A stretch of 59,750 nucleotides of DNA. It comes from Marivita sp. GTDB taxonomy: Bacteria > Pseudomonadota > Alphaproteobacteria > Rhodobacterales > Rhodobacteraceae. The first letter of the stretch is position 1. Every line of letters starts with the position of its first letter. The stretch lies in contig NZ_JAIPUT010000024.1 of NCBI RefSeq assembly GCF_020055635.1, positions 1 to 59,750 on the forward strand, given 5' to 3'. Shown piece by piece: positions 1-59,750 of the stretch. The notes under the pieces are model-generated. The model was not told the origin of the DNA, ran no database searches, and saw only the letters and a list, made by a program, of their open reading frames with translations. The position numbers and the translations under genes are program-made.

Positions 1-1
1 G

Positions 2-961
2 GGCCTGCGCACCGAAGGTTTGTCGGATGACCAGATCGCCGAGCGCCTGTCGGTCAAGCCGTCCGACATCGCGGTTCTGGAAGAGGCGCTGGAGCGCGGC
101 TATCACAGCGGCGGCTTCCGCGTTTGGGACATCTCGGACAAGACCGCGCCGAAACTGCTGTCCTACGTCAAGACCTTTGGTTTTGGCGTGCACCGCTTCG
201 ACATGGACGCCAATTACGCCTATATCTCGACCGAGATGGAGGGCTATGTCGGCAACATCCTTGTCATCTACGACCTGTCGGACCCCACCAATCCGACAGA
301 GGTGTCGCGCTGGCACATGCCGGGTCAGCACGTGGCCAATGGCGAAACCCCCACCGGTGTCGGCTACAGCCACCGCCTGCACCACGCGATGCGCTGCGGC
401 GATGAGCTTTGGGCGGCGGTCTGGCATGCCGGGTTCCGGGTGCTGGATGCCAGCGACATCACCAATCCCAAGGTCAAGGGCAGCTACCGCTTTCCCAAGG
501 CGATCCCCGAACCGACCCACACCGTCATGCCGCTCGAACAGACGATCAACGGCAAACGCTATGCCGTCGTCATCGACGAGGAACATGACCACAAGCCCGG
601 TCGCCTGCACGGCTTCATCTGGATCATGGACGTCACCGACCTGAACAACATGGAACCCGTTGCGGCATGGGACCTGTCGGAACGGTTCTGCCCGTGGGTC
701 GGCGAAGACGGCGTCCGGTTCGGCGGGCACCAGTTCCGCGAAAAGCTGGACAGCACGCTGATCTACGCCACGTGGTTCGCCGGCGGTCTGCGCGTGCTCG
801 ATGTGGCCGATCCCACCCTGCCTGTCGAAGTGGCGCATTTCATGGAGCCCGGACCCACCGGCGCGCCACCCCAATCCAACGATGTGGATGTGGATGACAA
901 CGGCCTGATCTACGTGCTCGACCGCAACCGTGGCCTCGACATTCTGGAGATGACATTGTGA
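2..961 (+). CDS. LVIVD repeat-containing protein, 5' end outside window
   Basis: Beta-propeller-like protein built of LVIVD-type repeats. Motifs such as GFRVWDISD, NILVIYDLSD, GFRVLDASD and GLRVLDVAD recur about every 45-60 residues, each a beta strand ending in an Asp turn. The reading frame is open to the left edge of the window (a TTG lies at 20, but coding continues before it), so the N-terminus is probably missing. Its stop overlaps the GTG start of the OsmC-like gene by 4 bp, so it is translationally coupled to that gene and the molybdenum hydroxylase. The biochemical role of such repeat proteins is not established; protein-protein or ligand binding is an inference. Confidence 0.8.
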   Translation, partial: GLRTEGLSDDQIAERLSVKPSDIAVLEEALERGYHSGGFRVWDISDKTAPKLLSYVKTFGFGVHRFDMDANYAYISTEMEGYVGNILVIYDLSDPTNPTEVSRWHMPGQHVANGETPTGVGYSHRLHHAMRCGDELWAAVWHAGFRVLDASDITNPKVKGSYRFPKAIPEPTHTVMPLEQTINGKRYAVVIDEEHDHKPGRLHGFIWIMDVTDLNNMEPVAAWDLSERFCPWVGEDGVRFGGHQFREKLDSTLIYATWFAGGLRVLDVADPTLPVEVAHFMEPGPTGAPPQSNDVDVDDNGLIYVLDRNRGLDILEMTL

Positions 962-1437
962 CCGATCCCGACCTCCTGCCCCCCAGCGTCGATCCCAACA
1001 CCAAGGCGCTGGGCATCCGCCGCGTGAGCGCCCGCAACGAGGCCTCGACCCGGTCGGTGATAATGGTCCGCGATCACGTCGTCATCACCGACGAGAAGGA
1101 AAGCAACACCGGGCCGACACCGCTGGAAATGACGCTGTCGTCGCTCCTGGGCTGCGAAGGCGTCATCATCAACCGCTGTGCCGAGGCGATGCAATTCGCC
1201 TACACCGCCGTCGACATGGAGGCCGATGGCGAGGTCGACCAACGCGGCAGCCGCGGCGTGCAGGGCGTGCGCCCCTATTTCAACTGGGTCAAGCTGCGCA
1301 TCCGTGTTCATACCGACGAAACGCAGGAGAGGTTCGACCGGCTGATCCGCAACGTCGAAGCGCGCTGCCCGGTGATGAACCTGTTCAAATCGGCGGATGT
1401 GGATGTGCAGATCACATGGGAGCGCGTCACCCCGTGA
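958..1437 (+). CDS. OsmC/Ohr family protein
   Basis: 159-residue OsmC-like protein. Two cysteines, C66 (in LLGCEGV) and C137 (in ARCPVMN), lie where OsmC/Ohr proteins keep their redox pair, which in characterised members reduces organic hydroperoxides with thiols. The GTG start overlaps the upstream stop (GTGA), and its own stop overlaps the next GTG start in the same way. Being inside a molybdenum hydroxylase operon, it may protect or assist that enzyme; this is inference. Sulfur handling for cofactor maturation is an alternative role. Confidence 0.85.
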   Translation: MTDPDLLPPSVDPNTKALGIRRVSARNEASTRSVIMVRDHVVITDEKESNTGPTPLEMTLSSLLGCEGVIINRCAEAMQFAYTAVDMEADGEVDQRGSRGVQGVRPYFNWVKLRIRVHTDETQERFDRLIRNVEARCPVMNLFKSADVDVQITWERVTP

Positions 1438-1889
1438 GCCTGAGACTGACCATCAACGGAACCACGCGTGACATCACATCCGACCCGGACACGCCGCTGG
1501 TCTATGTGCTGCGCGACGAGCTGAAGCTGAAAGGCACCAAGCTGGGTTGCGGGCTGGAGCAATGCGGCGCCTGCGCGGTCATGGTGGACGGCAAACCGGT
1601 GCTGTCCTGCGTCACCCCGGTCGAGGCGTTCGACGGCAAGAATGTCACGACCATCGAAGGCATCGCCGACACCGAGATCGGCCAGCGCGTGCAGCAGGCC
1701 TTTGTCCAAGAGACCGCCGCACAATGTGGCTATTGCACATCAGGTCTCGTGGTGGCGGCGACCGCCTTGCTGGCGGCTAACCCGACACCGGACCGCACGA
1801 CCACAAAGGCCGCCCTGACCCCACATCTGTGCCGCTGCGGATCACACCCGCGCGTGCTCAGGGCGATTGAGAAGGCGGCCAGGGCATGA
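1434..1889 (+). CDS. 2Fe-2S subunit of xanthine dehydrogenase-family molybdenum hydroxylase
   Basis: 151-residue small iron-sulfur subunit. The N-terminal plant-type ferredoxin cluster uses C39, C44, C47 and C59 (GCGLEQCGACAV and SCVTP). The C-terminal helical domain binds the second cluster with C98, C101, C133 and C135 (CGYCTSG and CRCG). The GTG at 1434 is chosen because it forms a GTGA overlap with the upstream stop; an in-frame ATG at 1416 would add six unconserved residues. It passes electrons from the molybdenum subunit encoded next, with which it overlaps by 4 bp (ATGA). Confidence 0.93.
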   Translation: MSLRLTINGTTRDITSDPDTPLVYVLRDELKLKGTKLGCGLEQCGACAVMVDGKPVLSCVTPVEAFDGKNVTTIEGIADTEIGQRVQQAFVQETAAQCGYCTSGLVVAATALLAANPTPDRTTTKAALTPHLCRCGSHPRVLRAIEKAARA

Positions 1890-3994
1890 GCCTCAAGGAC
1901 TATCCGCGTGTCGCCGACTGGCTGACCACCGACGGCGACAGCCTGCTGATCCACACCGGCAAGGTCGATATCGGGCAACGCATCTCGACCGCGCTGGTTC
2001 GGATCGTGCAGGAGGAACTGGCGCTGCCGCTGTTGCAGATCGGCATCGCCCCCGTCCGCACCGGCCATGCGCCGGATGAAGGCATCACCTCGGGCAGCAA
2101 TTCGATCGAACAATCAGGCCGCGCCGTCGCCTCTGCCGCCGCGACCCTGCGCAAGCATGCCCTCGACATGGCAATCGCGCAACATGGTGGCGACCGTGCC
2201 GACTGGGTGCTGGAGGATGGCCATGTGCAGCGCGCGGGCACGAACCTGCGCCTTGGCCTGATCGAACTGGCCAACGATCTGCCGCCCGACCTGCCTGTCG
2301 ATCCCGACCTGCCCCGCCATGTGCCCAGCGTCACCCCGGCCCCGGACATGCGTGGCATTTCGGCCATGGTGCAAGGACGCTACAGTTTTCTGCACGACCT
2401 CGACCTGCCCGGAATGTGGCACGCCCGCCGCGTCAGCCCGCCCCACGCCCGCGCCACCTTGCGCGAGATCGACCAGACCGCGATCGACAAGATCGACGCC
2501 AAGGGTCTGCACCTCCTCCGCGACGGCAGTTTCATCGCCGTCGCGGGACCGCGCGAATGGGACGTGGTCAAGGCGGCGACCAGCCTTGGACTTGCCTGCA
2601 CATGGGACAAGGGCGGAGGACTTCCCGAAACCGATATCTTCGCGCATCTCGTCCCGGAGAACGCACAACGCTTCCCGGTCGTGAACGCCACACCGCAGGA
2701 CGCGCCCGTTCCCGCGCCGTTTGACGCCGCAGACCTGAGCGCCCGCTACGAACGCCCCTACCAGATGCATGGCGCCTTGGCCCCCTCTGCCGCGCTGGCC
2801 GAATGGACGGGCGACCGGCTGATCCTGCACAGCCACAGCCAGGGCATCTATCCCTTGCGCGAGGCGATTGCCGACAGCCTTGGCCTGATGCCCGACCAAG
2901 TCGAGATCACCCATGTGCCGGGTTCCGGCTGCTACGGCCACAATGGCGCCGACGATGCGGCGTTCGAGGCGGCGCTGATCGCGATGGCGCATCCGAACAC
3001 GCCGATCCTGCTGAAATGGTCGCGCGAAGATGAACACGCGTGGGAACCCTACGCGCCTCCGATGGCGGTGCAGATCGACGTGAAACTCGCGGGTGGCAGG
3101 ATCGCCGCCCTGTCGGCCGAAGCGCATAGCGACACCCATCGCGGACGTCCCCGCCCCGGCCCCAATCGCGCAGGGCCCGCGAAACTGCTGGCCAACCGGT
3201 TTCGCACCGAAGCCATGGATCCTTACGTGTCACCCGCGAACATGGGCAAACATGCCGGGATGCACCGGAATCTTGATCCGATCTACGACATTCCGGAAAC
3301 CCGGCTGGTCAAGAACCTTGTCCGGGGCCTGCCGCACCGCACCTCTGCCATGCGCTGTCTTGGGGCGGTGACCAACATCTTCGCGCTGGAAAGCATGATG
3401 GACGACCTGGCGCGCAGCGCTGAAAGCGACCCGATCGCGTTTCGCCAGTCACATCTGAGCGACCCGCGCGCCAAGGCCGTTCTGTCCGAGCTTGACCGCC
3501 GCATTTCCGCGCGGCCCGCCCTGCCCGATGGCGCCGGACGCGGCATCGCCTATGCGCAGTACAAGAACGCCATGACCCGTGTCGGCATCGCGGTGGAACT
3601 GACCGTCACCGACACAGCCGAGACCCGGCTTGACCACGCCACGATCGTTGCCGACGCTGGACGCGTGATCGACCCTGACGGGCTGATTGCACAGCTTGAA
3701 GGCGGGTTCATGCAGGCCGCAAGCTGGGCGCTGTGCGAAGAAGTGACATGGGACCGCGATGGCATCACGTCGCGCGACTGGGACAGTTATCCGGTGATCC
3801 GCTTCGACAACGTGCCCGATCTCGACGTGGTTGTGCTTGAGACCTCCGGGACCCCGTCCGTCGGTGCGGGCGAGGCATCGCCCGGCCCGACGGTCGCCGC
3901 GATTGCCAACGCGATCCACGCCGCGACCGGTTTGCGTCTGCGCCGGATGCCCTTCGCGCCGGATGCGATCACACAAGCCGCACTGGCGGTTTGA
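1886..3994 (+). CDS. Molybdopterin-binding subunit of xanthine dehydrogenase-family oxidoreductase (IorB/NicB-like)
   Basis: 702-residue large subunit that would hydroxylate an aromatic heterocycle or oxidise an aldehyde with water as oxygen donor. The N-terminus reads GKVDIGQRISTALVRIVQEE, like isoquinoline 1-oxidoreductase and nicotinate dehydrogenase large subunits, and near the C-terminus VGAGEASPGPTVAAIANA holds the catalytic-type Glu. No Tat signal is visible, so it is probably cytoplasmic, and it is somewhat shorter than many IorB proteins. No FAD subunit gene is present, so the operon encodes a two-subunit enzyme whose electron acceptor is elsewhere. The substrate cannot be told from sequence. 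Confidence 0.88.
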   Translation: MSLKDYPRVADWLTTDGDSLLIHTGKVDIGQRISTALVRIVQEELALPLLQIGIAPVRTGHAPDEGITSGSNSIEQSGRAVASAAATLRKHALDMAIAQHGGDRADWVLEDGHVQRAGTNLRLGLIELANDLPPDLPVDPDLPRHVPSVTPAPDMRGISAMVQGRYSFLHDLDLPGMWHARRVSPPHARATLREIDQTAIDKIDAKGLHLLRDGSFIAVAGPREWDVVKAATSLGLACTWDKGGGLPETDIFAHLVPENAQRFPVVNATPQDAPVPAPFDAADLSARYERPYQMHGALAPSAALAEWTGDRLILHSHSQGIYPLREAIADSLGLMPDQVEITHVPGSGCYGHNGADDAAFEAALIAMAHPNTPILLKWSREDEHAWEPYAPPMAVQIDVKLAGGRIAALSAEAHSDTHRGRPRPGPNRAGPAKLLANRFRTEAMDPYVSPANMGKHAGMHRNLDPIYDIPETRLVKNLVRGLPHRTSAMRCLGAVTNIFALESMMDDLARSAESDPIAFRQSHLSDPRAKAVLSELDRRISARPALPDGAGRGIAYAQYKNAMTRVGIAVELTVTDTAETRLDHATIVADAGRVIDPDGLIAQLEGGFMQAASWALCEEVTWDRDGITSRDWDSYPVIRFDNVPDLDVVVLETSGTPSVGAGEASPGPTVAAIANAIHAATGLRLRRMPFAPDAITQAALAV

Positions 3995-4036
3995 ACAGCC
4001 ATGCCGATACGCTCTCGGCCCTGCGGGGGATTTGGC

Positions 4037-4492
4037 TCAGGTCGACGCCACCAGGAGTCCGCCGCGTTCGCGCTGGGTGTTGAAGGTCTTCAGGCTGACG
4101 GTTGTTTTCGTTGCTTCATCAACGGGTTCGGGATCATTGATGAAGACCGTGCCACCGTCATCCCCATCCGTGCTGCAGCCGGTCAGCACCACGATGTGCC
4201 CGTACCCCTTCCAGTGGCTTGCGCACCATATCGGTCCGCGAAGACCGATCGTCGCCATCAATGACAAGGCTGTGAAATCATGATCTTTGGACGGCAGGAA
4301 AACCAACCCTTCTTTTCGCGCCAGCGTCACGAAGTCGGTCTTCTGGATTCCCTTGTCGGCCGCCCACTTGTCAGGCAGACCCAAGATCGGGCCCTGCGCA
4401 TAGTAGTAAGCCACCATGCAAAGCGACGCGTACCAGCAGCTCATGCCTTTTCGTTGCGGAATAAGGGGAACAGTCAGTTTCAATTCAGCCAT
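4037..4492 (-). CDS. Papain-like cysteine protease, AvrRpt2/C70-like
   Basis: 151-residue protein with a complete papain-type active-site pattern: oxyanion Q13 (VPLIPQ), nucleophile C19 (MSCWYA), H99 (GYGHIVVLTG) and D120 (FINDPEP). The order Q-C-H-D and the compact length match the AvrRpt2-like (Peptidase_C70) and C39-like families, which include a type III effector but also many bacterial proteins of unknown role. No signal peptide is seen. It is convergent with the molybdenum hydroxylase operon and has no obvious partner. A peptidase function is likely; substrate and location are unknown. Confidence 0.8.
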   Translation of the reverse strand: MAELKLTVPLIPQRKGMSCWYASLCMVAYYYAQGPILGLPDKWAADKGIQKTDFVTLARKEGLVFLPSKDHDFTALSLMATIGLRGPIWCASHWKGYGHIVVLTGCSTDGDDGGTVFINDPEPVDEATKTTVSLKTFNTQRERGGLLVAST

Positions 4493-4790
4493 CGCGCAAA
4501 TCCTGCGTTAATAAATTCAATTCCGGCGTAAGAAAGTGTGGACGATGTTCCTCCAACGTCACCCAGGGACCAAGAAAAACCTGGTTCAGGCGCGGGAACC
4601 GCACCTCGACGCCTGTCGGTCGCAAGCGAGGTCCATCCGTGCAGCGGGTCCGGACTGCGGCCACTGCCATTCACCGCGGACGCCTTGGCGCGGGCGGGCT
4701 TGGCGCGCAGACACGCATATGCGTTGAAGAACCGGTCGCACATGCGCATAGAGGACCCGAAAAAGACCATCGGCTGAAACAGGAGGCTCC
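4493..4790. other. Intergenic stretch without a convincing gene
   Basis: About 300 bp between the leftward protease gene and the rightward small ORF at 4791. Short ORFs cross it on both strands, but none has a good ribosome binding site, family resemblance or in-frame coupling to a neighbour. Divergent promoters for both flanking genes must lie here; I could not pick a reliable -35/-10 pair. Confidence 0.5.
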
Positions 4791-4946
4791 ATGCCCGACG
4801 AAACCAACCTTAAACCGCTCGGCAGCTCTGCGCGCGCGGGCGCATCGGTCAGGATCGAGACTTTCTTGGCGCAGGACCCGGACAGCACCGCACACAGCCT
4901 GGCGATGCCGACCGACGGGGTTTTCCGGACCGGGGAGGGTCTGTGA
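4791..4946 (+). CDS. Small hypothetical protein coupled to aldo/keto reductase
   Basis: 51-codon ORF with a strong ribosome binding site (AGGAGG at 4781-4786, spacing 4 nt to the ATG). The product begins MPDETNLKPLGSSARAG and shows no membrane segment, Cys motif or recognised domain. Its TGA stop overlaps the ATG of the aldo/keto reductase (TGATG), so it is probably translationally coupled to it. It may be a genuine small protein or a leader peptide that sets downstream translation; I do not recognise it. Confidence 0.6.
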   Translation: MPDETNLKPLGSSARAGASVRIETFLAQDPDSTAHSLAMPTDGVFRTGEGL

Positions 4947-5950
4947 TGGAGATGCGCAAGCTGGGGGCCGATGGACCCGATGTCTCGGCGATCGGTGTGG
5001 GTGCGATGTCCTTTACCGCCTTCTATGGCGAGGTGGCCGAAGACGATTGCCACGCCACGCTGGACGCAGCATTGGAGTGCGGGATCACGCATCTGGACAC
5101 GTCGAATGTCTATGGCCTGGGCCGCTCGGAAGAGATCATCGGCGCGCATCTGGACCGCTATCGCGGCAAGGGCGCGCTGCCGTTCCGGATCGCCACCAAG
5201 GCCGGGATCGTGCGCGGCCCCGGCAGCGGCCCGCGCAAGTTCGACAACAGCGCGGCCTATCTGGAACAGGAACTGGACAAGAGCCTCAAGCGCCTTGGCC
5301 TCGAACAGGTCGAGCTGTTCTACGTGCATCGGCGTGACCACGACATCGAGATCGAGGACGTGACCGACAGCCTTGTGCGGCTTGTGCAGAAGGGCAAGAT
5401 CGCGCGGTTCGGGTTTTCCGAGATCGCCCCGACATCGCTGCGCCGGGCCGCCGAGGTCCACCCGGTGGCCGCGGTGCAATCGGAATATTCGTTGCAGACC
5501 CGCCAGCCCGAGCTGGGCCTCGTGCAGGCCTGCGCCGAACTGGGCACCGCGCTGGTGGCGTTCTCGCCCGTCGGGCGCGGGCTTCTGACCGACCGCCCCC
5601 CCACGCCCGAGAGCATCGCGCGTTCCACCTTCCTGTCGGACAATCCGCGTTTCACCGGGGACAACCTGATGCGCAACCGACGCGCCAGCGACGCGCTGCG
5701 CAACCTCGCGGGCGACATGGGCAAGCCGACGGCGGCGCTTGCCATCGCCTGGCTGCTGCACCAGGGCAAGCACGTGATCCCGATTCCCGGCACGCACAGC
5801 CCCCAGCACCTGCGCGACCTCGCGGCGGGAACCGAACTTGCCCTGACGCCCGACATCCTTGCCGAGATCGACACTCGCCTGCCGATCGGCTGGGCGCATG
5901 GAGATCGCTACTCGGCGGCGCAGAACAACGGCCCCGAGCAATATTGCTGA
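4946..5950 (+). CDS. Aldo/keto reductase
   Basis: 334-residue (beta/alpha)8 NADPH-dependent carbonyl reductase. It begins MEMRKLGADGPDVSAIGVG, and the expected catalytic tetrad is visible: Asp and Tyr in LDTSNVYGLGRSEE, Lys in RIATKAG and His in FYVHRRD. IPIPGTHSPQHL near the end is the cofactor-phosphate binding region. The ATG at 4946 is chosen because it makes a TGATG junction with the upstream ORF and follows GGGAGGG; GTG 4943 and ATG 4952 are alternatives. The physiological aldehyde or ketone is unknown. Confidence 0.93.
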   Translation: MEMRKLGADGPDVSAIGVGAMSFTAFYGEVAEDDCHATLDAALECGITHLDTSNVYGLGRSEEIIGAHLDRYRGKGALPFRIATKAGIVRGPGSGPRKFDNSAAYLEQELDKSLKRLGLEQVELFYVHRRDHDIEIEDVTDSLVRLVQKGKIARFGFSEIAPTSLRRAAEVHPVAAVQSEYSLQTRQPELGLVQACAELGTALVAFSPVGRGLLTDRPPTPESIARSTFLSDNPRFTGDNLMRNRRASDALRNLAGDMGKPTAALAIAWLLHQGKHVIPIPGTHSPQHLRDLAAGTELALTPDILAEIDTRLPIGWAHGDRYSAAQNNGPEQYC

Positions 5951-5996
5951 GAACGCCTGCTCGACGGGGCGCGTGGCGTGCCCCGTCAGCCGAGAG

Positions 5997-6701
5997 TCAC
6001 CGGTCCCGCGCGGCCCAGAGCGCGCCGCGCCGGATGATCTCCGTCACCTGCGGCACCTTGAGGTCGTCAAGCTCGTGACCGATGGAACAGTAGAAGACCC
6101 GGCCCTTGTCCCAGCGGCGCTTCCAGACCACGGGGATGACCGTGCCCTCGATCCACCACAGGTGATCACCCGAGAAGGTGGTCGTCGCCAGAACCTCGTT
6201 CGAGGGATCGACCAGCATGTAATATTGCTCTGACCGCAGGCGAAAGCTGCGGATGCCCGCGACGATGGGGTCGTCGGGTTTGCAGATGGTGACATCGTAG
6301 TCGATGTAATCCTCGGCCGGTTGCAGATTGTCCGGCCATCCCGGCGGATGCGCGACGAACTGGCCGCCGATCAGGAAATGGTAGGTTGGCCGGTCGCGGA
6401 ACGCATCCCCCATGTGACCGTGCCACCCGGCAAGACCGCAGCCATTGCCGATCAGCTGAAGCAACCCGTCCTCCTGCAACTTTGTCATGTTGCCGAACTC
6501 TTCCTGATGGCCGGACCGGGCCGAGGACCAGATCGGCGTGATCAGGTCGACATCCCGCAAGGCTTCGGGCGTTTCCAGCGGTGCGAGGCTGTCATGCACA
6601 TCGACATCGAAGCCGATCTGCTGCAAGAGATCCCGGTACCAGTCGGCAAAGGCTGTGGGGGTGTGGCCTTCCCATCCGCCGACGAAAAGCGCGGCTTTCA
6701 T
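5997..6701 (-). CDS. ThuA-like domain protein
   Basis: 234-residue ThuA-fold protein (glutamine-amidotransferase-like flavodoxin fold). It starts MKAALFVGGWEGHTP and contains GNGCGLAGWHGHMGDAFRD, YHFLIGGQFVAHP and, near the C-terminus, KGRVFYCSIGHELDD, all typical of ThuA proteins linked to trehalose or sugar use in rhizobia. It is the last gene of the leftward transporter operon and overlaps the stop-start junction of the dehydrogenase before it (ATGA). A part in processing the imported carbohydrate is inferred. Confidence 0.85.
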   Translation of the reverse strand: MKAALFVGGWEGHTPTAFADWYRDLLQQIGFDVDVHDSLAPLETPEALRDVDLITPIWSSARSGHQEEFGNMTKLQEDGLLQLIGNGCGLAGWHGHMGDAFRDRPTYHFLIGGQFVAHPPGWPDNLQPAEDYIDYDVTICKPDDPIVAGIRSFRLRSEQYYMLVDPSNEVLATTTFSGDHLWWIEGTVIPVVWKRRWDKGRVFYCSIGHELDDLKVPQVTEIIRRGALWAARDR

Positions 6702-7564
6702 CTTGAATCCTTTCGCATGAAATTCAGGATCGAGGCCATGTCGCGCGCGGCATAACCCTGGGCCTCGGCTGTCCTGAGCGTGTCCAGTGTCACCTGTCCC
6801 TGCGGCATGGCGGTGCCAAGGCGCCGTGCCAGGTCGGCGGTGGTTTCCATGTCCTTGCGTGCCAGCGCCACGGTGAAGGTGACGTCATGCGCCGCCTCGT
6901 CGAGGTAAAGCGGGCGGCGGTATTTCAGCATCGGCGCGCAGGCCGCGCTGGCCTCGATCACGTCGAAGGCGTTTTCGGGCGCGATTCCGGCAGCCTCGGC
7001 CAGGGTCATCGCTTCGGCCAGCGTCTGGTTGATGCCGTGGATCAGCGAATTGACGGCGAGTTTCATCACCGTGCCCGCGCCCCGCCGGCCAAGGCAGATC
7101 GTCTCCTTGCCCATCGCATCCAGCACCGGCATGAAGGCCGTCGCCGCCTCGAGCGCGCACCCGGCCATGATCATCAACTGGCCCGCCTCGGCGGCCTGTG
7201 TCGCGCCCGAAACCGGCGCGTCTATGACCTGCGCCGATGCCGGAGCGCGTTCGGCCAGCGCCTCGATGTGATCGGGGCTGTGGGTGCCCATCACCAGGTA
7301 GACCTGGGCGGGACCGGCAAACAGCCCGTCCGCACCGGCATGTACCTCCCAGGACGAGGGATCGTCGGCCAGCATGCTGATCACGATGTCCGACGCATCG
7401 GAGAGGGCGTGCGGCGTGTCCGCGACCGCGCAGCCAAGTTCGGTCGACAGCGCCTGCGCCTTGTCCCGCGAGCGGTTCCACAGAACGAGTTCGAACCCGG
7501 CGCGGTGCAGGTTGCGGGCCATGTGGCTGCCCATCCGGCCCAGACCGACAAATCCGATCCGCAT
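6698..7564 (-). CDS. NAD(P)-dependent 3-hydroxyisobutyrate dehydrogenase-family oxidoreductase
   Basis: 288-residue beta-hydroxyacid dehydrogenase. The Rossmann motif is MRIGFVGLGRMGSHMA; DAPVSGATQAAEAGQL is the substrate-binding signature, and GTVMKLAVNSLIHG carries the catalytic Lys of this family. It would oxidise a 3-hydroxyacid or related sugar acid such as tartronate semialdehyde or hydroxyisobutyrate. It lies 3 nt downstream of the ABC ATPase gene and overlaps thuA-like, so it belongs to the transporter operon and probably acts on the imported compound. Confidence 0.9.
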   Translation of the reverse strand: MRIGFVGLGRMGSHMARNLHRAGFELVLWNRSRDKAQALSTELGCAVADTPHALSDASDIVISMLADDPSSWEVHAGADGLFAGPAQVYLVMGTHSPDHIEALAERAPASAQVIDAPVSGATQAAEAGQLMIMAGCALEAATAFMPVLDAMGKETICLGRRGAGTVMKLAVNSLIHGINQTLAEAMTLAEAAGIAPENAFDVIEASAACAPMLKYRRPLYLDEAAHDVTFTVALARKDMETTADLARRLGTAMPQGQVTLDTLRTAEAQGYAARDMASILNFMRKDSR

Positions 7565-7567
7565 CGC

Positions 7568-9082
7568 TCAGGCCGCCTTGTCCGTGCCGCCGATGCCCGA
7601 AATCGCCTGGATCAGCTTGTCTTCGGTCACTTCTTCCGAGGTGAAGGTGCGGGTGATCCGTCCAGAATACATGGCAATGATCCGGTCCGACACGTGCAGG
7701 ACTTCCGGCATTTCCGAGCTGATCACGATCACCGCATAGCCCTGCGCCGCCAGTTCGCGGATCAGGTTGTGGATTTCGGATTTCGAGCCGACGTCGATGC
7801 CGCGTGTCGGTTCGTCGACGATCAGCACGCTTGGATGCATCGACAGCCACTTGCCGATGACGATCTTCTGCTGGTTGCCGCCGGACAGGTTTCCGACAAG
7901 CTGTTTCCAGCCGGGCGTGCGGATATCCAGCCGATCCCGGTACTGATCGAAGATCGACACCTCGGCCCCCTCGGCCACGAACGGCCCGGCGGTCAGGTCG
8001 CCGACCTGCGGCAGGGTCATGTTGTCCCGGCAGTTCATGCCAAGGATCAGCCCCTGTCCCTTGCGGTCTTCCGGCACGAGTGAAATGCCGCGGGCGATGG
8101 CATCGGCGGGCGAATGGATGCGCACCTCCTCACCGCCCAGGTGGATGGTCCCGGCAGAGGGGTCGCGCAAACCGAACAGCGTTTCCGCGATCTCGGTCCG
8201 GCCAGCGCCGACAAGCCCGTAAAACCCGACCACTTCGCCGGCCCGGACCTCGAAGCTGATATCCTTGAACAGCTTGCCGCAGGACAGGTTGCGCACTTCC
8301 AGCGCCACGTCGCCCAATTCGTGATGCGACGCGTTGCGCGACAGGTCGAGCGACCGGCCGATCATCAGCTGCGTGACCTCTTCCTCGGTGGTTTCGGCGG
8401 TGTTGAGCGTTCCGCGATACGATCCGTCGCGCAGCACGCTGATGCGGTCGGTGATCTTGAAGATCTCTTCCATCCGGTGCGAAATGTAGATGATCCCGAC
8501 GCCCTGCTCCTGAAGGCTCGAGATGACCTCGAACAGCACCACCTTTTCGGCATCGGTGAGCGACGCCGTCGGTTCGTCGAAGATCACCGCCTTGGCGTCG
8601 ACGGTCAGGGCGCGGGCGATCTCGACCATCTGTTGATTGGCGATGGACAGGTCACCGACACGCGCCGTCGCGTCGAACCCGACCTTAAGCCGCGCAAGGA
8701 TGGTGTTCGTGCGGTCTTCCAGCGTCGCCCAATCGACAAGTCCGAACCGCTTTTTCGGCAATTCTCCGAGGTAGATATTCTCGGCCACCGTCAATTCCTC
8801 GGCCAGGCTGAGTTCCTGGTGGATGAAGACGATGCCCTTGGCCTTGGCCTCGAGCGGAGAGCGCATCACAACCGGCTGTTCGGAGACGATGATCTTGCCC
8901 TCGTCGGGTTGGTGGATACCGCCCAGAACCTTCATCAGGGTCGATTTCCCGGCGCCGTTTTCCCCCATCAGGGCATGGACCTCGCCGGGCATCACCGAAA
9001 AGGACACACCATCGAGCGCCCGCACGCCGGGGAAGGTCTTGACGATGCCTTCAAGCCGCAGGGCCGGAACTTCCGCGTTCAT
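7568..9082 (-). CDS. Sugar ABC transporter ATP-binding protein (RbsA/MglA type)
   Basis: 504-residue tandem ATPase. The first half has Walker A GENGAGKST and signature region LSIANQQMVEIARAL. The second half has the degenerate Walker A GLVGAGRTE and signature LSGGNQQKIVIGKWL followed by VLIVDEPTRGIDVG. One degenerate site is the rule for ribose/galactose-type importers. It overlaps the start of the dehydrogenase region downstream and the upstream permease by 4 bp. It energises uptake by the two permeases encoded upstream. Confidence 0.96.
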   Translation of the reverse strand: MNAEVPALRLEGIVKTFPGVRALDGVSFSVMPGEVHALMGENGAGKSTLMKVLGGIHQPDEGKIIVSEQPVVMRSPLEAKAKGIVFIHQELSLAEELTVAENIYLGELPKKRFGLVDWATLEDRTNTILARLKVGFDATARVGDLSIANQQMVEIARALTVDAKAVIFDEPTASLTDAEKVVLFEVISSLQEQGVGIIYISHRMEEIFKITDRISVLRDGSYRGTLNTAETTEEEVTQLMIGRSLDLSRNASHHELGDVALEVRNLSCGKLFKDISFEVRAGEVVGFYGLVGAGRTEIAETLFGLRDPSAGTIHLGGEEVRIHSPADAIARGISLVPEDRKGQGLILGMNCRDNMTLPQVGDLTAGPFVAEGAEVSIFDQYRDRLDIRTPGWKQLVGNLSGGNQQKIVIGKWLSMHPSVLIVDEPTRGIDVGSKSEIHNLIRELAAQGYAVIVISSEMPEVLHVSDRIIAMYSGRITRTFTSEEVTEDKLIQAISGIGGTDKAA

Positions 9083-10080
9083 AGTTTCAACTCCTCTTTG
9101 CCCTTGAGGTTCAGCTGTCGGTCAAGGAACAGCACCGCGATCAGGATCAGGCCGATGACCAGGTTGACGGTCTCGGTATCCGCCCCGATATGCGACAGCC
9201 CCTTGCGCAGGAGCTGGATCGCGATCACGCCGCCGAAGGTCGATAGGATCGACCCGGCCCCGCCGGTGAGCTTGGTTCCGCCCAGCACGACAGCGGTGAT
9301 GACCCACAGTTCGTACAGGGCGCCGTCATTGGGGTTCACCGACCCGCTTTCCGAGTAGAAGACCACGGCCGACAGCGCGGCGAGAAAGCCGATGATCATG
9401 AAGTTGATCATCATGTGCGGCCCGACCCGGATGCCCGCGTTCACCGCCGCTTCGCGGTTGTCGCCAATGGCATAGGCATTACGGCCATGCACGGTCTTGT
9501 TCATCAGGAACCAGATCGCGGCGGTCACGATCAGCAGGAACCAGGTGGCGGTGTGCACGCCGAGAAACTGCGCCTCGGCGAAATCCACCAGCGTCCAGTT
9601 CAGATGGCTGGTCGGCTGTTCCCCGTTATACATGAAGACCAGCCCGCGATAGCCAAGCATGGCGCCCAGGGTCACGATGAAGGCATCGACGCCGGTCTTC
9701 CAGACGATCAGCCCATTCAGCGCGCCCAGGGCCGTGCCCACCGCCAACGCCAGAACCCATGACACCGGGATCACCATGTCTCCGAGGCCCGCGAAGATCG
9801 GCCAGGTCATGCTGTCCAGCAGGACCACGGCGCAGAGCGCATAGGTAGCCCCGACGGAGAGGTCGATATTGCCGTTGATCATGACGATGGTCATGCCCAT
9901 GGCGATGATGCCGATGGGCGCCGACTGCTTGAACAGCAGAAGCATGTTGTCGACATCCATGAAGGCCTTTTCGCTCAGGCTGAGGAATTCGCCCGCAACC
10001 GAGAAGAAGATCAGTTCAAGAACGATGAAGCCCCAGATGGCCCCGCGCTTGAGGAAGGTGGAAAGCGTGCCCGGTTTCAT
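9079..10080 (-). CDS. Sugar ABC transporter permease 2 (RbsC family)
   Basis: 333-residue inner-membrane permease with about 8-10 hydrophobic segments. The conserved GNIDLSVGATYALC and TLGAMLGYRGLVF regions and ALSAVVFYSESGSVNPNDG correspond to the RbsC-type core. It starts MKPGTLSTFLKRGAIWG behind AGGAGAG and overlaps the ATPase start by 4 bp. With the other permease it forms a heterodimeric channel. Confidence 0.94.
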   Translation of the reverse strand: MKPGTLSTFLKRGAIWGFIVLELIFFSVAGEFLSLSEKAFMDVDNMLLLFKQSAPIGIIAMGMTIVMINGNIDLSVGATYALCAVVLLDSMTWPIFAGLGDMVIPVSWVLALAVGTALGALNGLIVWKTGVDAFIVTLGAMLGYRGLVFMYNGEQPTSHLNWTLVDFAEAQFLGVHTATWFLLIVTAAIWFLMNKTVHGRNAYAIGDNREAAVNAGIRVGPHMMINFMIIGFLAALSAVVFYSESGSVNPNDGALYELWVITAVVLGGTKLTGGAGSILSTFGGVIAIQLLRKGLSHIGADTETVNLVIGLILIAVLFLDRQLNLKGKEELKL

Positions 10081-10089
10081 GTCACTCTC

Positions 10090-11064
10090 CTAAGCTATGG
10101 GGGACCAGAGCTTGCCGCGCTTGGCTGCGATATCGAGCCAGACAGCAAGGATGATGATGACCCAGGTCACCACGTACTGAACGTAGAACTGCAACCCGAC
10201 GAGCAGCAGGCCGTTCTGGATGAAGCCGAGGATCAGCACCCCGATCACCGTCTTGAAGATCGTGCCGGAGCCGCCGAGCAATGAGGCACCGCCAAGGATG
10301 ATGGCGGCCAGCACCTCGAGTTCGAGCCCCTGGCCCACCGTGTTCTGCGACCCCAGGGACCGGCTGGCCTGAATGAGCCCCGCGGTTGCGACGCAGAAGG
10401 ACGACATGAGGTAACACAGGAACACCACCCGCGCCCGGTGAATGCCCGAGAAGGTGGCCGCGGTTCCGTTGCCGCCGACGGCATAGACCTTGCGGCCGAA
10501 CGGCGTCTTGGCCAGCACGATGCCCAGCAAGGCTGCGAGTCCAAGGAACAACAGGATCGGCACCGGAATCCCGAGCGCCGAGCCCTGCCCGAACACAGAG
10601 AACCACGTGCCTTCCTTGTCCGCGATATCCATGTTCTGCCCGCCCGACCAGGTCAGCGTCAGACCGTGGATCGCCGACAGCATCCCGAGCGTCACGATAA
10701 GCGAGTTGAGCTTGAGATACCCGACCAGAAACCCGATGATCGCGCCAAGGCACAGCGTCAGCGCAAACATCGCCACGATCGCCAACAGCGGTCCAAGCGT
10801 GTCGTGAAGATCAAGCACCACGATGGTCGAGAACGACATCATCGACCCGACCGACAGGTCGAGATTGCCGCTGATCACCACGAAGGTCACGCCCAGCGCC
10901 ATCACGCCAAGAATGGCGGATGACCGGATGACACCAAGGATGTTGTCGGGATCGACAAAGCGCTGGTTTGCCAGCGTGAACCCGATGATGAACAGGACAA
11001 AGGCGACCAGGATGCCCTGTCGGGCCATGAATTCGCCGATCCGTCCTTTTGACATTGTAGCCAT
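10090..11064 (-). CDS. Sugar ABC transporter permease 1 (RbsC family)
   Basis: 324-residue permease of the same family as its neighbour. SGNLDLSVGSMMSFS, TLGMLSAIHGLTLTWSGGQ and AGLIQASRSLGSQNTVGQG are the conserved cytoplasmic-face and channel motifs. The start at 11064 (MATMSKGRIGEF) is chosen over an upstream ATG at 11091 because GGAGGGA sits 5-6 nt before it. It lies 9 nt upstream of permease 2. Confidence 0.94.
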   Translation of the reverse strand: MATMSKGRIGEFMARQGILVAFVLFIIGFTLANQRFVDPDNILGVIRSSAILGVMALGVTFVVISGNLDLSVGSMMSFSTIVVLDLHDTLGPLLAIVAMFALTLCLGAIIGFLVGYLKLNSLIVTLGMLSAIHGLTLTWSGGQNMDIADKEGTWFSVFGQGSALGIPVPILLFLGLAALLGIVLAKTPFGRKVYAVGGNGTAATFSGIHRARVVFLCYLMSSFCVATAGLIQASRSLGSQNTVGQGLELEVLAAIILGGASLLGGSGTIFKTVIGVLILGFIQNGLLLVGLQFYVQYVVTWVIIILAVWLDIAAKRGKLWSPIA

Positions 11065-11112
11065 GTATCCCTCCCTCCGCGTGCCGCGCATGTGCGGCGG
11101 CGGTCAATTCCC

Positions 11113-11153
11113 GACCGGCACGGCGATCCTCCTCCGGACCGCGTGTGCCGGTC
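11113..11153. repeat. Inverted repeat between SDR and permease genes
   Basis: A perfect 9-bp inverted repeat, GACCGGCAC (11113-11121) and GTGCCGGTC (11145-11153), encloses 23 nt. It has no T-run, so it is not an intrinsic terminator. In the operon transcript it could act as a processing or stability stem between the SDR and permease cistrons. Confidence 0.5.
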
Positions 11154-11940
11154 ACACAAGCGTCATTCCTCCATCGATCATCACCACCTGCCCCGTCATG
11201 TAATCGCTCTCGTGCGAGGCAAGGAACGTCGTGGTGCCGGTGATGTCGGCCGGGGTCGCCACACGGCCCTTCAGGATCTCGGAAGAGAATTCTTCCATCG
11301 CCTGTCCGGGCCGGTCTGCGGCGCCGATCTCCATCAGGTCGCGATCGACCTCTTCCCACATCTCGGTCGCCACCACGCCCGGAGCGAAGCTCGTGACGGT
11401 TATATCATGTTTTGCGAGGTCGCGCGCCGCCGACTGCGTCAGGGACACCACGCTCCACTTGCTCGCGCAATAGGGGGCCACGTTGTCGAAGCCCTGCCGG
11501 CTGGCGATGGAGGCCGTGTTGACGATCTTGCCGGGCGTGCCCTGCCGGATGAACTGGCGGGCGGCTTCCTGCATCCCGATCAGGCATCCCAGCCCGTTGA
11601 CGCCCATGATGAAATTCCAGTTGTCCTCGGTCACGTCGAGAAAGTTCATCGGCTTGTTGACGCCGGCATTGTTGAACTTGACGTCGAGCTTGCCGAAGGC
11701 GGCGACCGCCTTGTCGATCATCGCGATGACCTGCGACCGGTTCGTCACGTCCACTTCGGCCCATGCGACCTTGCCCGCACCACGGCCCGCATTCGCGTCC
11801 GCGACCTGCCTGGCCTGTGCGCCGTTGATGTCCGCGAACAGGACATCCGCCCCTTCGTCGAGTAGCGCTTCGCCGATCGCGCGGCCAATGCCACGCGCCG
11901 CACCGGTGACGATGCACGAGCGGCCAGACACACGTGCCAT
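11152..11940 (-). CDS. SDR family NAD(P)-dependent oxidoreductase
   Basis: 262-residue short-chain dehydrogenase. It has the cofactor motif TGAARGIGRAIGE, NNAG at strand 4, the active-site Ser region NTASIAS, the catalytic YCASK and a C-terminal YMTGQVVMIDGG. The ATG at 11940 is 5 nt from AGGGAGG; a GTG at 11943 is a poorer choice. It is embedded between the solute-binding protein and permease genes of the importer, which suggests that it oxidises the imported sugar or polyol. Confidence 0.93.
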   Translation of the reverse strand: MARVSGRSCIVTGAARGIGRAIGEALLDEGADVLFADINGAQARQVADANAGRGAGKVAWAEVDVTNRSQVIAMIDKAVAAFGKLDVKFNNAGVNKPMNFLDVTEDNWNFIMGVNGLGCLIGMQEAARQFIRQGTPGKIVNTASIASRQGFDNVAPYCASKWSVVSLTQSAARDLAKHDITVTSFAPGVVATEMWEEVDRDLMEIGAADRPGQAMEEFSSEILKGRVATPADITGTTTFLASHESDYMTGQVVMIDGGMTLV

Positions 11941-11983
11941 CACGCCCTCCCTGATTATCTCGATTGAACGTCGCTGCGGGTGT

Positions 11984-12013
11984 CCCGGCGCAGCAGGGTT
12001 GCGCTGCGCCGGG
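11984..12013. repeat. GC-rich stem-loop downstream of solute-binding protein gene
   Basis: An 11-bp perfect stem, CCCGGCGCAGC (11984-11994) and GCTGCGCCGGG (12003-12013), has an 8-nt loop and no U-tract on either strand. Its place just after the solute-binding gene matches the stabilising stem-loops that raise binding-protein levels over the rest of an ABC operon in other bacteria; that function here is inferred. Confidence 0.6.
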
Positions 12014-12029
12014 GACGTGTCTTCAGCGA

Positions 12030-12992
12030 TCAGAAGACCGGCTTGGTGAACTCGGTCATGTTGTCCTGCGTGATCTTCGGGGTGTCGAAGTAGTTCAGGA
12101 ACGGAACGTCCTCGCCGTTGAGCACGTCGATGGCGGTCTGGAGCGCCGCTTCGGCGTCATCCACCGGCGACTGGTAGATCGACCCCCAGTATTCGCCGTT
12201 CTCCATCGCCTCGTAACCCACGGAAAAGTTGGTGGCTCCGACGAAGATGATGCCATCGGCACGGTCCGCCGCCTTGGCCGCGTTCAGGGCGCCGACACCC
12301 ATGTTGTCATCCCCCGAATAGACGCCGTCGATGTCATCATACTTGACGAGGAAGGCCTCCATGACCTGCTGCGACTTCTCGCGGTTCCAGTCGCCAGGCT
12401 GGGTTTCGACAAGCGTGACGTTCGGGCAGACCTCGGGCAGGCGATCCTCGAAGCCCTTGGCGCGCTCGATCGCGGTCGTGTAGCCCGGCTGTCCGGAGAT
12501 TTGCACCACGCGGGCCTCGTTTTCGGTTCCCATTTCCTTGAACTTGTCACACATGATCTCGGCCGAACGCGACCCCTGCGTGATGTTGTCGGGACCCGAA
12601 AAGCTTGCCACGAAATCGAAGCCCTGCTCGGCGATGTTGGAGTTGGTGACGATCACCGGGATACCCGCGCTATGCGCCTTGCGGACCGCCGGGATCACCG
12701 CTTCGCCGTTGGTCGGCCAGATGATGATCGCGTCGACTTCCTGCTGGATCAGGTCTTCCATCTGCGCGATCTGTCGCGCCACGTCGCCACCCGCGTCCAG
12801 GACGACGGTCTCGACTGCGTCATTGGCTTCGGCGGCGGCGATAAAGGATTTCTCGTAGGTGGTCTGATAGCTGTCGACGCCCACGTTGTTCTGGGTGATG
12901 CCGATCTTCATGGTTTCGTGACCTGCGGCGAAAGCCGTGCCTGCGAAGGCGGTCGCTGCCGTGGTAACTGCCATTAGAGTCCGTAGTTTCAT
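12030..12992 (-). CDS. Sugar ABC transporter periplasmic substrate-binding protein (RbsB family)
   Basis: 320-residue type I periplasmic binding protein. Its signal peptide ends AFAGTAFA-AGHE at about residue 22. The body has the two-lobe pattern of RbsB-like proteins: MKIGITQNNVGVDSYQTTYE, QQEVDAIIIWPTNGEAV, GVYSGDDNMGVGALNA. It is the first gene of the leftward operon and is preceded by GGGAGG 9-10 nt before the ATG. It captures the substrate in the periplasm for the permeases downstream; the ligand is not predictable beyond sugar or polyol-like. Confidence 0.95.
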   Translation of the reverse strand: MKLRTLMAVTTAATAFAGTAFAAGHETMKIGITQNNVGVDSYQTTYEKSFIAAAEANDAVETVVLDAGGDVARQIAQMEDLIQQEVDAIIIWPTNGEAVIPAVRKAHSAGIPVIVTNSNIAEQGFDFVASFSGPDNITQGSRSAEIMCDKFKEMGTENEARVVQISGQPGYTTAIERAKGFEDRLPEVCPNVTLVETQPGDWNREKSQQVMEAFLVKYDDIDGVYSGDDNMGVGALNAAKAADRADGIIFVGATNFSVGYEAMENGEYWGSIYQSPVDDAEAALQTAIDVLNGEDVPFLNYFDTPKITQDNMTEFTKPVF

Positions 12993-13119
12993 GTTCGTTT
13001 TCCTCCCGGGTTGAACTTTTTAGTCAATTCCCGATCCCCCGACACCTCCTTCGGGGAATCACCGTCCAGCAATGCTGACAACTCTGGTCAGGGTGACGCG
13101 ACAAGCCGGTCCGCGGGTC

Positions 13120-13140
13120 TTCATATATATCCAATATGAA
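13120..13140. promoter_or_regulatory. Inverted repeat, possible regulator half-site cluster
   Basis: TTCATAT (13120-13126) and ATATGAA (13134-13140) form a perfect 7-bp inverted repeat. It also contains TCCAATATG, the core found in the two palindromes to its right, and it lies 21 bp from the next copy. It is upstream of the importer operon and opposite the regulator gene. Confidence 0.5.
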
Positions 13141-13148
13141 CAATTCTG

Positions 13149-13163
13149 AATCCAATATGGATT
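13149..13163. promoter_or_regulatory. Palindromic operator candidate
   Basis: AATCCAATATGGATT is a perfect palindrome (AATCCA, centre ATA, TGGATT) in the divergent promoter region. The same core TCCAATATGGA recurs at 13235. It is a likely binding site for the winged-helix regulator encoded at 13217, controlling both arms. Confidence 0.6.
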
Positions 13164-13216
13164 TATTTGCGATACGCTGACGCAATCAATCTGAACATTT
13201 TAGCGGAGGGAGCAAA

Positions 13217-15046
13217 ATGCCCGCCTCGGATTCGTCCAATATGGACAAAGGACGCCGTCACCCGGCGCCGAAACCAGCAAAGGCCAAAGCCGGACTGATG
13301 AATGTCATGCAGGGACACACAGCACGACCCGCGGTTCCGCCCCAGGCGAAAACCGAACTGATCGAGATCGTGTCCTATCTGGACAATTTCGCGGACGAGC
13401 TCGAGGATACGATCGAGCTGTTTACGCCCAACCCGTATTTCCGCATGGCCCTGCATCTGATGCGCGGGCATCTCGACGCCAAGATCGTGACGCCGACATC
13501 GCTCATCGCCGCCAGCCGGGTGCCCTATGCAACGGCCAATCGCCGTCTCAAGGAAATGGTCGATGCCGGTCTGATCGAACAGCGCCCGCGCACGACAAGC
13601 GGCAAGAGCTACTCTCTGCATCCAAGCGAAAAGCTTCTGGACCAGTGGCTCCAGCTGTCGGGCCGGATCAAGCGGCTTGGCGAAGACCAGTTCGCAGGCG
13701 GTGCAACCCGCGAGAACCGCGACTACTTTTTCGGCGGATCCTACCTGGCCGCGCAGTCGATCCCACCGCTTCAGGTGCTGGCCGAACCGATCAAGGTTCC
13801 GGGGGGCGTGCGCGTTCTGGTGCATGGCGATCCGACCTTCATGGTCATGGACGGGCTCAAGCGTCAGTTCGAGCACGTGATTGGTTCACCGATAAACCAA
13901 CGGGCCTTCTCGATCGACCGGCTGCGCGAAGAGGCGATGCGCAACGCCGAACGCAAGTCCAGCCGCTACGACATCATCGCCGTCGATCTGCCCTGGCTCG
14001 GAGCGTTCGCGTCGGAAAACGTGCTGATGCCGCTTGACGAGGCGATGGACATTTCGCGGCTCGACCCCGCCGATTTCCACACCGCAGGATGGAAAGCCGC
14101 GCATTGGGGGGGGCGCTGCTATGGCGTGCCGGCACAGACGACGCCGGAGCTTCTGTTCTATCGCAAGGACCTGTTCGCGGAGGCCGGGCTCGAGCCGCCG
14201 ACGACCACCGATCGCCTGCTGGAAGCGGCCGCTGCCTTTCACGAACCCCTGCGCGACCGGTTCGGGATCGCCTGGAATGCCGCACGGGGCACGGCGCTTG
14301 GCCACACGGTCCTGATGACAATGGCGGATTTTGGTCAACCGATCCTCGACCTGCCGCAGATCGCCGGCGGTTTCGAGACCGATCACCTGTCCGAGCGCGG
14401 CTATCGCGCCACCATCGACACCGAGGCGGGCCTGCGCGCCGCTGAATACCTGATGCAGCTCATGCAGTTCTCGCCGCCGGATATCCTGTCGATGTCATGG
14501 TACGAGCGGGTGCGCCCCTACGCCGCCGGCAGGATCGCCATGGCCTATGGTTACACGCTGCTCGCGCCGTATTTCGAACTCGACGAGAGCTCGCCCGCCT
14601 ACGGGAACACCGCCTATTTGCCACATCCGCCGGGGCCCGATGCATCGCCGGTGGCGCCGGTCGGCGGCTACGTGATGGGCATTCCGGCCAACCTGCCGCC
14701 AGAGCGGGTTCGCGCCGCTGTCGAGGCGCTGATCGTTTTCACGTCGCCCGAAGCGCAAAAGCTCTATGTCCAGAACGGCAGCCGCACGAACCCGCGCTAT
14801 TCGGTCGGGGCCGATCCCGAGGTGCGCCGGGCCTCGGATATTTTCGAGGCCATCGACACGATGTCGTGGCGCGACGAGTTGCAATTCTGGCCGCGCCCGC
14901 CGGTGCCCGAGATCACCGACATCATCCAGATCTGCGGCGAGGAATTTCACGACATGCTGCGCGGGATCGTTTCCCCGCGCGACGCGCTGCGTCAGGCCCA
15001 GGCTCGGGCGGACGCGGTCATCACACAGAACGGGCCAAGACAATGA
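13217..15046 (+). CDS. Winged-helix regulator fused to ABC solute-binding (SBP family 1) domain
   Basis: 609-residue protein without a signal peptide. Residues 1-45 are basic and disordered. Residues about 65-140 form a MarR/IclR-like winged helix: VTPTSLIAASRVPYATANRR is the helix-turn-helix, then LIEQRPRTTSGKSYSLHP is the wing. Residues about 185-600 match extracellular solute-binding protein family 1, including the lobe motif LLFYRKDLFAEAGLEPPTT, a GGYVMGIPANLP strand and a FTSPEAQKLY helix. The start has GGAGGG 7 nt upstream. It most likely acts in the cytoplasm as a ligand-sensing transcription factor for the flanking importer and dehydrogenase genes, the SBP fold serving as sensor. Confidence 0.85.
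   Translation: MPASDSSNMDKGRRHPAPKPAKAKAGLMNVMQGHTARPAVPPQAKTELIEIVSYLDNFADELEDTIELFTPNPYFRMALHLMRGHLDAKIVTPTSLIAASRVPYATANRRLKEMVDAGLIEQRPRTTSGKSYSLHPSEKLLDQWLQLSGRIKRLGEDQFAGGATRENRDYFFGGSYLAAQSIPPLQVLAEPIKVPGGVRVLVHGDPTFMVMDGLKRQFEHVIGSPINQRAFSIDRLREEAMRNAERKSSRYDIIAVDLPWLGAFASENVLMPLDEAMDISRLDPADFHTAGWKAAHWGGRCYGVPAQTTPELLFYRKDLFAEAGLEPPTTTDRLLEAAAAFHEPLRDRFGIAWNAARGTALGHTVLMTMADFGQPILDLPQIAGGFETDHLSERGYRATIDTEAGLRAAEYLMQLMQFSPPDILSMSWYERVRPYAAGRIAMAYGYTLLAPYFELDESSPAYGNTAYLPHPPGPDASPVAPVGGYVMGIPANLPPERVRAAVEALIVFTSPEAQKLYVQNGSRTNPRYSVGADPEVRRASDIFEAIDTMSWRDELQFWPRPPVPEITDIIQICGEEFHDMLRGIVSPRDALRQAQARADAVITQNGPRQ
13234..13246. promoter_or_regulatory. Second palindromic operator candidate inside regulator coding start
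   Basis: GTCCAATATGGAC is a perfect 13-bp palindrome covering codons 6-10 of the regulator gene. It lies exactly 84 bp from the copy at 13151 (four times the 21-bp spacing between the first two cores), so all three could lie on the same DNA face. It would suit autorepression by a bridging or roadblock mechanism. Confidence 0.5.
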
Positions 15047-15064
15047 CTTTGGGAGGAGAAACAC

Positions 15065-15874
15065 ATGGACCCCAACCGCCTGAAAGGTAAGAACATCCTG
15101 ATCACCGGTGCCGCGCGCGGCATGGGGGCCGCGAATGCGGAAAGCTTTGCCGCGCAGGGCGCCAACGTGTGTATCGGCGATCTTGACGAAGGTGAAGCCA
15201 AGAGCATGGCCGACCGGATCAACGGCGCGGGCAACGGCACCGCCATCGCGGTCAGGATGGACGTCACCAAGCGCGAAGACAACGCCGCCGCTGTTGCAGC
15301 CACGGTCGAGGCGTTCGGGTCGATCAATGTGGGTCTCTTCAACGCGGGTTTGAACAAGCCCCGGTTCTTCATGGATATCGATGAAGACAACTGGGACATG
15401 ATCATGAACGTCAACACCAAGGCGATGTGGCTCGGGATGCAGGAAACCGCCCGCCAGATGATCAAGCAGGGCCCGATGGAGGATCATCCCTACAAGCTGA
15501 TCAACGTGGGCAGCATCGCGTCGCGCAAGCCGCTGGTCGACGTGACCGTCTATTGTACGTCGAAATACGGCTGCCTGGCGCTGACCCATTGCGGCGCGAT
15601 CGGTCTGTCCGAGCACAACATCACCGTCAACGGCTATGCGCCGGGGGTCGTGGTGACGCCGCTCTGGGAACAGCTGGACAAGGACCTCGTGGATATCGGC
15701 TTCAAGGATCGCGAAGGCCAGGCCTACGAGGACATCGTCCGCGATGCGCTCCAGATCAAGCGCGTGTCCTACCCCGAGGACATCACCGGCACCGCGTCGT
15801 TCCTTGCCTCGGATGACAGCGACTACATGACCGGCCAGATGATCCACATCGATGGCGGCTGGTGCATCCAGTAG
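15065..15874 (+). CDS. SDR family oxidoreductase
   Basis: 269-residue short-chain dehydrogenase with ITGAARGMGAANAE, NAG at strand 4, NVGSIAS and catalytic YCTSK, ending SDYMTGQMIHIDGGW. A strong GGGAGGAG precedes the start. It is 18 nt downstream of the regulator and resembles in architecture the SDR in the leftward arm, so the locus has two dehydrogenases flanking the control region plus a third at its right end. Confidence 0.93.
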   Translation: MDPNRLKGKNILITGAARGMGAANAESFAAQGANVCIGDLDEGEAKSMADRINGAGNGTAIAVRMDVTKREDNAAAVAATVEAFGSINVGLFNAGLNKPRFFMDIDEDNWDMIMNVNTKAMWLGMQETARQMIKQGPMEDHPYKLINVGSIASRKPLVDVTVYCTSKYGCLALTHCGAIGLSEHNITVNGYAPGVVVTPLWEQLDKDLVDIGFKDREGQAYEDIVRDALQIKRVSYPEDITGTASFLASDDSDYMTGQMIHIDGGWCIQ

Positions 15875-15923
15875 GGCGCGTGATGCCACGTCCCCGCCCG
15901 GAATTCTCGAACCCTGAACAAGC

Positions 15924-15943
15924 GGTGCGTGCCAGCACGCACC
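15924..15943. repeat. Palindromic stem-loop before the M24-family gene
   Basis: GGTGCGTG-CCAG-CACGCACC is a perfect 8-bp stem with a 4-nt loop, ending just before the Shine-Dalgarno of the next gene. The shape is that of a short dispersed intergenic palindrome; I recall similar elements in roseobacters but could not check. It could instead affect translation of the gene at 15959. Confidence 0.55.
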
Positions 15944-15958
15944 CTACGGAGTAATGCC

Positions 15959-17257
15959 ATGTCTCGCGCACTCATGCCCAACCTGCTCACGCCGCAGGAT
16001 CTCGAACCCAACTGGGAATGGCGGGAACGCCTGCCCGCCTGGGGCCACACCTCGGTCGATTTCGAACGCCGGATCGACCATGATCGCCTGCGCCGCTACC
16101 GCCTGGCGCGCACGCGTCAGTCGTTGCAGAACTCGCAGGCCGGGTCGCTGCTGCTCTTTGACGTGAACAACATCCGCTATGTCACCGCCACCAAGATCGG
16201 CGAATGGGAGCGGGACAAGATGTGCCGCTTCTGCCTGCTGACGGGCGACGATTCTCCTTACGTCTGGGATTTCGGTTCGGCCGCGGTGCATCACAAGCGC
16301 CATTCCGACTGGCTTGAGCCGGATCATTGCCTTGCCGGCGTCGTCGGCATGCGCGGGACCATTCCGCCCGAGTTTGGCCTGATGCGCAAATACGCCAAGA
16401 TGATCGCCCAGCTGATCAAGGATGCGGGCATGGCCGACATGCCGGTGGGTGTGGACTATGCCGAAACGGCGATGTTCCACGCGCTCAAGGAAGAAGGCAT
16501 CAACGTCGTTGACGGTCAGCAGATCATGCTGGCGGCCCGCGAGATCAAGAACTGGGACGAAATCCAGTTGCTCACCCAGGCCGCCGCGATGGTCGATGGC
16601 GTCTACCACATGATCTACGAGGAACTGAAACCGGGTGTGCGCGAGAATGACATCGTCGCAATGTCCAACAAGCTGCTCTATGAGATGGGGTCGGATGACG
16701 TCGAGGCGATCAACGCCATCTCCGGCGAACGCTGCAACCCGCATCCGCATAATTTCACGGACAGGTTGATCCGCCCGGGCGACCAGGCGTTCTTCGACAT
16801 CCTGCAAAGCTACCAGGGCTATCGGACCTGCTATTACCGCACCTTCAATGTGGGCCGCGCCACCCCGGCGCAGAACGACGCCTACGTCAAGGCGCGCGAA
16901 TGGATCGACGCGTCCATCGCGATGATCAAACCCGGAGTGTCCACCGACAAGGTGGCCGAGGTCTGGCCAACCGCCGAAAGCCTTGGCTTCCCCAACGAAG
17001 ACGCGGCCTTCGGTCTGCAATTCGGCCACGGTCTGGGCCTTGCCCTGCATGAACGCCCGATCATCAGCCGCGCGGTCAGCCTCGATCACCCGATGGAGAT
17101 CCAGACCGGCATGGTCTTCGCGCTCGAAACCTACTGTCCGGCCGCCGACGGCTACTCGGCGGCGCGGATCGAGGAAGAGGTGGTGGTGACCGAGACGGGA
17201 TGCGAGGTGATCAGCCTTTTCCCCGCCGAGGAACTGCCCATCGCGAACCGTTACTAG
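15959..17257 (+). CDS. M24-fold (pita-bread) protein, DddP/Xaa-Pro peptidase/creatinase-like, altered metal site
   Basis: 432-residue two-domain protein: a creatinase-type N-terminal domain (SLLLFDVNNIRYVTATKIGE) and a pita-bread catalytic domain. Four of the five usual metal ligands are present (D280, H357, E390, E405), but the second bridging Asp of the DxxxxxxxxxxD motif is C291 in GYRTCYYRTF. The overall pattern resembles roseobacter DddP-like M24 proteins as well as peptidases; creatinase shows that the fold can work as a non-metal hydrolase. ATG 15959 follows ACGGAG by 6-7 nt. Function is uncertain; a C-N or C-S bond-cleaving role on the locus substrate is possible. Confidence 0.75.
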   Translation: MSRALMPNLLTPQDLEPNWEWRERLPAWGHTSVDFERRIDHDRLRRYRLARTRQSLQNSQAGSLLLFDVNNIRYVTATKIGEWERDKMCRFCLLTGDDSPYVWDFGSAAVHHKRHSDWLEPDHCLAGVVGMRGTIPPEFGLMRKYAKMIAQLIKDAGMADMPVGVDYAETAMFHALKEEGINVVDGQQIMLAAREIKNWDEIQLLTQAAAMVDGVYHMIYEELKPGVRENDIVAMSNKLLYEMGSDDVEAINAISGERCNPHPHNFTDRLIRPGDQAFFDILQSYQGYRTCYYRTFNVGRATPAQNDAYVKAREWIDASIAMIKPGVSTDKVAEVWPTAESLGFPNEDAAFGLQFGHGLGLALHERPIISRAVSLDHPMEIQTGMVFALETYCPAADGYSAARIEEEVVVTETGCEVISLFPAEELPIANRY

Positions 17258-17270
17258 CAGCGGTTCGCCG

Positions 17271-17304
17271 CCCTGCCCTGCGGCGCTCCCTCCGCCGGGC
17301 AGGG
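17271..17304 (+). terminator. Stem-loop, possible weak or partial terminator
   Basis: CCCTGCCC (17271-17278) pairs with GGGCAGGG (17297-17304), with an inner GCGG/CCGC extension, giving a 12-bp stem with one mismatch. Only TTGTTC follows, so termination would be partial. It sits between the M24 gene and the dehydrogenase complex genes. Confidence 0.45.
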
Positions 17305-17335
17305 TTGTTCGCCTGTACGCTCCACGAGGATCAAA

Positions 17336-18331
17336 ATGGCCAAGACAAAAACAAACACCGAAGATTACCTGCAGATGTACCGCCAGATGGTGCGCATCCG
17401 CACCTTCGAGGACAATGCCAACAAGCTGTATCTCGACGCCAAGATGCCGGGGCTGACGCACATGTATTCCGGCGAGGAAGCCGTCGCCGTGGGCATCTGC
17501 GAAGCGTTGAAGGTGACCGACAAGATCACCTCGACCCATCGCGGGCACGGGCATTGCGTCGCCAAGGGCGCGGCCTTCAAGGAAATGTTCTGCGAATTGC
17601 TTGGCAAGGAAGAAGGCTATTGCCGTGGCAAGGGCGGGTCGATGCACATCGCCGACCAGTCGAACGGCAACCTGGGCGCAAACGCCATCGTCGGCGGGTC
17701 CATGGGCATCGCCACCGGGTCGGCCTTTACCGCCAAGATGCTGGGCACGGATGACGTGACGGTGTGCTTTTTCGGCGATGGCGCCACCGCGCAGGGCCTT
17801 CTCTACGAGGTCATGAACATGGCGGCGCTCTGGAAGCTGCCGGTGATCTATGCCTGCGAAAACAACGGCTATTCGGAATATACCAGGACCGAGGAAATCG
17901 CCGCCGGGTCGATCACCGCCCGCGCCGAGGCGTTCGGCATCGAGGCGCACCAGGTCGACGGGCAGGATGTTCTGGCCGTCAACACGCTGACGCAAAAGCT
18001 GGTGGCACGTGCGCGCAAGGGCGAAGGGCCGTTCTTTCTCGAATTGATGACCTATCGCTACCATGGCCACCATGTCGGCGACATCAACCGCGAATACTAC
18101 CGGACCAAGGACGAAGAGAAGGACTGGAAGGAAAACCGCGACCCGATCATCCGCTTCCGGGGCTGGCTCGTGTCCGAAGGCATCGCCTCGGAAGACGAGA
18201 TCGAGGCGATGAACGCCGAGGTCAGGCAGGACGCGGAACAGGCCGTCGATTACGCCCTGAACGCCAAGTACCCGGATGTGTCCGAAGTGGACATGCATGT
18301 CTACAGCGACATCAAGCACGCGCTGGCCTGA
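17336..18331 (+). CDS. 2-oxoacid dehydrogenase E1 component, alpha subunit (PDH/acetoin dehydrogenase type)
   Basis: 331-residue ThDP-dependent subunit. It has the E1-alpha phosphate and ThDP-binding signatures THRGHGHCVAKG, GKGGSMHI, GDGATAQGLLYEVMN and ENNGYSEYT, and LELMTYRYHGHHVGD near the phosphorylation-loop region. With the beta subunit, encoded 10 nt downstream, it decarboxylates a 2-oxoacid (or cleaves acetoin) and acylates the lipoyl domain of E2. The context beside a sugar importer rather than house-keeping pdh genes suggests a substrate-specific complex. Confidence 0.93.
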   Translation: MAKTKTNTEDYLQMYRQMVRIRTFEDNANKLYLDAKMPGLTHMYSGEEAVAVGICEALKVTDKITSTHRGHGHCVAKGAAFKEMFCELLGKEEGYCRGKGGSMHIADQSNGNLGANAIVGGSMGIATGSAFTAKMLGTDDVTVCFFGDGATAQGLLYEVMNMAALWKLPVIYACENNGYSEYTRTEEIAAGSITARAEAFGIEAHQVDGQDVLAVNTLTQKLVARARKGEGPFFLELMTYRYHGHHVGDINREYYRTKDEEKDWKENRDPIIRFRGWLVSEGIASEDEIEAMNAEVRQDAEQAVDYALNAKYPDVSEVDMHVYSDIKHALA

Positions 18332-18341
18332 GGAGAGAACG

Positions 18342-19337
18342 ATGCGAGAAATTACCCTGTCCCAGGCCGTCAACGAAGCGCTGGCCGAAGAAATGCGCCG
18401 CGACGAGCGGGTGTTCATCATCGGTGAAGACGTGGCCGAAGCGGGCACCCCCTTCAAGGTGCTGGCCGGTCTGGTCGAGGAGTTCGGCACCGGTCGCGTG
18501 GTGGACACGCCGATCGCCGAACCCGGCTTCATGGGGATCGCCGTGGGGGCTGCCATGACCGGCACCCGGCCTGTCGTCGACCTGATGTTCGGCGATTTCA
18601 TCTACCTGATCATGGACCAGCTTTGCAACCAGGCGGCCAAGACGCATTACATGTCGGGGGGCAAGCTCAACGTGCCGCTGGTCCTGCGCACCAACCTGGG
18701 CGCGACCCGCCGGTCGGCGGCGCAGCACAGCCAGTCCCTGCAGGCGCTGGTGGCGCATATTCCCGGCCTGAAGGTGGCGATGCCGTCCTCGGCCTACGAA
18801 GCCAAGGGCCTGATGAAGACCGCCATCCGCGACGACAACCCGGTGGTGATCTTCGAAGACAAGCTGATGTACCAGGACAAGGCCCCGGTGCCGGAAGAGG
18901 AATACCTGATCCCCTTCGGCGAGGCCAATATCAAGCGCGAAGGCACGGACATCACGCTGATCGGCACCTCGTCGATGGTGCAGGTCGCCGAGAAGGCCGC
19001 CGAGATCCTGGCCCGCGAAGGCATCGAGGCCGAGGTGATCGACCCCCGCACCATCGTGCCGCTGGACGAGGCGACGCTGCTGAAAAGCGTCCGCAAGACC
19101 TCGCGCGCCATCGTCATCGATGAGGGGCATCAAAGCTACGGTGTCACCGCCGAGATCGCCAGCCGGATCAACGAAAAGGCGTTCTACCATCTTGACGCGC
19201 CGGTACTGCGCATGGGGGCGATGGACGTCCCGGTGCCGTTCTCGCCCGCGCTGGAAGACGTCACCGTGCCGACACCCGAGGGTGTGGCCGAAAACGCGCG
19301 GCGGCTCATGTCAGGGGAGATGATACATGCCGCATGA
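18342..19337 (+). CDS. 2-oxoacid dehydrogenase E1 component, beta subunit
   Basis: 331-residue transketolase-like subunit. It begins MREITLSQAVNEALAEEMRR, with GEDVAEAGTPFKVLAGL and the IAEPGFMGIAVGAAM core motif, and ends in the transketolase C-terminal domain (VIDPRTIVPLDEATLLKSV). AGGAGAG lies 5 nt upstream of the ATG. It overlaps the E2 lipoyl gene by 11 bp, indicating translational coupling and fixed stoichiometry of the complex. Confidence 0.94.
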   Translation: MREITLSQAVNEALAEEMRRDERVFIIGEDVAEAGTPFKVLAGLVEEFGTGRVVDTPIAEPGFMGIAVGAAMTGTRPVVDLMFGDFIYLIMDQLCNQAAKTHYMSGGKLNVPLVLRTNLGATRRSAAQHSQSLQALVAHIPGLKVAMPSSAYEAKGLMKTAIRDDNPVVIFEDKLMYQDKAPVPEEEYLIPFGEANIKREGTDITLIGTSSMVQVAEKAAEILAREGIEAEVIDPRTIVPLDEATLLKSVRKTSRAIVIDEGHQSYGVTAEIASRINEKAFYHLDAPVLRMGAMDVPVPFSPALEDVTVPTPEGVAENARRLMSGEMIHAA

Positions 19338-20646
19338 CGTCACGATGCCTCAGCTGGGCATGGCGCAGGATGCGGGCAAGATCGTGTCCTGGCTCAAGGC
19401 GCCGGGTGATCCGGTGGCCGAGGGCGATGCGCTTTTCGAGGTGGAAACCGACAAGGCCACGATGGAGGTCGAGGCGCAGGCGGCGGGCTTTTTGTCCGGC
19501 GTGACGGCTGCGGCGGGCGAGGATGTGCCCGTCGGGCAGGTGATTGCCCGGATCACCGAAGAGGCCGAGGACGACTCCGCTCCGCCCGAGCCCTCTGCGC
19601 CCTCTGCGCCCTCTGCGCCTCAGTCCAGCGGCGGTGACGATCTGCCCGAGGGCATAGAGGTGACCATGCCGCAACTGGGCATGGCGCAGGACAGTGGCCT
19701 GCTCGTGGCGTGGCACAAGTCCCCCGGTGACGCGGTTCAGGCCGACGATGTCCTGTTCGAGGTGGAAACCGACAAGAGCACGATGGAAGTGCCCGCCGGG
19801 GCCGATGGTTACCTGGCCGCCACCCTTGCCGAGGCGGGCGAGGATGTGCCGGTCGGCAACGCGGTCGCCGTCATTTCCGCCGAAGCGCCGTCCAACCCGG
19901 TGACCCGGTCTGCCGCGGCGGCCAAGGCCCCTGCCCCCAAGGCCGAGCCTGAGCAGGCTGAGAAACCGACAGAGCGTGAAACAAGACAAAAGCCCGCCAG
20001 CAAACCCGCACCGAAAACGGCGCCCGCGAATTCTGCCAACGGGCGCATCCTCGCGTCGCCGAAGGCGCGCAAGATGGCGCTGGACCAAGGGCTTGACCTG
20101 AACCGCCTGGTCGAGGCCGGACACCCGCAGCCCTATCACGTGGCCGATCTCGAGGTGCTGAAATCCCTGCCCACCAAGTCCGCCCAGACGAACGCGGTCC
20201 AGACCCGGCATCTGACAGCCGAGATCCCCGCCGATGGGTTTGCCGATTTCGCCCGCTGGGCCGCAGACACCGCCGGATTGTCCGATCAAAACGCCCTTCT
20301 GGCCGGTCTGGCGGCAGCCTGCCTGCCCACGGGAACCGGCACGGTGCGCGTCGAGGCGTTGGGGCAGTCACATAGCTATGCCGTGATGCCCGGCCCGCTA
20401 TCCACCATCCAGCCTGCCGAACCGGACAGGCCCGCCGACCTGATCCTGCGCGATCTGCGTTTCAGCCGGATCACGTCTGTCCACCTCGGGGCCGAGCCCG
20501 CGCCTGTCCTGACCCTGGCTCGCAACGGCGACGCCTTGGCGATCACGCTGGAATGCGCAGGAGATCACCTGACCGCATCCGACGCCCTCACCCTGCTTTC
20601 CGAATTCGCAGGCCGGATGGAGCAACCGCTCCGCCACCTGCTCTAG
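19327..20646 (+). CDS. Di-lipoyl E2-like protein with E3-binding domain and degenerate acyltransferase region
   Basis: 439 residues. Two lipoyl domains occupy residues 1-80 and 108-188, with lipoylation lysines K43 and K150 (both in EVETDK). They are joined by a Pro-Ala linker. A peripheral subunit-binding domain follows at about 239-275 (ILASPKARKMALDQGLDL). The C-terminal 160 residues are far shorter than an E2 catalytic domain and lack the DHRxxxG active-site motif. The protein therefore resembles an E3-binding protein or lipoyl donor rather than a full acyltransferase. The complete catalytic domain is encoded separately at 22098. Confidence 0.85.
   Translation: MPHDVTMPQLGMAQDAGKIVSWLKAPGDPVAEGDALFEVETDKATMEVEAQAAGFLSGVTAAAGEDVPVGQVIARITEEAEDDSAPPEPSAPSAPSAPQSSGGDDLPEGIEVTMPQLGMAQDSGLLVAWHKSPGDAVQADDVLFEVETDKSTMEVPAGADGYLAATLAEAGEDVPVGNAVAVISAEAPSNPVTRSAAAAKAPAPKAEPEQAEKPTERETRQKPASKPAPKTAPANSANGRILASPKARKMALDQGLDLNRLVEAGHPQPYHVADLEVLKSLPTKSAQTNAVQTRHLTAEIPADGFADFARWAADTAGLSDQNALLAGLAAACLPTGTGTVRVEALGQSHSYAVMPGPLSTIQPAEPDRPADLILRDLRFSRITSVHLGAEPAPVLTLARNGDALAITLECAGDHLTASDALTLLSEFAGRMEQPLRHLL
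19591..19617 (+). repeat. Three tandem 9-bp repeats in the lipoyl linker
   Basis: CCCTCTGCG occurs three times in direct succession and encodes a Pro-Ser-Ala repeat in the flexible linker between the two lipoyl domains. Such a repeat can change length by slippage without shifting the frame. Confidence 0.85.
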
Positions 20647-20661
20647 GCCATGGAGACCCGC

Positions 20662-22092
20662 ATGGAATTCACCGATCTCTACATCAACGGAACTTGGGTT
20701 CCGGGGGCCGACAAGGAGCGCTTCGACGTCATCAACCCTGCCACCGAACAGGTTCTGGCCTCGGTCGCATCAGCCGGGATCGCCGATGCCGATGCCGCGC
20801 TCGATGCGGCGGAAAAGGCGATGGCCGACTGGGCCGCGCGCACGCCCCGCCAAAGGTCCGAAGTCCTGCGCAAGGCGTGGGAACTGATGACCGCGCGGCT
20901 GGATGAGTTTGCGCACATGATCACGCTGGAAAACGGCAAGGCGGGCACCGATGCCAAGGGCGAGGCGACCTATGCCGCCGAATTCTTCCGCTGGTTCGCC
21001 GAGGAAGCGGTACGCGCCGACGGGCTGATCACACATGCCCCGGCCTCCGGCGCGCGCATCATGGTGCAGCACAAACCGGCCGGGCTGGCTGTTCTGGTCA
21101 CGCCCTGGAACTACCCCGCCGCGATGGGCACCCGCAAGATCGCCCCGGCGCTGGCGGCTGGCTGCGGCGTGATCATCAAACCCGCCTCCGAAACGCCGCT
21201 GACCATGCTGGCGCTGATGCCGCTGCTGGAAGAAGCCGGAGTGCCGCCCGGTCTGGTCAACGTGCTGCCCTCGAAGAAGACCGGCGCGCTGGTGGACCAC
21301 ATGCTGCATGATCCGCGTGTTCGCGTGGTCAGCTTTACCGGCTCCACGGGTGTCGGGCGCAAGCTCTTGAAATCCGCCGCCGACCAGGTGCTGAAACCGG
21401 CGATGGAACTGGGCGGCAACGCGCCTGTGGTGGTATTCGAGGATGCCGACATGGACACCGCGATCGAAGGCACGATGCTGGCCAAGATGCGCAACCTGGG
21501 CGAGGCCTGCACGGCGGCGAACCGCATCTACGTGCATGAAGACATCGCCGAAGCCTTCACGCAGCGGCTGACCGAAAAGATGTCCGCGCTCAAGGTTGGC
21601 GACGGCACCGACCCGTCCGTCGATGTCGGCCCGCTGGTGAACGCTCAAACCCGCGAGAAGGTGGCGGAATTTGTCGCCGACGCGGTCGCCAAGGGCGCCA
21701 GGATCGAATGTGGCGGCACCACGCCCGAAGGCACAGGGTACTATTACCCGCCAACCGTCCTGTCGAACGTGCCGGAAACCGCCGACTGCGTGCATGACGA
21801 GATTTTCGGACCGGTCGCCGCGATCCAGACCTTCGCCGATCAGGAAGAGGTCATCCGGCGCGCGAACGCCACCGAGTACGGTCTTGTCGCCTATGTGTTT
21901 TCCGGCGACATGAAACGCGCCCTGCAGGTTTGTGAACGGCTCGATTACGGCATGGTCGGGCTGAACCGCGGGCTTGTCTCCGACCCGGCGGCACCGTTCG
22001 GCGGCACCAAGCAATCGGGGCTCGGGCGCGAGGGCGGGCATGAAGGCATGCTCGAATTCATGGAAACACAATACATCTCGGCAAGCTGGTGA
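20662..22092 (+). CDS. NAD(P)-dependent aldehyde dehydrogenase (succinate-semialdehyde dehydrogenase-like)
   Basis: 476-residue ALDH. The cofactor and catalytic motifs are VTPWNYPAAMGTRKIAPAL, FTGSTGVGRKL, MELGGNAPVVVFEDADMD with the general-base Glu, and the nucleophile Cys in NLGEACTAANR. The ATG at 20662 follows GGAG by 6 nt and gives the usual MEFTDLYINGTW start; ATG 20650 would add four residues. It lies between the two E2 genes, so it is part of the dehydrogenase operon. It would oxidise an aldehyde from the same pathway to an acid. Confidence 0.93.
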   Translation: MEFTDLYINGTWVPGADKERFDVINPATEQVLASVASAGIADADAALDAAEKAMADWAARTPRQRSEVLRKAWELMTARLDEFAHMITLENGKAGTDAKGEATYAAEFFRWFAEEAVRADGLITHAPASGARIMVQHKPAGLAVLVTPWNYPAAMGTRKIAPALAAGCGVIIKPASETPLTMLALMPLLEEAGVPPGLVNVLPSKKTGALVDHMLHDPRVRVVSFTGSTGVGRKLLKSAADQVLKPAMELGGNAPVVVFEDADMDTAIEGTMLAKMRNLGEACTAANRIYVHEDIAEAFTQRLTEKMSALKVGDGTDPSVDVGPLVNAQTREKVAEFVADAVAKGARIECGGTTPEGTGYYYPPTVLSNVPETADCVHDEIFGPVAAIQTFADQEEVIRRANATEYGLVAYVFSGDMKRALQVCERLDYGMVGLNRGLVSDPAAPFGGTKQSGLGREGGHEGMLEFMETQYISASW

Positions 22093-22097
22093 GCGGT

Positions 22098-22991
22098 ATG
22101 AGTGATGTCATAGCAGCCCCCTCCGTACGCGCCCTTGCGCTCAAGAAAGGCATCGACATCGACGCGCTGGCCCGCGATCTGGGCCGCACCACCATTGCGC
22201 GCGAGGATTTGGAGGCCCGAAAGCCCGCAGCAGCGGCAGCCGCGCCGGGGCCCGCCGGAGACACGTCTTACTGGGACGTCGATCACGGCCAATACGGCCC
22301 GGTGAGTGAAGAACCGATGAGCCGGTTCGCACAGGTGGCCGCGAAAAACCTGGCCGCCGCGAACAGCCTGATCCCGCAGGTGACCCATCATGACCGCGCC
22401 GATGTCAGCGCGATCGAGGCTTTGCGCAGATCGCTGAGGCCCGAGGCGCAGGCGCGCGGCGTCAAGCTGACCGCGCTGGCCTTTCATGCCAAGGCGCTGG
22501 CCCGCGCGCTGCGGGAGTTTCCCCGCTTCAACGCGTCGCTGTCTGCGGATGGCAAGACGTTGATCCTCAAGGACTACGTGCATATCGGGATTGCCGTCGA
22601 CACCGCCCACGGGCTGATGGTGCCGGTGCTGCGGGATGTCGACAAGAAGGGTCTCTGGCAGATCGCCGCCGAAATCACCGATCTTGCCAGCCGCGCGCAG
22701 GCCCGCAAGGTGGCGCCGGACGAGATGGGTGGCGCGTCCATGTCGATCTCGAACCTCGGCGGTATTGGCGGCATCGGGTTCACCCCCATCGTCAACCCGC
22801 CCGAGGTGGCGATCCTGGGCCTGACGCGGACCGAAACAGTGACCGTCTGGGACGGCGACACGCCACGCCCCGTGCCGATGGTGCCGCTTGATCTGAGCTA
22901 CGACCACCGGGTGATCAACGGTGCCGACGCCGCACGGTTCGTGAGTCACCTTGCCGGGTTGATCGCAGAGCCGCGCCGGATCATGATCTGA
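22098..22991 (+). CDS. Lipoyl-less E2 acyltransferase (subunit-binding plus catalytic domain)
   Basis: 297 residues: a peripheral subunit-binding domain at about 7-40 (APSVRALALKKGIDIDALAR), a Pro-Ala linker, then a full chloramphenicol-acetyltransferase-like catalytic domain. The active-site motif is SYDHRVINGADAARF, with H270 catalytic and Asn in place of the common Asp, as in some functional E2 proteins. SISNLGGIGGIGFTPIVNPP is the conserved core. No lipoyl domain is present, so it must use lipoyl groups supplied by the protein at 19327. A GTG at 22089 that overlaps the ALDH stop is an alternative start. Confidence 0.88.
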   Translation: MSDVIAAPSVRALALKKGIDIDALARDLGRTTIAREDLEARKPAAAAAAPGPAGDTSYWDVDHGQYGPVSEEPMSRFAQVAAKNLAAANSLIPQVTHHDRADVSAIEALRRSLRPEAQARGVKLTALAFHAKALARALREFPRFNASLSADGKTLILKDYVHIGIAVDTAHGLMVPVLRDVDKKGLWQIAAEITDLASRAQARKVAPDEMGGASMSISNLGGIGGIGFTPIVNPPEVAILGLTRTETVTVWDGDTPRPVPMVPLDLSYDHRVINGADAARFVSHLAGLIAEPRRIMI

Positions 22992-22993
22992 TC

Positions 22994-23737
22994 ATGGCGA
23001 CCGACCTGCATATCGACCTGACCGGCAAGACCGCGCTGGTGACCGGTGCAAGCCGTGGCATCGGCGCCGCCATTGCCAAATGCCTGGCCGCGTGCGGCGC
23101 AAGAGTGATCGGGATCGGCACGGGCATCGAGGCCGATGGCACGGGGGATGGCATCCTCCCGATGAATTGCGACCTGTCGGACCGTGCGCAGATTGACGCC
23201 CTGCTGGCCCGTCTCGACGGCGATGGGCATGAGATCGACATCCTGGTCAACAATGCCGGGATCATCCGCCGGGCCGAGGCCGCGGTTCACGACACCGACG
23301 ACTGGGACGCGGTGATGGCGGTGAACCTCGACGCGGTCTTCCTGCTGTGCCGCGAACTGGGCCGGCGGATGGTGGATCGCGGGTCCGGCAAGATCGTCAA
23401 CGTGGCCTCGGTGCTGTCCTTCCAGGGCGGTATCCTCGTGCCGGGATATGCCGCGTCCAAAGGGGCCGTTGCGCAGCTGACCAAGGCCTTTGCCAATGAA
23501 TGGGCCGCCAAGGGTGTGAACGTGAACGCCATTGCGCCGGGCTATGTCGCGACCGACAATACGTCGGCCCTGCAAGCGGACGCGGAGCGCTCTGCCGACC
23601 TGATGGTGCGCGTTCCGGCGGGGCGCTGGGGCACGCCCGACGACATCGCTTGGCCGGTCGCGTTCCTGGCCAGCGACGCGGCGGCGTTCATTCACGGAGT
23701 TGTCCTGCCGGTGGACGGGGGATGGCTGTCGCGCTGA
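22994..23737 (+). CDS. SDR family oxidoreductase (KduD-like)
   Basis: 247-residue short-chain dehydrogenase with VTGASRGIGAAIAK, NNAGIIRR, VASVLSFQGG and catalytic YAASK, ending HGVVLPVDGGWL. The NNAGIIRR and FQGGILVPGYAASKGAV patterns recall 2-deoxy-D-gluconate 3-dehydrogenases. It starts 2 nt after the E2 stop and is the last gene of the rightward operon, before a terminator for the opposite strand. Confidence 0.92.
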   Translation: MATDLHIDLTGKTALVTGASRGIGAAIAKCLAACGARVIGIGTGIEADGTGDGILPMNCDLSDRAQIDALLARLDGDGHEIDILVNNAGIIRRAEAAVHDTDDWDAVMAVNLDAVFLLCRELGRRMVDRGSGKIVNVASVLSFQGGILVPGYAASKGAVAQLTKAFANEWAAKGVNVNAIAPGYVATDNTSALQADAERSADLMVRVPAGRWGTPDDIAWPVAFLASDAAAFIHGVVLPVDGGWLSR

Positions 23738-23765
23738 ACAGCACGGCCGGGTCTCGTTTCGGTGG

Positions 23766-23808
23766 TCACAAAAAGAAAACGCGTGGCTGGAGGGAAACCA
23801 ACCACGCG
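23766..23808 (-). terminator. Rho-independent terminator of csbD transcript
   Basis: On the minus strand an 11-bp stem (23798-23808 pairing with 23780-23790, one mismatch) has a 7-nt loop and is followed by GTTTTCTTTTTGTG. On the plus strand there is no T-run, so it serves mainly the leftward csbD unit. Confidence 0.75.
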
Positions 23809-23834
23809 CTTGGTACGTGCCTTCTGACCGAGGG

Positions 23835-24032
23835 TCAGACGTTGTTCAGGATGCGGTCCACGGTAGAGCGCACATCCTCCTTGGAACGGCCGAGCTTCTG
23901 CTGAAGCACACCTTCCATCTGTTCGCGATCGCCCTTGGCCTGTTCGATGTCGTCATCGGACAATTCGCCATAGGTTTCACGCAATTGGCCTTTGATTTCG
24001 GTCCATTTACCTTCGATCTGGTCGCGATCCAT
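23835..24032 (-). CDS. csbD: CsbD family stress protein
   Basis: 65-residue hydrophilic, helical protein starting MDRDQIEGKWTEIKGQLRE, the signature of CsbD-like proteins, followed by GDREQMEGVLQQKLG. Members are induced by general stress in many bacteria; molecular role unknown. It lies 21 nt downstream of a small membrane protein gene that has an EcfG-type promoter, so it is probably part of the general stress regulon. Confidence 0.93.
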   Translation of the reverse strand: MDRDQIEGKWTEIKGQLRETYGELSDDDIEQAKGDREQMEGVLQQKLGRSKEDVRSTVDRILNNV

Positions 24033-24053
24033 TCGGCTCTCCTTTCAGTCTGT

Positions 24054-24299
24054 TCAATTCGATTCGACGTCGGCGTCGTCCTCGGGAGCCTCGACATCGA
24101 CGGTGGGAACGCTCACTTCGACGTCCTCTTCATCCACCTCGACATCCCCGACCTCGGTGTCGTATTCGGGCATGTTGCCGCTATCGACAGACACTTCGGG
24201 CAGCACGCCCTCTTCTGTCTGGTCGACATCGACCATGTAGACCCCGAACGCCACGGCGATTACGAGAACGATGGCCCCGATGATCGCTCCGGTTTTCAT
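24054..24299 (-). CDS. Small membrane protein with acidic tail
   Basis: 81 residues: MKTGAIIGAIVLVIAVAFGVYM forms one N-terminal membrane segment or uncleaved signal anchor, followed by an extremely acidic Val/Glu/Asp-rich tail outside. AAGGAGT precedes the ATG at 24299. An EcfG-type promoter lies 30-54 bp upstream. The layout (one helix, acidic tail) is shared with the protein at 39333 in the same regulon. Function not recognised. Confidence 0.75.
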   Translation of the reverse strand: MKTGAIIGAIVLVIAVAFGVYMVDVDQTEEGVLPEVSVDSGNMPEYDTEVGDVEVDEEDVEVSVPTVDVEAPEDDADVESN

Positions 24300-24328
24300 C
24301 GTGCACACTCCTTTTCAGTCAGGAAGGT

Positions 24329-24353
24329 AACGATGACCGCGCCGGATGGTTCC
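24329..24353 (-). promoter_or_regulatory. EcfG-type promoter for acidic membrane protein-csbD
   Basis: Minus strand GGAAC (24353-24349), 16 bp, CGTT (24332-24329). Matches the alphaproteobacterial general stress consensus exactly and is placed 30 bp before the start codon at 24299. Confidence 0.8.
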
Positions 24354-24361
24354 AGTGCGTC

Positions 24362-24829
24362 TCAGCTTTCTTCCAGTTCCCGGCTGAGCAGCGTCTCGAT
24401 CTCGTCGATCGGATGATTGGTCAGCACCTTGGCGACATCGAGGATGACCTTGTCGGCCACTTCCTTGTGCATCTCGTTGCGCAATTCGCTCAGAACCGGG
24501 CGGCTTGCGACGATCACCAGGCGGTCGAACTTGCCCTGGTGCGCGTCCTTGTAAAGCTGCTCGGCCACGTCCTTGGCGAAACGCTCTTTCTCGAGCTGAT
24601 GCCAGTCGGTGTCCTCGACCTTGGACCGCTGGACGCTCGGGCCGTCATTGAACCGTCCGGGCCGGTTTGCGGCCCAATCCTGCGCTTTCGGGTTGTCCTG
24701 TTCGTCCTTGTCCCGGACGACCAGGTTCATGTCCATGTCATCGCCCTTGTTCACGAGGTAGAGGGCCTTTTCGCCATCGACGATTACGACCCAGGTGTCC
24801 TGCGGCAGCCCCGGTTTATGATCCATCAT
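24362..24829 (-). CDS. Host attachment family protein
   Basis: 155-residue protein of the Host_attach family, first linked to attachment in Agrobacterium. TWVVIVDGEKALYLVNKGD at the N-terminus and FDRLVIVASRPVLSELRNEM in the middle form a fold related to release-factor/Rossmann-like domains. It is encoded in the leftward yqaE unit and overlaps the preceding 70-codon gene by 14 bp. Stress-related rather than adhesion function is plausible, given its company. Confidence 0.8.
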   Translation of the reverse strand: MMDHKPGLPQDTWVVIVDGEKALYLVNKGDDMDMNLVVRDKDEQDNPKAQDWAANRPGRFNDGPSVQRSKVEDTDWHQLEKERFAKDVAEQLYKDAHQGKFDRLVIVASRPVLSELRNEMHKEVADKVILDVAKVLTNHPIDEIETLLSRELEES

Positions 24830-25028
24830 CTTCGTCCTCTTTCTTGAGGTCGTCCGTCACCCGGGTTGCCCCGGCCGGGCGTTCCTTGGCGCGTTTCATT
24901 TCGTCCTTGGTGCCGACCTGCTTGGCCGGGCTGCCACCGGCCCGTCCCTGCTGGGAAACCTCTGTCTGGTCGCCCAGTACCTCTTCAGTTTCACGGCGTC
25001 CGTCTTTGGACTTGTGACGTTCAGGCAT
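24816..25028 (-). CDS. Small charged hypothetical protein
   Basis: 70-residue, strongly hydrophilic protein starting MPERHKSKDGRRETEEVLG and ending in an acidic stretch (KKEDEDDGS). No membrane segment or Cys; likely disordered. ATG 25028 follows AGGAGGG by 5 nt, overlapping the DUF4112 stop by 8 bp; an upstream in-frame start at 25091 lacks such a site. Overlap with both neighbours supports a single transcript. Confidence 0.7.
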   Translation of the reverse strand: MPERHKSKDGRRETEEVLGDQTEVSQQGRAGGSPAKQVGTKDEMKRAKERPAGATRVTDDLKKEDEDDGS

Positions 25029-25419
25029 GTGAGCCCTCCTTTCTGCGTGCGTTTTCAACCTTGCGCTGCATTTCGGCTTGCAACAGGGCAAGGTTTTTCT
25101 GGTGTGACTTGAAGGCCACGTCGAACAGGTCGCCGATCAGGGGAATGCTGCCGACGAACATGTCGATGCCCGCATTCACCCCCATCCGGCCCAGCGTCCT
25201 CTTGCGTGCGCCCAGATTGTAACCTTCCCAGATCATCCAGCCCGCCGGCACCGCCGTGACGAAGTCGCCGACGCCCGGGATCAGCCCGAGGATCGAGTCC
25301 CAGCCGACGGGTATGCCGATGCCGGGAATGCGGTACTTGGAATCGAGAAGCCGTGCCACGTGTTCCATGCGCGCCATGCGCTCGGACGTGTCAGCGGCGG
25401 GCAATGATGTAGACGGCAT
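25021..25419 (-). CDS. DUF4112 domain-containing membrane protein
   Basis: 132-residue protein with the DUF4112 core: LLDSKYRIPGIGIPVGWDSI, LIPGVGDFVTAVPAGWMIWE and FVGSIPLIGDLFDVAFKSHQKN, i.e. two short hydrophobic segments rich in Gly and Pro. The start at 25419 (MPSTSLPAAD) lies inside the end of the YqaE gene, giving a 29-bp overlap in another frame. The domain has no known biochemical role. Confidence 0.85.
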   Translation of the reverse strand: MPSTSLPAADTSERMARMEHVARLLDSKYRIPGIGIPVGWDSILGLIPGVGDFVTAVPAGWMIWEGYNLGARKRTLGRMGVNAGIDMFVGSIPLIGDLFDVAFKSHQKNLALLQAEMQRKVENARRKEGSHA

Positions 25420-25549
25420 GTACGATCCCCGGAATGTAGCCAAGAATGGTCAGCAGGATGTTGAGCCAGAAATGCTTGCCGAGCCCGACCTCCAGAAACA
25501 CTCCCAGAGGTGGCAGCAAGACGGCGACGATGATGCGGACCAGGTCCAT
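25391..25549 (-). CDS. YqaE/Pmp3 family membrane protein
   Basis: 52-residue two-helix membrane protein: MDLVRIIVAVLLPPLGVFLE, then KHFWLNILLTILGYIPGIVH and AVYIIARR at the end. This is the canonical Pmp3/YqaE pattern; family members help maintain membrane potential under salt or cold stress. GGAGGG precedes the start, and an EcfG-type promoter lies 30 bp upstream, making it the first gene of a stress unit with DUF4112, the charged protein and the host-attachment family protein. Confidence 0.93.
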   Translation of the reverse strand: MDLVRIIVAVLLPPLGVFLEVGLGKHFWLNILLTILGYIPGIVHAVYIIARR

Positions 25550-25578
25550 ATTTTCCCTCCGTAAGTGCTTGGAGGGTC

Positions 25579-25603
25579 AACGTTCCATCAACTGGCGGGT
25601 TCC
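25579..25603 (-). promoter_or_regulatory. EcfG-type promoter for yqaE unit
   Basis: Minus strand GGAAC (25603-25599), 16 bp, CGTT (25582-25579), overlapping the last codons of the upstream BrkB gene. Confidence 0.8.
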
Positions 25604-26556
25604 GTCATTTCTTCCCCTCGGGCGGCGCCGAGATTGTCGGCCTTGACCGCACCGCGGTCGCCCATCGGGCGGTCCTTGCCGACGGTGCTGTCGCGGCGTG
25701 ACTGCGCCTCGAGTTCGGCATCGAGCAGCGCGCCAAGAAGCACGATGAAGGCCGACAGCCAGAGCCATGTCAAAAGCACGATGACACCGCCAAGCGCACC
25801 GAAGGTTTCATTATACGACCCGAAGGATTGCACATAGAGGCTGAACCCATAGCTGCCCGCCACCCAAAGCGCACAGGCCACCAACGCTCCCGGTGTCAGC
25901 CAGCGCCACTTGGCGGCCCGGCGGTCGGGACCCAGGCGGTACAAAAGCGCGATGCCTGCCGCGCCCAGAAGGAACAGCACCGGCCAGCGCAGAAGCAGCA
26001 CCAGATCGTCGACCCAGCCGATATCGCCCACGAAGGCGGCCACAACGGGAATGATTGCGACCACTGTGATCGCCAGGATCAGGCCGATGATCATCAGGAA
26101 TGTCAGAACAATGGTCAGCGCCTTCAGCTTGAAGAAGTTGCGCGTCTCGGTTTCGGCATAGATCACGTTCAGCCCGGCGATGAAATTCGCCACCGCCTTG
26201 GAGGCGGAATACAGCGCGATGGCCAGACCCAGAAGCGCGGCAAAGCTGAGGGTCGAGGCATCAGCCCCGGCCACGTCGCGCAACTGGCCCATGATGATCT
26301 GCGCAGCCGCCTCGGGCAGCATCTCGGTGATTTCGGCACTGTTCTCGACAAGCATTTCGGACTGGAGAAAGACACCCGCGAATGCAGCAGCCGCCGTGAT
26401 GCCTGGAAAAAGCGACAGCAGGCCGAAAAACGCGATCCCCGCTGCGATCAGGCTCAGGTTCTGGGATGCCTGCTTGGTCCACATGCGCATCGCGACATCG
26501 AAAAGACCCTTGAGAGGAATGTGCCTCGGGCGATCGGCAGAGCGTCCACGGCTCAT
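25588..26556 (-). CDS. YihY/virulence factor BrkB family inner-membrane protein
   Basis: 322-residue polytopic protein with about six membrane helices. ASQNLSLIAAGIAFFGLLSL, then SASKAVANFIAGLNVIY and FGSYNETFGALGGVIVLLTW are the conserved regions of the YihY/BrkB family. The C-terminal tail is polar and cytoplasmic. AAGGAGT precedes the start, and an EcfG-like promoter lies 32-57 bp upstream. Function of the family is unsettled (transport or envelope integrity). Confidence 0.92.
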   Translation of the reverse strand: MSRGRSADRPRHIPLKGLFDVAMRMWTKQASQNLSLIAAGIAFFGLLSLFPGITAAAAFAGVFLQSEMLVENSAEITEMLPEAAAQIIMGQLRDVAGADASTLSFAALLGLAIALYSASKAVANFIAGLNVIYAETETRNFFKLKALTIVLTFLMIIGLILAITVVAIIPVVAAFVGDIGWVDDLVLLLRWPVLFLLGAAGIALLYRLGPDRRAAKWRWLTPGALVACALWVAGSYGFSLYVQSFGSYNETFGALGGVIVLLTWLWLSAFIVLLGALLDAELEAQSRRDSTVGKDRPMGDRGAVKADNLGAARGEEMTEPAS

Positions 26557-26587
26557 GAAAGAACTCCTTGCAATACCATACAGAGAG

Positions 26588-26613
26588 AACAGACAGCGTC
26601 GATGTCAAGTTCC
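26588..26613 (-). promoter_or_regulatory. EcfG-like promoter for BrkB gene
   Basis: Minus strand GGAAC (26613-26609), 17 bp, TGTT (26591-26588). It fits the core GGAAC and GTT but not the C of CGTT, so it is somewhat weaker than the others. Confidence 0.6.
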
Positions 26614-26614
26614 G

Positions 26615-28123
26615 TCAGACGAGGTTCTCGGTGATGCCCGGTAGCGACAGCGCAAGCTCGGCCTTGTTGTCGGGATCGTAGGGAACAAGGAATCCGGTCC
26701 GGTTTTCGGGCAGACAGACACCGTTGCGGGCGATTGCATCGGTCCAGGATTGCTGAAGCGTCTCCGGCCGCAGTTCGGCGTCGGAAAGGTCATCGAACCA
26801 CCAGTGGTTCAGCAATCTGCGGCGCAGCAGGGTCAGGCGCTCGGGCGCGGTGATGTCCACCGCCGCCTCGGTATCCCACTGCATCGAGCGTCCGTTCAGG
26901 TTTGCAGACCCGATCAGCGCATAATCATCGTCGCGCACCAGAACCTTGTTGTGCACATAGATGATCGGCGACCCCGACAAGACCGGCAGATCCTCCCGCG
27001 CTGCGAAGACTGGCCGCACCGGCGACGCGATTGTCGCCCGCTTGCCGAATGCCTCCTGGATCGTGCCGATCGCATCATTCTGCAAGCCCATTCCGAAGCG
27101 CGTATCGACGCCATCGTCGCGGTAGAACGCCAATGTCTCGGGCAAGGCGGGCAGGATCGCCAGCAGGTGCAGGTCCGGGTTCTGCGTCGCCGCTTCGGCC
27201 AGTCCGTCTGCGATCACGCTGGACCGGAGGAACTGCGTTTCGAGATGGATCAGGTGCCTGGCGGACCGGAACGCCTCGAGATGCGCGGTTTCGATCTCGT
27301 TCAGCAGCGTGCGCGGCGACAGGTACGGAAATTGCAGCCGCCTTGGCGCGGAAATGGTGCGCTTGATATGCTTGAGCGCGAGCGGCTCCGCGGTCCCGGC
27401 CACGATGTCGAGAAAGCTTTCCAGGTGGATCTTGGCTTCGGCCACTTCGGGGCCGTGGCGCAGAACCAGGTGCACGTCCGACCAGGTCTCGCCAGCAGGA
27501 CGTTCGTGGTCAAGCGTGTCGAAACGGCGTTCATTGAGGTCCAGCCCCCCGATGAAGAGCGTGTCATCATCCACCACGGCGAGTTTCTGATGATGCGACA
27601 CGGTGCGCAGTTCGGGCAACATCCTGCGGCTCAGAAGAACCGCCTCGCGATCAAGCTTGTCCTCGTCGCGCGCCCTGATCTTTTTCCATTTCTCCATCAG
27701 CGCGGCAGGCAGAAGCATCCCGCGGGGCAAGGCCCCGGCCCGCGCCGGATGCAGTTCGGCCTTGATCGAGACCTGCCCCGGTCGGGCCTTGGCGACCTCG
27801 CAGAGCGCCGCAGTCTGGCGGACCGTTTTCCAAGTCAGTTCGTGCAGATCTGTCGCCATGATCGGATCGAAATCGCTGACGATCAGGGTAATGCTGACGC
27901 CCCGTCCGATCACATGCGCCAACAGGTCGAACCAGTCTTCCCCGACCGACCGGCCCTCGTCGCTGCGCAGCTTCGTGGCCAGGTCGAACACGCGAAACGA
28001 TCCATGAACCTCCGACCGCGCATGGAAAACGGCCCGCTCGAAAGCGGGCCACGCTTCTTCCGCCGTGATCAGGACGTCGAAATCCGGACGGTCGTCGACA
28101 AAGGACGCCTGTGCTTTCTCCAC
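26615..28123 (-). CDS. Phospholipase D-like protein (cardiolipin synthase/PLD superfamily)
   Basis: 502-residue protein with two HKD motifs, HHQKLAVVDDDTLFIGG and YVHNKVLVRDDDYALIGSAN, the hallmark of PLD superfamily phosphodiesterases. It would hydrolyse or transfer phospholipid head groups at the membrane. The reading frame is open further upstream, but that part overlaps ecfG antiparallel to its codon pattern. GTG 28123 is the first sensible start after the ecfG stop, with only a weak Shine-Dalgarno, so the start is uncertain. It probably shares the nepR-ecfG transcript. Confidence 0.85.
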   Translation of the reverse strand: MEKAQASFVDDRPDFDVLITAEEAWPAFERAVFHARSEVHGSFRVFDLATKLRSDEGRSVGEDWFDLLAHVIGRGVSITLIVSDFDPIMATDLHELTWKTVRQTAALCEVAKARPGQVSIKAELHPARAGALPRGMLLPAALMEKWKKIRARDEDKLDREAVLLSRRMLPELRTVSHHQKLAVVDDDTLFIGGLDLNERRFDTLDHERPAGETWSDVHLVLRHGPEVAEAKIHLESFLDIVAGTAEPLALKHIKRTISAPRRLQFPYLSPRTLLNEIETAHLEAFRSARHLIHLETQFLRSSVIADGLAEAATQNPDLHLLAILPALPETLAFYRDDGVDTRFGMGLQNDAIGTIQEAFGKRATIASPVRPVFAAREDLPVLSGSPIIYVHNKVLVRDDDYALIGSANLNGRSMQWDTEAAVDITAPERLTLLRRRLLNHWWFDDLSDAELRPETLQQSWTDAIARNGVCLPENRTGFLVPYDPDNKAELALSLPGITENLV

Positions 28124-28164
28124 AAAAGTTGTCTCGCTTTTCCGAGGCCTGTTCCGCAGCGGGT

Positions 28165-28722
28165 TCAGGCGACGTTCTTTTGATTGGTCACGATGCTCGT
28201 GGTGACGATATCGGTGGCTTCCATCACCTCGTCGTCGCTCATCTGCATCAGTTCGATAAGCTGCTTGCGCGCGCGGTTCACGCGGCTCTTGATCGTGCCG
28301 ACGGCGACGCCGCAGGTTTCGGCGGCTTCCTCGTAGGAAAATCCGCCCGCGCCGACAAGCACCAGCGCCTCGCGCTGTTCGGCGTTCAGTTGATCGAAGG
28401 CGTGGTTGAAGTCGCGCATTTGCAGACGGCCGTCGTGATCCGGCTTCTGCGCCAGCGACGCCGCCATTTCGCCATCCACGTCCGACACTTCGCGCCGCGC
28501 CTTGCGGTGATGCGAATAGTAGGTGTTGCGCAGGATCGTGAAGAGCCAGGCCCGCATGTTGGTGCCGGGCTGATAGGTGTCGATCTTCGACCATGCCTTC
28601 ACCAGCGCGTCTTGAACCATGTCATCGGCCAGCGCGGAATTTCGGGTGAGACTCATCGCAAAGGCGCGCATCGCGCTCAGATGTTCGACAATCTCGTCTC
28701 TGGGATCGGGATGTTCAGCCAT
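28165..28722 (-). CDS. ecfG: EcfG family RNA polymerase sigma factor
   Basis: 185-residue ECF sigma factor. Region 2 holds DMVQDALVKAWSKIDTYQPG and MRAWLFTILRNTYYSHHRKA; region 4 holds LNAEQREALVLVGAGGFSYE and AVGTIKSRVNRARKQL. Adjacent nepR and divergent phyR identify it as EcfG, the general stress sigma factor of alphaproteobacteria. ATG 28722 has GGAG upstream and overlaps the nepR stop by 8 bp, a coupling typical of sigma/anti-sigma pairs. It reads promoters of the type GGAAC-N16/17-GTT, ten of which I find around it, including its own. Confidence 0.93.
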   Translation of the reverse strand: MAEHPDPRDEIVEHLSAMRAFAMSLTRNSALADDMVQDALVKAWSKIDTYQPGTNMRAWLFTILRNTYYSHHRKARREVSDVDGEMAASLAQKPDHDGRLQMRDFNHAFDQLNAEQREALVLVGAGGFSYEEAAETCGVAVGTIKSRVNRARKQLIELMQMSDDEVMEATDIVTTSIVTNQKNVA

Positions 28723-28882
28723 CTTGCGTCTCCGACGAGGACTTTTTTTCAGCCTCGCGCAATTTTTCGAGCAATTCGGTAAAACGGTCGGGCACTTCCT
28801 GCCCCGCCACGTCGTCATAGACGCGCTTCAGATTCGCCTCGATCGCCTGCTCAAGGCTTGTTATTTTTCGATCCTGTTTCAT
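28715..28882 (-). CDS. nepR: NepR family anti-sigma factor
   Basis: 55-residue protein: MKQDRKITSLEQAIEANLKR, then VYDDVAGQEVPDRFTELLEK, the NepR core that forms two helices binding either EcfG or the sigma-like domain of PhyR. ATG 28882 follows AAGGGTG; a longer in-frame extension to 28963 would run into the promoter. In unstressed cells it holds EcfG inactive; phosphorylated PhyR removes it. Confidence 0.9.
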   Translation of the reverse strand: MKQDRKITSLEQAIEANLKRVYDDVAGQEVPDRFTELLEKLREAEKKSSSETQDG

Positions 28883-28926
28883 GTCACCCTTCAGGTCAGA
28901 TTTTTGCCGATACACGCACATCAGAT

Positions 28927-28951
28927 GGAACCTAACGCCATCTTCGGCGTT
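28927..28951 (+). promoter_or_regulatory. EcfG-type promoter for phyR
   Basis: GGAAC (28927-28931), 16 bp, CGTT (28948-28951), 41 bp before the phyR ATG. It overlaps the opposite promoter of nepR-ecfG almost completely. Confidence 0.85.
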
Positions 28952-28958
28952 CGGTTCC
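28934..28958 (-). promoter_or_regulatory. EcfG-type promoter for nepR-ecfG
   Basis: Minus strand GGAAC (28958-28954), 16 bp, CGTT (28937-28934), 51 bp before the nepR ATG. Interleaved with the phyR promoter, so the two polymerases cannot bind at once. Confidence 0.85.
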
Positions 28959-28992
28959 AACAAAACATGAAAAAAGTGGGAGCTAACTTCAT

Positions 28993-29805
28993 ATGCCGAC
29001 CGAACAAACCCAAGATCTTACGTCCAAGATCGGGGCAAATCTTCCATTTTTGCGCCGGTACGCGCGGGCTCTTACCGGTTCGCAGGTCGAGGGAGACAAA
29101 TACGCGGTTGCAACCCTTGAGGCCATTCTGAGCGATACGTCCATCTTTGATCGGCAAGCCTCCTCTGACAAGGTGGCGCTTTTCAAGGTGTTTCACACGA
29201 TCTGGTCCACCTCTGGCGGTGCGCTCAGCGATGGCGAAACGGGTGTCGCCGCCAAGGCGCAGGAACATCTGTCGCGACTGACGTCCGACACGCGCGAGGC
29301 GCTGCTTCTGCACACGATCGAGGAACTGACTTTCGACGAGGTCGGGACCGTGCTCGACATCAGCCCTCCCGAAGCCGAAAAGCTGGTGGACATCGCCTAT
29401 ACCGAGATGGCGAAATTCCTCGCGGGACGCGTGATGATCATCGAGGACGAGGCCATCATCGCGATGGATCTCGAAGCAATCGTGGCGGATATGGGCCATG
29501 CTGTCACCGGCATTGCCCGCACCGCCGACGCCGCGGTGCATCTCTACAACAGCGACACTCCGCATCTGATCATGTCCGACATCCAGCTTGCAGACGGATC
29601 GAGCGGCATCGACGCGGTAAACGACATCGTCGAGAACGATCCCGATGTTCCGGTGATCTTCATCACCGCCTTCCCCGAGCGGCTCCTGACCGGCGAAGGG
29701 CCGGAACCGGCCTTCCTGATCGCCAAACCCTATACCGAAGAGCAGGTTCGCTCTGCGGTCAGCCAGGCCATGTTCTTTTCGTCGACCGAGACGCTCAAGG
29801 CCTGA
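28993..29805 (+). CDS. phyR: PhyR response regulator (anti-anti-sigma factor)
   Basis: 270 residues: an EcfG-like sigma domain (about 1-140; NLPFLRRYARALTGSQVEGD, then LTSDTREALLLHTIEELTFD) fused to a receiver domain (about 146-265; VMIIEDEAIIAMDLE). Phospho-acceptor is D196 in IMSDIQLADG, and the conserved Lys is in FLIAKPYTE. Phosphorylation by a histidine kinase, none of which is in this window, exposes the sigma-like domain to trap NepR. Divergent from nepR-ecfG. Confidence 0.95.
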   Translation: MPTEQTQDLTSKIGANLPFLRRYARALTGSQVEGDKYAVATLEAILSDTSIFDRQASSDKVALFKVFHTIWSTSGGALSDGETGVAAKAQEHLSRLTSDTREALLLHTIEELTFDEVGTVLDISPPEAEKLVDIAYTEMAKFLAGRVMIIEDEAIIAMDLEAIVADMGHAVTGIARTADAAVHLYNSDTPHLIMSDIQLADGSSGIDAVNDIVENDPDVPVIFITAFPERLLTGEGPEPAFLIAKPYTEEQVRSAVSQAMFFSSTETLKA

Positions 29806-29816
29806 CTCAAAGCAAG

Positions 29817-29844
29817 AAAACCGAAGCGGCATCGCTTCGGTTTT
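29817..29844. terminator. Bidirectional terminator between phyR and DUF1328 gene
   Basis: AAAACCGAAGC pairs with GCTTCGGTTTT around a 6-nt loop; the flanking A and T runs make it an intrinsic terminator on both strands, serving the convergent phyR and DUF1328 genes. Confidence 0.85.
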
Positions 29845-29849
29845 CACGA

Positions 29850-30011
29850 TTACGATCGCACCGCCCGCACGATCAGCGTGCCGATGAACAGCACCAGGAA
29901 GATCACGAAGAGGATCTGTGCGACACCGGCCGAGGCCGATGCGATACCGCCAAAGCCGAAGACTGCCGCGATCAGGGCGATGACGAGAAATATGGCTGCC
30001 CAATAGAGCAT
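29850..30011 (-). CDS. DUF1328 (YtjA) family small membrane protein
   Basis: 53-residue two-helix protein: [40 protein letters not shown], then [13 protein letters not shown]. This is the DUF1328/YtjA pattern. AAGGA precedes the ATG. The gene lies convergent to phyR, and an EcfG-like promoter is 39-63 bp upstream. Role unknown; frequently stress-induced in alphaproteobacteria. Confidence 0.92.
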
Positions 30012-30049
30012 GTGGTGTTCCTTTTCGGTCGTTTCGCTTCTGCCGTGTC

Positions 30050-30074
30050 AACCCCCTTTTCAAACCATTGTTCC
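30050..30074 (-). promoter_or_regulatory. EcfG-like promoter for DUF1328 gene
   Basis: Minus strand GGAAC (30074-30070), 16 bp, GGTT (30053-30050), i.e. GGAAC-N17-GTT. Back-to-back with the promoter at 30077; the two -35 elements form GTTCCGAGGAAC. Confidence 0.65.
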
Positions 30075-30076
30075 GA

Positions 30077-30101
30077 GGAACTTTGCCGCTCACCGATCGT
30101 T
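30077..30101 (+). promoter_or_regulatory. EcfG-type promoter for DUF883-like gene
   Basis: GGAAC (30077-30081), 16 bp, CGTT (30098-30101), 27 bp before the start codon at 30129. Confidence 0.8.
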
Positions 30102-30128
30102 GACAGGCAAACGAAAGGAGTCTCAATC

Positions 30129-30437
30129 ATGGCTTATGCAGAGAATTACGTATCAACCCCGCAGGGTGGAGACGGTGCAACCGGAACCGAGCAGTCCGAC
30201 AAGAAGACCCAGAGCGACAAGATGCGGGACACGGCGGCCTCCGCGCAGGAAAGCGTGAAGCAGACTGCGGAAAAGGTCCGGGCGTCAACTGCGAATGCTG
30301 TCGGGCGCGGCAGCGATCAGGCCTATGCCGTCCAGAGCGAATTCGACGACGCGGTGCGCCGCAATCCCACCTTGGCCGTCATCGGCGCTCTGGGGCTTGG
30401 CATCGCTCTTGGGCTGGCGATGAACAAGCGCGGCTGA
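30129..30437 (+). CDS. DUF883/ElaB-YqjD-like membrane-anchored protein
   Basis: 102 residues. The first 70 are polar, Ala/Gln/Lys/Thr-rich and predicted helical (AQESVKQTAEKVRASTANAV); the C-terminus NPTLAVIGALGLGIALGLAM is one membrane helix followed by NKRG. This layout resembles ElaB/YqjD proteins, which in E. coli are stress-induced, ribosome-associating tail-anchored proteins. AAAGGAG precedes ATG 30129. The 3' end overlaps the convergent gene at 30379 by 59 bp. Confidence 0.8.
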   Translation: MAYAENYVSTPQGGDGATGTEQSDKKTQSDKMRDTAASAQESVKQTAEKVRASTANAVGRGSDQAYAVQSEFDDAVRRNPTLAVIGALGLGIALGLAMNKRG

Positions 30438-30801
30438 CCTGAAGGCCCAGCCCTTTCAGGGCGGCCATCACATCATTGGTCGTAAAGGGGCGCGAGATCA
30501 CTCCCGCCCCTTTTGATTCGGTGAAGTCACGGGGACCGTCGATCACCAGCAACGACCTTTCGGACGTGTCCAGCGTGGACAGGAACCTTGCCGTTTCGGG
30601 CACGTGCAACGACAGGCCGAACATCAAGAGTTCAAGCGACTCCGTCGCCGAGGCCAGAACGCGTCTGGCCGCATCAAGATTTCGCGCATGGGCCACCGGG
30701 CCAAGCCCGTACCCCATCAACATCTCCGTCAGGTCGTCCGCTTCGACCATGTTGCGGGACACGATGAGCGTTTTGGGACCTGTCGACATCAAGTCTGGCA
30801 T
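30379..30801 (-). CDS. Receiver-like protein lacking phosphorylation residues
   Basis: 140 residues with the alternating strand/helix pattern of a response-regulator receiver (KTLIVSRNMVEADDLTEMLM at the first strand; GVISRPFTTNDVMAALKGLG at the end), but the acidic pair after strand 1, the phospho-acceptor Asp (LLMFGLSL here) and the KP Lys (RP here) are all replaced. ATG 30801 follows AAAGGA. It is divergent from a Crp/Fnr regulator and convergent with a stress gene. It could be a phosphorylation-independent partner in stress signalling; this is speculation. Confidence 0.65.
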   Translation of the reverse strand: MPDLMSTGPKTLIVSRNMVEADDLTEMLMGYGLGPVAHARNLDAARRVLASATESLELLMFGLSLHVPETARFLSTLDTSERSLLVIDGPRDFTESKGAGVISRPFTTNDVMAALKGLGLQVSRACSSPAQERCQAPERR

Positions 30802-30879
30802 GTATATGTCCTTTGGCATGTCGGCAGAGATGTCATAATATCCACTGGTCCGCATTTAACTGTGACATAGCTGGGTGAC

Positions 30880-31608
30880 ATGACAACCGACTGCGAAAAC
30901 TGCCCTCTCCGACGGCTCCCTCTCTTTGACGACATGTCAAAGGAAGAGGTGCATTTCATGACCGGTTTCAAGACCGGAGAGCTCATTGCCCAGCCCGGCA
31001 CCGAAATCCTGGCCGAAGGCGCGTCGGCGTCGCAACTCTTCACCGCGCTGCATGGCATGGGCCTTCGCTACAAGCTTCTCCAGGACGGCAGCCGGCAGGT
31101 CGTGGGCTTCATACTTCCGGGCGATTTCATAGGCTTGCAGAACGGCGTCATGGGGGAAATGAAGCATTCCGTCGAAGCGACAACCCGCATGACGCTGTGC
31201 GTGTTCAACCGCTCGGAACTGTGGGACCTGTTCAGAAATCAGCCGCAAAGGGCCTTTGGTCTCACACATATCGCCGCCAGCGAGGAATTTGTGCTGGGCG
31301 AAATGCTGGCGGCGGTGGGACGGATGGAAGGGCTGACAAAGGTGGCGTGGCTGCTGAACCGGTTCTTCACCCGGCTGACCGCACTGGGCCTGAACGAAAA
31401 CGACCGTGTGCCGCTGCCCTACCGTCAGCAGGATATCGCCGATGCGATGGGCCTGTCCCTCGTGCACACGAACAAGACGCTCGCGAAATTGCGCCGGGCG
31501 GGAATCGTCACATGGGCCGATGATGGCCTGACCGTGCACCGCCCCGACCAACTGGCCGAACATGCGGTGTCGGTGGGGAAAGAGATTCCGAGCCGCCCGC
31601 TGATCTGA
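30880..31608 (+). CDS. Crp/Fnr family transcriptional regulator
   Basis: 242 residues: cyclic-nucleotide-binding-like domain (about 15-135; VGFILPGDFIGLQNG) and a C-terminal HTH_Crp domain (about 150-225; LPYRQQDIADAMGLSLVHTN then KTLAKLRRAGIV). Cysteines C5, C8 and C107 are present, but the four-Cys spacing of oxygen-sensing FNR is incomplete, so a [4Fe-4S] sensor is not assured. It lies beside the stress core and upstream of glutathione reductase. Targets unknown. Confidence 0.9.
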   Translation: MTTDCENCPLRRLPLFDDMSKEEVHFMTGFKTGELIAQPGTEILAEGASASQLFTALHGMGLRYKLLQDGSRQVVGFILPGDFIGLQNGVMGEMKHSVEATTRMTLCVFNRSELWDLFRNQPQRAFGLTHIAASEEFVLGEMLAAVGRMEGLTKVAWLLNRFFTRLTALGLNENDRVPLPYRQQDIADAMGLSLVHTNKTLAKLRRAGIVTWADDGLTVHRPDQLAEHAVSVGKEIPSRPLI

Positions 31609-31656
31609 ATTCGGCCATGTCGCGAAACCTTCCGTTTCACGGGACGTTGGCCCGCA

Positions 31657-32985
31657 ATGACACAGCATTCAATTTCGACCTCCGACACCTTCGACCTTGT
31701 CGTGATCGGCGGCGGCTCGGGTGGGTTGGCTGCCGCGAAGCGCGCCGCATCGCATGGCGCGCGGGTGGCGCTGATCGAGCGCGATGCGCTCGGCGGAACC
31801 TGCGTCAACCGCGGATGTGTGCCGAAAAAGCTGATGTGGCTCGCGGCGCGGCATCAGATCCAGTCTGCCCATCTGCATGAAATGGAAGCGACACAATTCA
31901 CCCCTCTCGACTACGGGATGCTGCACAAGCGGGTGACGGACCATGTGGCGTTGCTCAAGACGATGTACGAAAAGCAACTGTCGGATGCAGGCATCCACCT
32001 GTTTCGGGGCACCGCCGAGGTGTACGGACCGGACGACATCCGCGTCGGTGACGCGAAACTGTCCGCCGGAAAGCTGCTTCTGGCGACCGGAGCGCGGCCA
32101 AAACGGCTGCCTATCGAGGGTGTCGAGCTCGCCTGTGTGAGCGATGACGTGTTTCACTGGAACACGCTGCCAAAAAGCCTCGTGGTCATCGGCGGCGGCT
32201 ATATCGGGTGCGAATTCGCCACGATTTTCAATGCCTTCGGGGTCGAGGTCACGCTGCTGAACAACACCGACCGCCTTTTGGCTCAGTTCGCGCATTGTGC
32301 CGGCGCGATGGCGCAGACCCATCTCGAATCGCAGAATGTGAACACGGTCCTCGGGATTCGGCCGGAACGGATCGTGCAGCAGGATCATGGCCTTGCCGTT
32401 CACCTGTCCGACGGCGCGGTGCTAGAGGCCGAAAAGGTGCTCTTGGCCACCGGACGTCAGCCCAATGTCGACAAGCTCGGTCCGGTCTGCGCCCGTTTCG
32501 AGACCGCCAAGAGCGGCGCGCTGACGGTCGATTCGAAGTTTCGGACCTCGGTCCCGAACATTCATTCCATAGGCGATTCCGCCGATCGCATCCCGCTCAC
32601 CCCCGTGGCGACACGCGACGGCGAAACCTTTGCAGAGCAGCATTTCGGCTCCGGTGCAGACCCGATCGACCTGACCAAGGTCGCATCGACCGCCTTTGTC
32701 TATCCGCCCGTGGCACAGGTCGGAACGGTTCCGGCGGATGCCGATCTGATCCAGGGCCGGAACCTTGGCGGCGACGTGACCTTTCCACGGGACCGCATCT
32801 GTGCCGGACATTCCCTGCATTACGACGAGGACGGCGCGCTGAGCGGCGTGGCGCTTGTGCATGAAAGCGCCCCCGAGATCATCGCCGTGTTCGGCGGCCT
32901 GATCCACACCCCCGGCAGCCAACCGTTGCTGACCGCTGCGACAGGCATTCATCCAAGCTTTGCCGAGGAACTCCTGGGGCGATGA
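31657..32985 (+). CDS. gor: Glutathione-disulfide reductase
   Basis: 442-residue FAD/NADPH pyridine-nucleotide disulfide oxidoreductase. FAD motif VVIGGGSGGLAAAKRAA, redox-active C49 and C54 in GGTCVNRGCVPKK, a second Rossmann VVIGGGYIGCEFA, and the C-terminal HPSFAEELLG dimer-interface region. The spacing CVNxGC and the PKK following are typical of glutathione reductases rather than lipoamide dehydrogenases. It recycles GSSG to GSH. An EcfG promoter for the next operon overlaps its 3' end. Confidence 0.9.
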   Translation: MTQHSISTSDTFDLVVIGGGSGGLAAAKRAASHGARVALIERDALGGTCVNRGCVPKKLMWLAARHQIQSAHLHEMEATQFTPLDYGMLHKRVTDHVALLKTMYEKQLSDAGIHLFRGTAEVYGPDDIRVGDAKLSAGKLLLATGARPKRLPIEGVELACVSDDVFHWNTLPKSLVVIGGGYIGCEFATIFNAFGVEVTLLNNTDRLLAQFAHCAGAMAQTHLESQNVNTVLGIRPERIVQQDHGLAVHLSDGAVLEAEKVLLATGRQPNVDKLGPVCARFETAKSGALTVDSKFRTSVPNIHSIGDSADRIPLTPVATRDGETFAEQHFGSGADPIDLTKVASTAFVYPPVAQVGTVPADADLIQGRNLGGDVTFPRDRICAGHSLHYDEDGALSGVALVHESAPEIIAVFGGLIHTPGSQPLLTAATGIHPSFAEELLGR

Positions 32986-32991
32986 CGCGTT
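32967..32991 (+). promoter_or_regulatory. EcfG-type promoter for the 33016-37802 operon
   Basis: GGAAC (32967-32971), 16 bp, CGTT (32988-32991), spanning the end of gor and ending 24 bp before the ATG at 33016. Confidence 0.8.
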
Positions 32992-33015
32992 CATCCGTCA
33001 AGCAAGGAGTTCACA

Positions 33016-33453
33016 ATGTCAGAGACCCTGAATCACTCGGCACAGGATCGCGTTCAAACCCTGTTTGATACGCTGGTCGACGTGTGTGAAGGATACGAGG
33101 TGCTGATCGACCGCGCCGAGCCGTCCATTCGGACGCTCATCAAGGACGTGGCCGACCAGCACACCAAGGATATCGCCGAAATCGAAACCGTCGCACGGTC
33201 CAACGGGACCGACCTTGACCGCTCCGGCACGCTCATGAGCGAGGTGCACAAGGCAGCGGTCAAGATGCGCGACCTGTTTTCCGATCTCGATCAGGATGTG
33301 CTCAAGGCCGTCGGCGACGGCGAGAAAAGCGTCCTGTCCACCTATGACAGCGCGCTCGAACAGGTGCCGGACTCGCACGATCTGCATGGCGTCCTGAGGA
33401 CCCAGCGGCAGGAATTGCGCGGCAAGGTCACGGCCCTGTTCGAAGCGGCTTAA
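33016..33453 (+). CDS. DUF2383/PA2169-like four-helix-bundle protein
   Basis: 145 residues, almost entirely helical, ferritin-like in pattern (LFDTLVDVCEGYEVLIDRAE; ALEQVPDSHDLHGVLRTQRQ). Matches the PA2169-type family often found in stress regulons. AAGGAGT lies upstream of the ATG. First gene of a seven-gene operon that begins at the EcfG promoter at 32967. Metal binding is not evident from conserved EXXH pairs. Confidence 0.75.
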   Translation: MSETLNHSAQDRVQTLFDTLVDVCEGYEVLIDRAEPSIRTLIKDVADQHTKDIAEIETVARSNGTDLDRSGTLMSEVHKAAVKMRDLFSDLDQDVLKAVGDGEKSVLSTYDSALEQVPDSHDLHGVLRTQRQELRGKVTALFEAA

Positions 33454-33474
33454 CCAGAACCAACGGAGGGCAAC

Positions 33475-33927
33475 ATGGCCAATACCGATAACACACTCGA
33501 AACCGCCAAGGAGCGGGCCAGCGAAATGGCCGCCGATGCGCGCGATACCGCGACCGCATCTGCAAAGGAAGAAGCCGAGAAGGCGCGTGCTCAGGCCGTC
33601 GACGAGGCCGATGACGCCGCCAGCGCCGCCCACGCGGCGGAGCGCGAATTCGACGACGATTCGCTTCAGGCTGCCGCGCTGCGGCAGATCGGGGCGCAGA
33701 TCAGCGGCATCGCCGATCAACTGCGGGACAAGCCCGTGGATGCGATGGTCGACGATGTCGCCCTCTTTGCCCGCCGCAACCCGCTGCTGTTTCTGGGGGG
33801 TGCCGCCATCGCCGGCTTTGCCGCCGCCCGGTTCCTGAAATCCGGCAATGGGTCAAGTGGCCGGTCGCATAGCGTGTCCGACGACCCCTGGGCCGGCCAT
33901 CTTTCAGACGCGGAGCGGTACCAGTGA
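33475..33927 (+). CDS. YqjD/ElaB-like tail-anchored protein
   Basis: 150 residues: a long Ala/Glu/Asp-rich helical region (SEMAADARDTATASAKEEAE) probably coiled-coil, then NPLLFLGGAAIAGFAAARFL as a single membrane helix after residue about 103, and a polar tail. GGAGGG before the start. It overlaps the next gene by 4 bp (GTGA). Likely an envelope or ribosome-associated stress protein, by architecture only. Confidence 0.72.
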   Translation: MANTDNTLETAKERASEMAADARDTATASAKEEAEKARAQAVDEADDAASAAHAAEREFDDDSLQAAALRQIGAQISGIADQLRDKPVDAMVDDVALFARRNPLLFLGGAAIAGFAAARFLKSGNGSSGRSHSVSDDPWAGHLSDAERYQ

Positions 33928-34325
33928 CACAACCAACCGACCAGAGTACCGATTGGCGCCGGCTTATCGGCGATACGATCGACGAGGCGCGCGCCCTGGT
34001 GCGCGCTGAAATCCAGCTTGCCAAGCAAGAGCTGTCGGAAAACGCAGCCCGCGCCGGTGGTGGCGTGGTGCTTTTCGTGATCGCAGCGCTTCTGGGCTTT
34101 GCCGGTTTCAATGCCTTGGCCGTCGCCGCCGTGCTTGGCGTGATGGCGCTTGGCGTGGCGTCGCACTGGGCGGCGCTGATCGTGGCGGCGGGTTTCCTTG
34201 TCGTGGCGCTCGTCTTCCTGCTGATCGGCAAGTCGCGCCTGTCGGCCAAGGGGCTGACGCCCAACCGCACGATCAACCAGATCAAGTCCGACGTTAATGC
34301 CGTAAAGGAGATGACACGTGCCTAA
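33924..34325 (+). CDS. Phage holin family/DUF1469-like membrane protein
   Basis: 133 residues starting from GTG. An amphipathic N-terminal part (ARALVRAEIQLAKQELSENA) precedes two membrane helices (GGGVVLFVIAALLGFAGFNA and WAALIVAAGFLVVALVFLLI). This is the holin superfamily III / YqjE-like pattern seen next to YqjD-type genes; despite the name it is not phage-derived here. Overlaps both neighbours. Confidence 0.8.
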   Translation: MTQPTDQSTDWRRLIGDTIDEARALVRAEIQLAKQELSENAARAGGGVVLFVIAALLGFAGFNALAVAAVLGVMALGVASHWAALIVAAGFLVVALVFLLIGKSRLSAKGLTPNRTINQIKSDVNAVKEMTRA

Positions 34326-35091
34326 TGCCGACCAACTGGAACGCAGTGCAGAGTCGCACCGGGCCCACCTGACGGACCACCTCAGCGCGCTGGCTGCGGC
34401 CATCAACCCCGAGGCGCGCGCCAAGAACGCCGTCGGCCAGACATCCGACCTGACACAGACGATCGCCAAGGCCGCGCTTGACGGGGCCAAGCGAAATCCG
34501 TCCGGGCTGGCCATGATCGGCATGGGCGCGGCCCTCATCGCGCTGAGCGCAAATCACAAAGATACAGAAAAGGAGGCAACATTGACCTCGTATGACAATA
34601 TGGGCGGTCACGACGACCGCATCGCCCGCGCGGATGCCAGGATGCAGGCGCGCAGCCGGGCCATGACCGGGCGCTTTGCCCAGACCGAATCCGCCTCGAG
34701 CCTGCGCAAGTCGCTGGACAAGGGGCTTGACCGGCTTCCGCCCGAAGCCCGCGCGCGGGTGACCGAAGCCCGCCTCAAGGTGATCGAAGCCCAGGAAGCG
34801 GCCGAACGGCACGCCCGCAAGGCGTCGGCACAGGCGCAGGACGCGCACCAGTCGCAGCCGTTCGTGACCGGTGCCATCGTCGCCGGGCTGGGCGCGCTGG
34901 TTGGCGCGTTGCTTCCCTCGACCAGGGCCGAAGCCGAGATGATGGGCGCCACGCGGGACAAGATGATGCGCGACGCCGAAGCCGTGATGCGCGAGGAGCT
35001 TGGCAAGCTCGAGCGCCAGGGCAAGGCAGCCGTGGAAAGCGGTCTCGAGGAAGCACGATCCGAATTCTCTGAAGCCCGTCAGTCCGCCTGA
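34318..35091 (+). CDS. DUF3618 domain-containing protein
   Basis: 257 residues. The N-terminal ERSAESHRAHLTDHLSALAA is the DUF3618 motif; GLAMIGMGAALIALS is a first hydrophobic helix, and a second one lies near residue 180-197 (VTGAIVAGLGALVGALLPST), separated by a helical, Arg/Ala-rich section. It starts with GTG, 6 nt after AAGGAG, overlapping the upstream stop. With YqjD- and YqjE-like genes it repeats the common yqjC-D-E-like stress cluster. Confidence 0.78.
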   Translation: MPNADQLERSAESHRAHLTDHLSALAAAINPEARAKNAVGQTSDLTQTIAKAALDGAKRNPSGLAMIGMGAALIALSANHKDTEKEATLTSYDNMGGHDDRIARADARMQARSRAMTGRFAQTESASSLRKSLDKGLDRLPPEARARVTEARLKVIEAQEAAERHARKASAQAQDAHQSQPFVTGAIVAGLGALVGALLPSTRAEAEMMGATRDKMMRDAEAVMREELGKLERQGKAAVESGLEEARSEFSEARQSA

Positions 35092-36113
35092 TGCACAACA
35101 GAACCAATTTGGCCCAAGTGCAGACATTCTGCCTTGGGCTTTTGGCGTTGGTCGCCGTCGCTGTCGCGCTCAAGCTCGGCAAGGGAATCCTTGCGCCGGT
35201 CACGCTTGCGCTGGTTGTCGGCATCGTCGCCGCACCGGGCATGCGCCTTCTGGCGCGCCTGGGCATTCCGCGTGCGGTCAGCGCCAGCATCAGCCTGCTT
35301 TTCGTGGCGGGGTTCACGATCCTGCTGATTGCCGGGCTCGGCCCCATCGCCATGGACCTGGTCGGCCAGGTTCCCCGGATCGAAGACGAGGTGCGCAGGT
35401 TCGCCACCGAATTGAGCCGCGCTGTCCGGGGGCTCGAGGGCGTCCAGTTCGAAATCCAGCGTACGCTGGCCGAGGAAGGCGAGGCGGTCGAAGAGGCGAT
35501 GCCGAACGTGCTCGATGCGCTCTGGGCGGCGCCGAATTTTGCCGCGCAATTGCTCACCTTCGCCGGCACGTTCTTTTTCTTCTCGTTGACGCAGAACGAG
35601 ATATACGCCGCCTTCAAGAGCCACGCCAATTCGCTGCGCCAGGCCGACCGCGCCGTGTCGCATTATTTCCTGACGGTCACCGCGATCAATGCCGTGCTCG
35701 GCGTGGCCGTCTTTGCCGCGATGACGGCCATTGGCGTGCCCAATGCCGTGCTCTGGGGCGCTGCGGCCTTCGTGCTGAATTTCATCCTCTATCTCGGCCC
35801 GGTCATGCTGATCGTGGCCTTCGCGGTGGTGGGATTCACGGAATTCAACGGAGCTTACGCCCTGGTGCCGCCGCTCGCCTATATCGCGCTGAACATGACC
35901 GAGGCGCAGTTCGTGACGCCCACGCTGGTCGGTCAGCAGCTCGAACTGAATCCGCTGGTGGTCTTTCTGTCGATCATTTTCGGGTTATGGCTTTGGGGGC
36001 CAATCGGCGGGATCGTCGCATTGCCGATCCTTGTCTGGATCGCCGCGTACCTTGCACATGCGCCGCTCTTCGAGTCTGATCGCGATCAGGACCCCGCGCT
36101 GACACAGGCCTGA
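35091..36113 (+). CDS. AI-2E family transporter (permease)
   Basis: 340 residues, seven to eight membrane helices. Conserved AI-2E exporter/permease features include GKGILAPVTLALVVGIVAAP, LYLGPVMLIVAFAVVGF and TPTLVGQQLELNPLVVFLSI near the C-terminus. The family contains autoinducer exporters and Na+/H+ antiporters, so the substrate is open. Its ATG forms a TGATG junction with the DUF3618 stop and it ends 1 nt before the amidoligase gene. Confidence 0.9.
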   Translation: MHNRTNLAQVQTFCLGLLALVAVAVALKLGKGILAPVTLALVVGIVAAPGMRLLARLGIPRAVSASISLLFVAGFTILLIAGLGPIAMDLVGQVPRIEDEVRRFATELSRAVRGLEGVQFEIQRTLAEEGEAVEEAMPNVLDALWAAPNFAAQLLTFAGTFFFFSLTQNEIYAAFKSHANSLRQADRAVSHYFLTVTAINAVLGVAVFAAMTAIGVPNAVLWGAAAFVLNFILYLGPVMLIVAFAVVGFTEFNGAYALVPPLAYIALNMTEAQFVTPTLVGQQLELNPLVVFLSIIFGLWLWGPIGGIVALPILVWIAAYLAHAPLFESDRDQDPALTQA

Positions 36114-36114
36114 C

Positions 36115-37086
36115 ATGACAGACATCACTTTTTGCTTTCCTCCGTTGCCCGTCACGGACAACGCGGCGGGTCACGAACGCCTCACCGGGATCGAGATCGA
36201 ATTCGCGGGCCCGACCGAACTGGAGACAGGCACCCTGATTGCGCAAAGGTTCGGCGGCACCGCGACAGATGACGGCCATCATTGCGTGACGGTCAGCGGC
36301 ACCAGGTTCGGCGACATCGAGGTCGAGCTTGATATCGGGCTGCGCAAGCGCCACGATCTGCCCTTCCTCAAGGAGGGCCTGGACGCGTTTCGGGGCCTGA
36401 TCCCGGTCGAGGTCGTGACACCGCCGCTCAGCCGTGCCCAGGTCGAGGACTTCAACACGATCTGTGCCGACCTGCGCCACATCGGGGCACTGGGGTCGCG
36501 CACCGGGGTTCTTCTTGGCTTCGGCGTCCATCTCAACCCCGAGGTGGTCGCGCCGGATGACCCGTTCACGCTCGACACGATCACCGCGTATGCCCTGCTT
36601 GAACCGTGGTTGCGCCGCAAAGAGCGGATCGACACCACCCGCCGCATGATGCCGTTTGTCGGGGCATGGCCCCGCGGCCTGATTTCCGACCTCGTCAACG
36701 CGCGCTACACCACGCTGGCCGACGTGATGCATATCGCCGCGCGCCACATCCACAGCCGCAACCAGAGCCTTGACCTGTTGCCACTGTTCAAACATGCGGA
36801 GCCGAAGCTTTTCGACGACCTGTTCGACATCCGCGACAAGACCGCGGCCCGGCCGACCTTTCATTTCCGCCTGCCCGACAGCCGCATCGACGAAGCAGGC
36901 TGGTCCTTGCTGCAACCCTGGGAGCTCTGGCGGCAGGTTGAACTGGTGGCGGCGCATCCGCGCGTGCTGGATGCCCTGCGCGACGCCTGGAACATTCACG
37001 CGGCGGCGTGGCTGGAACTGAAGTCGGATTGGGTCGACACGATAGACACCGTCCTTGACATGCACGACGCAAAGGTCACGCCATGA
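36115..37086 (+). CDS. Amidoligase_2 family protein (COOH-NH2 ligase fold)
   Basis: 323-residue protein of the putative amidoligase family related to glutamine synthetase. LTGIEIEFAGPTELETGTLI contains the first Glu-rich metal-binding strand (GIEIEF), and FGDIEVELDIG and PVEVVTPPLS carry further acidic residues of the active-site barrel; GVLLGFGVHLNPE and WPRGLISDLVNARYT follow. It would form an amide bond using ATP. It is coupled to the amidotransferase gene (ATGA) and lies in an operon under an EcfG promoter. Substrates unknown; a peptide or cell-envelope component is the best guess. Confidence 0.85.
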   Translation: MTDITFCFPPLPVTDNAAGHERLTGIEIEFAGPTELETGTLIAQRFGGTATDDGHHCVTVSGTRFGDIEVELDIGLRKRHDLPFLKEGLDAFRGLIPVEVVTPPLSRAQVEDFNTICADLRHIGALGSRTGVLLGFGVHLNPEVVAPDDPFTLDTITAYALLEPWLRRKERIDTTRRMMPFVGAWPRGLISDLVNARYTTLADVMHIAARHIHSRNQSLDLLPLFKHAEPKLFDDLFDIRDKTAARPTFHFRLPDSRIDEAGWSLLQPWELWRQVELVAAHPRVLDALRDAWNIHAAAWLELKSDWVDTIDTVLDMHDAKVTP

Positions 37087-37802
37087 GCCGTCCACGCATC
37101 GCCGTCACGACCTCGGCCCGCACCGGCTGGCGGGTCTATCCGCTGATCAACCTCAACATCTGGATCACCGGCGGCCGCGGCGTGCGCTGGGGGGTCGGCA
37201 GGATTGCCGACCTGCAAGACGTCGACGGGCTGATCATCGGCGGCGGCGACGATATCGGGCCGGAACTCTATGGCGGGACACTGGGCATCTCGGCGCGGCT
37301 CGATCCCGAGCGGGACGAGCTGGAACGCAGCCTTGCCGAAGCAGCGCTCGAGCGGAACATCCCGGTCCTGGGGATCTGCCGTGGGTCGCAGATGCTCAAC
37401 GTCGCCTTGGGCGGCACGCTCGATCAGGACGCCTGGGGCACCTACGGGCGCGACCGCAAGATCAAGACGATCCTGCCGAAACGCGAAATCCGTGTCGAGG
37501 AAGCCACGCATCTTTCGCTCATCAGCGGCCAAGCCCCGATGAAGGTCAATGCGCTGCACACCCAGGCCGTGCACCGTCTGGGCAAGGGCCTTCGCGTCTC
37601 GGCCCGCGATGCCGGTGGCATGATCCAGGCCGTGGAACGTGTGCGCGACCCGTTCGCTCTTGGCGTGCAATGGCATCCCGAGCACCTGTTCTATGCCCAC
37701 CGCCAACGCGCCATCTTCCGCGCCCTGGTCGCCGCCGCGGGCGCCTATCAAACAGAACGCAACCAGACCTCGGCAATGCGCAGCGAACTGGCCCGACCCT
37801 AG
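37083..37802 (+). CDS. Class I glutamine amidotransferase-like, gamma-glutamyl-gamma-aminobutyrate hydrolase family
   Basis: 239-residue peptidase C26/GATase-1 protein. The catalytic triad is visible: C99 in LGICRGSQMLNV, H198 and E200 in GVQWHPEHLF; GGGDDIGPELYGG is the oxyanion region. It would hydrolyse a gamma-glutamyl amide bond or supply ammonia. Coupling to the amidoligase suggests that one makes and the other breaks (or feeds) the same linkage. The stop TAG shares a CTAG palindrome with the convergent MATE gene stop. Confidence 0.88.
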   Translation: MSRPRIAVTTSARTGWRVYPLINLNIWITGGRGVRWGVGRIADLQDVDGLIIGGGDDIGPELYGGTLGISARLDPERDELERSLAEAALERNIPVLGICRGSQMLNVALGGTLDQDAWGTYGRDRKIKTILPKREIRVEEATHLSLISGQAPMKVNALHTQAVHRLGKGLRVSARDAGGMIQAVERVRDPFALGVQWHPEHLFYAHRQRAIFRALVAAAGAYQTERNQTSAMRSELARP

Positions 37803-39181
37803 CCCGCGGTCTTCGGCAGCACGTCCGGCACCTCCTGCCCGTGAATGCCGGTCACAAGCCCGGTGGACCGCGCACATAACAACGACCCGACGATGGCAAG
37901 CATATTCGCCGTGACCGCGGCCAGCAGGATGCCGAGATAATCGAACATCCACATGCCGATCCAGGCAAGCGGCACGTAGAGGATGAAGATCCGCGTCAGG
38001 CTCAGGCCAAGCGAATAGGCCGCCTTGGAGCGTGCGTTCATCGCGGCATTGGTGATCACGACGATCCCGTAGCCCATGATGCTCCAGCTCACGATCCGCA
38101 GGTATTGCGCGGTATAGCCCAGCGCCTCTGGACTGTCGGTGAAGAACCCGGCGATCTGATCGGCGAAAATCGTGACACCGGTCGCAAGCAACAGGCCGTA
38201 GGCCACGCAGAAGAACCACGCCTGCTTGAGCGCCAGCCGGGCGCGGTCCTGCAGGGCGGCGCCGAAATTCTGCCCGACAACCGGACCGATCCCCGCCGAC
38301 AGTGCAAAGAGCGCCACCAGCATCACGGATTGGACCCGGGTCGCAGCCCCGAACCCGGCAACTGCCGCCTCTCCCAGCGTCGCCACCGCGGCGGTGACAA
38401 GCGCCATGCCCGCCGGGTTGATCGCGTTCGACATCGAGGCCGGCAGCCCGACGGCGATCACGTCGCGGAACGAATAGAGGATCCCGTAAAACGGTTTGCC
38501 GCAGGTCGTCAGAAGCCCCGAATACCACGCGTACCACAGCGCGGTCGCGGCACCGATGCCGCGTCCGATGGCGGTGGCGAGGGCGGCGCCTTCGGTGCCC
38601 ATTTGCGGAACAGGCCCCCAGCCGAAGATCAGCACCGGATTGATGGCGATGTTGATCGCCGCCGCCCAGACCATGATCACTGCCGATGTGGCGCCGTCAC
38701 CATGCGCCCGGAACACCGCGTTTGCGACCATCATCGCAACCAGGAACGGAAACGAGAGCGACCAGAACGGCACGTAGAGCTGTGTCTCCGCAAGCGCCGC
38801 GTCCTGCGCGCCCATCCAGCCGAACAGGGTTGGTGCGACCGCCACGAAGCCCAGCGCGACCAGCGCCGCCAGGAAAACCCCCAGCGCCAGCGAATGCAGC
38901 GCCAGCCGCACCGGGGTATCCGGATCCTCGTTCTCGCGTCCAATGGCCTGTGACACGACGGCGTTGGTTCCGGCCGACAGGCCGATCGACAACGAGGTCA
39001 GCGCCGTCGTGACCGGGTAGATGAACCCGACCGCCGCCAGCGGCGCCTGCCCCAGCTGACCGAGAAAATACGCATCCGCCAGGCCGACGCTCAGGACGGC
39101 GAGGATCCCGAAGGTCATCGGCGTCGAAACCTGCGCCAGCGCCCTCCAGACCGGTCCTTTCGTCAAATCGGCGCGCGCCAT
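37799..39181 (-). CDS. MATE family efflux transporter
   Basis: 460-residue exporter with about 12 membrane helices in two repeats: FGILAVLSVGLADAYFLGQL at the first and AVAGFGAATRVQSVMLVALF at the second half. ATG 39181 (MARADLTKGPVWRAL) follows GGGGGGAA by 7 nt; a longer in-frame start would include promoter sequence. Substrate unknown: drugs or other cationic compounds, with Na+ or H+ drive. A perfect EcfG-type promoter lies 56 bp upstream, suggesting stress induction. Confidence 0.92.
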   Translation of the reverse strand: MARADLTKGPVWRALAQVSTPMTFGILAVLSVGLADAYFLGQLGQAPLAAVGFIYPVTTALTSLSIGLSAGTNAVVSQAIGRENEDPDTPVRLALHSLALGVFLAALVALGFVAVAPTLFGWMGAQDAALAETQLYVPFWSLSFPFLVAMMVANAVFRAHGDGATSAVIMVWAAAINIAINPVLIFGWGPVPQMGTEGAALATAIGRGIGAATALWYAWYSGLLTTCGKPFYGILYSFRDVIAVGLPASMSNAINPAGMALVTAAVATLGEAAVAGFGAATRVQSVMLVALFALSAGIGPVVGQNFGAALQDRARLALKQAWFFCVAYGLLLATGVTIFADQIAGFFTDSPEALGYTAQYLRIVSWSIMGYGIVVITNAAMNARSKAAYSLGLSLTRIFILYVPLAWIGMWMFDYLGILLAAVTANMLAIVGSLLCARSTGLVTGIHGQEVPDVLPKTAG

Positions 39182-39236
39182 CGGCAGTTCCCCCCTAGAA
39201 AACGCGAGGGCCAGAAACGGCCCCCCTTCGGCGTGC

Positions 39237-39262
39237 AACGCAGCATCAACTTCGGCGGTTCC
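39237..39262 (-). promoter_or_regulatory. EcfG-type promoter for MATE transporter gene
   Basis: Minus strand GGAAC (39262-39258), 17 bp, CGTT (39240-39237). Back-to-back with the promoter at 39274. Confidence 0.75.
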
Positions 39263-39273
39263 GTGGATTTTCT

Positions 39274-39299
39274 GGAACTTCCCCTCGCCGCACCGCGTT
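39274..39299 (+). promoter_or_regulatory. EcfG-type promoter for 39333-40246 operon
   Basis: GGAAC (39274-39278), 17 bp, CGTT (39296-39299), 33 bp before the ATG at 39333. Confidence 0.8.
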
Positions 39300-39332
39300 T
39301 TGACATTGAACTGCGAATACAGGAGGCACTTC

Positions 39333-39548
39333 ATGTCCGCTCCGGAAACAAATGTGGAAAAACAACGCAAACGCCACCGCCCCGCGCTCTGGGGAATGAT
39401 GATCGGCGGCATCTTTGCGGCGATCATCTTTTTGGCCTATCTCGCGAACCTGGCGGTTCGCGGCAACGAACCCGGCGAAGATACCAGCGCGGTCGAGCCC
39501 GGCATCGAGGCTGAAGAGGTCGAGCCCGGCACCGAGGCCGAAGAGTAG
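39333..39548 (+). CDS. Small membrane protein with repeated acidic tail
   Basis: 71 residues: a basic N-terminus (EKQRKRHRPALWG), one membrane helix (MMIGGIFAAIIFLAYLANLA) and an acidic tail ending in two copies of VEPGxEAEE. By the positive-inside rule the tail is outside. AGGAGG stands 6 nt before ATG 39333. Same layout as the protein at 24054-24299 in the same regulon. Function not recognised. Confidence 0.75.
   Translation: MSAPETNVEKQRKRHRPALWGMMIGGIFAAIIFLAYLANLAVRGNEPGEDTSAVEPGIEAEEVEPGTEAEE
39492..39545 (+). repeat. 27-bp tandem duplication in acidic tail
   Basis: Two 27-bp units, 39492-39518 and 39519-39545, differ by two bases and encode VEPGIEAEE then VEPGTEAEE. Confidence 0.85.
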
Positions 39549-39552
39549 GCGC

Positions 39553-39816
39553 ATGCCACAGCAGGACGCTCCGGCACTCAAGGACGAAAAGACCTATCAG
39601 GCGCTGCGCGACGACGGCTACAGCAAAGAGGCCGCCGCGCGCATCTCCAATGCCAAGGCAAACGAGTCCATGCACCCGTCGAAAAAGGGTGGCACATCCC
39701 CGTCCTACGAGGACTGGACCAAGGAAGATCTGTACGACCGGGCACAAGAGCTTGGCATCGAGGGTCGGTCCGACATGACCAAAGCCGAGCGCGTCTCGGC
39801 ATTGCGGAACCGCTGA
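39553..39816 (+). CDS. DUF7218/Rho-N-like small protein
   Basis: 87 residues. LKDEKTYQALRDDGYSKEAA followed by ARISNAKAN is the pattern of DUF7218-type proteins, and the C-terminal DWTKEDLYDRAQELGIEGRS with TKAERVSALRNR is a SAP/Rho-N-like helix-extended-helix that can bind nucleic acid. It begins 4 nt after the acidic membrane protein and ends 2 nt before the next gene. Nucleic-acid binding is inferred from the C-terminal motif. Confidence 0.78.
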   Translation: MPQQDAPALKDEKTYQALRDDGYSKEAAARISNAKANESMHPSKKGGTSPSYEDWTKEDLYDRAQELGIEGRSDMTKAERVSALRNR

Positions 39817-39818
39817 CC

Positions 39819-40031
39819 ATGGCACACTCCGAAGGCGACAGGGTCGCTTGGAATTGGGGCAACGGCACGGGCACTGGAAAGGTGGCCAAGGTCTATACCC
39901 GGAAAACCACGGTCAAGATCAATGGGTCGGACATCACCCGCAACGCCAGCAAGGACTGCCCGGCCTACCTGATCAGACAGGAAGACGGAGATGAGGTCCT
40001 GAAAAGCGAAACGGAAATCAGCGCCGCGTGA
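39819..40031 (+). CDS. DUF2945 (HVA1/TUDOR-like) family protein
   Basis: 70 residues: GDRVAWNWGNGTGTGKVAKV then RKTTVKINGSDITRNASKDC, the DUF2945 hypervirulence-associated TUDOR-like fold of small beta strands. Usually found among stress genes; ligand unknown. Third gene of the operon from the EcfG promoter at 39274. Confidence 0.88.
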   Translation: MAHSEGDRVAWNWGNGTGTGKVAKVYTRKTTVKINGSDITRNASKDCPAYLIRQEDGDEVLKSETEISAA

Positions 40032-40051
40032 CGCGGTGAAAGGAGACTGCG

Positions 40052-40246
40052 ATGGGAATCGAGATCACAGGGATCGGGGGTCTGATCCTCCTTGTTCTCA
40101 ACATCTGGGCGCTTGTGTCGATCGTCGGGTCGAACAATTCGACAGGATCGAAGGTGCTCTGGTGCCTGCTTGTCCTGATCCTGCCGCTTGTCGGCTTCAT
40201 CATCTGGCTGATCGCCGGTCCGAGATCCGCATCGGCCCAAGTCTGA
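40052..40246 (+). CDS. PLDc_N-domain small membrane protein
   Basis: 64 residues with two membrane helices: ITGIGGLILLVLNIWALVSI and VLWCLLVLILPLVGFIIWLI followed by AGPRS. This matches the phospholipase D N-terminal membrane domain occurring alone (PLDc_N). Preceded by AAAGGAG, and followed 14 bp later by an intrinsic terminator, so it is the last gene of its operon. Confidence 0.88.
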   Translation: MGIEITGIGGLILLVLNIWALVSIVGSNNSTGSKVLWCLLVLILPLVGFIIWLIAGPRSASAQV

Positions 40247-40260
40247 GATACATAGAAAGC

Positions 40261-40282
40261 CCCGCTTTGTAGCGGGTTTTTC
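40261..40282 (+). terminator. Rho-independent terminator
   Basis: CCCGCT, 4-nt loop TTGT, AGCGGG, then TTTTTCT; preceded by an A-rich stretch. Ends the 39333-40246 stress operon. Confidence 0.85.
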
Positions 40283-40298
40283 TATACATCCCAAGATT

Positions 40299-40721
40299 TT
40301 ATGGTGAGACCTGAATGCTCTCGATGTATTCGAGAAGCGCCACCAGCTTGCGCGGCGTTGGCGTCATCACGCCATCACCGGTGTCCAGCGGGACCAGGTC
40401 GCCTTCCAGCAGGGCACCGAATTCCGGCATGTCGGGTCCGGCCATGTCGGATTTTGCATAACCGTCGATGGTCGACAGGGTTCTCACCCGGGGAAAATCA
40501 CCGTCATTGCGCAGCGCAATCCGCGTCAGGTCCGGCGGAGCCGGTTGCATGGCCCGCGCCATCGCGCCGTTGCCCTTGGCATCCGCACCATGACAGATCG
40601 CACAATTCTCCATGAAAAGCGCCCGGCCATCACTGGCCTCGGGCATCTCGTTGGGAACGCAGGCCGCGACCAGACCCGCGGCGAGGACCGCGGTGGTCAG
40701 GCTGAATTTTTCTGCGCGCAT
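40299..40721 (-). CDS. c-type cytochrome, probable lipoprotein
   Basis: 140 residues. Signal sequence with a lipobox-like LVAAC at about residue 20, then one haem-binding CAICH motif (ENCAICHGADAKGNGAMARA) and a distal Met region (MPEFG). Class I cytochrome of small size, likely membrane-tethered in the periplasm as an electron carrier. ATG 40721 is 8 nt from AAGGAGG. Convergent with the stress operon. Confidence 0.9.
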   Translation of the reverse strand: MRAEKFSLTTAVLAAGLVAACVPNEMPEASDGRALFMENCAICHGADAKGNGAMARAMQPAPPDLTRIALRNDGDFPRVRTLSTIDGYAKSDMAGPDMPEFGALLEGDLVPLDTGDGVMTPTPRKLVALLEYIESIQVSP

Positions 40722-40881
40722 TCTTTTGGCCTCCTTGCTCGATGGGGCGAGAGTGCCTGTGTTTGCGCCCTCGCGCAACCACGCTCGCGGTCGCGCGCGG
40801 CAGGGGCCGCGACGTGCCGCGTGACAATCCCGATGCGTCGCGCCATGGTCGCGGCGCGCAGATATCACGGGACGGGACGCC

Positions 40882-41316
40882 ATGCCGATTTACGCCTTGA
40901 CCATGCTTGCCGCCGGGATCGGAATCCCACTGCTGGCCGCGCTCAACGCGGCGCTTGGCGTGCGGATCGGCTCACCGGCAGCGGCGGCGATGGTGCTGTT
41001 CTGCGTGGCCTTGCTGGCGACCACGATCGTCACCCTGATCACCGGCCCACGGGCCTTGTCGGGAATCCCACTGGCGCCGCGGCATCTTCTTCTGGCCGGG
41101 CTTCTGGTGGCGTTCTACGTGCTGGCCGTCACCTATATCGCGCCGCATTTCGGCGTCGGGAACGCGGTGTTCTTCGTCCTGCTGGGCCAGTTGATCTCGG
41201 CCGCGCTGATCGACCATTTCGGCCTCTTCGGCGCCCGCGTCAGCCCGCTTGACCTGACCCGTGCCACCGGCATCGCGGTGATGGCGCTTGGCGTCTGGAT
41301 CACCCAGCGCGCCTGA
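40882..41316 (+). CDS. DMT family transporter, YdcZ (DUF606) type
   Basis: 144-residue half-size transporter with five hydrophobic helices: ALTMLAAGIGIPLLAALNAA, AAMVLFCVALLATTIVTLIT, GNAVFFVLLGQLISAALIDH and a terminal GIAVMALGVWI. Matches the YdcZ/DUF606 group, which must dimerise. Substrate unknown. Confidence 0.88.
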   Translation: MPIYALTMLAAGIGIPLLAALNAALGVRIGSPAAAAMVLFCVALLATTIVTLITGPRALSGIPLAPRHLLLAGLLVAFYVLAVTYIAPHFGVGNAVFFVLLGQLISAALIDHFGLFGARVSPLDLTRATGIAVMALGVWITQRA

Positions 41317-41334
41317 CCGGCGTGCCTTGCTGCA

Positions 41335-41973
41335 TCAGTTCAGGGTCAATCCGCTGATCGACGCGCGGATGCGGCTGTCAGTGTCGTCGCTGTCCCCCGA
41401 CAACGCGATGCCGACCAGGGCCGCATCGCCGCCAAAGGCATCGGCAAAATCCCGCGACAGGTTCACGGTCTCGCTGGCGCTCCCGGTGCCCGCCCCCCGC
41501 AGCACGATTGTCTTGCCCCGGCTGCCCAGGTACGGACTGTCAAGCACCGCACCGCGCTCATGCGCCCCACCCCAGACATAGACCAGAACCCGCGCGGCAT
41601 CATTCGTCAGCAGATTGCGGACGCTCGCGCCTTGCAGCGCCTGCGCCTGTCCCGGTGGCAGGAACACGAAGTAAAGCGCCAGGTTGCGATCGTCGCCCCC
41701 CTTGCGGCGCAGGTCCGTCGCCGGCACGCCCTCCTGCACGCTCCAGGACCAGCTGGCCGAGGACGCGTCCCAAAAAGGTTCCGGCAAGGCGCGATAGGCC
41801 AGCGACACAGACCCGTCCGACACCACGCTTACCGAGGTGCCGTTGAAGCCATAATCGTTGGACGAAAAAAGCGAGAACCTCTGCGTCTTCCACGACCCGT
41901 CGAACGGCACGGGTGCTGCGATGGCGGGCAATGCGGCGAGGGAAAGAACGGCGGCGGCAAGAACACGAAACAT
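41335..41973 (-). CDS. DUF3047 domain-containing exported protein
   Basis: 212 residues with a cleavable signal peptide (MFRVLAAAVLSLAALPAIAA-PVPF). WSWSVQEGVPATDLRRKGGD then DRNLALYFVFLPP is the DUF3047 core, followed by LVYVWGG. Beta-rich periplasmic protein; function unknown. Convergent with the YdcZ gene. Confidence 0.82.
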   Translation of the reverse strand: MFRVLAAAVLSLAALPAIAAPVPFDGSWKTQRFSLFSSNDYGFNGTSVSVVSDGSVSLAYRALPEPFWDASSASWSWSVQEGVPATDLRRKGGDDRNLALYFVFLPPGQAQALQGASVRNLLTNDAARVLVYVWGGAHERGAVLDSPYLGSRGKTIVLRGAGTGSASETVNLSRDFADAFGGDAALVGIALSGDSDDTDSRIRASISGLTLN

Positions 41974-42078
41974 GCGGGAACCCTTTCTGAGACAGACCCG
42001 TGTTAACAGCCCGAACGGGTCACCCGCATCAAACGTTCCTGTGAGACGTCAACCGCGCCGTCGCGCGGGCCACGGGCC

Positions 42079-42762
42079 TCATGCCGGTGCGAGCCTCCCC
42101 TGGTCCAGCCGCAATTGCCGGTCCATCCGCGCCGCGAGCGCCATGTTATGCGTGGCGATCAGCGCCGACAGCCCGGTTTCGCGCACCAGCGTCATGAGCG
42201 CATCGAACACCGTGTCCGAGGTCGCGGGATCGAGGTTGCCCGTCGGCTCGTCCGCCAACAGGACCGACGGCTGGTTCGCCAGGGCCCGGCAGAACGCCAC
42301 ACGCTGCTGTTCGCCGCCCGACAGCGCCGCCGGGCGATGATGCGCCCGGGGTGCGATGCCGACGATGTCCAGCAACTCCTGCGCCCGCCTGTCGGCGTCG
42401 CGCCGCGAGACACCCGCCGCCAGTTGCGGCAGGACGATATTCTCCTGCGCGCTGAATTCCGGCAGAAGGTGATGGAACTGGTAGACAAAGCCCACCTCGT
42501 CGCGCCGCATCACCGTACGGGTGCGATCGGATGCCCCGGTCACGTCCGCGCCTGCGATCTCGACCTTGCCGCGGTCCGGCGTGTCCAGCAGTCCGGCGAT
42601 ATGCAGCAACGTGGATTTGCCCGCACCGGACGGCGCCACGAGTGCCACCACTTCGCCCTTGGTCAACGTGATGTCGACCCCGCGCAGCACCTCGACGGCG
42701 GCCGCTGTGCCGGTGTTGTAGGTCTTGGTGATCCCGGTCAGGCACAGGGCAGGATCACTCAT
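42079..42762 (-). CDS. lolD: Lipoprotein-releasing ABC transporter ATP-binding protein LolD
   Basis: 227 residues of the MacB/LolD subfamily: Walker [10 protein letters not shown], signature [15 protein letters not shown], Walker [33 protein letters not shown] is characteristic of LolD. Together with the permease it extracts outer-membrane lipoproteins from the inner membrane. Overlaps the end of the permease gene by 8 bp. Confidence 0.92.
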
Positions 42763-44041
42763 AGCGCAAGGCCTCGACAGGGTTCATCCGGGCCGCGCGG
42801 CGGGCCGGAAAGATCGTCACGATGAAACTCAGCCCCAGCGAAAGCGCCACGGCGCTCAGCACGTCCCCGAGCCGAAGCTGGGCGGGCAGTTCGTAGATCC
42901 CACGCACCGCCGGATCCCACACGCCGCCGCCCGCGACATAGTTCACGAAGGAAAAGATCGGATCGATGTACAGCGCGAAGAGACAGCCAAGAATGACCCC
43001 GGCCACTGTGCCGATGATCCCGGTGAACGCGCCGCAGATGAAGAAGACCCGCAGCACCGCGCCCTCGGTCAGGCCCATGGTGCGCAGGATGCCGATGTCG
43101 CGCCCCTTGTTCTTGACCAGCATGATCAGCCCCGACACGATGTTCATCGCGGCGATCAGCACGAGGATCGACAGGATGATGAACATCACGTTGTCCTCGA
43201 TCTCGAGCGCGCGCAGGAACCCGCCACTGGCATCCTGCCATGTCCAGACCAGCGCCCGCGACCCGCCCGCCTGAACGATGGGCAAGGTCATCCGGTCGAC
43301 CCGGTCGGGATCGGCCACCATCACCTCGATCTCGTCCGCGACCCCCTCGCGGTTGAAATAGAGCTGCGCCTCGTCAAAGGGCATGTAGACGCGGGTTCGG
43401 TCGATGTCGTAGCGCCCGGCGGTGAAGATGTAGACCACCTCGTAGGCCTTGACGCGCGGGCTCGTGCCGAAGGCGGTGCGTACCCCGTCCGGCGAGATCA
43501 GTTTCACGTGGTCGCCTAGCGCGACGCCCAACTCACGCGCCACGCCGGAGCCGATCGCGATGCCCTCGGCAAAGCGGCCCAGATCGCCGCGCGCCGTTTC
43601 CGGATCAGCGATGCGGGGGATGGTGGCCAGATCCCCGGGTGCGATGCCGAAGACCTCGACCCCGGCGTTGCGGCTGTTGGCGGTTGCCATGACCTGCCCT
43701 TTGACGAGAGGGGCCGCGCGGGTCACGCCCGGCACCGACGCGACCGAACGGGCCAGCGCCTCGTAATCCGGGATCGTGCGCGAGGCGCGCCCGGCCGCAT
43801 CCGTCTGGGCGGTGTAGTAAACCGTGACATGGGCGTTGGAGCCCAGGATCGTGTCGACGAATTCGGCGCGAAAGCCCGACCGCACGGCCAGCGTCGCAAT
43901 CAGCGCGAACACCGCCAGGGTGATTCCGATCAGGCTGATCCAGGTCATCACGCTGACCCCGCCCTCGGCCCGACGCGCACGCAGATAGCGCCACGCGATC
44001 ATCCATTCGAACCGGGCAAAGGGGGGTGGGGTCTGGGACAT
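42755..44041 (-). CDS. lolC: Lipoprotein-releasing ABC transporter permease LolC/LolE
   Basis: 428 residues: one N-terminal helix after [20 protein letters not shown], a large periplasmic domain and a C-terminal FtsX domain with three helices ([20 protein letters not shown] then [20 protein letters not shown]). A single LolC/E gene, as usual in alphaproteobacteria, would form the homodimer. ATG 44041 (MSQTPPPF) chosen; an upstream extension lacks support. Confidence 0.93.
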
Positions 44042-44267
44042 GTCGGTCTCTTGCTGCTCATGACGATAAGTGGCCGCTCGGGTCGGGCGGGTCAAGGCGT
44101 GCGGGGAAGGTCCGTTCCGGACCCATTGTTTCGCGCGCGAAACAACCGGTCAGCGGTGCTGACCTTTCGAAGCGCCGCCAAAGGGTTTTGGCCTGAGCAG
44201 CCCTGCATTATCTGATCCAAATGAACGCGATCTCGACCTGGTCTCAATACGATCGCGACGGGGTTCA

Positions 44268-44289
44268 AGATTTTTCGTACGAAAAATCT
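44268..44289. repeat. Perfect 22-bp palindrome, first of a pair
   Basis: Self-complementary over 44268-44289, centre TTCGTACGAA with flanking A/T runs (AGATTTTTCG on the left half). Lies in the divergent region between lolC and an aminotransferase gene. Confidence 0.9.
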
Positions 44290-44297
44290 CGGCAGCG

Positions 44298-44319
44298 AGA
44301 ATCTTCGTACGAAGATTCT
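44298..44319. repeat. Perfect 22-bp palindrome, second of a pair
   Basis: Self-complementary over 44298-44319 with the same TTCGTACGAA centre and left half AGAATCTTCG. Its centre is exactly 30 bp from that of the first palindrome. The rest of the 44042-44362 gap shows no gene. Confidence 0.9.
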
Positions 44320-44362
44320 TCAGTGCTTGTCCAATCCCGGTGCGCTTGGCATAGACACGGGC

Positions 44363-45469
44363 ATGACCGGACCCAGATACCCAGACCTCATCGCCAAGTT
44401 GCCCTCCACCGTGCCCTTTGTCGGCCCCGAGGTGCAGGAACGCCAGCGCGGCGCGCCCTTCCGCGCGCGGCTTGGCGCGAATGAGAGCGTCTTCGGCCCC
44501 TCGCCCTTTGCCGTGGCGGCGATGCAGGATGCCGCCGGGCTGTGCTGGCAATACGCGGACGCCACGAATTACGATCTGGTCCGGGCGATCGCGATTCGGC
44601 TGGGCGCGCGTCCCGACAACATCATCATCGGCGAGGGCATCGACGGCCTGCTCGGGTACCTGGTGCGCCTGCTGGTGGCGCCCGGCGATCCGGTGGTCAC
44701 ATCGGACGGCGCCTATCCGACCTTCAACTATCACGTCGTCGGGTTTGGTGGCACGCTGCACAAGGTGCCGTTCCGAAACGATCACGAGGACATCGATGCG
44801 CTGATGGCCAAGGCCGCCGAGGTCGAGGCCAAGATCGTCTACCTGTCGAATCCCGACAACCCGATGGGCAGCTGGCACAGCGGAGCACGGCTTGAAAAGG
44901 CGCTGGACGCGCTGCCGGACGGGACGCTGCTGCTGCTGGACGAGGCCTATATCGAGTTCGCGCCCGAGGGCACCGCGCCCAGGATCGATCCGGACGATCC
45001 GCGGGTGATCCGCCTGCGGACCTTTTCAAAAGCCTTCGGCATGGCGGGTGCCCGGGTCGGCTACGGGATCGGCGCGCCTGACCTGATCAAGAGCTTTGAC
45101 AAGGTCCGCAACCATTTCGGCATGTCGAAAATTTCGCAGGCGGGCGCATTGGCCGCTTACGAAGACGAAGGCTGGCTGGCCGAAGTGATCGCCCTGGTCG
45201 CGGCCGCACGCGACCGGATCGGGGATATCGCCAGAGCCAACGGGCTGACGCCGCTGCCCTCGGCCACCAATTTCGTCACCGTGGATTGCGGACGGGATGG
45301 CGCCTTTGCCAAGGCGGTGTTGGCCGCTCTGATCGACCAGGGCGTGTTCGTGCGCATGCCCTTCGTGTCCCCGGGAGATCGGGCGATCCGGATCAGCGCC
45401 GGGCGGCCCGCGGACCTCGATATCCTCGAGACGGCACTGCCCAAGGCGCTTGAGATGGCGCGCCGATAG
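44363..45469 (+). CDS. Class I/II PLP-dependent aminotransferase (HisC-like)
   Basis: 368 residues. RLGANESVFGPSPFAVAAMQ, LSNPDNPMGSW, LLLDEAYIEFAPEG and the PLP-binding Lys in RTFSKAFGMAGARVGYG place it in the histidinol-phosphate aminotransferase-like group. The family name does not fix the substrate; with no his genes around, another amino acid or aromatic donor is equally likely. ATG 44363 chosen; an in-frame TTG at 44327 is possible and neither has a strong Shine-Dalgarno. Confidence 0.9.
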   Translation: MTGPRYPDLIAKLPSTVPFVGPEVQERQRGAPFRARLGANESVFGPSPFAVAAMQDAAGLCWQYADATNYDLVRAIAIRLGARPDNIIIGEGIDGLLGYLVRLLVAPGDPVVTSDGAYPTFNYHVVGFGGTLHKVPFRNDHEDIDALMAKAAEVEAKIVYLSNPDNPMGSWHSGARLEKALDALPDGTLLLLDEAYIEFAPEGTAPRIDPDDPRVIRLRTFSKAFGMAGARVGYGIGAPDLIKSFDKVRNHFGMSKISQAGALAAYEDEGWLAEVIALVAAARDRIGDIARANGLTPLPSATNFVTVDCGRDGAFAKAVLAALIDQGVFVRMPFVSPGDRAIRISAGRPADLDILETALPKALEMARR

Positions 45470-45586
45470 GCGAAACCGGGGCCATTCACGGAAAATTCGG
45501 GTTATTCCGCCAGATTACCCCTGACGGGCGGGATTTCTGCGCTATCATGTCGCATCAAGCCTGCAAATCAGAGCGCGGAGGCTCCC

Positions 45587-45796
45587 ATGGATCAACGCCA
45601 TCCCAATCGGGTCGAGGATTACACGACGGCGAACCTAGTCCTGATTTTCGTCAACCTGCTTTGGATCCTGGGTGTGATCTGGGCGCATTTCGGGCTTCTC
45701 GCGGTGGCCGTGGCCGGCTGGGCGCTCAACCACGGCATCACCTGGATCGCCCGATACCGCGCCAGCCGCGAGATCCGCTGGCCCTCAGACGCCTGA
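45587..45796 (+). CDS. Small two-helix membrane protein
   Basis: 69 residues beginning MDQRHPNRVEDYTTANLVLI. Two hydrophobic stretches (VNLLWILGVIWAHFGLLAVA and a shorter VAGWALNHGI) separated by a tight turn, then a basic tail. GCGGAGG precedes the ATG. 3' end overlaps the convergent aminotransferase gene by 12 bp. Not recognised. Confidence 0.75.
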   Translation: MDQRHPNRVEDYTTANLVLIFVNLLWILGVIWAHFGLLAVAVAGWALNHGITWIARYRASREIRWPSDA

Positions 45797-46993
45797 GCTT
45801 GCCCCTGAAATCACCTTCGCCGCCTCGGTGACGCCGCCCGGTCGGTGCGGAATTTTCAGCGCGCCCAGCCCGGCCTCGACCGACCCCATAAGCCCGAGGA
45901 TCATGTGCGTGTTCACATGGCCCATGTGGCCGAACCGGAAATAGCCGTCGCCCTTGGGGTCGTCCTCGTTGCCCATGCCAAGACCGATGCCCAGGGTCAC
46001 CCCGGCCTGGTCGGAACACCACCTGCGCAGGTCCCGCCCGAGCGGCTTGCCGATGGCCAGCGCCGTCACCGCGTGGCTGCGCCGCGCCGGATCGGCCACG
46101 TTGAGCCGCAGCGGGCCGTCCTGGCCCCAATGCGCGCAGGCCGTCCAGATCGCCCGAGCCAGCGTGGCGTGACGCGCCCAGATCGCGTCGAGCCCTTCGT
46201 CGTGGATCATGTCGAGCGCGGTGCGCAGGCCGTAGATGTGGTGCGTCGGCGCGGTGCCGCCGAAATACTGGTAGAACGCCTCGGGTGCGGCACGCTGCGT
46301 CCAGTCCCAATAGCTGCTGACACGCTCGAGCGCCTTGCGCGCATCCGCCGCCCGGTCGTTGAAGAACACGAAGCCCAGGCCCGGCGGGCACATCAGCCCC
46401 TTTTGCGACCCGGTCACCGTCACATCGACGCCCCAGGCGTCCATCTCGAAGCGGTCGCAGCCCATCGCGGCGATGCAATCGGCCATCAAGAGCGCGGGGT
46501 GGCCCAGATCGTCCAGCAGCGCACGCAGCGGCGCGAAGTCGTTGCGGTTCGAACTCGACGTGTCCACATGCACCGCCATCACAGCCTTGTAGCGATGCCC
46601 GGCGTCGGCCTTCAGCCGCTCTGCCACGCGGTCAAGGTCGATCGGGCCGCCATTGCCGAAATCGAGCAGATCCACCTCGATGCCGCGCGCCTCGGCGACG
46701 CGGCTCCAGCCAAGGGCAAAATGCCCCGTGGAAAGAACCAGCACCGTTTCGCCCGGTGCCACGGTGTTCGCGAGCGCCGCTTCCCATGCGCCGTGACCAT
46801 TGCTGATATAGATCGCGACATGACCGTCGGTGCGCGCGACCCGCTTCAGGTCGCGGGTCAGGCCCGGCATCATGTCGGGCAATTCGCCTTCATAGATGTT
46901 CGGAGAGGCGCGGTGCATGGCGCGCAGAACGGCATCCGGCACGACGGACGGTCCGGGAATGGCAAGATATGTGCGACCATTGGCAAGCGACAT
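45785..46993 (-). CDS. Class V aminotransferase (alanine/serine-glyoxylate aminotransferase family)
   Basis: 402 residues. It starts MSLANGRTYLAIPGPSVVPD, and has SNGHGAWEAALANTVAPGE (cofactor phosphate region) and the PLP Lys in VTVTGSQKGLMCPPGLGFVF. Members transfer the amino group of serine or alanine to glyoxylate, or act on other small substrates. In-frame extensions to 47161 overlap the divergent gene and have no homology-like features, so ATG 46993 is used. Confidence 0.93.
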   Translation of the reverse strand: MSLANGRTYLAIPGPSVVPDAVLRAMHRASPNIYEGELPDMMPGLTRDLKRVARTDGHVAIYISNGHGAWEAALANTVAPGETVLVLSTGHFALGWSRVAEARGIEVDLLDFGNGGPIDLDRVAERLKADAGHRYKAVMAVHVDTSSSNRNDFAPLRALLDDLGHPALLMADCIAAMGCDRFEMDAWGVDVTVTGSQKGLMCPPGLGFVFFNDRAADARKALERVSSYWDWTQRAAPEAFYQYFGGTAPTHHIYGLRTALDMIHDEGLDAIWARHATLARAIWTACAHWGQDGPLRLNVADPARRSHAVTALAIGKPLGRDLRRWCSDQAGVTLGIGLGMGNEDDPKGDGYFRFGHMGHVNTHMILGLMGSVEAGLGALKIPHRPGGVTEAAKVISGASSGV

Positions 46994-47139
46994 GAGCAAC
47001 CTCGACAGGATGGGAAAACCCTGTTGCACGAACAGGATGACGCGCAACCTACCCCGATCCGCCGCGCCGTCAATAACGTGCAGCGCTTGCCAGCGCGGCT
47101 TGCAGTCTCTACATCCGCGCCTGACGTGAAAGGGACCGG

Positions 47140-47856
47140 ATGCTCGGACAGCTTTGGACACGGATCGAAGACGCGGAGCGCAGGCTGCGCCGGTCCTTCG
47201 GCAAGGACATCACCGACCCGCGTGCGCGGCGTTGGGCGACCTTTCATTACCATGTCTTCGATCACGCCTTCCTGCGCACATTCTGGACCAATTTCTTCGA
47301 AATCGCGCCGGGCGTGTACCGGTCGAACCAGCCGACCCATGCGCGCTTCCTGAAATACAAGGCGATGGGCATCAAGACCGTGGTGAACCTGCGCGGTGAA
47401 GACAAGTACGCGCATTACCTGTTCGAAAGGGAAACCTGCGAGGCGCTGGGGCTCAACCTGGTCAACGCCAAGCTCTGGGCGCGCAACGCCGCCAGCCGCC
47501 AGCGGATCGTGCATGTCATCGACACGCTGCGGGCGGCGGAAAAGCCGCTGGTGTTCCATTGCAAGTCCGGCGCCGACCGGGCGGGGTTCGTGTCGGCGAT
47601 GTACATGATGGTGTTCGAGAACCAGACCGTCGAGACCGCCCGCAAGCACTTGTCGCTGAAATACATCCATCTCGATTTCACGGCGACCGGGGTGCAGGAT
47701 TACATCCTTCACGTCTATGCCGCGCGCAACGGCCGCAGCCCGATCGGGTTCGAACAGTGGATCCGCACCGAATATGACGCCAAGGCGATCCAAGCCGGGT
47801 TCGACCGCAAGATCCCCGCGCACAAGCTGAACCTGCCGGCAGCGCTGGCGACGTGA
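47140..47856 (+). CDS. Tyrosine/dual-specificity phosphatase-like protein
   Basis: 238 residues. The CX5R phosphatase loop is complete: H140, C141 and R147 in VFHCKSGADRAGFVSAMY. Upstream, PGVYRSNQPTHARFLKYKAM and GIKTVVNLRGE follow the SiaP/PTP-like fold of bacterial phosphatases. An N-terminal basic helix could touch membrane. Overlaps the MsbA-like exporter gene by 4 bp (GTGA), implying a joint role, perhaps dephosphorylating the exported lipid or glycan or regulating its export. Confidence 0.88.
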   Translation: MLGQLWTRIEDAERRLRRSFGKDITDPRARRWATFHYHVFDHAFLRTFWTNFFEIAPGVYRSNQPTHARFLKYKAMGIKTVVNLRGEDKYAHYLFERETCEALGLNLVNAKLWARNAASRQRIVHVIDTLRAAEKPLVFHCKSGADRAGFVSAMYMMVFENQTVETARKHLSLKYIHLDFTATGVQDYILHVYAARNGRSPIGFEQWIRTEYDAKAIQAGFDRKIPAHKLNLPAALAT

Positions 47857-49598
47857 CGGACGCCGACGTCAACCCGCGGGGGCTGCTGCTCTGGGTCTGG
47901 CGTGGATACCTGGCGCGCCATTGGCCCCTGCTGATCGTCGCGCTGCTGTTCATGGCGCTGGAAGGCAGCATGTTCGGCGCGCTGTCCTACATGATGAAGC
48001 CGATGTTCGATCGCGTGTTCGTCGGGGGCGAGTCCGACGCGATCTTCTGGGTGGGCCTTCTGTTCCTGGCGATCTTCGTGATCCGCGCCGTGTCGAGCGT
48101 CGTGCAGAAAGTGCTTCTGACGCGGATTTCGCAGCTGTCCGTGGCCGACATCCGGCAGGATCTTCTGGCGCATCTGATGGTGCTGGACACCGCCTACCAC
48201 CAGACCCATTCCCCCGGCTACCTGATGCAGCGGGTCGAGGGCGACGTGGACGCGATCAGCAAGGTCTGGCGCACGATCATCACCGGCGCCGGGCGCGACG
48301 TGATCGCTCTGGTGTCGCTGTTTGCCGTGGCGATATCCGTGGACTGGCGATGGACACTGGTGGCGCTGCTGGGGGTGCCGCTGCTCATCGCGCCGTCAAT
48401 CGTCCTGCAACGCTACGTGCGCGGCAAGGCGCGGCGCGCGCGCGATGTGGCGGCAAAGCTGTCGGTGCGCCTCAACGAGGCGTTTCACGGCATCACCCCG
48501 GTCAAGCTCAACGCACTGGAACGCTACCAGTCCGACCGCTACCGCACGCTGACGGAAGAGCGCGTCAGGGTCGAGACCCGCAGTGCGCTTGGGCAGGCGA
48601 CGATCCCCGGCCTGATCGACATCATGGCCGGCCTGGGATTCATGGGCGTCCTGTTCTATGGCGGCAACGAGATCCTGTCAGGGGAAAAGACGGTCGGGGA
48701 TTTCATGGCCTTCTTCACCGCCATTGGCCTGGCCTTCGAACCGCTGCGGCGCCTGGGCAACGTGGCCGGTGTCTGGCAGGTCGCCGCCGCCGGGATCGAA
48801 CGGATTCGCCAGATCCTCGATACGGTGCCGGACCTGCGCACGCCGGCGCATCCCAAGCCGCCTCCGCAGGGCGTTCCGGAGATTCGACTTGAAGATGTTT
48901 CCCTAAGCTACGGGGATACAAGCGTAATCAAGGGCTGTTCGCTTATGGCAGAAGCGGGATGCACCACCGCGCTGGTCGGGCCGTCCGGGGCCGGAAAATC
49001 AACCATTTTCAACATATTGACCCGCCTTGTTGATCCATCACATGGAAAAGCCAGCATAGGTGGCGTGCCTGTCGCGGAAATGGAGCTTGGCGCGCTGCGG
49101 GGGCTGTTTTCGGTCGTGTCGCAGGAGGCGCTCCTGTTCGATGACACAGTGCTGGAAAACATCCTTCTTGGCCAGACCGATGTATCCGATGCAGACCTTC
49201 AGCGGGCACTCGACGCAGCGCATGTGTCGGATTTCCTGCCGCAGCTGTCCGACGGCCTGAACACACCCGTGGGCCCGCGCGGATCGGCCCTGTCGGGTGG
49301 GCAGCGGCAACGGGTCGCCATCGCCCGCGCGCTTCTGCGCAACCGCCCGATCCTGCTGCTGGACGAAGCGACCTCGGCGCTCGACACCGGGTCCGAGGCC
49401 AAGGTGCAGGCCGCGCTCGACGAACTGTCGAAAGGCCGCACGACGCTGGTCATCGCGCACCGGCTGTCGACGGTGCGGGACGCGCACAAGATCATCGTGA
49501 TGGATCAGGGCCGGGTGATCGAAGAGGGCACGCATGACGATCTGCTGCGCCAAGGCGGCGCTTACGCTTCCCTCCACCAGATGCAGATGCGGGACTAG
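47853..49598 (+). CDS. MsbA-like ABC transporter, fused permease and ATPase
   Basis: 581 residues: six-helix ABC exporter domain (about 15-310; LVALLGVPLLIAPSIVLQRY) then the ATPase domain with Walker [10 protein letters not shown], signature LSGGQRQRVAIARALL, Walker B ILLLDEATSALD. Typical lipid A/multidrug half-transporter length. Begins with GTG overlapping the phosphatase stop. Its stop TAG shares a CTAG with the convergent ArsC-like gene. Confidence 0.93.
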   Translation: MTDADVNPRGLLLWVWRGYLARHWPLLIVALLFMALEGSMFGALSYMMKPMFDRVFVGGESDAIFWVGLLFLAIFVIRAVSSVVQKVLLTRISQLSVADIRQDLLAHLMVLDTAYHQTHSPGYLMQRVEGDVDAISKVWRTIITGAGRDVIALVSLFAVAISVDWRWTLVALLGVPLLIAPSIVLQRYVRGKARRARDVAAKLSVRLNEAFHGITPVKLNALERYQSDRYRTLTEERVRVETRSALGQATIPGLIDIMAGLGFMGVLFYGGNEILSGEKTVGDFMAFFTAIGLAFEPLRRLGNVAGVWQVAAAGIERIRQILDTVPDLRTPAHPKPPPQGVPEIRLEDVSLSYGDTSVIKGCSLMAEAGCTTALVGPSGAGKSTIFNILTRLVDPSHGKASIGGVPVAEMELGALRGLFSVVSQEALLFDDTVLENILLGQTDVSDADLQRALDAAHVSDFLPQLSDGLNTPVGPRGSALSGGQRQRVAIARALLRNRPILLLDEATSALDTGSEAKVQAALDELSKGRTTLVIAHRLSTVRDAHKIIVMDQGRVIEEGTHDDLLRQGGAYASLHQMQMRD

Positions 49599-49909
49599 AC
49601 GCCCAGCGCGGTTTGCGTGGTCTTGTCCCAGCCCAGATGGATCGAACTTCCATCGACGATCAGGGGGCGCTTCATCAGCTTGGGATGATCTGCAAGAAGG
49701 GTCTTCGGCTCTTTCGCGCGCTCTGCCGCGTCAAGACCGCGCCATGTCGTGGACCGCGTGTTCAGCACCCTGTCCCCGTAAAGATCGAGCGCCCGATCCA
49801 GCACGGCTTCGGGCACCGGGGTTTTCGAGACATCCACGAACTCTGCATTAGGCAGGGCCTTCAAGGCCTTACGGCAGGTGTCGCAGGTTTTCAGCCCGTA
49901 AAGAATCAT
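49595..49909 (-). CDS. ArsC/Spx-family thioredoxin-fold protein
   Basis: 104 residues: MILYGLKTCDTCRKALKALP with a CxxC at the N-terminus, KTLLADHPKLMKRPLIVDG containing the conserved RP of the ArsC/Spx/YffB fold. Probably a glutathione-dependent thiol reductase of the YffB type rather than a true arsenate reductase, since no arsenic genes are nearby. ATG 49909 follows AGGGAAG. Confidence 0.85.
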   Translation of the reverse strand: MILYGLKTCDTCRKALKALPNAEFVDVSKTPVPEAVLDRALDLYGDRVLNTRSTTWRGLDAAERAKEPKTLLADHPKLMKRPLIVDGSSIHLGWDKTTQTALGV

Positions 49910-50060
49910 CCGTCTTCCCTCATCCTCGGAACGCCGCGAATCAAAGGCACATGCAAAATGCATGATCTGCACTTGTTTTCGCGTGACATCGGCCAATCTT
50001 TTAACCGTGACGGGGTGTCGCAGATTGTTTGCCCTGTCGCAAGCAAAGCGACCTTTTCGG

Positions 50061-50094
50061 GTCAAAGGTGACGAGAAGTCAAAGGTGACGACAA
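50061..50094 (+). repeat. Two 17-bp tandem repeats in cold-shock gene leader
   Basis: GTCAAAGGTGACGAGAA (50061-50077) and GTCAAAGGTGACGACAA (50078-50094), one mismatch, directly before the AGAGGAG of the cold-shock gene. Likely part of its 5' leader. Confidence 0.8.
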
Positions 50095-50110
50095 GAGGAG
50101 ACACGGAGAC

Positions 50111-50317
50111 ATGCCGAACGGTACCGTGAAATGGTTCAATTCGACCAAGGGCTACGGCTTCATTTCCCCCGAAGATGGCGGCAAGGATGTGTTCGTTCAC
50201 ATCTCCGCAGTGCAGCAATCGGGTATGGAAGGTCTGGCCGACAATCAGAAAGTCAGTTTCGAGATGGCCGAAGGCCGCGATGGCCGGATGATGGCCTCGA
50301 ACATCTCGGCGATGTAA
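50111..50317 (+). CDS. cspA: Cold-shock domain protein (CspA family)
   Basis: 68-residue single cold-shock domain. RNP1 KGYGFISP and RNP2 VFVHIS are present; starts MPNGTVKWFNSTKGYGF. Binds single-stranded RNA/DNA as chaperone. Preceded by AGAGGAG and a leader with tandem repeats, which suggests post-transcriptional control as in other csp genes. Confidence 0.97.
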   Translation: MPNGTVKWFNSTKGYGFISPEDGGKDVFVHISAVQQSGMEGLADNQKVSFEMAEGRDGRMMASNISAM

Positions 50318-50332
50318 GGGTCAGGAGAAAGA

Positions 50333-51238
50333 TCAGGCCGTCTGCAACCGCTGCGCCTCTTGCCGGGCCAGCCGGATCAGTTCCGAGACAAACGGCTTTT
50401 CGATGTCCGTTGTGCGTGTGGCGGCATAAAGCCGTCGCGTGATGCCTTTTTCCGTCAACGGCCGGGTGACGTAATCCGAGCTGTATTTCACTTCGCGCAC
50501 GACCCAGTCGGGCAGCACAGACACGCCGCGGTTCGACGCCACGAGAAGCAGGATCACAGCCGTCAGTTCCACCTGTCGCACGGCAGCGGGTTCGACCTTG
50601 GCCGGGATCAGCAACTGGCTGAACACGTCCAGCCGGGACCGTTCCACCGGATAGGTGATAAGGGTCTCGCCGCGAAAATCCTCGGCCTCGACATAGGGCT
50701 TCTGCGCCAGCGGATGCGCCGAAGACGCCACGAATACCGCATTGTAATCAAAGAGTTCCGTGAAGGTTACGCCCGGGATCTCCTCGGGGTCCGACGACAC
50801 CACCAGATCCACATCCTCTTTCTGAAGCGCCGGCAGCGCGTCGAAGGCAAGGCCGGGCCGGATGTCCACATCCACGTCAGGCCAGGACTTGCGAAACGCC
50901 TCGAGCACCGGGAACAGCCATTCGAAACAGGCGTGGCATTCGATGGCGATATGCATCCGGCCCGACGATCCAGCCCGCAGCCCGTCGAACTCGGCGGCCA
51001 GCGCCTCGACCTGCGGCAGTACCTGGTTGGCCAGCCGCAACAGCCGCATGCCCGCCGCCGACAGCCGCATCGGCTTGGAGCGCCGCACGAATAGCTCGAC
51101 TCCCGCCTGATCCTCGAGCGCCTTGATCTGGTGGCTGAGCGCGGATTGCGTGATGTTGAGCTGGTCCGCGGCCTTGGCCACGCCGCCGCAATCATGGATG
51201 GCGCGGATCGTGCGCAGATGGCGGAATTCGATGTGCAT
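50333..51238 (-). CDS. metR: LysR family regulator, probable MetR
   Basis: 301 residues: N-terminal HTH (AADQLNITQSALSHQIKALE) and a LysR substrate domain with IECHACFEWLFPVLEAFR, a pattern characteristic of MetR, which senses homocysteine. It is divergent from metF, a known MetR target. ATG 51238 is used; a TTG at 51244 would add two residues. Confidence 0.9.
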   Translation of the reverse strand: MHIEFRHLRTIRAIHDCGGVAKAADQLNITQSALSHQIKALEDQAGVELFVRRSKPMRLSAAGMRLLRLANQVLPQVEALAAEFDGLRAGSSGRMHIAIECHACFEWLFPVLEAFRKSWPDVDVDIRPGLAFDALPALQKEDVDLVVSSDPEEIPGVTFTELFDYNAVFVASSAHPLAQKPYVEAEDFRGETLITYPVERSRLDVFSQLLIPAKVEPAAVRQVELTAVILLLVASNRGVSVLPDWVVREVKYSSDYVTRPLTEKGITRRLYAATRTTDIEKPFVSELIRLARQEAQRLQTA

Positions 51239-51240
51239 TA

Positions 51241-51259
51241 TCAACTCTTCTCATGTTGA
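51241..51259. promoter_or_regulatory. Candidate LysR/MetR operator
   Basis: TCAAC (51241-51245), 9 bp, GTTGA (51255-51259): an interrupted palindrome with LysR-type spacing in the metR-metF divergent region, abutting the metR start codon, suitable for autoregulation. Confidence 0.55.
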
Positions 51260-51343
51260 TCTTTAGTTTTATGAGTTTGTCTCACAATGCTGCACATGCG
51301 ACAAGAGCCCTAACGCCATCAAGGGCCATCAAGGATTGCAGAG

Positions 51344-52210
51344 ATGACAGCACCGTCGATTTCCTTCGAGTTTTTCCCGCCACAGTCGCTGGAGGCCTCG
51401 TTCCGGCTTTGGGACACCGTACAGGTTCTTGCCCCGTTGCAGCCGCGCTTCGTGTCGGTGACCTATGGTGCGGGCGGCACGACCCGCGACCTGACCCGCG
51501 AGGCGGTCGCCACCCTGCACAAGTCGTCGGGCCTGCCGGTCGCGGCTCACCTGACCTGCGTCAACGCCTCGCGCGAGGAAACCCTGGGCATCGCCCGCGA
51601 TTTCGCCGACGCCGGCGTGTCCGACATCGTCGCGCTGCGGGGCGATCCGCCAAAGGGGTCGAGCGGATTTACCGCGCATCCCGATGGCTTTGCGACGAGC
51701 GTCGATCTGATCGAGGCGCTGAACGAGACCGGCGATTTCACCATTCGCGTCGGCGCCTATCCCGACAAACACCCCGAAGCCGCGGATTCGCAAGCCGATG
51801 TGCAATACCTCAAGCGCAAGATCGCGGCCGGGGCCTCCGAGGCCCTGACCCAGTTCTTCTTCGAGGCCGAGACCTTCTTCCGCTTCCGCGACGCCTGCGA
51901 AAAGGCCGGAATCGATGCGCCGATCACGCCGGGCATCCTGCCGATCGAGAACTGGAAGGGGGCCGCGCGCTTCGCCAAGGCCTGCGGCACGCCGATTCCG
52001 ACCTGGCTTGCCGACGCATTTGACAAGGCCGAGCGCGACGGCCGCGAAGACCTGCTGGCCACGGCAATCTGCGCCGAGCTGTGTTCCGACCTGATCGATG
52101 GCGGGGTCGACACGCTGCATTTCTACACGCTCAACCGTCCCGAACTGACTCGCGATGTGTGCCATGCGCTGGGTGTGACACCCAAGCTGGACCTCAAGAA
52201 CGTCGCTTAA
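51344..52210 (+). CDS. metF: Methylenetetrahydrofolate reductase [NAD(P)H]
   Basis: 288-residue FAD-dependent TIM barrel. SISFEFFPPQSLEASFRLWD at the N-terminus, SVTYGAGGTTRD, HLTCVNASREE, ALRGDPPKGS and QFFFEAETFFRFRDAC are the conserved MetF signatures. Makes 5-methyl-THF for methionine synthesis. Its TAA overlaps the IclR gene stop through a shared TTAA. Confidence 0.96.
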   Translation: MTAPSISFEFFPPQSLEASFRLWDTVQVLAPLQPRFVSVTYGAGGTTRDLTREAVATLHKSSGLPVAAHLTCVNASREETLGIARDFADAGVSDIVALRGDPPKGSSGFTAHPDGFATSVDLIEALNETGDFTIRVGAYPDKHPEAADSQADVQYLKRKIAAGASEALTQFFFEAETFFRFRDACEKAGIDAPITPGILPIENWKGAARFAKACGTPIPTWLADAFDKAERDGREDLLATAICAELCSDLIDGGVDTLHFYTLNRPELTRDVCHALGVTPKLDLKNVA

Positions 52211-53055
52211 TCCACGGGGCCGCCCAGAGCCGATGTCAGCTTTGCCGCCGTGTCCTTGACCGCGGCGGCAAGGCTTTCGATACGCTCATCCGGTATGCGG
52301 GCCGACGGGCCAGAGATCGACACGCCCGCGACCGGCTCTCCATGCATGTCGAAGACCGGCGCCGCGATGCAGCGCATGCCGTCATTTTTCTCTTCGGCAT
52401 CAAACGCATAGCCGCGCTGGCGCGTCGCGCCGAGATCGGTTGCCAATGCCTCGGGCGTGACCAGCGTGTGTTCGGTGAAGGCGGTCAGCTTGTGTTTGCG
52501 GACAACCGCCGCGACCTCCTTGTCGGACATCTGCGCCAGAAGCGCCTTGCCGATGCCCGAGGAATGCATCGGCGACATGCTGCCCGGCGGAAAGAAGGCG
52601 CGGATGTTGTGATGCGTCTCGACCTGGCTGAGGAACAGCACCTGCCCGTCACGGGACACGCCGAGATTTGCGGTCTCCTGCGTCTGCTGCATCAGTTCGC
52701 GCAAGAAGGGCCGCGCGCGTTCCACCAGCGATGTGCGGCGCAGAAAGCGCGAGCCGATGTGAAACGCCCCTGCCCCGATATGCCAGGTTTGCGCGACCGG
52801 GTCGAAATCCACCATGCCGCGCCCTTCGAAGGTGGTCAGCACCCGGTAGACCGTCGCGGGTGATTGCTTCAGGTCTTCGGACAGATCGGTCAGGGTCGCC
52901 CCGCCCCATTCGCTGAGCCGTTCGAGGATGATCAGCGCACGGTCAAGCGACTTGATCCTGTTCTGTTCGGTCGTGTCGCCCCAGGCACGAGGCCGACCGC
53001 GGGCGCGACGTTCTGGTCCGGTATCTGCGTTCATGCCTGTTTCTGCGCCTTGCAT
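52207..53055 (-). CDS. IclR family transcriptional regulator
   Basis: 282 residues: a basic RRARGRPRAWGD N-terminus, an HTH_IclR winged helix (KSLDRALIILERLSEWGGAT; QSPATVYRVLTTFEGRGMVD) and a C-terminal effector domain (PMHSSGIGKALLAQMSDKEV, AAPVFDMHGEPVAGVSISGP). It resembles the glyoxylate-sensing BhcR type in general shape, but no bhc genes are here. ATG 53034 is an alternative start. Divergent from gap. Confidence 0.92.
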   Translation of the reverse strand: MQGAETGMNADTGPERRARGRPRAWGDTTEQNRIKSLDRALIILERLSEWGGATLTDLSEDLKQSPATVYRVLTTFEGRGMVDFDPVAQTWHIGAGAFHIGSRFLRRTSLVERARPFLRELMQQTQETANLGVSRDGQVLFLSQVETHHNIRAFFPPGSMSPMHSSGIGKALLAQMSDKEVAAVVRKHKLTAFTEHTLVTPEALATDLGATRQRGYAFDAEEKNDGMRCIAAPVFDMHGEPVAGVSISGPSARIPDERIESLAAAVKDTAAKLTSALGGPVD

Positions 53056-53150
53056 TGTCTCGATACAAAAAATATTTTTACAATGTGAAAAATTCGGCGT
53101 TGAAATGCAAGCCGTAACGCACAGCTTGGTGTGAACGGAAGGATTGCAAC

Positions 53151-54137
53151 ATGCGCATTGTCATTCACGGGTTCGGGCGTATCGGTCGCGTGATCCTGCG
53201 GCAGATACTGACCACGCCCGATCATTCGGATATCGAGGTGGTCGCGGTCAACGACATCGCGCAGCCCGACACCTGTGCCTATCTGTTCAAGTATGACAGC
53301 GTCTTCGGCCCCCTACCCGGTGGCGTGACCCATGAAAATGGCCGGCTTCATGCGGGTGGCCGGTCGATCCCGCTGCTGACCGGCGTCAGGATGGCCGACC
53401 TGCCGCTTGACGGGGTCGACCTGGTGCTGGATTGCACCGGTGCTCTGAAGGACCGCCCCACCGCCGAGTCGGCGCTGGCTGCGGGCGCTGCGGCGGTGCT
53501 GATCTCGGGCCCGTCCGACATCGGCGACATCACCATCGTGCACGGCGCCAACGACGAGGCGCTTGGTGCGGCGCGGATCGTCTCGAACGCCTCCTGCACG
53601 ACCAATGCGCTGGCGCCCTTGCTGCGCGATCTGGACGCGCGGTACGGTCTGATCCAGGGGCATATGACGACGATTCATTGCTACACCGGCAGCCAGCCGA
53701 TGGTGGATGCGCCGCGCGGACCGGATCTCGCCCGCAACCGGGCCGGTGCGGTGAGCATGGTGCCGACGACCACAAGCGCGGCAAGCCTGATCGACCGTGT
53801 GCTGCCGGATCTTGCCGGGCGCGTCACCGGAGCGGCGGTGCGGGTGCCCGCGATCAGCGTTTCGGCGGTCGACCTCGTGGTCCGTCTGGCCTCCCTGCCA
53901 CGCGATGCCGCTGGCGCCCTGCGCGCGCTGGCCGACGAGAACCCGGTGCTCGGCCTTGTCGAGGACCCTTGCGTGTCGGTCGACCTGCGCGCACGGACCG
54001 AATCCCTGGTCATCGCACCGAACGAGACGCTTCAGACCGGCGATCAGCTTCGCATCTTTGGCTGGTACGACAATGAATGGGGTTTCTCGGCCCGAATGAT
54101 CGATGTCGCCAGAATGATGCACCGTCGCGCGAAGTAA
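53151..54137 (+). CDS. gap: Glyceraldehyde-3-phosphate dehydrogenase, type I
   Basis: 328 residues. NAD-binding VIHGFGRIGRVILRQIL, catalytic Cys in SNASCTTNALAPLL, His in TTIHCYTGSQ and C-terminal WYDNEWGFSARMID. Sequence is rather divergent for a house-keeping GAPDH (for example GADD-type loops are altered to DLPLDGVDLVLDCTGALK), so a related erythrose-4-phosphate dehydrogenase or paralogue role cannot be excluded. AAGGA precedes the ATG. Confidence 0.88.
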   Translation: MRIVIHGFGRIGRVILRQILTTPDHSDIEVVAVNDIAQPDTCAYLFKYDSVFGPLPGGVTHENGRLHAGGRSIPLLTGVRMADLPLDGVDLVLDCTGALKDRPTAESALAAGAAAVLISGPSDIGDITIVHGANDEALGAARIVSNASCTTNALAPLLRDLDARYGLIQGHMTTIHCYTGSQPMVDAPRGPDLARNRAGAVSMVPTTTSAASLIDRVLPDLAGRVTGAAVRVPAISVSAVDLVVRLASLPRDAAGALRALADENPVLGLVEDPCVSVDLRARTESLVIAPNETLQTGDQLRIFGWYDNEWGFSARMIDVARMMHRRAK

Positions 54138-54175
54138 CGCAGGATTCTTGCCAGATCGCCCCTGTTGACCTCTAA

Positions 54176-54214
54176 TGGCCGCAAAGAGCAGGCAAAACCG
54201 CCTGCCAGAGGCCA
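54176..54214 (+). other. Bulged stem-loop before the FadB/J-like gene
   Basis: TGGCC (54176-54180) pairs with GGCCA (54210-54214), and inside it GCAGGC (54188-54193) with GCCTGC (54200-54205) around the loop AAAACC. It lies 12 bp upstream of the ATG at 54227; no T-run follows, so it is a leader structure rather than a clear terminator of gap. Confidence 0.5.
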
Positions 54215-54226
54215 TCGGAGCAGCAG

Positions 54227-56203
54227 ATGGGCAGAGGAGCCGAACTGTCGGTCGACAACGGTGTCGCGCAGATTGCGCTGGATGCCGGACCCTCGGCGCG
54301 CCTGAACCATGCCCTTCTGGTCGCGCTTGATGCCGCACTGACGCGGGCTTTGAAGGACGACGCGGCCGAAATCCTCGTCATTCGCAGCGCCGGGTCGGTC
54401 TTTCCTTCCGGCGTGACGGCCCCCCAGGGCGGCGGCGATGACCGGGACAATTTGCTGGCCGATCTGTGCCTGCGGATCGAGCGCAGCGCGAAACCGGTGA
54501 TCGCGGTGCTTTGCGGTCCCGTCGTCGGCTCGGGTGTCGAACTGGCGCTCGCGGCGCATTACCGGCTGGTCCACAAGGGCACCCGGTTCGGGTTGCCGAA
54601 TGCACGGCTTGGCCTTGTGCCCCATGCCGGTGCGACCCAGCGCCTGCCACGCCTGGTCGGGGCCGAGATGACGCTCGATCTGTTGCTCGGAGGCGCGCTG
54701 CTTCCGGTCACGTCGGGAAAACTGGCGCGGCTTGCGGATGACCTCTACGACGACACGCCCGATGTTGCGGTCGAACGCCTGGTTGCCGATCTGCGCCAGT
54801 CCGGCGCGCAGCCACGTCCGACGGCGGACCGACGCGACGGGTTTGCCGATGCCAGGGCCTATCAGGCCGCCCTGACCCGCCTGCGGCCCAGGATCGAGTC
54901 CAGCCCCGAGATCGCGCCGAAACACATCCTTGCCGCGGTCGAGGCCGCCATGCTGTTGCCGATCGACGCCGGACTGGCCTTTGAACGGGCGGCGCATGAG
55001 GATTGCGCCGAAACCCGGCAATCCAAGGCCCTGTCCCACCTGTTTCATGCCGAACAGGCCGTCGCTGCGCAGACCCGGCGGACCGACCTGCCCGACATCT
55101 CGACGCTTCTGGTGCTGGGCGGCAGCCCCATTGCGGTGCAGATCGTGCGGGCCGCGCTTGACGTCGGAGTGGCCGTCAACTGGGCGATCAAGGACCCGGC
55201 GCAGCAGCGCGATGCGGTGGGACAGGTCCGCGCGATGATGCAAGAGGCGGTGGAGGCCGGAAAACTGCCTGCCGCCCGCGCCAAGCACGCGCTCGATGCC
55301 CTGCGCTACGATGTGCCCGAAGAAATGATCGACGGCGCGGACATGGCCCTGCGGGCCACGCGCGGACAGCGCGGCGTTCCGGTTCCTCCGGACATGCCGC
55401 TTGCGCATTGCCTGCCCGGCACCGATCCGCGGCTGGCGATCCAGTTCGTGCCACCGGCTTCGAAAACCCGCCTGATCGAGGTGGTCCTCGGCCCCAGCGG
55501 CACCGAGGCGGACCGTCTTGCGGGGCTGGCGCTCGCACGGCGTCTGAACCGGCTGGCCGTGGTCGAGACGACGTCCGGCCTCGGCCTGCATGCGCGGCTC
55601 CTCGAGACCTTGTGGCGCGCGGCGGATGCGCTGGTCGATCTGGGACAATCCCCCTTTGCCATCGACGCCGCCCTGCGGGACTGGGGCATGGCCCATCCGC
55701 CGTTCGAACTGGCCGACAGCATCGGCCTGGACATGACCGCGCGCCACGCCCGCGCCGAGGGTTGCCAGAACTGGTCGGGCGAACTGCTGAATTCCGGCCG
55801 ATACGGCCGGGCAACAGGAGAGGGATTCTATGCCTACCCGACCTCTGGTCCGGCAGAGCCGGACCAAGACGTGCGGCACCGCATCAACAAGCTGCGGGCG
55901 CCACGCACCGCCCTGCCCGACGACCTGATCGTCCGCTCTGTCCTTGGCGCGCTGGCAAACGAGGGGGCCAAGGCGCTGCGGGACAAGATCGTGCCCCGCG
56001 CCGGCGACATCGACGTTCTGTCGGTCTTCACGCATCTCGTTCCCACGTGGCGCGGCGGTGTGATGCACGCGGTCGGCGACATCGGCCTGCTGAGGACCGT
56101 CCACGCGATGCAGGGGCTGGACCACCCGGACAGCGATCTCTGGACCCCGGAGCCGGTATTTGCAGAGCTGATCAAGTACGGACGGACCTTCGACGACCTT
56201 TAG
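54227..56203 (+). CDS. Degenerate FadB/FadJ-like enoyl-CoA hydratase/3-hydroxyacyl-CoA dehydrogenase fusion
   Basis: 658 residues laid out like a multifunctional beta-oxidation alpha subunit: crotonase domain (about 10-190; VVGSGVELALAAHYRLVHKG), 3-hydroxyacyl-CoA dehydrogenase NAD domain (about 290-480) and C-terminal HCDH domains. Key residues are altered. The crotonase keeps E105 but has N125 where the second catalytic Glu is expected (GLPNARLGLVP). The Rossmann GxGxxG reads GGSPIA (298-303), and the dehydrogenase His is Q406 (AIQFVPPASK). It is shorter than FadB (about 715). No thiolase gene follows. A reduced or changed activity is likely. Confidence 0.85.
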   Translation: MGRGAELSVDNGVAQIALDAGPSARLNHALLVALDAALTRALKDDAAEILVIRSAGSVFPSGVTAPQGGGDDRDNLLADLCLRIERSAKPVIAVLCGPVVGSGVELALAAHYRLVHKGTRFGLPNARLGLVPHAGATQRLPRLVGAEMTLDLLLGGALLPVTSGKLARLADDLYDDTPDVAVERLVADLRQSGAQPRPTADRRDGFADARAYQAALTRLRPRIESSPEIAPKHILAAVEAAMLLPIDAGLAFERAAHEDCAETRQSKALSHLFHAEQAVAAQTRRTDLPDISTLLVLGGSPIAVQIVRAALDVGVAVNWAIKDPAQQRDAVGQVRAMMQEAVEAGKLPAARAKHALDALRYDVPEEMIDGADMALRATRGQRGVPVPPDMPLAHCLPGTDPRLAIQFVPPASKTRLIEVVLGPSGTEADRLAGLALARRLNRLAVVETTSGLGLHARLLETLWRAADALVDLGQSPFAIDAALRDWGMAHPPFELADSIGLDMTARHARAEGCQNWSGELLNSGRYGRATGEGFYAYPTSGPAEPDQDVRHRINKLRAPRTALPDDLIVRSVLGALANEGAKALRDKIVPRAGDIDVLSVFTHLVPTWRGGVMHAVGDIGLLRTVHAMQGLDHPDSDLWTPEPVFAELIKYGRTFDDL

Positions 56204-56205
56204 GA

Positions 56206-56421
56206 TCAGCTCAGGAAGATCCCCACGATCACCAGCATCAGGCCCAGCACCGAAACGAACAGCGAGCCCAGGTTGATCGGCATCACCGTCTTGACCTCGG
56301 TGCGCAGGTCGTCGTCGCTCAGACCCGCCTTGCGCGCCCTGTTCACCCGGAGGATGCAGTAGACAAGGCCGCAAAGCCCGGCGAAAGACAGGGCGGCCCC
56401 AGACCAGATCAGTATGTCCAT
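56206..56421 (-). CDS. Small membrane protein, function unknown
   Basis: 71 residues, two helices: DILIWSGAALSFAGLCGLVY and MPINLGSLFVSVLGLMLVIV, joined by a charged loop (RARKAGLSDDDLRTEVKTV) on the cytoplasmic side. Its stop is 2 bp from that of the FadB/J-like gene, convergent. Not recognised. Confidence 0.75.
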   Translation of the reverse strand: MDILIWSGAALSFAGLCGLVYCILRVNRARKAGLSDDDLRTEVKTVMPINLGSLFVSVLGLMLVIVGIFLS

Positions 56422-56449
56422 GATGCGCTCCCGAAGTGATCCAGACCCA

Positions 56450-56472
56450 CCGGGCGGTAATTCATCGCCCGG
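56450..56472. repeat. Stem-loop upstream of gapR
   Basis: CCGGGCG (56450-56456), 9-nt loop, CGCCCGG (56466-56472). Sits between the divergent small membrane protein gene and gapR, without a T-run. Confidence 0.5.
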
Positions 56473-56542
56473 CCGCTGACAAGCCCTTGAAGGCCCGCCC
56501 GGCCATCGCTACGACACCGTCCAGACGCAAGAGGAGCCCACG

Positions 56543-56803
56543 ATGGACGACAGCGCAATCGAAGCCAATTACCGCGTGACCGCAGATGAGCTGCGCCAGT
56601 TCATCGAACGGATCGAACGGCTGGACGCGGAAAAGAAAGACATCGCCGAGCAGCAGAAAGAGGTCATGGCCGAAGCCAAGGGCCGCGGCTACGACACCAA
56701 GGTGATGCGCAAGGTCATCGCGCTGCGCAAGCGCGAACCCGATGACATCGCCGAGGAAGAAGCGGTTCTGGACATGTACAAGCAGGCGCTCGGAATGTCC
56801 TGA
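56543..56803 (+). CDS. gapR: GapR (DUF2312) nucleoid-associated protein
   Basis: 86 residues, all helical. VTADELRQFIERIERLDAEK then KDIAEQQKEVMAEAKGRGYD and TKVMRKVIALRKRE is the DUF2312 core. In Caulobacter GapR encircles overtwisted DNA ahead of replication and transcription and is needed for normal growth. Followed by a strong terminator, so it is monocistronic. Confidence 0.95.
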   Translation: MDDSAIEANYRVTADELRQFIERIERLDAEKKDIAEQQKEVMAEAKGRGYDTKVMRKVIALRKREPDDIAEEEAVLDMYKQALGMS

Positions 56804-56849
56804 GCGTTTCGGCGGGCACCCAGGGGTCCGACGGACGGGTTTTGCAAAG

Positions 56850-56885
56850 CGGGCGGTGTGTCGGTTCAGACGCACCGCCCGTTTT
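56850..56885 (+). terminator. Rho-independent terminator of gapR
   Basis: 13-bp stem (56850-56862 with 56869-56881, one G-T type mismatch), loop GGTTCA, followed by TTTT. Confidence 0.8.
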
Positions 56886-57006
56886 CCGTAGCGCCAAGGT
56901 CCGGTGTCTGACGACCTCAATCAGCCGTTGAACCCGCGACCGGGCGCGCGTCCCGGGCGTGGGCTTTGCGCATGACAACGGATCGGCATGATCCTAACGT
57001 CGTGCC

Positions 57007-58269
57007 ATGCAACCAAAACTCCTCACGACACTTCCAGGCTATACACGATCGTTGCTGTGGCAGGATGTCGTCGCGGGTGTGACGGTTGCGATGGTGGCGT
57101 TGCCGCTTAGCCTCGCGATTGCGATCGCGTCCGGCGCGGACCCCGCCAAGGGCCTCGTTACCGCGATTGTCGCAGGTTTCCTGATCTCCCTGCTGGGAGG
57201 CAGCCGCGTTCAGATCGGCGGCCCGACGGGTGCCTTCATCGTGGTCGTCTACGGCATCATTGCCGAGCACGGATATGACGGGCTGGTGCTTGCCACGTTC
57301 ATGGCCGGGCTGATCCTGATTGTCGCCGGGGTCTTCCGGGCGGGCAATCTGATCCGGCTGATTCCCGAGCCGGTCATCAACGGCTTCACCATCGGCATCG
57401 CCATCATCATCGCAACGAGCCAGTTCAAGGATCTTTTCGGGCTGACGGCGGCCGACGTTCCGGCAGAGTTCCTGGCCAAGATCGAGGTGCTTTGGGCGGC
57501 GCGTCCAACCTTCTCGACCTCTTCTGCCGCGATCGGCCTTGCCACGATGGCGCTGATCGTCCTGTTCCGCCGCGTCGCGCCGAAGCTGCCGGGTCTGATC
57601 GTCGCCGTCGCCTTGACGTCCGGCCTTGTTGTCGCGGCCGATCTTCCGGTGGACACGATCCATTCGCGGTTCGGAGATCTTCCCGGCACCCTGCCCTGGC
57701 CTGCAATGCCGGAGGTCAGCCTCGAGACCATCATCGGGTTGCTGCCATCGGCGTTGATCATCGCGTTCCTGGCAGGTGTGGAATCGCTCTTGTCGGCCAT
57801 GGTGGCCGACCGCATGATCGCGGGCCATCACCGTCCCAATGCAGAGGTGCTGGCACAAGGCGTGGCGAATCTCGGATCGTCGCTGTTCGGCGGCATGCCC
57901 GCGACCGGGGCCATAGCCCGCACCGCAACCAATATCCGGGCCGGCGGCAGGACGCCGGTGGCAGGTCTGGTCCATGCCGCAACGATCCTGCTGGTCATGA
58001 TGGGCGCATCACGGCTCGTCGGGTATATGGCGATGCCGGCCTTGGCGGGCCTTCTGGTCCTGACAGCCTGGAACATGAGCGAGCCGCAGAAATGGCGTGG
58101 CTACCTGGCGGAGCGCAAATCCGATGTGTTCCTGCTGGCGATGACCCTGATCCTGACGGTGCTGGCCGATCTCACTGTCGCCATCGGAGTCGGTGTGGCG
58201 CTTGGTCTTGCCTTCCGATTGCAGCGCCGCAAGGCGCCGGCCTCGGATTGGTCCGAACCGGATCGATAG
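57007..58269 (+). CDS. SulP family anion transporter without STAS domain
   Basis: 420 residues with about 10-12 membrane helices. LLWQDVVAGVTVAMVALPLS, GGSRVQIGGPTGAFIVVVYG and SLFGGMPATGAIARTATNIR are the SulP signatures. Usual SulP proteins are 500-600 residues with a cytoplasmic STAS domain; here the chain ends shortly after the last helix (RLQRRKAPASDWSEPDR), so it lacks STAS. Substrate may be sulfate, bicarbonate or another anion. Confidence 0.9.
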   Translation: MQPKLLTTLPGYTRSLLWQDVVAGVTVAMVALPLSLAIAIASGADPAKGLVTAIVAGFLISLLGGSRVQIGGPTGAFIVVVYGIIAEHGYDGLVLATFMAGLILIVAGVFRAGNLIRLIPEPVINGFTIGIAIIIATSQFKDLFGLTAADVPAEFLAKIEVLWAARPTFSTSSAAIGLATMALIVLFRRVAPKLPGLIVAVALTSGLVVAADLPVDTIHSRFGDLPGTLPWPAMPEVSLETIIGLLPSALIIAFLAGVESLLSAMVADRMIAGHHRPNAEVLAQGVANLGSSLFGGMPATGAIARTATNIRAGGRTPVAGLVHAATILLVMMGASRLVGYMAMPALAGLLVLTAWNMSEPQKWRGYLAERKSDVFLLAMTLILTVLADLTVAIGVGVALGLAFRLQRRKAPASDWSEPDR

Positions 58270-58326
58270 GTGCCGAAAGGGAAACAGGCTGGTCGGTTCG
58301 AGGCCGCCTGCGATTCCCAGGTCGCC

Positions 58327-59208
58327 TCATGGCGAAATCAGCGAAACCCCCGGCATGCGGCCAAGTTCGAACAGGTCTTCCTCGTACTGCTCGGAAAGGT
58401 CCGCGATCAACGCCTCGTCCCAGCCCGGGACATCCAGCTCGTCCTCGATCTTGGAGTCGTCGGCGTATTTGTCGAGAAACGCCACCATGATGCGCCGGAT
58501 CTGCACCTCGGTCAGATCCGGCCTGTCGGCGAGGTAGGCGCGAAACCGCGTCATGCCGTCCGGGGACATGATGTCGGCCATCCGGGAATAGGCTCCGATG
58601 ATCGGATGGGTCGGTTCGACCCCGACGATCTCGCGGATGATCTCGCCCCAGATCAGCGGGCTGTCCTCGTCAGACCAGACCGTGACCCGAACACCCGGCA
58701 ACGCCTCGGTGAGCCGCGCAATGAGTTCGGTCCAGCGCACCTGCATCGGGTCCATCCCGTTCAGCAGCGCTGGGAGGCTGTCATGTGGCGTCGCCTTGAG
58801 CAGCGCCGGCAGAAAGGTCGCCGGATTGCGCAGCGCCATGTAGATTTCCAACGTGTCCCCGGCGAAGATGTCTTTCAGAATGGCCAGCCGCTGTTCCGCC
58901 TTGCGGTAGACCGCGCCGCCCTGAAATGCGATCTTGGGCACCGAGAACAGGTTCTCATGCGACAGGACAAGCCGATCGACATGGCCCGAATCCTCGTCGA
59001 GGATGCTGTCCAGCAACACCTCCCGCGTGCCCGGCGCGGGCGCAGCCCCGTTCAGCGCGTTGAGCATCTCCGAGATCAGCCTGCGGTACTTGCCCGGTCC
59101 GGGAATGGCGATTCCCTCGGGACGCAGCTGGTCGCGGTTGCGCAGCAGCGTCTTGAACAGCCGATCGGCATCGGTCTCGTGAAGGCCTGTATGAAGGACA
59201 ACCTGCAT
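58327..59208 (-). CDS. Hypothetical protein, sulfotransferase-like
   Basis: 293 residues from ATG 59208 (MQVVLHTGLHETDADRLFKT). The pattern hydrophobic strand, HTG, then a helix with LLRN and later YMALRNPATFLPALL resembles the P-loop and 3'-phosphate sites of sulfotransferase-fold proteins, without a full match. The C-terminus is acidic (DEALIADLSEQYEEDLFELG). I recall related proteins as common in roseobacters, but the function is not established. Confidence 0.7.
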   Translation of the reverse strand: MQVVLHTGLHETDADRLFKTLLRNRDQLRPEGIAIPGPGKYRRLISEMLNALNGAAPAPGTREVLLDSILDEDSGHVDRLVLSHENLFSVPKIAFQGGAVYRKAEQRLAILKDIFAGDTLEIYMALRNPATFLPALLKATPHDSLPALLNGMDPMQVRWTELIARLTEALPGVRVTVWSDEDSPLIWGEIIREIVGVEPTHPIIGAYSRMADIMSPDGMTRFRAYLADRPDLTEVQIRRIMVAFLDKYADDSKIEDELDVPGWDEALIADLSEQYEEDLFELGRMPGVSLISP

Positions 59209-59354
59209 CTGTTCTCGTTTTCTCGTTGCCTGCCCGCAGTATAGGCCGACCGCTTGCAATGAAAACCACGTTCCGGCGCGTCTTCGCAAATCACGAAAAA
59301 TCCCCAGTTTGCCTCTTGCGCAGCCGCCCGACACTCAGTAATCACCCGCTCGGA

Positions 59355-59430
59355 GCCCCTATAGCTCAGCTGGTAGAGCAACTGATTTGTAATCAGTAGG
59401 TCCGCGGTTCGAGTCCGTGTGGGGGCACCA
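59355..59430 (+). tRNA. tRNA-Thr (anticodon TGT)
   Basis: 76-nt cloverleaf: acceptor GCCCCTA with TGGGGGC, D-loop AGCTCAGCTGGTAGAGCA, anticodon stem CTGAT/ATCAG with loop TTTGTAA giving TGT, T-loop GGTTCGAGTCC, discriminator A and an encoded CCA at 59428-59430. Confidence 0.97.
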
Positions 59431-59491
59431 TTTCTTCAGTTAACCCATTGGTATCACTCCAGCTTTTAGCCACTGCTAGGAGCCGTAGACC

Positions 59492-59641
59492 ATGTCGGAG
59501 ACCATTTCACGCCCGTTCACTTTCACCAAAGACGGGGTTTTCTACTTCAGCCGACGCATCCCGAAAGAGCTGAAGCACCACTATTCCTCCCCTCGGATCG
59601 CGTATTCTCTGCGCACCAAATCACCTAAAGCGTCCGGCTAA
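59492..59641 (+). pseudogene. Truncated tyrosine recombinase (phage-type integrase) N-terminus
   Basis: 49 codons: MSETISRPFTFTKDGVFYFS then RRIPKELKHHYSSPRIAYSL and RTKSPKASG before a stop. The FTKDGVFYFSRRIPKEL and SLRTKS motifs are the N-terminal arm-binding start (DUF6538 type) of tRNA-associated integrases, which normally run to 400 residues or more. It begins 61 bp after tRNA-Thr. The remainder is lost, probably by the insertion that brings the transposase start at 59708; the last few codons may already belong to the inserted element. Confidence 0.75.
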
Positions 59642-59707
59642 AAACCTGAATCGTTGGGATTCCGTTGATGTGTGATCTGTGATTCACCCTGTTTGGGAGG
59701 ATTGATA

Positions 59708-59750
59708 ATGTCAGCACCATTGCCGGATGCGCTTCGGGCGCGGTTTCAGA
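59708..59750 (+). CDS. Probable transposase start (IS630-like), cut by window end
   Basis: ATG with GGGAGGA upstream, reading MSAPLPDALRARFQ before the window ends. This opening is what I recall for IS630-type transposases; only 14 residues are visible. The left end of the element must lie between about 59620 and 59700, but its terminal repeat cannot be fixed without the right end. Confidence 0.5.
   Translation, partial: MSAPLPDALRARFQ

Follow-up and report, generated by a model that had tools for sequence, protein, structure and literature searches.

E3BP (protein X), in which lipoyl and subunit-binding domains precede a dead E2-homologous domain and which stands beside an active E2, is termed a eukaryotic gene in the sections of PMC10156792 that concern it; there, the core domain of fungal E3BP is described as reduced to a partial E2 fold, and why mammalian E3BP is dead and why E3BP arose are discussed as open questions. 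Lipoyl domains are also found on a chain other than the acyltransferase in pyruvate dehydrogenases (PDH) whose E3 bears them, as with Mycoplasma hyopneumoniae PdhD and, as reported too, in A. eutrophus and N. meningitidis (PMC7873978, in its parts on these enzymes). In actinobacterial OdhA/KGD, an E1-E2 fusion, the acyltransferase domain is served in trans by the lipoyl arms of the housekeeping E2p, AceF (PMC10415282, in its treatment of OdhA). Our full-text search of open-licence literature surfaced one fungal paper and, among the titles and abstract openings listed, no description of a bacterial E3BP or split E2.

Here we describe an operon from a Marivita genome, lying in a window of 59,750 nucleotides (the whole stretch of DNA analysed), that encodes an E3BP-like di-lipoyl protein (LLS) and a lipoyl-less E2 (E2cat). 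The likeness to the E2/E3BP core drawn in a first-pass annotation is apt at the level of predicted domains, given the shared domain order and a putatively dead domain beside an active E2. Yet the eukaryotic E2 retains its own lipoyl domain, whereas E2cat has none, and LLS is bacterial, with its gene placed in a single operon alongside those for E1 and an aldehyde dehydrogenase. As in the PDHs with a lipoyl-bearing E3, the lipoyl domains lie apart from the acyltransferase, but here they are carried by a separate, apparently E2-derived protein with a subunit-binding segment, not by E3. Likewise, where OdhA uses AceF, this operon holds a dedicated lipoyl protein.

Results

The operon lies on the + strand and opens with the genes for the E1 alpha subunit, a ThDP-dependent dehydrogenase (17336..18331; PF00676, E=7.7e-81) that is a neighbour kept across relatives, and the E1 beta subunit (18342..19337; PF02779/PF02780, NF006667 above its cut-off). 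The open frame of the latter runs from 18276, its start was set from homologues, and its nearest matches in the PDB are E1 beta chains of pyruvate dehydrogenase. The LLS gene (19327..20646, 439 aa) shares 11 bases with the E1 beta frame at its stop, and the E2cat gene (22098..22991) has a start that agrees with relative L038, in which the frame begins at the same place. Between these two E2 halves lies, as first annotated, an aldehyde dehydrogenase gene (20650..22092; PF00171, E=4.6e-163), succinate-semialdehyde-dehydrogenase-like with TIGR01780 under its cut-off. A frameshift or misassembly as the source of the split E2 was ruled out by the identical gene order in many loci; this order, E1 alpha, E1 beta, LLS, aldehyde dehydrogenase and E2cat, repeats in dozens of loci, and the split layout is therefore not due to chance. 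Tetramethylpyrazine was followed as a lead to the pathway and proved unproductive.

E2cat was confirmed to consist of a subunit-binding domain and an intact catalytic domain. The catalytic domain (22302..22985, + strand) matches 2-oxoacid_dh (PF00198, E=1.7e-75) and bears an intact active-site motif, YDHRVING, with the histidine codon at 22905-22907; the pattern YDHR[VA][ILV]NG is retained in 54/55 E2cat sequences. The shortened subunit-binding domain (22107..22226, + strand) keeps its G-R and, while weak against Pfam E3_binding (E=0.0075, under cut-off), is matched by a profile at E=1.2e-11 (score 49.4). A Pfam search for a lipoyl domain in E2cat gave no match, so that two of the domains of a 2-oxoacid dehydrogenase E2, catalytic and subunit-binding, were found in this chain and the lipoyl domain was not. 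From its length, and from the stretch to which E2cat aligns, the 308-position NCBIfam E2 model NF008815 is apparently lipoyl-less as well; E2cat scores 153 bits against it, far under the 378-bit cut-off. In a quick, midpoint-rooted tree with long branches, E2cat formed one clade (33 rows, SH-aLRT 96) within an unresolved group that includes the same-genome AceF-type E2 and one E2 from the genome of locus L105. E2cat resembles the AceF type (E2p) of the AceE-AceF-Lpd set in this unresolved grouping and in its nearest solved chain, a dihydrolipoyl transacetylase (1eaa), but it differs from that type in having no lipoyl domain, a shortened subunit-binding loop and alpha/beta E1 neighbours.

The two lipoyl domains assigned to LLS were recovered as two Biotin_lipoyl stretches (Pfam search, PF00364, E=7.9e-37) at 19333..19554 and 19657..19875 (+ strand), with the predicted lipoyl-lysine motifs EVETDKA and EVETDKS, respectively. 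A subunit-binding-domain-like segment follows (20038..20166, + strand). Its Pfam E3_binding match is weak (residues 241-261, E=0.0014, under the curated cut-off), and a subunit-binding profile matches its first half only, over 26 residues, at E=1.1e-8 and a score of 38.3, as compared to at most 16.9 for seven unrelated families and at most 12.4 for 25 shuffles. The claim that both chains keep a subunit-binding domain therefore stands for E2cat, and for LLS over these 26 residues only. The segment is strongly conserved among homologues and carries AGHPQPYHV in place of the usual G-R loop, a replacement that may have altered its partner selectivity. A phmmer comparison of LLS with PDB sequences placed E2 chains first, aligned across its lipoyl and subunit-binding region; for the protein X chains among the matches listed, the best alignment takes in lipoyl domain 1 and what lies just after it, ending at residue 89-102.

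LLS ends in a degenerate domain of ~143 residues (residues 297-439; 20215..20643, + strand). LLS has no Pfam 2-oxoacid_dh match, and 0/51 C-terminal domains from different loci match this family at E<=1; no other Pfam family is matched by more than one of the 51, and a PDB sequence search with the domain returned three chance-level matches only (best E=0.64). An initial profile comparison with E2 likewise gave little (E=0.018, probability 2.6). Once further sequences and decoys were included, E2 homology stood out, but for no more than the last ~36 residues (20536..20643, + strand), which align with the C-terminal end of the catalytic domain of E2 (score 28.6 at E=7.1e-5 in hhalign; the decoys reached at most 15.8 with seven unrelated families and 17.5 with 40 shuffles). 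Against a profile built from E2cat only, the domain scored 23.4, a small margin over the 21.8 that its shuffled versions reached at most, and two 45-residue segments from its N-terminal and middle parts had no significant E2 match. An E2 origin is thus demonstrable, by sequence comparison, for only about a quarter of the domain. The position of the catalytic histidine is occupied by glycine in LLS; a histidine occurs at the gapless active-site position in 0/67 LLS homologues, and DHRxxx[GN] is absent from the last 160 residues of all 67, suggesting that the core domain is catalytically dead. Of the earlier description of this part as a shortened C-terminal region without DHRxxxG, the missing motif was upheld, and kinship to E2 was narrowed to the last ~36 residues. 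LLS therefore has the domain order of E3BP, with core homology confined to that stretch and subunit-binding homology to 26 residues.

Many marine Roseobacter-type bacteria carry this divided-E2 gene set, which is also found on plasmids of cultured marine bacteria. We surveyed 64 LLS loci, leaving out L165 (G650) on account of overlapping frames, though LLS and E2cat exist there, and excluding from the counts LLS genes cut by contig ends (L080, L087). The gene order was conserved, and E2cat was present, whole or truncated where the contig stops, in 55/56 loci with a full-length two-lipoyl LLS (54 from the main survey and L173, added by a later search); in the single exception, L111, the contig ends 419 bases past the aldehyde dehydrogenase. 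Across 295 genomes of the family, LLS occurs in 38 (39 matches minus an unrelated frame in G540) and E2cat orthologues, of >=58% identity, in 31; both occur together in 30, where ~4 would be expected by chance, LLS without E2cat in eight and E2cat without LLS in one. Together with the domain content, this pairing bears out the proposal that each gene encodes one half of an E2 and complements the other. Two lipoyl domains with E2cat and one without it is not a strict rule: on a Tritonibacter mobilis plasmid, a one-lipoyl LLS accompanies E2cat.

Among 51 loci, mean pairwise identity is 0.76-0.88 for E1, aldehyde dehydrogenase and the E2 catalytic domain, and 0.47 for the fast-evolving LLS C-terminal domain. 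The partial rank correlation of this degenerate domain was highest with the E2 catalytic domain (0.56, as compared to 0.17-0.41 with six other domains or subunits) and was 0.54 when the loci were thinned to 36, which suggests contact between the two domains. With equal numbers of variable columns, this lead shrinks (E2 catalytic domain 0.37, E2 subunit-binding domain 0.38, E1 alpha 0.30), hence part of the co-variation may reflect shared history.

In eight loci, E1 is accompanied by a one-lipoyl LLS, with no E2cat adjacent or elsewhere in the genome; aldehyde dehydrogenase is kept in five of them. No E2cat orthologue was found anywhere in nine such genomes, a set that includes G029, whose LLS is a lipoyl-free remnant. 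The E2 matches in these nine are limited to 408-514 aa frames at 27-37% identity, plus two fragments, one of which, in G488, is a decayed E2cat tail. The degenerate domain is 0.18-0.33 identical to that of the window in the eight loci, as compared to 0.37-0.51 in seven E2cat loci with E1 beta identity below 0.87; LLS has also diverged further there in its lipoyl and subunit-binding parts, and the putative docking domain is therefore not the only part affected. Since LLS keeps company with E1 in these eight loci, it can work, or persist, without E2cat, and the assertion of an obligatory mixture of two chains in the complex is unsupported as worded.

The statement that no E3 is encoded is correct for this contig, the genome's five Pyr_redox_dim matches all being on other contigs, and does not extend to all relatives: an E3 gene lies directly 3' of E2cat in 6/49 loci with room for one. 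It also does so, as lpdA, on Phaeobacter plasmid pP92_e, and the Phaeobacter E3 adjoining E2cat (459 aa) has no lipoyl match. As for a full-length E2 that could serve these E1 subunits, which the first-pass annotation had said would count against a divided E2, the Marivita genome encodes three E2s besides E2cat, any of which might do so: one adjoins genes for E1 alpha and beta, another adjoins a 933-aa frame that we tentatively read as AceE, and the third is SucB-like.

Discussion

From the domain content, loss of the catalytic histidine, conserved linkage, co-occurrence and co-variation computed here, we infer that the operon probably specifies a dedicated dehydrogenase complex for a 2-oxoacid (or acyloin), its E2 distributed between two chains and LLS docking on E2cat. 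E1 (17336-19337) would decarboxylate or cleave the substrate and acylate the lipoyl arms of LLS, which would act as an E3BP-like partner that supplies all lipoyl groups and a subunit-binding segment of its own. LLS would dock through its reduced, dead C-terminal domain on a core of E2cat, which would move the acyl group from the arm to CoA; E3, encoded elsewhere in the genome or, in some relatives, behind E2cat, would reoxidise the arms, E1 and E3 presumably being allotted between the two subunit-binding domains. The aldehyde dehydrogenase encoded between the two halves probably serves to oxidise an aldehyde that arises in this pathway.

The loci without E2cat bear on a different role for LLS, that of an adaptor loading a special E1 on housekeeping E2 cores of the PDH/AceF type, with E2cat an optional chain lost in some lineages. 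The eight one-lipoyl loci, the retention of aldehyde dehydrogenase in most of them, the lack of E2cat orthologues elsewhere in the nine genomes, the decayed tail in G488 and the three other E2s of Marivita all agree with such a role. However, pairing with E2cat is near-perfect in the two-lipoyl lineages, and the C-terminal domain is more diverged where E2cat is missing, as if docking on E2cat were a main constraint on it; as an account of the locus as a whole, we consider the adaptor role unlikely. The split could also be read as decay, the module heading for loss with no special assembly, in view of the fast C-terminal domain, the remnant in G029 and the fate of E2cat in G488. Yet conservation is high in E1, in aldehyde dehydrogenase and in the catalytic domain of E2, and the active-site motif is intact in all E2cat sequences but one, which makes decay highly improbable.

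LLS could also move freely as a lipoyl carrier among E1, E2cat and E3, its C-terminal domain being active by itself or self-oligomerising instead of docking on a core. The lack of detectable E2 homology in the N-terminal and middle parts of that domain fits this, as does the use of lipoyl groups in trans by OdhA (PMC10415282, as it describes that enzyme). Against it stand the E2 homology of the last 36 residues and the co-variation of the domain, which is strongest with the catalytic domain of E2, and the strongly conserved subunit-binding segment suggests docking of partners; we accordingly give a free carrier little credence. The division of E2 over LLS and E2cat is best read, as far as sequence can tell, as a bacterial counterpart of the E2/E3BP core that probably evolved independently, and a more extreme one because its catalytic chain is devoid of lipoyl domains. 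More tentatively, and with considerable doubt, the full division of labour might have arisen independently of mitochondria, LLS serving, where E2cat was lost, as an adaptor from a private E1 to a housekeeping E2 core.

A bacterial system of the same logic in one small operon would make the questions surrounding E3BP testable by reconstitution in E. coli, and the natural one-lipoyl and two-lipoyl forms, with and without E2cat, add to this testability. If the proposed division is true, an E2 core can run wholly on lipoyl arms provided by a partner chain from the same operon.

Composition of the two E2 chains

The window is contig C147 of its genome, and the genes of interest are all read on the forward strand: a solute-binding protein whose N-terminus has a putative helix-turn-helix (13217–15046), a short-chain dehydrogenase (15065–15874), an M24 family protein (15959–17257), E1 alpha (17336–18331), E1 beta (18342–19337), the di-lipoyl protein LLS (19327–20646), an aldehyde dehydrogenase (20650–22092), the lipoyl-less E2cat (22098–22991) and another short-chain dehydrogenase (22994–23737). 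The E1 is of the pyruvate-dehydrogenase type by sequence. Over 345 columns its beta subunit shares 95% identity with the Marivita geojedonensis protein, which makes Marivita or a close relative the most likely source of the genome.

The first-pass annotation had proposed that one E2 is divided between LLS and E2cat, each keeping a subunit-binding domain, and the domain content agrees with both points. In Pfam each protein matches E3_binding only weakly; LLS has in addition two lipoyl domains and lacks a catalytic-domain match, and E2cat has a strong catalytic domain and lacks any lipoyl domain. The weak matches stood when we compared both segments with a profile of 21 canonical subunit-binding segments, using seven unrelated families and 25 column shuffles as controls. 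The E2cat segment, which retains the G-R with a shorter loop, matched over 42 residues (E=1.2e-11, score 49.4; unrelated families ≤16.0, shuffles ≤16.5). The LLS segment matched over 26 residues only (E=1.1e-8, score 38.3; unrelated families ≤16.9, shuffles ≤12.4); where the G-R loop is usual it has AGHPQPYHV, a sequence that most homologues retain exactly or almost so.

The solved chain closest to E2cat is a dihydrolipoyl transacetylase (1eaa). YDHR[VA][ILV]NG occurs in 54 of 55 E2cat proteins, the 55th, without a match, being taken to be that of L085, a locus cut by its contig end; the Asn of this motif is natural also in Azotobacter vinelandii E2p. The C-terminal domain of LLS had been described as lacking DHRxxxG, and indeed DHRxxx[GN] is found in the last 160 residues of none of 67 homologues. 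At the gapless catalytic position none of the 67 has His (A 27, P 13, G 12, E 5, S 4, V 2, D 2, Q 1, T 1), and none of 51 members scanned gave a Pfam catalytic-domain match at E≤1 in the last ~143 residues. For a profile of this degenerate domain, built from 67 homologues, the score was 28.0 with the full set of 43 E2 catalytic domains, 28.5 with its 11 canonical members and 23.4 with its 32 E2cat-like members. Controls reached at most 19.7 (seven unrelated families), 19.0 (ten reversed alignments, seven unrelated and three E2 sets) and, with 25 shuffles per E2 set, 16.9, 20.5 and 21.8, respectively. The E2 signal is confined to the final 36 residues (E=7.1e-5, score 28.6, compared with ≤15.8 for unrelated families and ≤17.5 for 40 shuffles), which stop at the same place as the E2 domain end; the N-terminal and middle segments gave nothing significant.

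Co-occurrence of LLS and E2cat

Scanning named genome contigs with the M24 protein gave 339 confirmed relatives; the analysis used the best 80 of these loci (Alphaproteobacteria by titles, mostly Roseobacter group). Among these best 80 of 339, E1 beta is present in 49, 27 have no E1 and instead a KduD-like dehydrogenase at least 45% identical to the window's, and four (L060, L076, L082, L093) end inside E1 alpha at a contig end. LLS was counted in these loci together with the window, L041, L042, L033 and loci of further genomes, leaving out L165. The 64 full-length proteins comprise 56 with two lipoyl motifs, seven with one and one (L033) with none; L159 has a motif with a single altered residue and brings the loci with one lipoyl domain to eight.

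The gene pairing recurs in relatives: by blastp, 54 of the 56 two-lipoyl loci have E2cat, although in L085 the contig stops within it. L173 was added from its contig tail (57% identity), and L111 has only 419 bases left beyond its aldehyde dehydrogenase. E2cat is found in none of the stretches of the eight one-lipoyl loci (L042, L105, L159–L164), five of which have the aldehyde dehydrogenase.

Across 295 family genomes, LLS domain matches occur in 39, or 38 once an unrelated frame (L174 in G540) is removed, and E2cat orthologues (≥58% identity, same genomes by handle) in 31; eight further E2cat matches (44–49% identity, frames of 430–777 aa) were taken as canonical E2s. Both proteins are found in 30 genomes, LLS only in eight (G029, G030, G488, G556, G563, G582, G599, G666) and E2cat only in G500, on a 3184-base contig. 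The G563 contig has 6504 bases, as many as that of L085, where E2cat is cut by the contig end. In the class sample the LLS domain occurs in 5 of 385 genomes (own family 2, f117 2, f166 1).

When the E2cat protein was searched in nine genomes (G029, G030, G382, G488, G556, G582, G599, G666 and that of L105), no orthologue was found in any, only E2s of 27–37% identity in 408–514-aa frames and two fragments, in G599 and G488. The G488 fragment (L160:8580–8723), immediately after the aldehyde dehydrogenase, is a decayed E2cat tail (44% identity, KRRVING where DHRVING is expected); therefore E2cat was lost in that lineage. Tritonibacter mobilis has E2cat alongside a one-lipoyl LLS. In the E1 beta tree, which has few well-supported branches and a very long outgroup branch, one weakly supported group (83) takes in six of the eight forms lacking E2cat as well as L041 and L171, which carry it; L159 branches deepest and L164 stands separately.

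The L033 genes (L033:5179–7293, in G029) are a remnant of the module, with an aldehyde dehydrogenase that is split in two and a protein of 238 aa consisting of the degenerate C-terminal domain alone, without a lipoyl domain.

E3 and other E2s

As had been noted, no E3 is encoded here: there is none on the window's contig, and the genome's five Pyr_redox_dim matches all lie on other contigs. Among 49 loci with more than 1500 bases behind E2cat, six have a dihydrolipoyl dehydrogenase within 400 bases of it; on Phaeobacter inhibens plasmid pP92_e the gene in this place is annotated lpdA. The genome has three other E2s: a SucB-like one on contig C22, one on C29 adjoining E1a and a lipoyl-bearing E1b, and one on C184, where a frame read as AceE precedes the E2 and a lipoyl-bearing E3 follows it. 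In the E2 tree the 33 E2cat rows make up a single clade, which shares an unresolved group with the C184 E2.

Co-variation of LLS with E2cat

Partial rank correlations of distances were taken over 51 loci, the aldehyde dehydrogenase plus M24 serving as background. For the degenerate domain the value is 0.56 with the E2 catalytic domain, 0.41 with the E2 subunit-binding domain, 0.39 with E1 alpha, 0.29 with lipoyl 2, 0.26 with E1 beta, 0.19 with its own subunit-binding segment and 0.17 with lipoyl 1. In the same order, 36 thinned loci gave 0.54, 0.39, 0.36, 0.20, 0.17, 0.27 and 0.07, and 30 variable columns each gave 0.37, 0.38, 0.30, 0.26, 0.19, 0.18 and 0.16. This co-variation fits an LLS-E2cat contact, with a lead over E1 alpha that turns small and values that gene linkage can inflate.

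The degenerate domain is 18–33% identical to the window's in the eight loci without E2cat, and 37–51% in the seven loci that have E2cat and whose E1 beta identity is below 0.87. Loci without E2cat also show lower mean identity than all 50 with it in lipoyl 2 (0.60 vs 0.73) and the LLS subunit-binding segment (0.52 vs 0.73); the divergence is therefore not restricted to the C-terminus.

Neighbouring genes

The 13217–15046 protein (609 aa), whose gene is upstream of the operon in many relatives, has an ABC-type solute-binding domain (PF01547, residues 248–515) and, ahead of it, a weak match to a MarR-type helix-turn-helix (E=5.8e-4); it is perhaps a cytoplasmic sensor-regulator derived from a binding protein. 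The M24 protein has a mean pairwise identity of 0.93 over 51 loci; its nearest NCBIfam model is the DMSP lyase DddP, at a score far below cut-off, and in the stretch FFDILQSYQGYRTCYYRTF the family's second metal-binding Asp seems to be absent. At L115:11302–13957, the only such locus examined by HMM, a KduD-like dehydrogenase, a second dehydrogenase and an FMN-dependent lactate-dehydrogenase-like protein are encoded. The E1-E2 and KduD-like modules after M24 look like exchangeable ends of one pathway.

On a plasmid of Streptomyces sp. YIM 121038 (L195:12380–15398), a fused E1 alpha/beta lies near an M24 relative (62% identity), with a 264-aa E2 that has a subunit-binding domain, no lipoyl domain and the catalytic motif DPRAVDG, its His lost. 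The window's lipoyl domain 1 gave only chance-level tblastn matches in this 19-kb stretch. This is a second lipoyl-less E2, of a different kind.

A proposed mechanism and known systems

From these sequence comparisons, the most likely scheme is that E1 would acylate the lipoyl arms of LLS, which would dock on the E2cat core through its dead C-terminal domain; E2cat would then transfer the acyl group to CoA and an E3 would reoxidise the arm. Acyloin cleavage of the acetoin-dehydrogenase kind would also suit the embedded aldehyde dehydrogenase and the nearby dehydrogenases.

PMC10156792 describes the E3-binding protein (E3BP) as a eukaryotic gene, a dead E2 paralogue whose core domain in fungi is a reduced, partial E2 fold; according to the same paper, in bacteria one shared domain recruits E1 as well as E3. 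Bacteria are known to serve an acyltransferase from another chain by carrying lipoyl domains on E3 (PMC7873978) or, for OdhA, by supplying lipoyl groups in trans (PMC10415282). By analogy, LLS may work like E3BP, and we do not claim membership in E3BP. The open-licence papers searched showed no dedicated lipoyl chain that carries a dead E2 core domain and is paired with an E2 devoid of lipoyl domains, and we therefore read this arrangement as a new form of a known type, one that would be E3BP-like in its working.
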